Part shown: piece after piece, positions 1 through 32,134 of the stretch | Position numbering within the stretch: the first letter of the stretch is position 1 | Layout of the letters: every line of letters starts with the position of its first letter | From: Pleomorphomonas sp. | GTDB taxonomy: Bacteria; Pseudomonadota; Alphaproteobacteria; Rhizobiales; Pleomorphomonadaceae | Reading direction: 5' to 3' | DNA length: 32,134 bases | NCBI GenBank assembly: GCA_030603685.1 | Contig: JAUVXG010000032.1 | Location: forward strand, 1-32,134 | Notes under the pieces: generated by a model | Told to the model about the DNA's origin: nothing | What the model saw: only the letters and a program-made list of their open reading frames with translations | Databases searched by the model: none | Made by a program: the position numbers and the translations under genes

Positions 1-561
1 GATCGACCCGGGCACAAGGAAGTTGCGGCTCTTGAGTTCGGGATTGAACCAGAAGCGCTGTTCGACAGACAGCGGCATCGCCGTGAGCGCCCGCTCGGCC
101 GCCCTTTGCGCCTCCCAGTTGGAGACGGTGCCGGCCGCGTAGTTCTGGACGAAGTTGGCCGTGTTGGGGTCGGCGCCATCCACGATCACCTGCACCGCAG
201 GATGGCGAGCGGCCGTCAGATCGGCGGTGAAGCCGCTGGGAATGACCAGAATGCCACCGATGCGGCTCTGAACGAGATCCGAGGTGAACTCGCGCCGATC
301 ACGACCGACGGTCACGGCGAAATAGCGGGAGTTCTGGAAGCTCGCCGCCAGATCGAGAGTGACCGGCGTCGTTTCTTCAAGCACGAGTCCGACCTGGGTG
401 CGGGTCGTGTCGAGCGATACCCCGTATCCGAACAGAAAGAGCAGGATGAGCGGCAACACGAGCGCAATCAGGATGCTGGACGGATCCCGAACGATCTGGA
501 AACTTTCCTTGCGAACAAGCGCCAGAACACGGCGGGCTCGCCCTCGACGATGAGCGTTCAT
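1..561 (-). CDS. ABC-2 type efflux transporter permease (YbhS/YhhJ-like), N-terminal part, cut by the window edge
   Basis: The first 187 codons of an ABC-2 family inner-membrane permease are present; the C-terminal part runs off the left edge. A basic N-terminus is followed by a hydrophobic segment at about residues 28-47 (LIALVLPLILLFLFGYGVSL), which is typical of the first membrane helix of this family. The long periplasmic domain then begins, containing the segments TTPVTLDLAASF and ADPNTANFVQNY. The start ATG (559-561) overlaps the stop of the upstream ATPase gene in an ATGA, so the two are translationally coupled. It should be the membrane channel partner of that double ATPase and of the HlyD-type adaptor in an export system. 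A second permease gene (the ybhR counterpart) would be expected just outside the window. The substrate is unknown. Confidence 0.9.
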   Translation of the reverse strand, partial: MNAHRRGRARRVLALVRKESFQIVRDPSSILIALVLPLILLFLFGYGVSLDTTRTQVGLVLEETTPVTLDLAASFQNSRYFAVTVGRDRREFTSDLVQSRIGGILVIPSGFTADLTAARHPAVQVIVDGADPNTANFVQNYAAGTVSNWEAQRAAERALTAMPLSVEQRFWFNPELKSRNFLVPGSI

Positions 562-2306
562 GCCGAGGCCTCCCCTTCGCTCTCTTCGATCAGGGCGATG
601 AAGGCGTCCTCCATGGTCGGGTCGGGTCGGTCTGGCCGCGCCACCTTGAGTTTGAGCTCATCGGGCGAGCCAAGCGCGATCGACTTGCCCCGATAGATGA
701 GCGAGATGCGGTCGCAGTACTCGGCCTCATCCATGAAATGGGTGGTCACGAGGACCGTCACGCCCTTTTCGACAAGCCCGTTGATGTGGGTCCAGAACTC
801 GCGGCGGGTGATGGGATCGACGCCCGACGTCGGCTCGTCGAGGAACAGCGCTTCCGGTTCGTGCATGACCGCCGCGGCCAGCGCGAGACGCTGCTTGAGG
901 CCGAGCGGCAGATCCCTGGCCGACATGGTCGCGTGCGGCCCCAGATCGAAGATGTCCAGCATCATGGCAATGCGCTCGCGCCGGCGTGCGCCCGAAAGGC
1001 CATAGACGCCGGCGAAGAAGTCCAGGTTTTGAGCGACCGAGAGATCGCCGTAGAGCGAGAACTTCTGCGCCATGTAGCCCAAGCGGTTGCGCGCCTCGGC
1101 CGCGTCCCTGCGAAGATCGAAGCCAGCAACCCTGCCCTCGCCCTCCGACGGCTTCAGAAGGCCGCACAGCATCTTGAAGGTGGTGGATTTGCCAGCGCCG
1201 TTGGGCCCGAGCAGGCCGAAGATCTGGCCGCGCGGGATATCGAAGGTGATGTGGTCGGCGGCGGTGAAATCGCCGAAGCGCTTCGTCAGCCCGTGGGCTT
1301 CGATCACAGGCCGACCGTCGCCGGCGGCGCGTGGTGTCTGCGCTTCAGCCAGCGCCGAGCGACCGCCAGGACCTCCGCCCAGCATGTCGACGAAAGCGTC
1401 CTCGAAGCGCGGCGCGGTAGAGCCGAGGCGAGCCGCACCGAGGCCAGAGATCCTCGCGATTCCGCCTGCGTCACCCTCGCTGGCCAGGACCAGCCGGATG
1501 GCCTCGCCCTGAATCACGCCATCGACCACATTGTCCTCGTCGAGCAGCCGAGCCAACAGCCGGCGACGACTTCCCTCGATGCCGGTCAGGCGCTGCACCC
1601 TACCCTCGACGCGATCCGTGAGGCCGGACGGCGTGCCGGCATAGAGCAGCTTGCCGGCGTTCATCAGCAGTACGCGATCACAAGCTTCAGCCTCGTCGAG
1701 GTAGGCGGTCGACCAGACGACGCCGATGCCCTCGGCAGTCAGGTTCTCGACCATCTTCCACAGTTCGCGCCGTGAGATCGGGTCGACGCCGACGCCCGGC
1801 TCGTCGAGCAGCAGGAGGCGCGGCTTGCGGATCAAGGCACAGGCGAGGCCGAGCTTCTGCTTCATGCCGCCGGAAAGTTTGCCGGCAAGGCGACCGGTAA
1901 AGCGCTTGAGATCCGTGAAGGTCAGCAACTCATCGAAGACACCGGGCCGCTCGCGGTGCGGCAGGCCGCGCATGTCGGCATAGAGGTCGAGATTCTCCTG
2001 AACAGACAGGTCTTCATAGAGACCGAAGCGTTGCGGCATGTAGCCGATCGCCGCCTGAATGGCTGGCGCCTCGGCGCGAGCGTCATGCCCAAGTACGGCG
2101 ATACTGCCCGCTTCCGGTTGCATCAGGCCCGTCATCAGGCGGATGAGCGTCGTCTTGCCAGCCCCGTCAGGGCCTACGAGGCCGGTAATCTCGCCGCCAT
2201 GAATATCGCCCGACACGTCATCGAGCGCCGGCGCGCCGGCGCCGAACCGTTTGACGACCCCTTCGAGACGAACAAGGACGGGCGTGCCTTCGGCGGCGGT
2301 GCTCAT
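558..2306 (-). CDS. Double ATP-binding cassette protein of an ABC-2 exporter (YbhF-like)
   Basis: A 582-residue cytoplasmic protein with two complete nucleotide-binding domains in tandem. Domain 1 has Walker [10 protein letters not shown] at about residues 45-53, signature LSGGMKQ, and Walker B followed by DEPGVGVDP. Domain 2 has Walker [10 protein letters not shown] and Walker B followed by DEPTSGVDP, with a relaxed signature, LPLGLKQ, in place of LSGGQ. Two fused cassettes of this length match E. coli YbhF, which drives a YbhGFSR exporter. Its ATG overlaps the stop of the upstream adaptor gene in an ATGA, and its own stop overlaps the permease start, so four genes are tightly coupled. The unequal signatures suggest the two ATP sites are not equivalent, but this is inference. 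Confidence 0.95.
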
Positions 2307-3316
2307 TTTGCCTCGCTCGGGGCGGGCGGCAGGTGAACGGTCACCGGCATGCCCTGCCGCAAATCCTTGCCCGGATGGTCGACGATGATGCGGAGCCGGT
2401 AGACGAGATCGGTGCGCAGATCCGGTGTCTCGACCGCCTTCGGCGTGAACTCCGCCACCGGCGAAATGAACCCGACTTGTCCTTCATAACCGGCGCCAGT
2501 CATGCTGTCGGAGGTGACCTTGACCTTCAGCCCGGGATGGACGCGGCCGAGATCCGGTTCTGAAACGTAGGCACGCACCCAGACCGGCTCGGTCAGCGCC
2601 AGAACCAGCACATTGGTCGAGGAGGCAACGATGGCGCCCGGCTCGCTGATACGCGAAAGGATCACGCCGTCGGCGGGTGCCTTCAGTTCGGTGTCGGCGA
2701 GCGACGTGCGGGCGGCGTCGCGCTGCGCCTCGGCGGCGCGAAGCTGAGCCTCGGCGGCCGCGATATCTTCCGTTCGGCTCCCCTCCTCGATGAGCGAAAG
2801 CGCCGCCTTGGCGCTGGCGACGCGGGCGCTGGCCATGTCCTTGGCGGCAGTCGCGGTATCAAGGCTGGCTTGGGCAACGGTGCCCTGGCTGCGCAGTTGG
2901 TCGGCGCGGGACAGAGCCAGCTCGGCGTTGGCGAGACTTGCGACCTGCTCCTCGTAGGCGGCCCGCGCCTTGGCAATTTCCGAGGGACGGGCGCCGGCCT
3001 CGAGCTTGTCGAGCGTCGCCTTGTGTGCCGCGACATTCTCCTCGGCGGCTCGGACGGAGATCTCGTAGGGGCTGGAATCCAGACGAGCCAGAACGTCGCC
3101 GGCCTTCACGGCGTCACCCTCCTCCCCCACCACGGCGGCCAGCCGGCCACCGACACGAAAGCCCAGCGACACCTGGCGGATGTCGACATTGCCATAGATC
3201 ACTTGCGTCGGCGGCGCTGGTGCAAAATAGCCGTAGCGCTGCGGCACGCCGAGGTACCAGGCAGCGCCGGCGCCAGCGGCTGCGAGAAGCAGGACGACGG
3301 GGACGATCTTGTTCAT
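2303..3316 (-). CDS. HlyD/EmrA-type membrane fusion (periplasmic adaptor) protein, YbhG-like
   Basis: A 337-residue periplasmic adaptor anchored by one N-terminal helix ([19 protein letters not shown]). The chain then shows the first lipoyl half-motif around [19 protein letters not shown], followed by a long Ala/Glu-rich coiled coil. The second lipoyl half follows ([18 protein letters not shown]) and then a beta-barrel segment. This order is that of YbhG-type adaptors. The ATG at 3314-3316 was chosen because it overlaps the TetR stop in an ATGA and gives a proper signal anchor; the open frame extends 105 codons further upstream but only as a shadow of the TetR gene. It should link the ABC-2 permease to an outer-membrane factor, possibly the NodT-type protein encoded a few genes upstream (inference). 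Confidence 0.93.
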
Positions 3317-4005
3317 GTTGCACTTTCCCCGATGGGATGGATGCTTGCGACGAGTTCGCCGGCGATACTGCGGATCGCCGCGGTTTCCTTCGAACCGACT
3401 GCCGACCATTCCATCTCGCGAAGGATGGTCGCTCGGCCGACGCGATAGACGATCAGCGAGCCGACCAGCGACAGCGTCCGCAATCGGACCCGTTCGGAGT
3501 TGGGGTCGGCTTCGAGAAGGATGCCGACGAGATGGCGCACGGCCGTCAGCATCGGCTGCATGAACCCGGTGTAGATTCGATCGTAGGCCTCGGTCGGTTC
3601 GGCCTGTTCGCGAACCATGTAGCGAACCCACACGGCCGACTCATCTTCGGCGAACAGCGTCAACATGGCTTCGCCGAGCGTAGTCAGAATGGCGCGCGCC
3701 TCCTCGGCATCGATCGGTCGCCCGCCGAACTGAGCTTCGGCGAAGCGGCCGAGCACCATCTTCCGACGTTCGCCGATGCGCACCTGCAACCGCTCGATCA
3801 GGTAGTCGGCAACGGCATTGTAGAGGCCACGCTTGTTGCCGAAATAGTAGTTGATCGCCTGAAGGTTGACGCCTGCCAGCTCGGCAAGCTTGCGGGTTGA
3901 AACGCCCTCGAAGCCGTACTGGCCGAACAGGTTGAGCGCGGCGAGAAGGAGCTTTTCTCGGGTTCCGTCGTTACGGGCGGCATCGGTTGATGGTGGCTTT
4001 GTCAT
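3313..4005 (-). CDS. TetR-family transcriptional repressor, CecR (YbiH)-like
   Basis: A 230-residue TetR-family regulator. The DNA-binding domain is N-terminal: a helix-turn-helix at about residues 35-58 ([20 protein letters not shown], then FGNK), preceded by the usual [13 protein letters not shown] helix. The larger C-terminal part is a ligand or dimerisation domain. It heads the operon with the adaptor, double ATPase and permease, as E. coli cecR heads cecR-ybhGFSR, and shares an ATGA with the adaptor gene. The putative promoter lies immediately before the ATG, and a perfect 6+6 palindrome at 4032-4047 overlaps its -35 box, so autorepression lifted by a drug-like ligand is likely. The promoter position implies a leaderless mRNA. 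The ligand is not predictable. Confidence 0.93.
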
Positions 4006-4011
4006 GCCACC

Positions 4012-4039
4012 AATCTACACCCTGTGCCATTTCAGTCAA
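4012..4039 (-). promoter_or_regulatory. Putative sigma-70 promoter of the TetR-headed exporter operon
   Basis: On the minus strand, TTGACT (4034-4039) and TAGATT (4012-4017) are separated by 16 nt, a good match to the sigma-70 consensus. Only 6 nt separate the -10 box from the ATG at 4003-4005, so transcription would begin at or next to the start codon and the message would have no 5' leader. The gene has no upstream Shine-Dalgarno sequence, which fits this. The alternative is that the true promoter is elsewhere and the match is chance. Confidence 0.5.
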
Positions 4040-4047
4040 TCGACTGA
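4032..4047. promoter_or_regulatory. Candidate TetR operator, perfect inverted repeat over the -35 box
   Basis: TCAGTCAATCGACTGA has perfectly complementary 6-nt arms (TCAGTC/GACTGA) around a 4-nt centre. It covers the putative -35 hexamer of the TetR gene. A further ACTGA half-site at 4051-4055 is also complementary to the left arm, so there may be an extended or double site. Binding here would block RNA polymerase, as expected for an autoregulated TetR repressor. Assignment to this regulator rests on position only. Confidence 0.5.
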
Positions 4048-4121
4048 TTTACTGATGGCAGGCAGAAATGCATGTCGGCCCGGCCGCTATGCGGCGGCGC
4101 CCAAAGGTCTTGTCGGGATCG

Positions 4122-6086
4122 TCAGTCGCGCGACAATGCGACGACCGGATCCAGCTGCGAAGCATTGCGGGCCGGCAGGAAGCCGAACACCACGCCGATC
4201 AGCGTGGAGCAGAGGCAGGCGGCCACAATCGACGTTGTCGAATAGATCAGCGCAAAGTCGCTGGAAATGAGCTTCACGAGCTGACCGATGCCGAAGGCGG
4301 CGCCGATGCCCAAGAGGCCACCGACAAGGCAAACCAGGACGGCCTCGATGAGGAACTGTTGGAGTATGTCACCCTGCCGGGCACCAACGGCCATGCGAAC
4401 GCCGATCTCGCTCACCCGCTCCGATACCGAGACGAGCATAATGTTCATCACCCCGATACCGCCGACCACCAGCGAGATGACGGCAATGGCCGCGATCAGC
4501 AGCGTCAGCATCTGCGTCGTCGAGGTGATCGTCTGGCGGATGTCGTCGGTGTTGAGAATGAAGAAATCCTGGCTTCCATGGCGCTGCGTCAGAAAGCGCG
4601 TGACGTCCTGCTCGGCCAGGCTGGTATCGACGTCGTCGGCGACGCGGACGGTGATAGACCGCAGCGACATGTTGCCGAGAAAGCGTGTCTGCACCGTGGT
4701 GTAGGGTAGATAGACCGAGAGATTCTGGCTGGAGCCGAACCCACCCTGCTGCGGTTGGGTGACGCCGACGATGCGCGCGGGCACATTGCCGATCAGCAGC
4801 ACCTGCCCCACTGGCGATGTCTGGCTGTCAGCGAACAGCGTCTTGAGGGTGTTCTCGTCGATGACGACGTCCACCGCCCGGTTGCGCACCGACCGGGCAT
4901 CGAAGAAACTGCCCTCGGCCAGCTTGGTGCCGCGCGCGGCGAAATACTGCTCGCCGACGCCGTTGACGAGCGCATTGGCCTCTAGCGATCCGACGCGCAG
5001 TGTTTCGTTTGTGGAGACGGTCGGCGTTACGGCTGCCACATAGCTCTGCCGTGCCAACGCCTCTGCGTCGGAAACGACCAGCGTGGTGATCTTGCCGGAA
5101 CGGGTGTCGCCGAAGTTGCGGCCGGCGAAAATCTCCAGCGTGTTGGTGCCCAGGCTGGAAATGTTCGCGAGCACCTGCTGTTGCGTGCCCTGCCCGATCG
5201 CCACGACGGACACCACCGACGCGATGCCGATGATGATGCCGAGCATGGTGAGAAAGGTCCTTAACCGATGAGCCGCCATGGCCAGCACGGCCATGCGCAA
5301 CGCTTCCTTGAAGCGATCGACCATTGAGCGCAGGTAGCCGCCGCGTTTTGGCTGCCCTCCCTGCGGGGCGGGAGCAGCCGCTGGCACTCGCGCCTCCGTC
5401 GCGTCGCTCTTGCGGTCGCTGAGGATGACGCCGTCGGAAATCTCGATGATGCGGCGGGCGCGGCTTGCGACATTCATGTCATGGGTGACGATGATGATCG
5501 TCTTGCCCTCGGCGTTCAGCTCCTCGAGGATGCGCAGCACCTCTTCGCCGGAATGCTTGTCGAGGGCGCCGGTGGGCTCGTCGGCCAGGATGACGTTGGC
5601 GCCGTTCATCAGGGCACGGGCGATGGAGACGCGTTGCTGCTGTCCGCCGGAAAGCTGCCCCGGACGATGGTCCGTGCGGTCGCTCATGCCGAGCCGGTCG
5701 AGCAGTTGTTCCGCCCGCGCCCGTCGATCGCGCGGCGCCATGCCGGCGTAAATGGCCGGGATCTCCACGTTGGCGAGCGCATCGAGTTCGCCCAGCAGAT
5801 GATAGCGCTGGAAAATGAAGCCGAAATGCTCACGCCGGAGAGCGGCGAGCTCATCCGGTTCCAGCAAGGCGGTTTCACGGCCCGAGATGCGATAGCTGCC
5901 GGCCGTCGCCCGGTCGAGGCAGCCAAGGATGTTCATCAGCGTCGACTTGCCGGAACCGGACGCGCCGACGATGGCCACCATCTCGCCCGCCTCGATCACG
6001 AGATCGAGGTCCTTCAGCACGGTAATCGTGCCGTCGCCCGAAGGAAAATCACGCCGAAGCTTTTCCAGCCGGATGAGTTCGGCCAT
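4122..6086 (-). CDS. macB: MacB-type tripartite efflux ABC transporter (fused ATPase and permease)
   Basis: A 654-residue inner-membrane protein of MacB length. The N-terminal nucleotide-binding domain has Walker A GASGSGKS (residues 41-48), signature [15 protein letters not shown], and Walker B continuing into [10 protein letters not shown] linker leads to a transmembrane helix (about residues 265-300, [20 protein letters not shown]). A large periplasmic domain follows, and then the three C-terminal FtsX-type helices (starting near [20 protein letters not shown]). MacB proteins are mechanotransmission ABC transporters that move substrates from the periplasm out through a TolC-type channel. 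Its start follows the macA stop by 3 nt. In this operon it would work with MacA and the NodT-type outer-membrane factor; substrates could be macrolides, peptides or siderophores and cannot be told from sequence. Confidence 0.95.
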
Positions 6087-6089
6087 GGC

Positions 6090-7337
6090 TCACATCCCCG
6101 GCGGCGGTCCACCGCCGCCGCGCCCGAGCCTCAGCGATGACGAGGCCGCTGCCCGTTGGGCGGCTGTCATTTCACCGGTCACCACCTTGTCGCCCTCGGC
6201 AAGTCCGGACTTCACCTCTGCCGTGACCTTGTCGTTGAGACCGACTTCCACCCGCCGCTCCGTCGTGCTGCCGTCGGCATTCAACACCCTGACCCGATAG
6301 CTTCCATCGGAACCGCGCGCGCCCAGCGCGGCGGCCGGTACGGTCAGCGCGTTCTCGGCACGTCCGAGCACGATGTTCACCTCGGCGGTCATGTAGGTCC
6401 GGAGACGTCCGTCGGGATTGGGAACGCTGAAGTTGCCGTAGTAGTAGATGGCGGAGGACGACGAACTCGATGACGACGAAGAACTCGACGACGTGATGTC
6501 CGCGTCGGTGCGGATCGACTCCGGGGCGGGGTCGATGCTTTCGAGCGTCGCATCATAACGACGTTCGGGGTCGCCGATGATGGTGAAATAGACTTTCTGG
6601 CCCGGCGCCACATGCACGACGTCAGCCTCCGATATCTCGGCCCGCACCGTCATGGTGTCGAGCTGCCCCAGCACGACGATGGTCGGAGCCGACTGGGCGG
6701 CATTGACGGTCTGGCCGGCCTGGCTGACCACGGCGAGAACCGTGCCGTCGATCGGCGCAGTGATGCGGGTATAGCCGAGGTTGGCCTCTGCCGTCTCCAC
6801 CGCCACCTCCGAGGACTGGATTTCCGCATCGAGGGCGGCGATCTGGGCCTCCGTCGTCTTGACGGTCGCCTCCGCGCTCTCGAGGTCGGCCCGCGCGATG
6901 GCGTTCTGACTGGCCATGGTCTGCTGGCGCTCCAGAGTCTGCTGGGCCAGCAACAGCGACGCCTCCTTCTCGGATCGTTGGGCGCGAACGCTGGCAAGCG
7001 ACGCCCGGGCCTTCCTGAGGTCGTTCTGCTGTGTCACCGAGTCGATCTCCGCGATGAGATCGCCGGCCTTCACCCGATCGCCGAGATCAACCTCGAGCGA
7101 GGTTATGCGGCCTGACACCTGCGCGCCGACCGCGACCAGCTTCACCGGTCGCACCTGGCCCGTCGCCAATACGGTCTCCTCGACGCTGCCCCGCGAAACG
7201 GTTGCGGTCATCATCGTGACAGCTGGAGCCGCGTAATAGGAGCTCCTGAGGACATACGCGCCGACCCCAAGGATGACGAGCGCCATCAACAGGATCAGGC
7301 CGCGACGGCTCTTGCGTTTGCGCGGTGCGGCAGTCAT
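6090..7337 (-). CDS. macA: MacA-type periplasmic adaptor with a polyserine insertion
   Basis: A 415-residue membrane fusion protein: a basic N-terminus, one anchor helix (LILLMALVILGVGAYVL), then lipoyl halves (VSGRITSLEVDLGDRVKAGD and ITAPIDGTVLAVVSQAGQTV) flanking a coiled-coil hairpin, followed by a beta-barrel and a membrane-proximal domain. The segment YYYGNFSVPNPDGRLRTYMT is typical of MacA. A run of 13 serines (residues 283-295) is inserted just before it, in the beta-barrel region. The start overlaps the MFS stop in an ATGA, and the stop is 3 nt before macB. MacA stimulates MacB ATPase activity and bridges it to the outer-membrane channel. The C-terminus is Gly/Pro-rich. Confidence 0.94.
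   Translation of the reverse strand: MTAAPRKRKSRRGLILLMALVILGVGAYVLRSSYYAAPAVTMMTATVSRGSVEETVLATGQVRPVKLVAVGAQVSGRITSLEVDLGDRVKAGDLIAEIDSVTQQNDLRKARASLASVRAQRSEKEASLLLAQQTLERQQTMASQNAIARADLESAEATVKTTEAQIAALDAEIQSSEVAVETAEANLGYTRITAPIDGTVLAVVSQAGQTVNAAQSAPTIVVLGQLDTMTVRAEISEADVVHVAPGQKVYFTIIGDPERRYDATLESIDPAPESIRTDADITSSSSSSSSSSSSSAIYYYGNFSVPNPDGRLRTYMTAEVNIVLGRAENALTVPAAALGARGSDGSYRVRVLNADGSTTERRVEVGLNDKVTAEVKSGLAEGDKVVTGEMTAAQRAAASSSLRLGRGGGGPPPGM
6453..6491 (-). repeat. Polyserine tract (13 codons) inside macA
   Basis: Thirteen consecutive serine codons written with TCG, AGT, TCT, TCA and TCC. Because the codons are mixed, this is not a simple nucleotide microsatellite; the amino-acid run itself appears to be maintained. 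It lies in the adaptor's beta-barrel region and would form a flexible loop. Confidence 0.9.
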
Positions 7338-8521
7338 GCGTGGCGCCCCATGTAGTAGGCCAACGAGGCGAGCACCCCTCCGGCGAGGATGATACCCACC
7401 ATCGGATAGACGGTTCCATTATGCAGCAGCCCGACGGCGGCGCTGGCAAGGCTGGCGACGGCAAACTGCATGACGCCGAGAACCGACGATGCCGTGCCGC
7501 GATGCGCGCCCACGTGACTCATGGCGATCGCCGTCGAGTTGGCGCCGATCAACGGCCCCGTCGACAGACAGAGCATCAGGAGGGCGACAAGCATCGGCAG
7601 CGGCACATCCGCAGCCAGGGCGACGAGAACGATGCCCATGGCGACGTTGAAGGCAAGTGCGCCGGCCATGACCCTCCGCGTCGAAAACCACCTCAGCAAC
7701 AACCGATTGAGCTGAGAAGCGACAATCATGCCGAAAGCGTTGAGTCCGAACAACCAGCCATAGTGCTGCTGGTCGACGCCATGCAGATGCATGTAGACGA
7801 AAGGGGATCCGGTGATGAAGGCAAAGATGCAGGCAGCCGCGAAAGCACCGGACAGCGCCGGGGCCATGAAGGCACGGTTGGCAATGACTTCGCCAAAGGC
7901 GCGGCCAATCCCGGCGATGCCCACGGCATGTCGCCGGTCCGGCGGCAGCGTTTCCGGCAGCCCACGCAGCGTGGCCACGAGGCAACCGACGCCGAACAGC
8001 GTCAGGACGACGAAGATCGCCTCCCATGGCGCCACAGCCAGGATATATCCCCCGAGAAGCGGCGCGACGATCGGGGCAAGGCCTTGCACGAGCATCATCT
8101 GCGACAGAAAGCGGGCGCTGCCGTGCTCGTCGAACAGGTCCGCAACGATGGCGCGGCTCACCACCATGCCGGCGCAGCCGCCGAGTGCCTGACAGAGACG
8201 CAAGGCTATGAAGCTCTCGACGGTCGGCGCGACGACAATGGCGGCCGAGGCCAGGGTGAAGATCACGAGACCGGCGATCAGAGGCGGCTTGCGACCGAAG
8301 CGATCGACCAGGGGACCGTAGATGAGCTGACCAACCGACAGGCCGAAAAAGAACACGGACAGCGAAAGCTGCACCCTGCCTTCGTCTGTGCCGAAGGTCT
8401 CGGCGAGGCTGGAAAAGCTCGCGAGATACATGTCGGTCGAAAGCGGTGCGAAAGCCGTAAGGGCGGCAAGGATAAGGGTCAGGCTTAGGGTGTTGAGTTT
8501 GACGGACGCAAGAGAGGACAT
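7334..8521 (-). CDS. Bcr/CflA-family MFS drug exporter
   Basis: A 395-residue major facilitator with about 12 hydrophobic segments. The N-terminal helix contains LSTDMYLASF, the characteristic LSTDMYLP-like motif of Bcr/CflA exporters. The loop after helix 2 reads GQLIYGPLVDRFGRKPPL, the MFS motif A of proton-coupled drug antiporters. Family members export bicyclomycin, chloramphenicol, sulfonamides or dipeptides across the inner membrane. The start ATG (8519-8521) has no convincing Shine-Dalgarno sequence and lies 52 nt after the outer-membrane factor gene; its stop overlaps the macA start in an ATGA. An MFS pump between the outer-membrane factor and macA genes is not the classical MacAB arrangement. 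It could load the periplasm with substrates that MacAB then expels (inference). Confidence 0.93.
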   Translation of the reverse strand: MSSLASVKLNTLSLTLILAALTAFAPLSTDMYLASFSSLAETFGTDEGRVQLSLSVFFFGLSVGQLIYGPLVDRFGRKPPLIAGLVIFTLASAAIVVAPTVESFIALRLCQALGGCAGMVVSRAIVADLFDEHGSARFLSQMMLVQGLAPIVAPLLGGYILAVAPWEAIFVVLTLFGVGCLVATLRGLPETLPPDRRHAVGIAGIGRAFGEVIANRAFMAPALSGAFAAACIFAFITGSPFVYMHLHGVDQQHYGWLFGLNAFGMIVASQLNRLLLRWFSTRRVMAGALAFNVAMGIVLVALAADVPLPMLVALLMLCLSTGPLIGANSTAIAMSHVGAHRGTASSVLGVMQFAVASLASAAVGLLHNGTVYPMVGIILAGGVLASLAYYMGRHA

Positions 8522-8573
8522 CGTTTCACGGGTCTACCGGGGAAGCGCCGGCTCGCGGCCCAAGGCCATTGGA

Positions 8574-10064
8574 TCAGTTGGCGGCCACCCTGCGCAGACG
8601 CGGGCCGGTGTTGGTGTCCACCACTTCCGGCCTTGAAGCATCGACCGTTCCGTCCCAACCACCGCCAAGCGCCTTGTTGAGGGCGATGTAGTTATCGGCA
8701 ATGGCAACCGTGCTGGTGAGCAAGGAGTCCTCCGCAGAGTAAAGCGACCGTTCGGCATCGAGCACATCGAGGAAGCTGGAAGAACCCGACTGATAGAGCG
8801 ACTGCGCCAGCTCGGACGCCTTGCGATAGGCCTGAGTGGCGGCAGCCAGACGGCCATACTTGATGCGCTCCTGCCGGAAGGCGACGATGGCGTTCTCGAC
8901 ATCTTCCAGCGCCCCGAGCACGGCCGCCTTGTAGGCGACGAAATACTGGTCGCGGGTGGCCTCGGCCGCTTCCTGCGCCGCGGCAAGCTTGCCGGCATTG
9001 AAGATCGGCACCGACAGCGATGGCCCCAGGCTCCAGGAGATCGACGAAGACTTGCCGAGATCGCCGACGCTCGTCGCTGTGGTCGCGATGGCGCCTGAGA
9101 GGCTGATCGCTGGATAGCGCGCGGCTGCGGCGGCACCGATCTTGGCGGTCGCTTGCGCATACTCGCGCTCAGCCTTGCGGATGTCCGGCCGGTTGGTGAG
9201 AAGATCGGCAGGCAATCCGGTCGGCACGGGCTGGCGCGGCCTCGGGATGGCTCCGCCCCGCTTCATGCGGGCGTCGAGTTCCGACGGGGCGCGGCCGGTC
9301 AAAACCGCCAGGCGATGGACGGCTTCGGAATAGGCCGTCTGCAGGTCCGGTAGCTTGGCCTCCGTGCTCGCCGCCTGTCCCTCGGCGTTGGAAACGTCGA
9401 CCGCCGAAGCCGAGCCCGCCTCGAACTTCTTCCGGGTGAGCCCGGCCGTTTCGCGTTGCGAGGCGGCAGTCTGTCTCGCCAGCGCCATGCGTGCCTGATA
9501 GCCGCGCGCCGCCACATAGTTGGAGGCGACGTCGCCGATCAAGGTCAGGAGAACCGAGTTGAGATCCTCGTCGGCCGCCTGACGCCCGTAGCTCGCGGCT
9601 TCCGACGATCGCGCGTTGGCGCCGAACAGATCGAGCTCCCACGACGCATCGAAGCCACCCTTGAACTGGTTGCCGACGTCGCCCTGCGATCTCTGCCGCG
9701 AGGCCGAGGAAGACGCATCGGCGGATGGTGCCAGTGCAGCATTCGTCTGTCGTTCCGTGGCACGTGCCGCGCGGATCCTGGCCTTGGCGGCGGCAACGTC
9801 AAGATTGCCTGCGACGGCCTCCTCGACCAGAGCGTTGAGCTCCTTGTCGCCGAGACGCTCCCACCAGCGCCCGAGTTCAACCGGCCTTGCCGGCGTCTCG
9901 GCAGCGGAAGAACTCCAGCTCGCCGGCAGTGTAAGCCGAGGCACCATGTAATCGGGGCCGACCGCACAGCCTGCCAGAAGCAGGCCGAGAAGCGGGACAC
10001 TGATCCCCGCTGCGCGACGGAAGAAGGAAGAACCGCTAACCGTCGTATCCGCGCGCAAAATCAT
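8574..10064 (-). CDS. NodT-family outer-membrane efflux lipoprotein (TolC-like)
   Basis: A 496-residue RND/ABC efflux outer-membrane factor. The N-terminus has a lipoprotein signal ending in the lipobox LLAGC, followed by AVGPDYMVPRLTLPASW, typical of NodT/OprM proteins. Two repeated OEP domains follow, each with long amphipathic helices (for example TNRPDIRKAEREYAQATAKI and the GSSSFLDVLDAERSLYSAED segment). The ATG at 10062-10064 was chosen because it places the signal peptide at the very N-terminus; the frame extends to a TTG at 10131-10133, which would add 23 unneeded residues. It is first in an operon with the MFS pump, MacA and MacB and should form their exit duct. It may also serve the adjacent YbhGFSR-like exporter. 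Confidence 0.94.
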   Translation of the reverse strand: MILRADTTVSGSSFFRRAAGISVPLLGLLLAGCAVGPDYMVPRLTLPASWSSSAAETPARPVELGRWWERLGDKELNALVEEAVAGNLDVAAAKARIRAARATERQTNAALAPSADASSSASRQRSQGDVGNQFKGGFDASWELDLFGANARSSEAASYGRQAADEDLNSVLLTLIGDVASNYVAARGYQARMALARQTAASQRETAGLTRKKFEAGSASAVDVSNAEGQAASTEAKLPDLQTAYSEAVHRLAVLTGRAPSELDARMKRGGAIPRPRQPVPTGLPADLLTNRPDIRKAEREYAQATAKIGAAAAARYPAISLSGAIATTATSVGDLGKSSSISWSLGPSLSVPIFNAGKLAAAQEAAEATRDQYFVAYKAAVLGALEDVENAIVAFRQERIKYGRLAAATQAYRKASELAQSLYQSGSSSFLDVLDAERSLYSAEDSLLTSTVAIADNYIALNKALGGGWDGTVDASRPEVVDTNTGPRLRRVAAN

Positions 10065-10307
10065 GGCTGCTCTGACTATCCCTATTTCGAACCGTTGCGA
10101 TTTGGACTGCTTCCGCTCCGGCCCGCAAATCAAAAGAGGTTGAAAAGTGTAACCATTGCTGGCAACGCACCGATTTCTTCGAAAGCAGTGCCCCTAAACG
10201 CGCCATCCGTCCATGCGCGCAACCTGTCAGGAGAAACACGACAATTGACGACGTTGGAACAGAAGTCCAGTCCTGGGCGATAACGACCTTCAAGTGAGTT
10301 TTCTCCG
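10065..10307. other. Divergent intergenic region between efflux operon and GNAT gene
   Basis: This 243-nt gap separates the divergently read efflux operon (minus) and acetyltransferase (plus). Promoters for both must lie here, but no pair of -35/-10 boxes stands out. The best plus-strand pair is a weak TTGGAA...CGATAA with an 18-nt spacer. No palindrome long enough to call an operator was found. Confidence 0.4.
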
Positions 10308-10883
10308 ATGCCCGCCCTCCCCGCCAGTCTTGACACCGAACGCCTGACCCTCCGTCGCTACACCACGGACGACGCCGGTTGGTACGCAGCCATGGCACAA
10401 CGCAACCGCGAACACCTGTCACGCCACGAGCGAGACAACGCCGCGATGAAGATCGCAACGGAAGCCGACGCCGCGGCTGCCATTCGTGATTTCGACGATG
10501 AGGCAAAAGCGGGCCGGGCTGCCTTTCTTGGCGTCTTTCGGCGCCAGGATGGCGTTTTTGTCGGGCAGATCTATGTCGGGGTCAGCAATGCCGAACTGCC
10601 CGGCTACCTTGTCGGCTATTTCTGCGATCAAGCCCATGTCAGGCAGGGCTACATCCGTGAGGCCGCGACGGCCACGGTCGCCTCTCTCTTTGACGAATGC
10701 GGCGCCCAGCGCGTCGGGATCTGGTGCGACGACACCAACATTGCCAGCCGGCGCATCGCCGAAGGACTGGGCATGCGTCAGGAGGGACACGTGCGCGCCG
10801 ACAAGCGTCATCCCGACGGCTCCGTCACCGGGTCGGTTTGCTACGGCCTCCTGCGCCAGGAGTTTCTAGCGCAGGAGGCATAG
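10308..10883 (+). CDS. GNAT-family N-acetyltransferase (RimJ/RimL type)
   Basis: A 191-residue acetyltransferase. It opens with LDTERLTLRRYTTDDAGWYA, the usual first strand and helix of RimJ/RimL-like GNAT proteins. It carries an acetyl-CoA binding region around YFCDQAHVRQGYIREAATAT, and ends with the IASRRIAEGLGMRQEG segment typical of the family's last helix and strand. Members acetylate protein N-termini, antibiotics or other small amines; the substrate here is unknown. It stands alone on the plus strand. Its stop is 7 nt from that of the convergent dehydrogenase gene, so the two share a termination region. The canonical Q/RxxGxG/A loop is imperfect (VRQGYI), so the acetyl-CoA site may be slightly degenerate. 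Confidence 0.88.
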   Translation: MPALPASLDTERLTLRRYTTDDAGWYAAMAQRNREHLSRHERDNAAMKIATEADAAAAIRDFDDEAKAGRAAFLGVFRRQDGVFVGQIYVGVSNAELPGYLVGYFCDQAHVRQGYIREAATATVASLFDECGAQRVGIWCDDTNIASRRIAEGLGMRQEGHVRADKRHPDGSVTGSVCYGLLRQEFLAQEA

Positions 10884-10890
10884 CAGCCGC

Positions 10891-12135
10891 TTACTCGGGC
10901 CGGCCGACCGCCGGCACGAAGTCGGAAAGGTCCTCGCGGTCGAAATAGACCGTGCGCCCTTCTTCGGCCGACTTGTAGAGCGCCATCAGCATCTCGATCA
11001 CCGCCACGCCGTCGGCAAAGGTCTCGTCGGGCGCCTGCCCCTTGCGGAAGCGCTCGACCATGTGGCGGTTCTCGTCGGTGTAGCCATAAACGCCGGCCTC
11101 GTCCTCCAGCACCGGCATCAATCCCTGCTCGGCATTCTGTTTCTCGACGAGATCTTCGCCCTCGCTGCCGCTGATCCGACGCGACATGAACACCTTGAGG
11201 CCGGTATTGAGCGAGGAGAACTCGAGCGCATACTCCGGCCCCAGAAGCTCCAGCTGGATGCGCAAGCCGGCGCCGACATAGGCCCACGAGGTCGTCGCCT
11301 CGATGATGACCTCCTGGCCGAGATCGTCTTCCAGGGTGATCATGCCGCGCGCGAAGTCCTCGCTGGCTCGACGCGCATAGTCAACGGTCGCCCCCATGCG
11401 CTCCTTGAGCTCGGCCGCGTAGTTCGGCCGCGTCCATTTGAGAGAGGCAATCGCACCCGTCGCCGACTTCAGCTTCAGCGACGAGCGCGGCGCATCCGGC
11501 CGCGTCAGCAGAAAGCGCGCCACCTCGACCGAGTGGCACATCATGTCGAGCAGCACCCCGCCCCCTTGCTGATCGCCCTTCCAGAACCAGGGCTCGTGCG
11601 GGCCGGCATGCTCTTCCGCAGCGCGCGCCAGATAGGGACGGCCGGCGGATGGCACGGCGCGACGCCAGATGATGTCCTTGCCGCGCAGAACCGCCGTCGA
11701 GAACACCTGATTCTCAAGGTATCCGTGGATGAGCCTAGCGTCCTCGACGAGCCGCAGCATCTCGCGCGCCTCGCGCAGGGTACGGGCAAGCGGCTTCTCG
11801 CACGCGACGGCGTAGATGGTCGAGCGGCCGGCCACCTTGAGATCATGCAGGGCCCGCATCACGTCGAGGCGGGTGTAGTTCGGTGACAGCACCCAGATGG
11901 CATCGACGTCCGGCGCCGTCAGCAGCGCTTCCAGCGTCGGGTGCGCGGTACATGTGCCGAGATCGAGATCGCCCACCGCTTCGGCAAAGGCACGGCGCTT
12001 TCCCTCGGTCGGCGAGTAGACGCCGGTCACCTCGACGTTTCGGACGCCGACAAGCGATTTCAGATGGAAATGGGCGATGAAGCCACTACCCACGAAACCG
12101 ATACGGAGGGTCTGGCGCGGGAAATCGGTCGTCAT
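10891..12135 (-). CDS. Gfo/Idh/MocA-family NAD(P)-dependent sugar dehydrogenase
   Basis: A 414-residue oxidoreductase. The N-terminal Rossmann fold starts with RIGFVGSGFIAHFHLKSL (glycine-rich loop at about residues 13-21). It is followed by WVLSPNYTRLDV and the conserved CEKPLA element, whose lysine helps bind substrate. The C-terminal half is the alpha/beta substrate domain, with GGGVLLDMMCHSVEVARFLL as the family's GG...D..H catalytic helix. Such enzymes oxidise or epimerise sugars and inositols with NAD(P). A strong Shine-Dalgarno GGAGG precedes the ATG. It is the last gene of the sugar importer operon, 22 nt after the LacI gene, and probably performs the first step on the imported sugar. 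The substrate cannot be identified. Confidence 0.92.
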   Translation of the reverse strand: MTTDFPRQTLRIGFVGSGFIAHFHLKSLVGVRNVEVTGVYSPTEGKRRAFAEAVGDLDLGTCTAHPTLEALLTAPDVDAIWVLSPNYTRLDVMRALHDLKVAGRSTIYAVACEKPLARTLREAREMLRLVEDARLIHGYLENQVFSTAVLRGKDIIWRRAVPSAGRPYLARAAEEHAGPHEPWFWKGDQQGGGVLLDMMCHSVEVARFLLTRPDAPRSSLKLKSATGAIASLKWTRPNYAAELKERMGATVDYARRASEDFARGMITLEDDLGQEVIIEATTSWAYVGAGLRIQLELLGPEYALEFSSLNTGLKVFMSRRISGSEGEDLVEKQNAEQGLMPVLEDEAGVYGYTDENRHMVERFRKGQAPDETFADGVAVIEMLMALYKSAEEGRTVYFDREDLSDFVPAVGRPE

Positions 12136-12157
12136 TTCTGGTCCTCCCAGTCGTTTA

Positions 12158-13186
12158 TCATTGACCGGCGACCATTCGGCCGTCCGGCTTGGCGGGTGCG
12201 GTCGACGACCGAACGACGAGCTCGGTCGGCATGACCACCTGGGCGTCCGGTGCGAGGCGCCCCTCCAATCGCTCGATCATCAGCCGCATGACCTCGACGC
12301 CGATGTCGCGCTGCGGCTGCCGAACGGTGGTCAGAGGCGGGTTGCAGGCGACGGCAAAGATCGTGTCATCGAAACCGATCACCGAAACGCCGCCAGGCAC
12401 GGAGACGCCTCGCTCCCTTAGCCGGTTGATGGCGCCGACGGCCATTTCGTCGTTGGAGGCAAAAATGGCCGAGAAGAAAACGCCCCGACCATAGAGTTCG
12501 TCGACCGCCGCCTCACCCGAGGCAAGACTGAAGTCGCCCCGAACGGCGAGCCGCTCGTCGGGCGGAACGCCGGCGTCGGTCAGCGTCTTGCGCCAACCGG
12601 CGACGCGGGCGACGCTCATCACCTCCGGCACCGGACCGCTGAGATGGGCGATCGCGGTGTGACCGAGATCGAGAAGATGCCGGGTCGCCATGGCAGCGGC
12701 GCCTTCGTTGTCGATCAGCACGGTCGGCAGTTTGCGGGTGGGCAGATACTCGAGCGCCACCACCATCGGTGGCAAACCGGCATCCTCGAGTTCCACAGGC
12801 ATCGATCCGGTCATCAGGATGAGCCCGTCGGCGTGCCGTTCCCGCACCATCTCGATATAGTGGTGAACCCGGGCCGGATCCGAACGCGCGTCACCCATCA
12901 GCACCTTGTAGCCGGCCGAAGAGGCGACATCCTCCACCCCCTTGAAGACGTCGAGATAGAACGGGTTGGAGATGTCGCGCACCAGCAGGATCACCGTGTC
13001 GGTGGCCTGTCGCCGGAAATGGCGCGCCTGGGCGTTCGGCACGAAGCCGAGCGCGGCGACGCAGCGCAGCACGGTTTCGCGCGTTTCCGGCCGCACGAGA
13101 TCCGGGTTCTTGAGGGTGCGCGACACGGTCGCCACCGAAACGCCGGCCATGGCCGCGACATCGCGAATATTGGCGGATCCCGACAT
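12158..13186 (-). CDS. LacI-family transcriptional repressor of the sugar importer operon
   Basis: A 342-residue LacI/GalR-family regulator. The N-terminal helix-turn-helix (NIRDVAAMAGVSVATVSRTL, residues 6-25) and hinge (VPNAQARHFRRQATDTV) are intact. They are followed by a periplasmic-binding-protein-like effector domain (ILLVRDISNPFYLDVFKGVE, then SNDEMAVGAINRLRERG and VIGFDD). It lies 5 nt after the second permease and before the dehydrogenase, inside the operon it probably controls. A perfect LacI-type operator upstream of the binding-protein gene (17879-17894) is the likely target, which makes the regulator autoregulated. The inducer should be the imported sugar or its first metabolite. 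Confidence 0.94.
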   Translation of the reverse strand: MSGSANIRDVAAMAGVSVATVSRTLKNPDLVRPETRETVLRCVAALGFVPNAQARHFRRQATDTVILLVRDISNPFYLDVFKGVEDVASSAGYKVLMGDARSDPARVHHYIEMVRERHADGLILMTGSMPVELEDAGLPPMVVALEYLPTRKLPTVLIDNEGAAAMATRHLLDLGHTAIAHLSGPVPEVMSVARVAGWRKTLTDAGVPPDERLAVRGDFSLASGEAAVDELYGRGVFFSAIFASNDEMAVGAINRLRERGVSVPGGVSVIGFDDTIFAVACNPPLTTVRQPQRDIGVEVMRLMIERLEGRLAPDAQVVMPTELVVRSSTAPAKPDGRMVAGQ

Positions 13187-13191
13187 GGCGA

Positions 13192-14148
13192 TCAGACCCT
13201 CAGCCGCGCCTGCCGCCCGTAAAGCAGCATCAGCAGTAGCAGCGTTCCACCGAAGATCACCTGCCGTCCCCAGAACTCCAGATTGAGCGTGGTGAGCACG
13301 CTCTGCAGCAGGACGAGCGCGATGGCACCAAGCGCCGTCCCGGTATAGGAGCCGGCACCGCCAGCCAGGGACGTGCCGCCGATCACCACGGCGATCACCG
13401 ACGGCAGCACGTACTGGTCACCGACGCTGATGAACGAGTTGCCGGTGTAGCCGATGACGCAGACACCGGTGAAGCCACCGAACAGACCGGCGAGACCGTA
13501 GAGGAGTACGCGAATGCGGCGAGCCGGCAGGCCGGTCAGGATGGCGGCGTTTTCGTTGGACCCGACGGCGTAGATTGACCAGCCGAAGCGCGTCCGCTTC
13601 AGCATGAGCGCCATCAGCACGATGATCGCCGCCCAGACGAACAGGATACCGGGGATGCCGAGAAAGGCCGAACGGTTGACGAAGGCCATCAAGGCCGGCG
13701 CCGCGTTGCCCGAGGGCACACCGCGCGACAACACGACGAGGCCGCCCTGGATGACGCCCATCATGCCCAGCGTCATGACTAACGGCGGAATGCGCAGATA
13801 GGTAACGCCGAGACCGTTGACGAGACCGATCAGAAACCCAGCGCAACAGGCGGCGGCGAAGGCCAGGGGTATGGCCGCGTCGGATCCACTCATCACGTTG
13901 CCGGCGATCACAGCGCCGAGCGAAATGACTGCGCCGATGGAAAGATCGATGCCCTCGCGCCCACCGAGGATGACGAGGTTCTGCCCGGCCGCGGCGATGC
14001 CGAGGATGGCGGAAACGGTGAGCAGGCGCACGATCTGGTCGCCGCGCGCAAAGCCGGGCGACACCAGCTCGCCGATGATCAGCAGGGCGAGGATGGCGAC
14101 CGAGGAGATCAACAGCGGGTTTTTCGCGAGGTCGACGAAGCGGCTCAT
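13192..14148 (-). CDS. Sugar ABC importer permease 2 (RbsC family)
   Basis: A 318-residue integral membrane permease of the CUT2 (ribose/galactoside) class with 8-10 hydrophobic segments. The conserved cores are visible: NLVILGGREGIDLSIGAVIS near the N-terminus and YVLPSVIAVVIGGTSLAGG toward the C-terminus, the latter typical of the coupling region that contacts the ATPase. It is the second permease gene in the operon, 12 nt after the first. Two different RbsC-like subunits imply a heterodimeric channel, as in the YtfT/YjfF importer of E. coli. It differs clearly from its neighbour in sequence, so this is an old duplication. Confidence 0.93.
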   Translation of the reverse strand: MSRFVDLAKNPLLISSVAILALLIIGELVSPGFARGDQIVRLLTVSAILGIAAAGQNLVILGGREGIDLSIGAVISLGAVIAGNVMSGSDAAIPLAFAAACCAGFLIGLVNGLGVTYLRIPPLVMTLGMMGVIQGGLVVLSRGVPSGNAAPALMAFVNRSAFLGIPGILFVWAAIIVLMALMLKRTRFGWSIYAVGSNENAAILTGLPARRIRVLLYGLAGLFGGFTGVCVIGYTGNSFISVGDQYVLPSVIAVVIGGTSLAGGAGSYTGTALGAIALVLLQSVLTTLNLEFWGRQVIFGGTLLLLMLLYGRQARLRV

Positions 14149-14160
14149 GGCTCTTCCTCC

Positions 14161-15105
14161 TCAGCGCCGGGTGACGAGGACGCCGCCGGCCAGAGCGGCG
14201 AGAATGATGAGACCCTGGACAAGGGTCTGGTATTCGAACGGCAGCCCGGCAAAGAAGATGACCGAACCGATCATGCCGATCACCCAGGCGCCGAGCACCG
14301 AGCCCAGCGTGCCGCCGACGCCGCCGGCAAGCGCCGTCCCTCCCAGCACCACGGCAGAAATCGCCGACATCGCCAGCGTCTGCCCCATGAGGGGATCGCC
14401 GCTCGCCGTTTCGCCGGTAAGGCAGAGGCTGGCGAAAGCGCCGAACAAGCCAGACAGCATGAAAGCCGAAACCCGTAGCCGTCCGAGGTCGAGGCCGGTC
14501 TGAAAGGCGGCGGTCCTGAGGCCACCAACCGCCTTGAGGCGGGTCGCGAACGGCCGCGCGGCCAGGAAGGCGGCGATCAGAAAGGCGACGATGTAAATGA
14601 CGTACACGGTAGGAACGCCGAGGATCGAGCCTGCATAGGTGCGCCAGTAGGGCTCGGGCACCGGCATGCCCGCCTGCGGCAGGACCCAGAGCGCAAGACC
14701 CGAGAAGACGATCGACGTCGCAAACGTGGTCACGATCGGCTGGAAGCGCAGGCCGGCAATGATCAGGCCGTTGACGAGACCGCAGGCTGCACCGACGCCC
14801 ATGCCGGCCACAAGGCCGATGACGACGGCTGTGCCATCGCCCCCGAGCCCGGCGATCACCGTGACAGTCACGACATTGACCAGCGCAACGATGGCGCCGA
14901 CCGACAAGTCTATGTCGCCGCCCAGAATGACGTAGGTCTGGCCGATGGCCACCAGAACCAGCGGAAGGAAAGTGGTCAGGTTCGACTGGACGACCGAGGG
15001 TTCCAGGAAGTTGGGCTGGAGCACGGCGTTGATGACGAGGAGAATGATCAGCGCCGCCGCCGTCACGACCCAGGTGCGGCCGCCGAGTTTGTTGAGCCCG
15101 ATCAT
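14161..15105 (-). CDS. Sugar ABC importer permease 1 (RbsC family)
   Basis: A 314-residue CUT2-class permease with family signatures YVILGGDIDLSVGAIVALVN and MSAISAVVLGGTALAGGVGG. The ATG at 15103-15105 was chosen because it overlaps the stop of the ATPase gene in an ATGA and yields a normal N-terminus (MIGLNKLGGRTWVV); the open frame upstream is inside the ATPase gene and lacks membrane character. It pairs with the following permease in one channel. Location is the inner membrane; the substrate is unknown but sugar-like. Confidence 0.93.
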   Translation of the reverse strand: MIGLNKLGGRTWVVTAAALIILLVINAVLQPNFLEPSVVQSNLTTFLPLVLVAIGQTYVILGGDIDLSVGAIVALVNVVTVTVIAGLGGDGTAVVIGLVAGMGVGAACGLVNGLIIAGLRFQPIVTTFATSIVFSGLALWVLPQAGMPVPEPYWRTYAGSILGVPTVYVIYIVAFLIAAFLAARPFATRLKAVGGLRTAAFQTGLDLGRLRVSAFMLSGLFGAFASLCLTGETASGDPLMGQTLAMSAISAVVLGGTALAGGVGGTLGSVLGAWVIGMIGSVIFFAGLPFEYQTLVQGLIILAALAGGVLVTRR

Positions 15106-16637
15106 GCCGCGTCTCCGTAGGAAGCGCGCGTCAGTTCGAAGGGCGTCAGTCGGTCGCCGACGAGATCGGCAGTGATGGCGCCACCGTTCAACACCAGCAC
15201 CCGATCGCACAGGGAAAGCAGTTCGCTGTCTTCGGAGGAGTAGATGATCACGGTCGCTCCTTCGTCGGCCAGCTTGCGTGCGAGGAGATAGAAGTCGCCC
15301 TTGGCGCCAAGATCGATCCCCTTGGTCGGGTCGTCCAGCAACAGGAGGCCTGGAGCCGGCGACAGCCAGCGCGAGATGAACACCTTTTGCTGGTTGCCGC
15401 CGCTGAGCGAGCCGATCGGCGCGTCGAGACCGGCGTAGCGGGTGTTGAGCCCGGCCAACACCTCGGTGAAGCGCTCGCGGAAAACCGCCCCGGGCACGAC
15501 ATGCCGTCTCTCGCGCACCAGGCTTGCTATCGCGGTGTTCTCCAGGATCGAGCGGCCGGGCAACGCGCTGTCACGACCGCGATCACCCGAAACATAGGCG
15601 ATGCGACGGGCCATCGCGTCGGCAGGCCGACGGGCCGTGACATCGACGCCATCAAGGCTCACAGAGCCGCCCTGAAACGGCTCGGCGCCGAAGAGGCCGG
15701 CGAGCAACGCTTTCTGCCCCTGCCCATGCAGTCCTCCAAGCCCGAGAATTTCCCCGCGCTGAGCCGTGAACGAGACCGGCCCCAGTCGGGCCGCCCGGGC
15801 GTCCTTCACCACGAGGCGAGTGTCGCCTTCCAGAGGTTTGTGATCCCGAACGGACGCAGCGATGGCGCCGGTCTCGCCGACCATGGCATAGACCACCGCA
15901 TAGCGATCGGTTTCGGCGGCGGCGAACTCGGCCACGGTCGCGCCGTTGCGCATCACGGTGATGCGGTCGGCGATGGCGAAGACCTCGTCCATGCGGTGCG
16001 AGATGAAAATGGACGAGACACCCTCGGCCTTGAGCTCGCGCAGGATATCGAAGAACACCTCGACCTGCCGGCGATCGAGGGTTGCCGTCGCCTCATCGAA
16101 GATGATGATCTTCGGCTTGCGCGCCAGGACCTTGAGGATTTCGGCCAGTTGGCGTTGGTCCGGAGAGAGGTCGGAAACACGGGCGTCTGGCCTGAAACCC
16201 TTGCCGGCTACCGCTGCGACGCGGTCGATCAACGCCTCGGTTTGGCGCTGGATGGCGGCGCGGTCGGTGAAGCCAAGGCGATCGCGCGGTTCGCGGCCGA
16301 GGAAGATGTTCTCGCCCAGCGAAAGCTGCGGTACGAGCGAAAGCTCCTGGTAGAACAGCGCCACGCCTTGCTCTTCGGCGAGATTCGGTGAACCGAGCGC
16401 CGCCAACTGTCCATCGATCAGCACCTCGCCGGCATCGAGACCGACCGTGCCGGCGATGATCTTGCAGAGCGTCGACTTGCCGCAGCCATTGGCGCCGAGC
16501 AGCGCATGGATCTCACCGCGCTCCACGGTCAGGCGAGCCCTGTCGAGCGCGTGCACGGCGCCAAAGCTCTTGGATATGTCGCTGGCTCGAAGGGCAGGTT
16601 GCATCGGACGCATCCGGATCGGATCGGCAACAGACAT
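15102..16637 (-). CDS. Sugar ABC importer ATPase with two cassettes (RbsA/MglA family)
   Basis: About 511 residues with two nucleotide-binding domains. Domain 1 has Walker A GANGCGKST, a divergent signature (LSPDQRQLAEI) and Walker B IIIFDEATATLD. Domain 2 has the degenerate Walker A usual in this family (GLHGQGQKALL), the signature LSGGNQQKVF, and LLLDDPTKGIDLG. These are typical of CUT2 ATPases, where the domains are unequal. The start is uncertain: a GTG at 16644-16646 and ATGs at 16635-16637, 16611-16613 and 16602-16604 are all in frame and none has a good Shine-Dalgarno sequence. The middle choice is given; the shortest would be 500 residues, close to E. coli RbsA. An 85-nt gap with a hairpin separates it from the binding-protein gene. 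Confidence 0.92.
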   Translation of the reverse strand: MSVADPIRMRPMQPALRASDISKSFGAVHALDRARLTVERGEIHALLGANGCGKSTLCKIIAGTVGLDAGEVLIDGQLAALGSPNLAEEQGVALFYQELSLVPQLSLGENIFLGREPRDRLGFTDRAAIQRQTEALIDRVAAVAGKGFRPDARVSDLSPDQRQLAEILKVLARKPKIIIFDEATATLDRRQVEVFFDILRELKAEGVSSIFISHRMDEVFAIADRITVMRNGATVAEFAAAETDRYAVVYAMVGETGAIAASVRDHKPLEGDTRLVVKDARAARLGPVSFTAQRGEILGLGGLHGQGQKALLAGLFGAEPFQGGSVSLDGVDVTARRPADAMARRIAYVSGDRGRDSALPGRSILENTAIASLVRERRHVVPGAVFRERFTEVLAGLNTRYAGLDAPIGSLSGGNQQKVFISRWLSPAPGLLLLDDPTKGIDLGAKGDFYLLARKLADEGATVIIYSSEDSELLSLCDRVLVLNGGAITADLVGDRLTPFELTRASYGDAA

Positions 16638-16680
16638 CCGTCGCACGCAAGACCGCGCGCGCCGGACAAGGCGAAAAGGA

Positions 16681-16713
16681 CGGGCCGGTCCGGGAGGAAG
16701 AAGGGCCGGCCCG
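16681..16713 (-). terminator. Hairpin between binding-protein and ATPase genes (attenuator or mRNA-stabilising stem)
   Basis: CGGGCCGG at 16681-16688 and CCGGCCCG at 16706-16713 form a perfect 8-bp GC stem around a 17-nt loop. On the minus strand it lies just after the binding-protein stop and is followed by a short T-rich stretch (TCCTTTTC). Hairpins in this position in sugar ABC operons commonly protect the 5' message or terminate some transcripts, so that binding protein is made in excess over the membrane subunits. The T-tract is poor, so termination would be partial. Confidence 0.55.
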
Positions 16714-16722
16714 CTCAGGAGT

Positions 16723-17739
16723 TTACTTGAAGAACTTGGCCGCGTCGTCGATCGACACGACGTCTGTCACCGACCAGTAGCCCGGCTTGCCTTCGGCTTC
16801 CTTCAGCTTCTCGGCGAGGTTGTCATTGGAGACGAACGGGATCGGGATGTAGATGGCGTTGCCATAGACACCACCGAAGATGTCGTCCTTGAACTCCTTG
16901 CCCTGCAGCTTGAGGACCGCGACGTTGAGCGCCGAGGCCATCACGCCCGGCGGGTTTACGGAAGCACCCGAAGTCAGGCCTTCCTTCGACCAGAGATCCA
17001 TGAAGTCCTTGCGGATCTCGCCGGTGGCAACGATCGACTTCTGCTTGCCGGCGGCCATGATGGCGCGCCATGTGCCGGCCGCCATGCCGTCCTGCACCCA
17101 GATGCCGTTGATGTCGGGATAGGTGGCGAGCAGCGTCTGCGCCGTCTGCTGACCCTGCGCCTGGTCCCAGTTGGCGTTGGCCTCGTTGAGGATCTTGATG
17201 TCCGGGAATTTCTTGAAGACTTCCGTGTAGCCCTCGACGCGCATCTGGTTGGCCGGGTGGCCGGCAACGCCGTTGATGGTGACGACATTGCCCTTGCCGC
17301 CCAGCGTGTCGGCTAGCCACTCGGCCGACTTCATTGCCCAGCCCTTCTGGTCGATGCCGACGTAGATGGCATCCTTCGACGACACCTCGGCATCGGTCGC
17401 GACCACCAGAATGCCCTTCGCCTTGGCCTGGGCGAAGATCGGGTCGAACGCCGTCGGGCTGTTCGGGTTGATGATGATGGCATCGACGCCCTGGTTGATG
17501 AAGTTGCGGACGTTGCCGATCTGGCCCTGCACGTCGACGTTGGCCGACTGCACGACGACATTGACGGTGACGCCCTTGTCGGCCCACGCCTTGGCGGCGG
17601 CCTGCGCCTCCTCGATCATCTGCGTGCGCCACTCGCTGCCGACCCAGCCATTCGACAGGCCGATGGTGAAAGTCTCGGCCGCCGACGCTGCACTGACCGC
17701 GGCCACGGCGATGCCCGCCGCCAACAGAACTGATTTCAT
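16723..17739 (-). CDS. Periplasmic sugar-binding protein of the ABC importer
   Basis: A 338-residue substrate-binding protein of the ribose/galactose-binding cluster. It has a signal peptide with cleavage near ASAAE. The mature chain shows the type I periplasmic-binding fold: FTIGLSNGWVGSEWRTQMIE at the start, then INQGVDAIIINPNSPTAFDP, YVGIDQKGWAMKSAEWL and INGVAGHPANQMRVEGYTEV. A strong GGAGG Shine-Dalgarno precedes the ATG. It is the first gene of the operon and is read from the promoter region containing the LacI-type operator. The type and order of genes indicate uptake of a carbohydrate or polyol; no residue pattern lets me name it. Confidence 0.94.
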   Translation of the reverse strand: MKSVLLAAGIAVAAVSAASAAETFTIGLSNGWVGSEWRTQMIEEAQAAAKAWADKGVTVNVVVQSANVDVQGQIGNVRNFINQGVDAIIINPNSPTAFDPIFAQAKAKGILVVATDAEVSSKDAIYVGIDQKGWAMKSAEWLADTLGGKGNVVTINGVAGHPANQMRVEGYTEVFKKFPDIKILNEANANWDQAQGQQTAQTLLATYPDINGIWVQDGMAAGTWRAIMAAGKQKSIVATGEIRKDFMDLWSKEGLTSGASVNPPGVMASALNVAVLKLQGKEFKDDIFGGVYGNAIYIPIPFVSNDNLAEKLKEAEGKPGYWSVTDVVSIDDAAKFFK

Positions 17740-17761
17740 TGTCGCCTCCCTGACGCGCCGC

Positions 17762-17771
17762 GAACCGGTTC
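17762..17771. promoter_or_regulatory. Second AACCGGTT palindrome, possible auxiliary LacI operator
   Basis: GAACCGGTTC is a perfect 10-bp palindrome sharing the 8-bp AACCGGTT core with the main operator. The two centres are 120 bp apart, and this copy lies 23 nt before the binding-protein ATG, within the untranslated leader. It could be an auxiliary site for DNA looping or a roadblock. The flanks do not match the main site, so it may be chance. Confidence 0.35.
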
Positions 17772-17878
17772 TCCGGCCCGCCGGCCCATGTCGTTGCTGT
17801 CGTTTCCTCCGGGATCGTCACCCAGGCACCGCCGAGGCGCGATACGATCCCATGGGCCCTCACTGCCCGAATGTCATG

Positions 17879-17894
17879 ATGTAACCGGTTACAT
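17879..17894. promoter_or_regulatory. LacI-family operator, perfect 16-bp palindrome
   Basis: ATGTAACCGGTTACAT is fully self-complementary, with the central CG expected of LacI/GalR-family operators. It lies 140 bp upstream of the binding-protein gene, just downstream of a minus-strand TTGACG (-35-like) at 17899-17904, so it occupies the spacer and -10 region of that promoter. No good TATAAT-like -10 is seen, the nearest being TACATC within or beside the palindrome. The LacI regulator of the same operon is the obvious ligand. Confidence 0.75.
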
Positions 17895-18079
17895 TGGTCG
17901 TCAATAAGTCCTTCCGCCTATACTCGCACCTGCCGACAACCTTGGGAGCCCCAACGTCGCCAGTGGAACCCACGCGTGCATGTTTCTTCTTCGAAGGTCG
18001 GCGTTCATGACGCGGAGGTCATGGCGCCGGACAGGTGTTCCGCCCTTCGCCCACTCCCTCACCGGTCGGTAACCAGGGC

Positions 18080-18108
18080 TTGCGGGAAAACAGATAGGGG
18101 TATATACC
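18080..18108 (+). promoter_or_regulatory. Putative promoter of the MarR gene
   Basis: TTGCGG (18080-18085) and TATACC (18103-18108) are 17 nt apart; an overlapping TATATA at 18101-18106 gives a 15-nt spacer. The ATG at 18115 is only 6 nt beyond the -10 box, so the transcript would be leaderless or nearly so. There is no Shine-Dalgarno sequence before this ATG, in agreement. Confidence 0.45.
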
Positions 18109-18109
18109 C
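18098..18109. promoter_or_regulatory. Candidate MarR operator, 12-bp perfect palindrome over the -10 box
   Basis: GGGTATATACCC is completely self-complementary and covers the putative -10 element, ending 5 nt before the MarR start codon. Binding there would shut off transcription, the usual autorepression mode of MarR proteins. Confidence 0.5.
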
Positions 18110-18114
18110 GCTTC

Positions 18115-18513
18115 ATGGACTCACCCTGCTACTGCGATCTCCTCAGAACCGCGGCGCGCAAGACGACCGCCATATACGACCGGCACCTCGCCGAGGTCGG
18201 GCTGACGCTTGCCCAGTACAAGCTCTTGAAGAAGATCGATCGTGCCGGGGAGCTTTCGATTTCCGAACTCGCGGCCGCCTGCGATCTCGACCGGTCCACC
18301 ATCGGCCGCAACGCGCAGGTGCTGGAAAAGTATGACCTCGTCGAGGAAACCCGTTGTGGCGACGGCCGGCGCTGCATGTTGACGCTCACCGAAACGGGCC
18401 GTCTTCGTCTTGCCGCTGCCGCGCCGCTCTGGCAGACGGCGCAGGCCGAGATCGAGGCCATGCTCGGTCCCGACCAGATCAGGGCGATCACCGCCGTTTC
18501 CGGCGCTCTTTAA
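18115..18513 (+). CDS. MarR-family transcriptional regulator rich in cysteine
   Basis: A 132-residue winged-helix regulator. The N-terminal dimerisation helix is followed by LTLAQYKLLKKIDRAGELSI, a helix-turn-helix (ISELAAACDLDRSTIGRNAQ, about residues 49-68) and the wing with CGDGRRCMLTLTETGR. The DxR motif of the wing (DGRR) is present. Cysteines occur at 5, 7, 56, 81 and 87, including a CYC near the N-terminus and a pair in the wing, which could allow thiol- or metal-based sensing (inference). It is slightly shorter than typical MarR proteins (about 140-150). It is followed 33 nt later by a broken MFS gene, probably its former target. Confidence 0.9.
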   Translation: MDSPCYCDLLRTAARKTTAIYDRHLAEVGLTLAQYKLLKKIDRAGELSISELAAACDLDRSTIGRNAQVLEKYDLVEETRCGDGRRCMLTLTETGRLRLAAAAPLWQTAQAEIEAMLGPDQIRAITAVSGAL

Positions 18514-18546
18514 GGCCCGCCGCTCCCTTTCCACGAAAGCCTGCCG

Positions 18547-19842
18547 ATGACGACGTTCGCCTCCCCGGCCTTCTTTGCCCGTCGCAACATCCACTATGGT
18601 TGGGTGGTCGCCGCCATCACCTTCGTCACCATGTTGGCAACGGCAGGCGCCCTTGGAGCGCCGGGCGTCATGCTGCGGCCGCTCGAAGCCGAGTTCGGCT
18701 AGAAGAACTCAGATATCTCGACCGCCTTCGCGGTCCGCCTGGTCCTGTTCGGCCTGATGGGTCCTTTCTCGGCAGCGCTGATGAACAGATTTGGCGTTCG
18801 CCGGGTCGTTGTCACGGCTCTTTTCCTGATTATCGCCGGCTTCGGATTCTCGGTCACCATGACCGAGCTCTGGCAGTTGATGCTGTTCTGGGGGCTCGTT
18901 ATCGGCTTCGGCACCGGCATGACCGCGCAGGTGCTTGGCGCAACGGTGGCAACCCGCTGGTTCGTCAGCCGACGCGGCTTGGTCGTCGGCCTGCTCACCG
19001 CGTCCAATGCCACCGGGCAGCTCATCTTCCTGCCGGTGATCGCCGCGGCCACCGAGGCGTGGGGATGGCGGGTCGCCCTGGGCCTTGTCGTCGCCCTCCT
19101 CTCCGTCGCGCTGATCGGCGTGCTGGTCTTGATGCGCGACCGGCCGGCCGATGTCGGTCTCGCTCCGCTGGGTGGTACCTACCAAGCCGCCCCACCTCGC
19201 ACGGCTGGCCTGCTGACACTCGTGTCAGCGCCGCTACTTGGCTTGCGCGACGCCGCCCGCTCCTATGTCTTCTGGGTGCTGTTCGTGACCTTCTTTGTCT
19301 GCGGCTTGTCGACCAACGGCCTGATCCAGACGCACTGGGTATCGATCTGCGGCGACTACGGCATCCGCCCGGTCAGTGCGGCGGGGTTCCTGGCCTTCGT
19401 CGGCCTGTTCGATTTCGCCGGCACGCTGCTGTCCGGCTGGCTGTCCGACCGTTACGACAATCGCTGGCTTCTGTTCTGGTATTACGGACTGCGCGGGCTG
19501 TCGCTGCTCTATTTGCCGCTGACCGGCTTCGATCCGCTCCTGCTCGCCGGCTTCGCCGTGTTCTACGGCCTCGACTGGGTGGCGACGGTGCCGCCGACCG
19601 TGAAGATCTCGGCCGAACGTTTCGGTGCCGAGAAGGCGGGGCTCGTCTTCGGTTGGGTGTTTGCCGGACACCAGCTCGGCGCGGCCACCGCCGCCTATGG
19701 CGCGGGCTGGAGCCGTACCGACCTTGAAAGCTATGTGCCGGCTCTCGTGGTGGCCGGCGGCTTCTGCCTCGTGGCGGCGGCTCTCTGCCTCACCATCGAT
19801 CGCAAGCGCGAACCGGCGGAGCCGCTGCCGCAGGCGGCCTGA
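18547..19842 (+). pseudogene. MFS transporter interrupted by an in-frame TAG at codon 52
   Basis: Reading from ATG 18547 gives a normal MFS N-terminus (HYGWVVAAITFVTML, then RPLEAEFG), then TAG at 18700-18702, then KNSDISTAFAVRLVLFGLMG in the same frame. Ignoring the stop, the protein would be 431 residues with about 12 membrane helices, close to OxlT/monocarboxylate-type MFS carriers. In these, the EFG segment is usually followed by Trp, so a TGG to TAG change explains the lesion. Without readthrough, the longest remaining ATG frame begins at 18757 and lacks the first two helices, so it is unlikely to be functional. The rest of the frame is intact, so the mutation is recent or a sequence error. 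Its stop lies 6 nt from the convergent small gene. Confidence 0.85.
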
Positions 19843-19848
19843 TCTCGA

Positions 19849-20028
19849 CTACAGGAAGAAGGTTACGACGATCATCAGGGCAAGGATCGCGCCACCGGCG
19901 ATGGCAGCGATCGGCCGTCCTCCGCGCGATGACCGGGTGCCGGATGCGCCATCGCCCGCCGCGCGGGCGGCCTCGGCCTTCTTGCGCGCTTCGCGCGCCT
20001 TCTTGTCGAGCTTGACGACCTCACCCAT
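19849..20028 (-). CDS. Small single-pass membrane protein, 59 residues, unknown function
   Basis: A short gene read after asparaginase. A strong Shine-Dalgarno (CGGAGGACAGC before the ATG) supports it. The N-terminal half is a charged, Lys/Arg/Ala-rich helix (EVVKLDKKAREARKKAEAAR). A Gly/Ser/Arg linker follows, and then one hydrophobic segment of about 20 residues ending at the C-terminus (IAAIAGGAILALMIVVTFFL). This is the layout of a tail-anchored membrane protein with a basic cytoplasmic coil. The spacing (30 nt after the asparaginase stop) suggests the same transcript. I do not recognise a family. Confidence 0.75.
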   Translation of the reverse strand: MGEVVKLDKKAREARKKAEAARAAGDGASGTRSSRGGRPIAAIAGGAILALMIVVTFFL

Positions 20029-20058
20029 GCTGTCCTCCGTTTGCCTTGATGCCGCCTC

Positions 20059-21090
20059 TCAGCCGATAACGCCGTCAAGCGCCGCGGTGACGCGGATTTC
20101 GCCAACCGTATCGCCCGCCCAGGTCTTGACCGGGGGGCTGACGAGAGCCTTCATCTCGGCATAACCCCGATCATCGGGGGTGAGTTTCAATAGATCCATC
20201 AGAATTCGGGCCATCACCGCCTCGGACGCCCTTGTGGCACCGTCATCGATCTTGAGCGCGATGCCGAGTCCGAGTTCCTTGATCGCGCCGATGAACACAC
20301 CCTCGGCGCCTGTCTTCACCAACACGCGGTCGCTAAGGGCCGTCATCGCCCGGGTGCAGAAGCGCCCGGTGCCGGCGATCATGAACGGTTCGGCGGCGGC
20401 GGCGAGCCTCAACCTCTCGGCGGCGCGGGCTCGCGTCGCCGTCAGCCCAACACCCGTCACGAAACGGGCGAATCCGTGGGCGAGTGCTCGCGGCGCAACC
20501 GCAAAAGTGGGGATCGAGCAACCGTCAATGCCGCAGATGTCGGTGGCATGCGGCGTTCCGGTCATCGAGGCACCAGCTGCGATCACTTCGCGCATCACCG
20601 GATGCTCGGCCTTCTCGTAACCACGCGGATCGGCACCGGTGACGACGCAGGTGCACAGGAAGCCCGTATGCTTGCCCGAACAGTTGTTGTGGATGCGACC
20701 CGGCTTCTCGCCGCGCCGATACAGCTCGCCCTGGTCGTCATGCCGTCCCGGCCAGTGCGGACCACAGGCCAGACAGGTCTCGTCAAGACCGGCGGCGGCG
20801 AGCATCGCCCGGGCGGTTTCCACGTGCCGTGCCTCGGCATTGTGCGAGGCCATGGAAAGCGCCAGCTCTGCGTCGCCAAAGCCGAAGCGGTCGGCAGCCC
20901 CGCTCTCGACAAAAGGCAGTGCCTGGAACGGCTTCACTGCCGAGCGCGGGAAGCTGGGCCGCTCGATGTCGCCGACACCGAAGACTAGGCGGCCGTCGCC
21001 GTCGACGATCGCCACCGAACCCCTGTGAAAGCTCTCGACGATGGAGCCTCGCGTGACCTCCACCAGAACCGGATTTTCCATCGGCATCAT
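20059..21090 (-). CDS. L-asparaginase, Rhizobium etli ReAV type (asparaginase II family)
   Basis: A 343-residue cytoplasmic amidohydrolase that converts L-asparagine to aspartate and ammonia. It belongs to the family of the R. etli inducible asparaginase, unrelated to the E. coli enzymes. The family's catalytic elements are all present: the SxxK pair Ser50/Lys53 in RSAVKPFQ, and the zinc-site residues Cys137 and Lys140 in NNCSGKH and Cys191 in GIDGCS. Each is shifted by exactly two residues from the ReAV numbering I recall (48/51, 135/138, 189). The start ATG at 21088-21090 overlaps the aminotransferase stop in an ATGA; a second ATG follows two codons later, at residue 4. Pairing with an aminotransferase suggests amino-acid nitrogen salvage. 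Confidence 0.95.
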   Translation of the reverse strand: MMPMENPVLVEVTRGSIVESFHRGSVAIVDGDGRLVFGVGDIERPSFPRSAVKPFQALPFVESGAADRFGFGDAELALSMASHNAEARHVETARAMLAAAGLDETCLACGPHWPGRHDDQGELYRRGEKPGRIHNNCSGKHTGFLCTCVVTGADPRGYEKAEHPVMREVIAAGASMTGTPHATDICGIDGCSIPTFAVAPRALAHGFARFVTGVGLTATRARAAERLRLAAAAEPFMIAGTGRFCTRAMTALSDRVLVKTGAEGVFIGAIKELGLGIALKIDDGATRASEAVMARILMDLLKLTPDDRGYAEMKALVSPPVKTWAGDTVGEIRVTAALDGVIG

Positions 21091-22253
21091 CGTCCTTGTT
21101 TGTCGATCCAGGCGGCGAGACGGGCAACCGCCTCGTCCAGAACCTCGTCACGCTTGGAAAAGCAGAATCGGATATACCGCTTTGGCGGTTCCGAAGCATA
21201 GAAGACGGAGACTGGCACCGCGGCAACCCCGGCCTCGCGCGTCATCCTGAGGCAGGCCTCGGCATCATCGTCAATGCCGAGCGGTCCGGTATCGGTCACG
21301 ACGAAATACGTGCCGGCCGACGGCAGCACGGAAAATCCGAGCGTCGAAAGCCCCTTCGAGAGGCGGTCGCGCTTGGCTTGCAGGCCGGCGACGAAGCTGT
21401 CGAAATACTCGTCTCCAAACGACAGCCCGTGCGCCACGGCCGTTTGGAGCGCCGGCGGCGTCGTGAAGGTGATGAACTGGTGCGCCTTGGCGATCGGCTC
21501 CATCAACGCTGGGGCGGCGGTGACATAGCCCACCTTCCAGCCGGTCAGTGAGAAGGTCTTGCCGGCCGAACCGATGCGGACGACGCGATCGCGCATGCCG
21601 GGAAGCTGCATCGGCGAGACGTGTCGCTTGCCGTCGAACACCAGGTGTTCGTAGACCTCGTCGGAAATCACCAACGCGTCATGCTTGAGGCAGAGACCGG
21701 CGATCAGCTCAAGCTCTTCCCGCGTGAACACCTTGCCGGCCGGGTTCATCGGCGTGTTGATCAGGATTGCCTTGGTGCGGTCCGAAAAGGCGGCGGCCAA
21801 TGCTTTCGGATCGATCTCCCAGCTGGGCGGTGCGATGCGTACCGGCTTGGGAATGCCGCCAGCCTGCCGGACGATGGGCAGATAGCTGTCGTAGAGCGGC
21901 TCGATCAGCACCACCTCGTCGCCGGGACGAACGAGGCCGAGGATGGCATCGGCAAGCGCCTCGGTGGCGCCGGACGTCACCATGATCTCAGTCTGCCAAT
22001 CGACCGCGAGCCCATGGAAGCGCTCGTTGATTGTCGCGACGGCTTGCCGCAACGCCGGCAAACCCATCATCGGCGGGTATTGGTTGGGACCGGCAAGAAA
22101 AGCTTCGGCGGCGACGCGGCGCACCTCTTCCGGGCCATCGACGTCGGGAAAACCCTGACCAAGATTAATGGCGCCGGTCTCGCGAGCGAGACCCGACATC
22201 ACCTCGAAGATGGTGGTTGGAAGGCCGGTAAAGATGGGATTGGTCGGTTTCAT
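21087..22253 (-). CDS. PLP-dependent aminotransferase, class I/II (aspartate or methionine aminotransferase-like)
   Basis: A 388-residue fold-type I aminotransferase. Recognisable parts are GAINLGQGFPDVDGPEEV near the N-terminus, NQYPPMMGLPALRQAVA, the TSGATEALADAI cofactor loop, INTPMNPAGKVFTREE (Asn contacting PLP), VISDEVYEHLVFDG (Asp/Tyr pair), SAGKTFSLTGWKVGY with the Schiff-base lysine, and a C-terminal YIRFCFSK arginine for the substrate carboxylate. The ATG at 22251-22253 was chosen because the family starts just before PTNPIFTGLPTTIFE; the open frame extends 31 codons upstream without homology. It resembles YbdL-type enzymes, which use methionine and other amino acids. It heads an operon with asparaginase and the small membrane protein. 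Confidence 0.92.
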   Translation of the reverse strand: MKPTNPIFTGLPTTIFEVMSGLARETGAINLGQGFPDVDGPEEVRRVAAEAFLAGPNQYPPMMGLPALRQAVATINERFHGLAVDWQTEIMVTSGATEALADAILGLVRPGDEVVLIEPLYDSYLPIVRQAGGIPKPVRIAPPSWEIDPKALAAAFSDRTKAILINTPMNPAGKVFTREELELIAGLCLKHDALVISDEVYEHLVFDGKRHVSPMQLPGMRDRVVRIGSAGKTFSLTGWKVGYVTAAPALMEPIAKAHQFITFTTPPALQTAVAHGLSFGDEYFDSFVAGLQAKRDRLSKGLSTLGFSVLPSAGTYFVVTDTGPLGIDDDAEACLRMTREAGVAAVPVSVFYASEPPKRYIRFCFSKRDEVLDEAVARLAAWIDKQGR

Positions 22254-22413
22254 CGTCAGATCGGCGCCGTAAACTCGGCGCGACCCTAGTGGACCGCCAC
22301 GTCCCCCACAAGCGGTTTGCCATCGCCACCTGTTCGCCCCGCGCATGGCTCGTTCTCACGGGGCGGGTTGTTTGCCTATGGCGCCTTTGAGCGCATCCGG
22401 CTAAGCTCGTCAC

Positions 22414-22495
22414 ATCTCACGGGGTGCCCCATCCGGGGCTGAGAGGAGTTTCTCCAACCCGACGAACCTGATCCGGGTCATGCCGGCGGAGGGAT
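22414..22495 (+). promoter_or_regulatory. Thiamine pyrophosphate (TPP) riboswitch, THI-box aptamer
   Basis: All conserved parts of the TPP aptamer are present in order. The P1 arms are ATCTC (22414-22418) and GGGAT (22491-22495). They enclose GGGGTGCCCC, the P3 stem GCCCC/GGGGC, the invariant CTGAGA (22439-22444), an optional GGAG-TTT-CTCC hairpin, AACCCG, the ACCTGATCCGGGT pyrophosphate-sensing arm, and the terminal TGCCGGCGGAGGGA. A purine-rich GGAGGG (22488-22493) sits inside the 3' end and would be masked when TPP closes P1, the usual translational OFF design in proteobacteria. The downstream genes are a NIPSNAP protein and a TRAP transporter. Confidence 0.95.
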
Positions 22496-22501
22496 AGAGC
22501 C

Positions 22502-22519
22502 ATGCAGACAATCGCCTGA
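22502..22519 (+). CDS. Five-codon leader ORF directly after the TPP riboswitch
   Basis: ATG CAG ACA ATC GCC TGA encodes MQTIA. Its ATG is 8 nt after the GGAGGG embedded in the aptamer, an ideal initiation spacing. The NIPSNAP start at 22560, 40 nt after this stop, has no Shine-Dalgarno sequence of its own. The riboswitch may thus control this minicistron, with NIPSNAP expressed by re-initiation or with the leader exposed to Rho. It could equally be the remnant of a lost gene. Confidence 0.4.
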   Translation: MQTIA

Positions 22520-22559
22520 CGCGTTCCGCCGCCCCAACTGCAACGACGGCCGAACGACC

Positions 22560-22892
22560 ATGATTCTCGACGAACGCACCTACACCATAGAGCCGGCGCA
22601 TGTCGGCACCTACCTCGATCTCTATGTCCGCGAGGGAATGGCGATCCAGACCGGCCACCTCGGCACTCTGATCGGCTGGTTTACGCAGGACATCGGCACG
22701 GTCAACGACGTCGTTCACATCTGGCAGTACGACGATCTCGCCGACCGCGAGCGCCGCCGCGCGGCCATGGAGGCCGACCCTGCCTGGCAGACCTTCCGCG
22801 CCAAGGCCGCACCCTACGTCCAGACGATGAAAAGCCGGATCCTGAAACCTGCCTGGTTCTCTCCGCTCGGCGGTGTGGAGTCGAGGCGATGA
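22560..22892 (+). CDS. NIPSNAP-family protein in a TPP-riboswitch operon
   Basis: A 110-residue dimeric alpha/beta-barrel protein of the NIPSNAP family. Typical elements are MILDERTYTIEPAHVGTYLD at the start, GTLIGWFTQDIGTVNDVVHI (the conserved G.VN.VVHIW-type core) and the DPAWQTFRAK motif near the C-terminus. Bacterial members are small, often of unknown role, and occur beside catabolic or transport genes. It is the first long gene after the TPP riboswitch and its stop overlaps the TRAP permease start in an ATGA, so it is co-expressed with the transporter. It may process or bind the imported thiamine-related compound (inference). The start is set by family alignment; the upstream sequence lacks a ribosome-binding site. 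Confidence 0.9.
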   Translation: MILDERTYTIEPAHVGTYLDLYVREGMAIQTGHLGTLIGWFTQDIGTVNDVVHIWQYDDLADRERRRAAMEADPAWQTFRAKAAPYVQTMKSRILKPAWFSPLGGVESRR

Positions 22893-24685
22893 CGAGCATC
22901 GCGACGCGGCTGTCCGAGAGCCTCGACCGGACGCTTGCCGGCTTGCTGGCGTCCTTGCTCGCGGCGCTGCTCGTTCTGGTCTTCGGCGCCACGTTTTTGC
23001 GCTACGTCTTCGCGACCAGCTTCGTCGCCACCGAAGACCTTGGCATCCTCCTGCATACCGCATTGGTGTTCCTCGGCCTGCCGCTCTGCGCCAATGGACC
23101 GCTTGCCATGCGCATCGACGTGTTGACCCGGCGCCTGGGGCCGCGCGGGCGAACAATGGCGGAGGCCATCTCCGACGCCGTCACCCTCGCCGGCGCATTG
23201 GTCTTGATGCTCGGCGCCGGCAAGGTGGCTACACTGATCGGCGGCACCTCCCCGACGCTCGGCATTTCCGAGAGCTGGCGATTCTGGCCGGTGGCGATCG
23301 GCGGAGCTCTGGCGACGGGGCACCTGATCCTCGGCTCCCTGTCCCTGGGACGGACATGGCTGTGCGTCCTTGCCATTATCGCCGGTGGGACGAGCCTCGC
23401 AGCCCTGCCGCACCTGCCTCCGTTTACGTCGGTCGATTTGCCCAGCCTGATCGCCTGCGCCGTCGTCTGTGTCGCCCTCCTCGCCGGAGCACCCTTCGTG
23501 CACTCGCTGATCGTCGGGTTGGCCTTTGCGGTTCCCTTCGGCGCCCGCCTGCCCGAGGCGGCCATCGTGCAACAGACTGTGTCGGGGATGGGCAAGTTCC
23601 TGCTGCTCGCCATCCCTTTCTTCCTTCTGGCCGGAATGCTGATGAATGTCGGAGGCTTGGCTCACCGCCTCGTGCGGTTCGCCTCGACGCTGGTCGGACA
23701 TCGGCGCGGCGGCATGGCCCAGGCGACGCTGGTCACCAACCTCGTCTTTTCCGGCGTCTCCGGTTCGTCGATCGCCGACGCGGCTTTTGGCAGCAAGGTG
23801 CTGACCCCGGCTCTGGTGGCCGATGGCGTCAGGCCCGAAAAGGCAGCGGCGATCGTTGCCGCGACAGCCGTATTGCCGAACATCGTCCCGCCCTCGATCG
23901 CCTTTCTGCTGCTGGCGTCGGTCACCAACCTGTCGGTCGGCGCCCTGTTCGAGGGAGGACTTGTTGCCGGGCTCATCCTCGCGGCGGCCATGGCGGCGAT
24001 GCTGCACATTTCGGCGGACACACCAGCCCGGCCTCCCGCCCGCTGGCGTGAACGTCTGACGGCGCTCGGCGCGGCAGCGCCCGTGTTCGGTCTGGCGCTG
24101 GTTGTCTTCTTTGGTATCCGCCTCGGTCTCGCCACCCCCACCGAAGCAGCCGCCATTGCATCGGTCTACGCTCTCGTGGCCGCACTGACAGGACCGGCTG
24201 GCCGTGGCGCCGCTCTCGCGGCCTTCTTGCAGGCCGGACGCGAAACCGCAGCCATCGGCCTTCTGGTCGCCTCGTCGGCGCCGCTGGTCTTCCTCCGGGC
24301 CAGTGATGACATACCGCAAGCGCTGGCCGGCTGGGTGACCAGCTTCGGCGGCAATCCGCTCGCGGTCATGCTCGTCGCCAACCTGATCCTGCTCGCCGTT
24401 GGCGGTCCGCTCGATGTCGGTCCCGGCATCCTTCTGTTTGCGCCACTCCTGTTACCGTCCGCCGTTGCTGCCGGCATCGACCCGGTGGCTTTCGGCGTCA
24501 TTCTCACCGTCAACCTGATGATCGGCGGCATCACGCCCCCCGTCGGCGTGCTGATCTTCGTCGCAGCCGGCACCTCCGGTCTTTCTGCAAGCCGCGTGTT
24601 CCGCGCCGTATTGCCTCTCACCCTCACGCTGATCGCCGCCACGTCGTTGATGGCACTCGTCGTCGCCCTCAGGGCGTTCCCTTGA
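22889..24685 (+). CDS. TRAP transporter permease, fused small and large subunits (DctQM)
   Basis: A 598-residue inner-membrane protein. Residues 1 to about 165 form a four-helix DctQ-like domain (FLRYVFATSFVATEDLGILL is characteristic). The remainder is the DctM-like channel domain with VSGMGKFLLLAIPFFLLAGM, NLVFSGVSGSSIADAAFGSK and LPNIVPPSIAFLLLAS. The C-terminal repeat includes GGPLDVGPGILLFAPLLLP and NLMIGGITPPVGVLIFVAAG. TRAP systems import small, usually anionic, substrates by sodium symport with a periplasmic binding protein. Fused QM proteins are known, as in SiaQM. The ATG overlaps the NIPSNAP stop. Transcription from a TPP-riboswitch leader suggests a thiamine-linked substrate; none of the known thiamine importers I can name belongs to this class. 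Confidence 0.95.
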   Translation: MTSIATRLSESLDRTLAGLLASLLAALLVLVFGATFLRYVFATSFVATEDLGILLHTALVFLGLPLCANGPLAMRIDVLTRRLGPRGRTMAEAISDAVTLAGALVLMLGAGKVATLIGGTSPTLGISESWRFWPVAIGGALATGHLILGSLSLGRTWLCVLAIIAGGTSLAALPHLPPFTSVDLPSLIACAVVCVALLAGAPFVHSLIVGLAFAVPFGARLPEAAIVQQTVSGMGKFLLLAIPFFLLAGMLMNVGGLAHRLVRFASTLVGHRRGGMAQATLVTNLVFSGVSGSSIADAAFGSKVLTPALVADGVRPEKAAAIVAATAVLPNIVPPSIAFLLLASVTNLSVGALFEGGLVAGLILAAAMAAMLHISADTPARPPARWRERLTALGAAAPVFGLALVVFFGIRLGLATPTEAAAIASVYALVAALTGPAGRGAALAAFLQAGRETAAIGLLVASSAPLVFLRASDDIPQALAGWVTSFGGNPLAVMLVANLILLAVGGPLDVGPGILLFAPLLLPSAVAAGIDPVAFGVILTVNLMIGGITPPVGVLIFVAAGTSGLSASRVFRAVLPLTLTLIAATSLMALVVALRAFP

Positions 24686-24706
24686 TCTCAACTTCGGAGA
24701 AAAACC

Positions 24707-25693
24707 TTGCCCCTTCTCACGCGTCGCGCCTTTGCCGCCGGCCTCGCCACCCTTGCCCTACCCGCGGTCATTCGACCGGCCAAAGCCGCGCCGAGGGCGC
24801 TGACAGTCGCCTCCCTGCTCGGTGACGACAAACCCGAGACGAAGATCTGGCTCAAGGTGCGCGATCTTGTGGAGGCAAAGCTTCCCGGCCGTTTCGATTT
24901 CCGCATCGTCGGCAACGCGGCTCTGGGCGGTGAAAAGGAAGTCGCGGAGGGCATCCGCCTCGGCTCGATCCAGGCCAGCCTGTCCACCCTGTCGGCGCTA
25001 TCGGCCTGGGTGCCGGAAACGCAGCTCTTCGACCTGCCCTTCGTCTTTCGCGACCGCGATCATGTCCGCCGCGCCACCACGGGGCCGATCGGCGATGAGT
25101 TCAGGCAGAAGCTGACCGACCAGGGCTTCGTCACCCTGGGCTTCATCAACTATGGTGCCCGGCACCTTCTCGCCAAGGAGGCGGTGACCACGCCGGAAGG
25201 CGTGTCCGGCAAACGCATCCGCGTCATCCAAAGCCCGCTGCACGTCGAGCTCTGGAAAGCCTACGGCGCGTTACCGACGCCGATTCCGATTACCGAAACC
25301 TACAACGCCCTGAAGACGGGCGTCGTCGACATGATGGACCTCACCAAGTCAGCCTATGCCGGCTTCCGCCTCTATGAAGTGGTGCCCTATCTCATCGAGA
25401 CCGCCCACATTTGGGCGACCGGTGCGGTCTACTTGTCGGCCGGCTTCTGGAACAGCCTCGCCGACGACGAGAAGGCAGTGTTCGCGTCGGCGATCTCCGA
25501 GGGGACGACCTATTTCGACGAGTTGATGCTGGCCGACGAGACGACGTCGATGGAGGCGGCACTGGCCGCTGGTGGGCGGATGATCGAGCCGGAAAACCGG
25601 GACGATTGGGCCAAGGGGGCCGAAGGTGTCTGGACAACCCTGGCGCCAACGGTCGGCGGCATGGACAGGATCAAGGCACTCGCTGCTCTGTAG
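24707..25693 (+). CDS. TRAP transporter substrate-binding protein (DctP family), TTG start
   Basis: A 328-residue periplasmic binding protein. It starts with TTG, supported by a Shine-Dalgarno (CTTCGGAG) 9 nt upstream and by the signal peptide that follows; no ATG is suitably placed. The signal has a twin-arginine look (LLTRRAFAAGLATLALPAVI, cleavage near AKA). The mature part shows DctP features: NAALGGEKEVAEGIRLGSIQ, LFDLPFVFRDRDHVRRA, SGKRIRVIQSPLHVELWKAY (with the usual carboxylate-binding arginine) and ITETYNALKTGVVDMMDLT. The last reads MMD where the family commonly has DGQE. It begins 21 nt after the permease and completes the tripartite system. The ligand is unknown, presumably an anionic or zwitterionic thiamine-related molecule (inference). 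Confidence 0.93.
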   Translation: MPLLTRRAFAAGLATLALPAVIRPAKAAPRALTVASLLGDDKPETKIWLKVRDLVEAKLPGRFDFRIVGNAALGGEKEVAEGIRLGSIQASLSTLSALSAWVPETQLFDLPFVFRDRDHVRRATTGPIGDEFRQKLTDQGFVTLGFINYGARHLLAKEAVTTPEGVSGKRIRVIQSPLHVELWKAYGALPTPIPITETYNALKTGVVDMMDLTKSAYAGFRLYEVVPYLIETAHIWATGAVYLSAGFWNSLADDEKAVFASAISEGTTYFDELMLADETTSMEAALAAGGRMIEPENRDDWAKGAEGVWTTLAPTVGGMDRIKALAAL

Positions 25694-25716
25694 GTGCCAT
25701 ACGAGAAAGCCGGCTC

Positions 25717-25740
25717 GCCTCGCGGCGGCCGGCGCGAGGC
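25717..25740. terminator. Hairpin between convergent operons
   Basis: GCCTCGCG (25717-25724) and CGCGAGGC (25733-25740) form a perfect 8-bp stem with an 8-nt loop, in the 49-nt gap between the TRAP binding-protein gene and the convergent protease gene. There is no T-run on either side, so it is at best a weak bidirectional terminator or an RNA 3'-end stabiliser. Confidence 0.5.
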
Positions 25741-25742
25741 CG

Positions 25743-26117
25743 TCAATCCTCGACAGCAAACAGCATTCGTTGGAAGTCGAGCACAACGCGACGGCCTTGC
25801 GACAGCAGATCCTGCCCAAGCAGTCCATCCATCGGGCCCTTGACCAGGTTGGTGACCCTGACGTCGTGGATCGTCAGGGCACGGTTGCCGACATGGACGA
25901 CAAGCCTGTCGAGCGCTCTCGCTGTGTGATCGGTAACGACACCGCCAACACCCCCGGAGGTCGTAGGCTTGGCAATCGCCCGCGCGGCCAGTCCGGGGTT
26001 GCGGTCAAGCGCGCTCTCATACAGCATGGTTTTCGAGGCGCCGCTGTCGAGCATGAGCCGAAGCGGTCTGTCCCCGCCATCGACTTTGAGCAGCAGTTTC
26101 GGCTGCGCGCCGGACAT
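25743..26117 (-). CDS. C-terminal retropepsin-like domain, detached part of a split aspartyl protease gene
   Basis: Encodes 124 residues with a second retropepsin-like domain: LRLMLDSGASKTMLYESALD (catalytic-type DSGA) and DGLLGQDLLSQGRRVVLDFQ (the hydrophobic-Gly pair closing the fold). The ATG used here overlaps the stop region of the upstream half (TGATAATG). The same reading frame continues upstream without a stop to about 26178 as sensible protein (GALDYGERPGPTVAPNLIMS). So the domain probably belongs to one protein with the upstream half, joined by a frameshift of one base. It has no signal peptide of its own, and as an isolated product it would stay in the cytoplasm. Confidence 0.75.
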   Translation of the reverse strand: MSGAQPKLLLKVDGGDRPLRLMLDSGASKTMLYESALDRNPGLAARAIAKPTTSGGVGGVVTDHTARALDRLVVHVGNRALTIHDVRVTNLVKGPMDGLLGQDLLSQGRRVVLDFQRMLFAVED

Positions 26118-26119
26118 TA

Positions 26120-26995
26120 TCAGGTTTGGCGCGACAGTCGGCCCCGGTCGCTCGCCGTAGTCCAGCGCTCCTCGTCCTCAGCGCGCACGAACTCCAGACG
26201 GTCGAGCGCCCGCATCACCGGCAGGCCGATGATGGCGTCAATGCGATAGCCATCGGGAAAGCGAAGCCCCTCGTCGGGCACCACCATGAACAAGGCGTCG
26301 CGCAAGACCGTGTCGCCAAACTCGATCCGGTCGGCAACGGCGAGGCGCGTCTCGACAGAGGACCCCGTGCTGCTGCCGGTTCGCGCCGTCGAGGCAACTG
26401 CCGAAAGCTGCAAGCGATCCGCCGTTGACTGCGGAACCACGGAGAAAACGGCACCCGTATCGAGAACGCTAGCCTGCTCTCGACCGTTGATCAGCATCGT
26501 GGCAACCGTCATGCCAGCCCTGTCACGTGTGATCGCAAGGGTGCCCGGAGCATGGCGCTCGCGCCGCATTGACGGCACGTCGCGCAAGGCGGCGACGAAA
26601 TCCAGTGTGCGCTGTTCGTTTTCGTTGAGTGGCTCTTCCCTGAGCCCTCGCATCGCCTTGAGCGCACTCTCGGCCTCGGCGAAGCGGCTCTGGCGCACAA
26701 AAATCCCGGCAAGGCCGCCCTCGGCCGCCGCCTTGAGCTCATTCTCCGTCGAAGAGACGACAAGACTACGAAAGGCCGCTTCGGCCTCCACGTCATGGTT
26801 GTAAAGGCTGAGCACGGTCGCCGCGGCAAGATCTCGTTCGGCCTTCGTCGGCGCGGTCCGGCTTAGTGACTGAAGAAGAATAACGTCGTCGGCATCAATC
26901 GCATCGAGGAGCGCCGAAGCCCTGGCCGACAGGGTCGCCACCAACAGCATTGTCGTCACCACGCCAACAAGGCGGACAAAAGGAGAGCAGGTCAT
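26120..26995 (-). CDS. Secreted retropepsin-like aspartyl protease, N-terminal part of a split gene
   Basis: Encodes 291 residues: a signal peptide (MTCSPFVRLVGVVTTMLLVA and on to ARASA), an alpha-helical region resembling TPR-like repeats (AAFRSLVVSSTENELKAAAE, then FAEAESALKAMRGL), and a retropepsin-like domain with VLDTGAVFSVVPQSTADRL and DAIIGLPVMRALDRLEF. The last 14 residues (TTASDRGRLSRQT) are out of character. In the adjacent frame the DNA reads LDYGERPGPTVAPNL, leading into a second protease domain. Adding one base near 26165 would restore a protein of 417 residues spanning 25743-26995. The gene is either a recent pseudogene, a sequence error, or two coupled genes. Substrates are unknown. 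Confidence 0.78.
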   Translation of the reverse strand: MTCSPFVRLVGVVTTMLLVATLSARASALLDAIDADDVILLQSLSRTAPTKAERDLAAATVLSLYNHDVEAEAAFRSLVVSSTENELKAAAEGGLAGIFVRQSRFAEAESALKAMRGLREEPLNENEQRTLDFVAALRDVPSMRRERHAPGTLAITRDRAGMTVATMLINGREQASVLDTGAVFSVVPQSTADRLQLSAVASTARTGSSTGSSVETRLAVADRIEFGDTVLRDALFMVVPDEGLRFPDGYRIDAIIGLPVMRALDRLEFVRAEDEERWTTASDRGRLSRQT

Positions 26996-27252
26996 GAGAC
27001 ACCAGCCTCGTCCCCCCCGGAGAAACGCTCATCCGGGTCAAGAGATGACTAAAACCAAAGCGCTCGAACCATAGTCCGTCTCGTCCGGCGGGGCCAAACC
27101 AAACAGGAGAATCGATTCAAATCTTGGTGAAGTGTTCACCTCCACTGGCGTGAGGCGAGCAGGCGCCCCCTACGGCTCCCCCTCGCCCAAAGAAAGAGGC
27201 GGTCGGACAAGCATCCGGCCGCCTCAGCACGTCTATGATCTGTGCACTGGCC
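26996..27252. other. Intergenic region after pyrG
   Basis: This 257-nt gap holds the pyrG terminator (27189-27225) at its right end and the unseen promoter of the protease gene at its left. A C-run (27012-27018) precedes the protease gene. No RNA gene or further palindrome was found. Confidence 0.4.
27189..27225 (-). terminator. Rho-independent terminator of pyrG
   Basis: GAGGCGGTCGGA (27196-27207) and TCCGGCCGCCTC (27214-27225) form a 12-bp stem with one G-T pair and a 6-nt loop. On the minus strand the hairpin lies 27 nt after the pyrG stop and is followed by TTTCTTT. The stem strength, position and T-tract make this a convincing intrinsic terminator. Confidence 0.85.
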
Positions 27253-28881
27253 TCATACCAACCGGCTCTGCTCCACGGCCGCTTCGATGAAACTCGCAAA
27301 CAGTGGATGCGGCTCGAAGGGCCGGCTCTTCAGCTCGGGGTGATACTGAACGCCGATGAACCAGGGATGGCCGGGAATTTCCACCGTTTCCGGCAATACG
27401 CCATCCGGCGACATGCCGGCAAACGACAGGCCGCAGGTCTCAAGCCGGTCGCGATAGTCGATGTTAACTTCGTAGCGATGGCGGTGCCGCTCGTGGATGA
27501 TCTCCGAGCCGTAGATCTCGGCGATCTTGGAGCCCTTGGCGAGATGCGCTTCGTAGGAGCCAAGACGTAGCGTGCCCCCCATGTCGCCGCCGGCCTTGCG
27601 CTTCTCGAGAGCGTTGCCCTTGAGCCACTCGGTCATCAGGCCGACCACCGGCTCGTCGGTGGGGCCGAACTCCGACGAAGACGCTCCGGTCACGCCGGCA
27701 AGCGCCCGCGCCGCTTCGATCACCGCCATCTGCATGCCGAAACAGATGCCGAAATACGGGACGTTGTGCTGGCGCGCGAAGCGGGCAGCGAGGATCTTGC
27801 CCTCGGAACCGCGCTCGCCGAAGCCGCCGGGCACCAGAATGCCGTGCACGTGGTCGAGATAGGGCGTCGGGTCCTCCTTCTCGAACACTTCGCTCTCAAT
27901 CCACTCGATGTTGACGCGGACGTTGTTGGCGATGCCGCCATGCACCAGCGCCTCGATCAGCGACTTGTAGGCGTCCTTCAGCACCGTATACTTGCCGACG
28001 ACGGCGATGTTCACCGTGCCTTCGGGGTTCTTGATGCGGTTGACGATGCCTTCCCAGCGATCGAGCTTGGGGGCGGGCGCCGCTTCGATGCCGAAAGCCG
28101 CCAGCACTTCGTCGTCGAAGCCTTCCTTGTGATAGGCGAGCGGCACCTCGTAGATCGTGCCGACGTCGAGGCCGGGGATGACCGCCGACTGGCGGACGTT
28201 GCAGAACAGCGACAGCTTCTTGCGCTCGCCCTCGGGAATGGGGCGGTCGCAGCGGACGAGCAGGATGTCAGGCTGGATTCCGATGGAGCGCAGCTCCTTG
28301 ACCGAATGCTGCGTTGGCTTGGTCTTGAGCTCGCCGGCCGAGGGAATGTAGGGCATCAGCGTCAGGTGGATGTAGACGCAGTGCCGGCGCGGCAGCTCGT
28401 TGCCGAGCTGACGGATCGCCTCAAGGAAGGGCATCGCCTCGATGTCGCCCACCGTTCCACCGATCTCGCAGAGGACGAAATCATACTCTTCGTTGCCGTC
28501 GAGGATGAACGCCTTGATCGCATCGGTGACGTGCGGGATCACCTGCACCGTACCGCCGAGATAATCGCCGTGTCGTTCGCGGGCGATGATCTCCTGGTAG
28601 ATGCGGCCGGTGGTAATGTTGTCCTGCTTGTTGGCCGGGCGCCCGGTGAAGCGCTCGTAGTGGCCCAGGTCGAGGTCGGTCTCCGCGCCGTCGTCGGTCA
28701 CGAAAACTTCGCCGTGCTGATACGGAGACATCGTCCCCGGATCGACGTTCAGATAGGGATCGAGCTTACGGAGACGAACCTTGTAGCCACGCGCCTGCAG
28801 GAGAGACGCCAGAGCCGCTGCCGCGAGCCCCTTGCCCAAGGACGAAACCACGCCGCCAGTAATGAAAATGTACCGCGCCAT
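27253..28881 (-). CDS. pyrG: CTP synthase (glutamine-hydrolysing)
   Basis: A 542-residue enzyme making CTP from UTP, ATP and glutamine, the last step of pyrimidine nucleotide synthesis. The N-terminal synthase domain begins [20 protein letters not shown] and contains [20 protein letters not shown] and [11 protein letters not shown]. The C-terminal class I glutamine amidotransferase domain has GGFGERG, the nucleophile elbow YFGICFGMQ, and the His/Glu dyad in [12 protein letters not shown]. Length and motifs are those of a full, active protein. It follows secG on the same strand after a terminator-like hairpin, and a strong intrinsic terminator follows it. GAAGG precedes the ATG as ribosome-binding site. 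Confidence 0.98.
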
Positions 28882-28939
28882 GGGCCTTCAACCTATCTCT
28901 TCGCGGACCCGTTGGGGAGTGGTCCGACCGGTTTATCCA

Positions 28940-28985
28940 AAACAAAACGAAAAGGCCGCCCCGGAAGGAGAAGGTCCCTCCGGCC
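28940..28985 (-). terminator. Terminator between secG and pyrG
   Basis: GGCCG (28954-28958) and CGGCC (28981-28985) enclose an interior that can pair further (GGAG/CTCC). On the minus strand the stem is followed by TTTTCGTTTTGTTTTGG. The long T-rich tract strongly suggests Rho-independent termination after secG, so pyrG must have its own promoter in the next 60 nt or depend on readthrough. Confidence 0.7.
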
Positions 28986-29075
28986 GACTTACGTTTCAAG
29001 CTTTTGTCACATCTCATGAAAACGGCCGCGGAAGCCCGCGACCGTCTTTATCCGTAGTCTGCCGTTCGGGGCGCC

Positions 29076-29663
29076 TCAGGGCGTCGTCCCGGAGTTGGCC
29101 GGAGCCGAATCAGTCGCAGGGGTAGCCGGCGCTTCCGCAGCAGGTGCAGCCGGCGTCTCGGTCGCGGGAGCCGCCGGTGTCTCCGTGGCGGGAGCGGCAG
29201 TCGCCGGAGCCTCGGTCGTCGGAGCTTGCGGCGCCTCGGCTGCCGGAGCGGCTGGCGTCTCGGCAGCAGGAGCTGCGGGAATTTCAACGGCGGGCGCAAC
29301 CGGCGCATTGCCAGGCTGAGCGGCCGGCTTGCTGATCTGGTTGAGCTGATCGAGAACACCGCCCTTACCGCTGCCGATCGGCTGATCGGCGGCCGGCGCG
29401 GAAGGAGCCGTCTGCACGCGATCGAGGATGGACCCCTGGGAACCAGTAAAGCGCGGCAGAATCGACAGCCCGATCGACGTCAGGAAGAAGACAGCCGCCA
29501 GGATGGCGGTGGTGCGGGTCAGCACGTTGGCGGTGCCGCGGCTGGTCATGAAGCCGCCGCCGCCACCAATGCCAAGCGCGCCGCCTTCGGAACGCTGCAG
29601 GAGCACGACGCCCACCAGGGCTGCGACCACCATCAGGTGGATGACGAGAAGAACGGTTTGCAT
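29076..29663 (-). CDS. secG: SecG, protein-export translocon subunit, with a long Ala/Pro/Glu tail
   Basis: A 195-residue protein. Residues 1-75 are canonical SecG: first membrane helix (LLVIHLMVVAALVGVVLLQR), the loop SEGGALGIGGGGGFMTSRGT, and a second helix (ILAAVFFLTSIGLSIL). SecG assists SecYEA in moving preproteins across the inner membrane. The remaining 120 residues are a low-complexity tail, mostly repeats of PAAPAAE/T-type units, much longer than the E. coli protein (110 in all). The ATG at 29661-29663 matches the family N-terminus; an in-frame extension of 38 codons upstream is not SecG-like. The order secG-pyrG is common in Alphaproteobacteria. Confidence 0.95.
   Translation of the reverse strand: MQTVLLVIHLMVVAALVGVVLLQRSEGGALGIGGGGGFMTSRGTANVLTRTTAILAAVFFLTSIGLSILPRFTGSQGSILDRVQTAPSAPAADQPIGSGKGGVLDQLNQISKPAAQPGNAPVAPAVEIPAAPAAETPAAPAAEAPQAPTTEAPATAAPATETPAAPATETPAAPAAEAPATPATDSAPANSGTTP
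29109..29303 (-). repeat. Imperfect coding repeats in the secG tail
   Basis: About 65 codons (residues 121-185) built from degenerate 6-8-residue units such as PAAPAAETP, APATETP and APAAEAP. The DNA repeats are imperfect (GCCGGAGC-like blocks), a typical slippage-prone array. The protein region would be disordered and acidic. Confidence 0.8.
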
Positions 29664-29719
29664 GTAACCCCAAAACTCTTGTCGGGCATCCCGGCCGGGG
29701 ACACGCCAAAGGGCACACC

Positions 29720-29735
29720 GACCGCACGTGCGGTC
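29720..29735. promoter_or_regulatory. Perfect 16-bp palindrome upstream of secG
   Basis: GACCGCACGTGCGGTC is fully self-complementary and lies 57 nt before the secG ATG, in the 186-nt divergent region between secG and a GNAT gene. It could be a regulator binding site or, if transcribed, a stable leader hairpin. No regulator gene is adjacent. Confidence 0.4.
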
Positions 29736-29849
29736 CGAGTCCGCGGCGTTGTACACGAAGGGCGGCGGCCTTTCCACCTTTCTATGGCGTTTATTTCGGA
29801 AAGCCTAAGGCCTATCACAAGCCTTCGCCGTCAGGAAAAGGAGCCGGCC

Positions 29850-30398
29850 ATGATACTCGCGACACAACGCCTTCTGCTGGCTCCCTGGACGGACCGCGAT
29901 CTCGCGCCATTTGCCGCGCTGAATGCCGATCCCGAGGTGATGCGTTACTTCCCGAAAGCGCTGACGACCGAGGAAAGCAACGCTCTTGTCGACCGCCTGC
30001 GCGGCATGTGGACAGACCACGGCTACGGTTTCGCGGCGGTACGGCGACGGGAGGACGACGCCTTCATCGGCATGGTCGGCGTTCAGAAGGTGCTGAACCC
30101 CGCCTACCCCTTCGCACCGGCGGTCGAAGTCGGCTGGCGGCTGGCGAAGGCATTCTGGCGGCAAGGATATGCCAGTGAGGCGGCACGAGCCGCCCTCGCC
30201 CATGGATTCGATGTTCTGGGCCTCGCCGAGATCGTTGCCTTCACGGCGGTTCCCAACCTGCCGTCACGGGCCGTCATGGCCAGCCTCGGCATGACCCGCG
30301 ATCCGGCCGATGATTTCCTGCATCCGCTGCTGCCGGAGGAGCACCCTTTGAGGCCACATGTGCTTTACCGACTGAAGCGAGACGATTTCCGGCGCTGA
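29850..30398 (+). CDS. GNAT-family N-acetyltransferase (RimJ/RimL type)
   Basis: A 182-residue acetyltransferase. It begins MILATQRLLLAPWTDRDLAP, continues with NADPEVMRYFPKALTTEES, and has the acetyl-CoA loop VGWRLAKAFWRQGYASEAAR (RQGYAS matching R/QxxGxG/A) followed by PNLPSRAVMASLGMTRDP. The end, FLHPLLPEEHPLRPHVLYRL, is shared by a widespread subgroup of uncharacterised GNAT proteins. AAGGAG 8 nt upstream is a strong ribosome-binding site and fixes the start; the open frame extends far upstream only as antisense to secG. Its stop is 3 nt from that of the convergent ATP12 gene. The substrate is unknown. Confidence 0.92.
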   Translation: MILATQRLLLAPWTDRDLAPFAALNADPEVMRYFPKALTTEESNALVDRLRGMWTDHGYGFAAVRRREDDAFIGMVGVQKVLNPAYPFAPAVEVGWRLAKAFWRQGYASEAARAALAHGFDVLGLAEIVAFTAVPNLPSRAVMASLGMTRDPADDFLHPLLPEEHPLRPHVLYRLKRDDFRR

Positions 30399-30401
30399 TC
30401 G

Positions 30402-31172
30402 TCAATCCAGAAGAAGCACGACAGCCGCGTCGAAGTCGGCGCGCCGGAAATCGCGGCGCAGCCGGGCTTCGCTGTCGACGCCCCAGAGCTCGGCATTCCA
30501 GTCTTCATCGATATGGGCGGCAAGCCAGACGTCATCCGGCAGGAGACGTCTTTCGAAAAGAGCCAAGGCGAGGAAAACGGAGCCGGTCAGCGTGGTGACC
30601 AGTTCCATGGCGGCAAGGCGGATGGGATCATCGGGCAAAGCCGCGCGGACCGCGGCGACAAGTGCCGGCGGTTGGGCGATCGCCATGACACCGATCGTCG
30701 CCACCGGGCGGATGCCGAACCGCTCTCTGATCCAATCGAGCACCGGCTCCCAGGCGAGACGCTGCCGTTCGTCGAGGCGCGGCGGCTCGCCTGCCCGGTA
30801 GCAGGTGAGGTCCGAGCCGGAATAGGCAGCGACGGCATCCTTCACCGCCTCGATCTCGCTCGATACGCCATCGATCGCCGAGTTGACGAGGCGCGTCAGC
30901 GGCATGTTCATCGGGTCGACGAACTCGCCCTGCCCGGCCCATTCGGCCTCCAGGGCACAGGCGGCCCGCAGCGAAGCCACGGCAAGCTGGTGACGCGCCG
31001 GGGTCCGCACCGGCTTGCCGTCGAGCAGAACCCTGTGAAGCCCGTCGACGGGCTCCACCGATACCACCTTGTAGAAACGCTTGGGCAGAACGCGCTGCAC
31101 GTTGGCGCGCGCACGCTCCGTCGCCAGCACCGGATCGAAGGAAGCGGCGAGGTCTTCGAAGAGATCGGCCAT
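30402..31172 (-). CDS. ATP12-family chaperone for F1-ATPase assembly
   Basis: A 256-residue protein of the ATP12 family, which in mitochondria helps incorporate the alpha subunit into F1-ATPase and is conserved in Alphaproteobacteria. Recognisable segments are RFYKVVSVEPVDGLHRVLLD and GKPVRTPARHQLAV near the N-terminus, MPLTRLVNSAIDGV, YSGSDLTCYRAGEPPRLDER in the middle, and the DDVWLAAHIDEDWNAELWG stretch near the end. The ATG at 31170-31172 starts the family sequence (MADLFEDL); the upstream open frame is antisense to nothing functional and overlaps the HAD gene. It follows the HAD gene by 4 nt, a pairing often seen in this class. Confidence 0.94.
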   Translation of the reverse strand: MADLFEDLAASFDPVLATERARANVQRVLPKRFYKVVSVEPVDGLHRVLLDGKPVRTPARHQLAVASLRAACALEAEWAGQGEFVDPMNMPLTRLVNSAIDGVSSEIEAVKDAVAAYSGSDLTCYRAGEPPRLDERQRLAWEPVLDWIRERFGIRPVATIGVMAIAQPPALVAAVRAALPDDPIRLAAMELVTTLTGSVFLALALFERRLLPDDVWLAAHIDEDWNAELWGVDSEARLRRDFRRADFDAAVVLLLD

Positions 31173-31176
31173 CGGT

Positions 31177-31854
31177 CTACTCCTTGGCGCCGAGGAGCTC
31201 CATCGCCAGATCGGGCACCTCGGCAAAACCGTCGGCAAGCGCCTGCGCGCCGGCCTGCGAGAGCTCATCGCGAACGTTATAGCCCCAGGTAACACCGAGT
31301 GCGAAGGCACCGGCGGCGCGGGCCATCAACATGTCGTAGCCCGTATCGCCCACCACAACGGTCTGGGAGACGTGACCGCCGAGCGCCGCCACGGCGTCGA
31401 CCACCATGAACGGATGGGGTTTCGACGGACCGTCATCGGCGGTGCGCAACACGGAGAACAAGCTCGTCAGTCCGTGCGTCTCCAGAATGGCGTCGAGGCC
31501 GCGCCGCGACTTGCCGGTCACGATGCCGAGCAGCATGTCGTCCCGGTCCGCCAGCGCCCTCAAGGCGTTCAGCGCGCCGGGATAAAGTGGAGCCGTTTCG
31601 GCCAGACGGAACTGCATCGCTTGGTAGGTGTCGCGATAGGCCTCGACAACGAGGCCCACGGTGACCGCATCCAGATTGGCATCAAGCCTGCCGACCGCCT
31701 CCGGCAGCGACAGGCCAATGATGGAAAGCACGCCGGCCCGGTCGGGTGGCGCATGGCCAACCTTGGCGAAGGCTTCCGTCATGGTGGCGACGATCATGTG
31801 CTGGCTGTCCACCAGCGTGCCGTCGCAATCGAACAGGATGAGCTTCGGCGTCAT
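31177..31854 (-). CDS. HAD-family hydrolase, phosphoglycolate phosphatase-like
   Basis: A 225-residue HAD subfamily IA phosphatase. Motif I is LILFDCDGTLVDS with nucleophile Asp9 and general acid Asp11. Motif II is GIVTGKSRRG (Thr), motif III is GPSKPHP (Lys), and motif IV is VVVGDTGYDMLMARAAG (acidic pair binding magnesium). The helical cap lies between motifs I and II. The ATG at 31852-31854 was chosen from the family start and an AGGAAG ribosome-binding site 8 nt upstream; a 19-codon extension is possible but reads like random sequence. Substrates may be phosphoglycolate or other phosphate esters. It lies between glyQ and the ATP12 gene on the same strand. Confidence 0.93.
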   Translation of the reverse strand: MTPKLILFDCDGTLVDSQHMIVATMTEAFAKVGHAPPDRAGVLSIIGLSLPEAVGRLDANLDAVTVGLVVEAYRDTYQAMQFRLAETAPLYPGALNALRALADRDDMLLGIVTGKSRRGLDAILETHGLTSLFSVLRTADDGPSKPHPFMVVDAVAALGGHVSQTVVVGDTGYDMLMARAAGAFALGVTWGYNVRDELSQAGAQALADGFAEVPDLAMELLGAKE

Positions 31855-31874
31855 CGGCCGGCTTCCTACCGCGC

Positions 31875-32134
31875 TCACGCCGGCGCGCCGCCACCGGCCG
31901 TCTTCAGCCATGCTTCGCCGCAGGCTTTCGCCAGCTCACGAACGCGCAGGATGTAGCTCTGCCGCTCCTGCACCGAGATGACGCCGCGGGCATCGAGCAG
32001 ATTGAAGCGATGGCTCGCCTTGATGCACTGGTCGTAGGCCGGCAACACGCACTTGTGGAGACCGTCCGCACCCGCCGCCGCTCCCTTTTCGAGCAGCGAC
32101 TTGCATTCGGCCTCGGCGTCCTTGAAATGCTGCA
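31875..32134 (-). CDS. glyQ: Glycyl-tRNA synthetase alpha subunit, C-terminal 86 codons (cut by the window edge)
   Basis: Reading from the right edge gives [18 protein letters not shown], then [40 protein letters not shown] and ACGEAWL, the highly conserved C-terminal region of GlyQ. A short Gly/Ala/Pro tail ends at TGA (31875-31877). The subunit carries the catalytic core that charges tRNA-Gly; the beta subunit glyS is normally encoded next to it, but here a HAD gene follows glyQ 20 nt downstream. glyS may therefore lie elsewhere; the part of glyQ upstream of this fragment is not in view. Confidence 0.96.

Follow-up and report, generated by a model that had tools for sequence, protein, structure and literature searches.

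A TRAP importer encoded behind a TPP riboswitch aptamer in Pleomorphomonas: a candidate uptake system for a thiamin precursor, likely the thiazole

A complete TPP aptamer precedes genes for a NIPSNAP-family protein, a fused TRAP permease DctQM and a TRAP receptor DctP in a genome of Pleomorphomonas sp. (assembly GCA_030603685.1), and homologues of this transporter are found in TPP-linked thiamin salvage operons of other bacteria. The window analysed was positions 1 to 32,134 of contig JAUVXG010000032.1 (32,134 nucleotides), and the features of the locus are collected in Table 1. The arrangement of aptamer and three closely linked genes described in the original prediction is confirmed. Its interpretation, that this is a candidate thiamin-related TRAP importer under TPP control, is supported, although no ligand, and no response to thiamin, has been shown. 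Of the ligands which that prediction listed, the gene content leans towards a thiazole acid over HMP or thiamin.

Table 1. Features of the aptamer-NIPSNAP-TRAP locus, in coordinates of the window
Feature	Position	Strand	Size	Basis
TPP riboswitch aptamer (THI element)	22410-22512	+		Rfam RF00059, 69.1 bits (gathering score 54.3), E 8.5e-12, model positions 1-105 of 105
GGAGGG inside the aptamer; possible ribosome-binding site masked by TPP (inferred)	22488-22493	+		8 bases before the ATG of the mini-ORF; the same in the 10 aligned leaders
Mini-ORF ATG CAG ACA NNN NNN TGA (MQTIA here); possible leader ORF of the expression platform (inferred)	22502-22519	+	5 codons	same length, stop and first three codons in 12 of 12 distinct leaders; 40-42 bases from its stop to the NIPSNAP ATG
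NIPSNAP-family protein	22560-22892	+	110 aa	PF07978, 98.7 bits
Fused TRAP permease DctQ-DctM	22889-24685	+	598 aa	PF04290, 65.9 bits; PF06808, 271.6 bits; TIGR00786 over its cut-off
TRAP solute-binding protein DctP (TTG start as listed)	24707-25693	+	328 aa	PF03480, 193.5 bits; AlphaFold model, mean pLDDT 88.5; best Foldseek match 4ln5, TMq 0.82

The aptamer is a full-length member of its family, and its core letters are invariant in an alignment of 18 TPP aptamers from this and other operons. The NIPSNAP and DctQM genes overlap by 4 bases. The pattern used to collect the leaders with their mini-ORF asked for the 3' end of the aptamer and the ATG, but not for the stop codon. No sigma-70-type promoter match was found in 22250-25900, and no terminator-like hairpin was found in the leader, the three hits obtained lying inside the coding genes. 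A terminator-type expression platform was therefore rejected, so that a translational or Rho-type mechanism operating through the mini-ORF is a guess. The leader does not fold better than shuffled sequences (z +0.98), and its unliganded minimum-energy fold is not the aptamer fold. TPP binding and switching were not assayed here, but an Agrobacterium thiC leader of this family is reported to shut off on thiamin (PMC3738593). These negative results might suggest a decayed or unrelated leftover aptamer that does not control the operon. We consider this very unlikely because the aptamer core is intact and its linkage to the TRAP genes is maintained across the genus. Twelve of 14 genus genomes carry this DctP at 85% identity or more, and in 12 of 12 the aptamer lies about 2.2 kb upstream on the same strand, so that a chance neighbour is also ruled out.

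It had been stated in advance that the proposal would fail if homologues of the transporter were not otherwise found near THI boxes. On examination, ten operons outside the genus read thiX-thiY-thiM-thiE-thiD-DctQM-DctP behind a TPP aptamer, with the TRAP genes as the last two, and the proposal thus survived. Six of these (loci L058, L067, L111, L113, L166 and L168) are among 88 non-genus loci, and four (L181, L182, L183 and L187) are among 7 plasmid records examined out of 11 found. The TPP-linked DctPs do not form one clade; in the tree of receptors the thi-operon label needs 4 changes, starred branches force 4, and Pleomorphomonas is a separate clade. This repeated linkage to TPP aptamers and thi genes in separate lineages is the feature that we looked for in a thiamin-precursor uptake system. 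A simple pattern for THI boxes gave two false hits (L045, with no Rfam match, and L157, with no Rfam match at that place in its genome, G255) and missed L166, and it was replaced by Rfam and a covariance model. The latter was built on an RNAalifold structure of only 17 pairs and is mostly a sequence model. The relatives considered were the best 80 of 118 in the initial search.

Most homologues examined are nevertheless not TPP-linked: 82 of 97 tree rows have no aptamer in the stretch retrieved, which was usually about 6 kb upstream of DctP and less in short contigs (L076, L098 and L172). Moreover, 38 of the 97 lie downstream of an SsuD-like gene, 37 of these also of an SsuA-like one, often with an ArsR regulator and GST, and the same pair is present in Thioclava and Marinibacterium. 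These counts include some genomes twice (for example L057/L161, L062/L163, L089/L160 and L092/L159). The SsuA/SsuD-like context points to organosulphur use, and it is possible, though doubtful, that the TRAP takes up an organosulphur or carboxylic acid for sulphur or carbon nutrition, with TPP control reflecting a need other than making thiamin. This reading does not explain why homologues stand in thiM-thiE-thiD operons at several places in the tree, nor the linkage of aptamer and TRAP throughout the TRAP-bearing genomes of the genus.

The proteins themselves meet the sequence criteria for a TRAP transporter, with both membrane subunits in one polypeptide and a receptor carrying the conserved arginine. 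Searched against Pfam and NCBIfam at E 0.001, the three proteins hit only NIPSNAP or TRAP families (the NIPSNAP protein had no NCBIfam hit), and they do not belong to ThiXYZ, ThiBPQ, ThiT, PnuT or other established thiamin importer families. The nearest solved receptors by sequence are 4n15/4ln5 from Burkholderia ambifaria, which share domains and fold with DctP at only about 30% identity. The receptor belongs to a set of DctPs roughly 55-97% identical to each other's Pleomorphomonas member, part of which has thiamin-operon context. Residue R172 aligns with an arginine of the TRAP receptor 4n15; this arginine binds carboxylates. In 102 aligned rows, 57 columns are invariant, R152 and R172 among them. 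The receptors do not differ cleanly by context, since only column 319 partly segregates. Sodium-coupled uptake was not measured and docking was not tried; TRAP receptors usually bind acids.

The content of thiamin genes in the genus favours the thiazole half of the vitamin. A profile search for thiC gave no hit in 14 genus genomes, although the model detects the gene in 13 of 14 control genomes. thiG scored over the cut-off in 3 of 14, two of which are the two genomes that lack the TRAP, so that it was not found in 11 of 12 TRAP carriers, G003 being the carrier that keeps it. These absences are less sure in incomplete assemblies, the source genome being 96% complete and the genus genomes G010 and G011 89% and 86%, respectively, and inside the genus the pattern may represent one event. 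thiM was found in 14 of 14. A TPP aptamer over the cut-off stands just before thiM in 12 of 12 TRAP-bearing genomes, while in the TRAP-less G007 none was found there and in the TRAP-less G008 only a sub-threshold one. thiE was not sought genome-wide in the source genome, and it was not seen near its TPP-linked thi genes.

Beyond the genus, the association with thiG loss is weak. In a sample of the order, thiG is lacking in 24 of 29 genomes with the TRAP against 181 of 368 without it. With the genus excluded, the figures are 13/17 against 181/366 (p=0.044), or 10/14 against 184/369 (p=0.17) when only DctP of 56% identity or more is counted, a criterion that drops genomes G130, G149 and G199 (DctP 46-50%). 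The Fisher tests treat genomes as independent and are not corrected for phylogeny; five of the 29 TRAP-bearing genomes belong to one genus and twelve to another, so the p-values are too small. Four of the 17 TRAP-bearing genomes keep thiG. Among 44 non-genus TRAP-bearing genomes searched, together with 6 family relatives, for thiG and thiC (not all of those found), 18 have thiG, 11 have thiC without thiG and 3 have thiG without thiC. Of six genomes with thi operons, four (G329, G397, G398 and G400) lack both thiC and thiG and two (G235 and G399) have both. Whether the transporter replaces lost thiazole synthesis is thus left undecided by a pattern that is strong inside the genus and weak outside it.

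An alternative is that the TRAP imports a pyrimidine-side compound or whole thiamin, for example the pyrimidine methanesulphonate that sulphite releases from thiamin, a carboxylated pyrimidine, or thiamin itself. The TPP linkage would be the same, and the absence of detectable thiC in the genus means that the pyrimidine is needed too. A sulphonate would also explain the SsuD-like monooxygenase beside many homologues; that of one such locus, L061, is close to solved SsuD (1nqk, 358.9 bits). However, each of the ten thi operons, and this genome, already has thiX-thiY behind a TPP aptamer, and ThiY is listed as a pyrimidine-precursor receptor (PMC10881298). Moreover, TRAP presence is not tied to thiC loss outside the genus (thiC lacking in 8/17 against 173/366, p=1), and the TRAP-less genus genomes also lack thiC. 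We regard this alternative as unlikely.

Overall, we favour the view that this is a TPP-repressed uptake operon for an anionic thiamin precursor, most likely the thiazole half of the vitamin as carboxythiazole (cHET) or a closely related thiazole acid. In this view, the aptamer stays open when TPP is scarce and NIPSNAP, DctQM and DctP are made; DctP captures the acid in the periplasm and DctQM carries it in with sodium. ThiM, itself encoded behind a TPP aptamer in this genome, would phosphorylate it for coupling with the pyrimidine half, for which ThiXY is the likely importer. The analysis establishes the aptamer, the genes, their conservation in the genus, the repeated placement of homologues in thi operons behind TPP aptamers, and the lack of detectable thiC or thiG in this genome. 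Repression by TPP, sodium coupling, the thiazole ligand and any role of NIPSNAP are, by contrast, inferences. A function in thiamin-related import is very likely and the thiazole half is somewhat more likely than not, but the assignment of cHET itself is tentative, binding of cHET or HET not having been assayed. cHET feeds an E. coli delta-thiG strain at sub-picomolar levels, its use needs ThiM in Ostreococcus, and the transport systems for exogenous thiazole precursors were described in 2018 as of 'unknown sequence identity' (PMC5899164).

The thiX-thiY and thiM-E-D operons of Hyphomicrobiales with the RF00059 riboswitch have the same aptamer family and the same salvage logic, but here the TRAP stands with NIPSNAP behind its own aptamer. 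The proteins for uptake of vitamin B1 or its precursors listed in PMC10881298 include ThiV, ThiT, ThiBPQ, ThiXYZ, CytX, YkoF and Omr1. ThiV and Omr1 are reported near a TPP riboswitch, but none is listed as a TRAP system; ThiV is listed as a sodium:solute symporter. ThiV lacks a periplasmic receptor. Literature searches, which were not exhaustive, showed no paper on a TRAP transporter for thiamin. A TRAP family that stands repeatedly in TPP-controlled salvage operons is a named candidate for the missing thiazole transporter. It would add a secondary, receptor-based transporter class to vitamin B1 uptake and sharpen predictions of which bacteria depend on others for which half of the vitamin.

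An extension that overlaps the favoured reading, and that we consider unlikely, is that the ligand is a thiazole acid everywhere. It would feed thiamin salvage in TPP-linked loci, while in SsuA/SsuD-like loci a flavin monooxygenase and an SsuA-fold protein without an evident signal peptide would open the ring for sulphur, as DszA and DszB do for dibenzothiophene. The lack of any receptor residue that cleanly separates the contexts is consistent with this. The SsuA-like protein of L061 has an NMT1 domain and seems to begin at the fold, the absence of a signal peptide having been judged by eye. No ABC permease is annotated next to it in Thioclava or Marinibacterium, although the gene tables are incomplete and ABC permeases were not searched for by family around these loci. 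A neighbouring ArsR-type gene is annotated bigR in Marinibacterium. The argument is purely contextual, and the monooxygenase resembles SsuD, a sulphonate enzyme. In the most far-reaching reading, which is possible but less likely than not, the transporter would be the unidentified high-affinity cHET importer of alphaproteobacteria, a sodium-driven TRAP system that came under TPP control several times and makes thiG dispensable, with the same receptor feeding thiazole-ring sulphur salvage in relatives that carry the SsuA/SsuD-like pair.

The NIPSNAP protein is homologous over nearly its whole length to the solved proteins 5k9f, 2ap6 (Atu4242) and 1vqs, entries in which no function is named. It is not an essential partner of the transporter, since none of the ten thi operons gave a NIPSNAP hit at E 1e-6. 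Nor are NIPSNAP-TRAP operons in general under TPP control: no aptamer was found in the 16 non-genus loci with a NIPSNAP hit, nine of which were also searched with Rfam. Among the loci examined, a NIPSNAP-TRAP pair behind a TPP aptamer was seen only in Pleomorphomonas.

Our search against Rfam identified a complete TPP aptamer with a score of 69.1 bits, against a gathering score of 54.3, and this element is followed on the same strand by closely spaced genes for a NIPSNAP protein, a fused DctQ–DctM permease and a DctP receptor. The original prediction of a TPP riboswitch in front of a NIPSNAP–TRAP operon is borne out by these data, and the coordinates it proposed are right to within a few bases. 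The genome belongs to Pleomorphomonas, judged by its nearest named relatives.

Location of the features described in the text (positions are those of the window unless a genome and contig are named)
Feature	Location	Strand
TPP aptamer	22410-22512	+
Five-codon reading frame behind the aptamer	22502-22519	
NIPSNAP gene	22560-22892	+
Fused DctQ-DctM permease gene	22889-24685	+
DctP receptor gene	24707-25693	+
Two genes for retropepsin-like aspartyl proteases	25743-26995	-
TPP aptamer before the Nudix-like gene and thiD (locus L003)	G000 (this genome), C189:8431-8549	
Sub-threshold TPP aptamer before thiM and thiE	G008 (TRAP-less genus genome), C62:125096-125190	

The arrangement is conserved in the genus. 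A DctP of 85–100% identity is found in 12 of 14 Pleomorphomonas genomes, none that close being present in the genomes G007 and G008, and in each of these 12 a TPP aptamer scoring over the cut-off lies about 2.2 kb upstream on the same strand. Alignment of ten of the leaders and a pattern search, in which the ATG but not the stop codon was specified, revealed a tiny reading frame of constant length and position, ATG CAG ACA NNN NNN TGA, directly behind the aptamer in 12 of 12 distinct leaders, with its stop 40–42 bases before the NIPSNAP start. The sequence GGAGGG, which belongs to the aptamer, ends 8 bases before this ATG and is a possible ribosome site. It is plausible, though untested, that TPP binding hides this site and that the lack of leader translation then shuts the operon.

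The original prediction was to be abandoned if homologues of the transporter proved not to lie near THI boxes elsewhere, and we therefore examined their surroundings. The best 80 of 118 relatives gave nine loci from the Pleomorphomonas group and 71 others, and a further 17 were added from a survey of the order, in which 29 of 397 genomes, 12 of them in the genus, have DctP at E 1e-85 or better. Among the resulting 88 non-genus loci, six carry thiX–thiY–thiM–thiE–thiD–DctQM–DctP in one run: Pseudaminobacter manganicus (locus L058), a Hyphomicrobiales MAG (L067), Rhizobium lemnae (L111), a Rhizobiaceae MAG (L113) and the genomes G235 and G329 (L166 and L168). The Pfam identities of ThiY, ThiM, ThiE and ThiD were checked on L111, the genes in the other loci being named by tblastn against the L111 and L067 proteins. 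A TPP aptamer over the cut-off precedes thiX in six of six. A search of plasmids gave 11 records, of which seven were examined; four of these contain the same operon with the aptamer, namely those from Rhizobium rhizoryzae, Rhizobium sp. SSA_523, Allorhizobium pseudoryzae and Ensifer canadensis (L181, L182, L183 and L187), while two have an SsuA/SsuD context and one has neither.

Most of the homologues examined nevertheless show no link to TPP in the stretch searched. A covariance model applied to 100 loci found aptamers (E below 1e-10) only in the nine Pleomorphomonas loci and in L058, L111, L166 and L168. L067 showed only the last 31 bases of its aptamer at the edge of the locus (E 0.15), the aptamer of L113 lies just outside its locus, and one other match (L039, E 0.08) looks like noise. 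Thus, 82 of the 97 rows of the DctP tree have no TPP link in the stretch examined. Thirty-eight rows have an SsuD-like flavin monooxygenase gene upstream, 37 of them also an SsuA-like gene, and the monooxygenase of locus L061 scores 358.9 bits against solved SsuD. In L061, L046, L184, L185 and many Rhizobium/Agrobacterium loci, the SsuA-like protein, which seems to lack a signal peptide, is paired with the SsuD-like monooxygenase in front of the TRAP genes, often together with an ArsR regulator and GST, suggesting a possible organosulphur pathway. In L184, from plasmid p2 of Thioclava sp. GXIMD2076, a gamma-glutamyltransferase-family gene follows DctP directly, which with the GST genes near other homologues hints at glutathione chemistry around the TRAP. 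NIPSNAP is found beside the TRAP in 16 non-genus loci, none of which is TPP-linked.

In a maximum-likelihood tree of the 97 DctP rows, Pleomorphomonas forms one clade (100/100). The six thi-operon rows need four changes of label, and well-supported branches force four, although some of these rows are long branches and the joining of L113 with L169 may be false. TPP linkage therefore arose or was lost several times. TPP-linked and other receptors show no clean difference in sequence: only column 319 partly segregates, and 57 columns are invariant in 102 rows. A shared ligand is the simplest reading of this, though not the only one. The tree also places L084 (JAHREI010000001.1), from a record titled Bacillus subtilis SK6B4, among Pseudochrobactrum, and this is probably a mislabelled or contaminated assembly.

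To explore which half of thiamin might be transported, we examined the distribution of the biosynthetic genes. thiC was found in none of the 14 genus genomes, whereas thiG is over the cut-off in three (G003, G007 and G008), two of which are the TRAP-less ones, and thiM is present in all 14. A TPP aptamer over the cut-off, scoring 54.7–67.0 bits, stands just before thiM in 12 of 12 TRAP-bearing genomes; in the TRAP-less G007 none was found there, and in G008 (see also locus L180) only one of 43 bits, below the cut-off, precedes thiM and thiE. In the present genome the other TPP aptamers precede thiX–thiY (loci L001 and L173), thiM (L004) and a Nudix-like gene with thiD (L003). A thiazole source is what this regulon lacks. 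The six sampled genomes of other genera of the family have no TRAP at E 1e-85, and all have thiG.

Over the 397 genomes of the order, thiG is missing in 24 of 29 TRAP-bearing and 181 of 368 TRAP-less genomes. Without the genus, the figures are 13 of 17 and 181 of 366 (p = 0.044), and when only DctP of 56% identity or more is counted they are 10 of 14 and 184 of 369 (p = 0.17). The corresponding figures for missing thiC without the genus are 8 of 17 and 173 of 366 (p = 1). The pattern of thiC without thiG is seen, outside the genus, in 5 of 17 against 39 of 366 genomes (p = 0.034), or 3 of 14 against 41 of 369 (p = 0.21) on the stricter count. Overall, the gene content leans to thiazole, but related genomes are counted as independent in these comparisons. 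Of 44 non-genus TRAP-bearing genomes searched for both genes, 18 have thiG and 26 have a thiC match, one of them partial; 11 have thiC without thiG and 3 have thiG without thiC. Of the six thi-operon genomes, four lack both genes and two have both.

TRAP receptors commonly bind acids through a conserved arginine. In the DctP studied here, R172 aligns with an arginine of the TRAP receptor 4n15. The predicted structure of DctP is confident (pLDDT 88.5) and matches TRAP receptors, but no ligand follows from that. HET is neutral, while cHET is an acid. The use of cHET by E. coli delta-thiG at sub-picomolar levels, a requirement for ThiM in cHET use in Ostreococcus, and transport systems of unknown sequence identity have been reported (PMC5899164). 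cHET is therefore the best single guess.

We conclude that the association of the aptamer with the TRAP genes is real and that the link to thiamin put forward in the original prediction is now supported by several lineages. The thiazole assignment and the choice of cHET are inferences from gene content and chemistry, and the exact ligand is open. The kind of system, a TRAP transporter under a TPP riboswitch, is known; the pairing and the predicted role are new to us. Searches of the literature on TRAP or NIPSNAP proteins in connection with thiamin, riboswitches, thiazole or carboxythiazole, on cHET and transporters, and on thiMED, which did not extend to supplements, subscription papers or RegPrecise, revealed no paper that by title or abstract links a TRAP system to thiamin (papers found include PMC10881298, PMC12442306, PMC3738593, PMC12577307, PMC13040137 and PMC3408451). 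The single mention of TRAP in PMC3766115 refers to the tryptophan attenuation protein, and the mentions of TRAP and TPP in PMC9870897 are unrelated.

Two further features of this genome were observed. The product of the Nudix-like gene that lies between a TPP aptamer and thiD in L003, recognised by eye from its Nudix box without a family search, may clean up damaged thiamin compounds. Next to the TRAP operon lie two neighbouring genes for retropepsin-like aspartyl proteases (PF13650).
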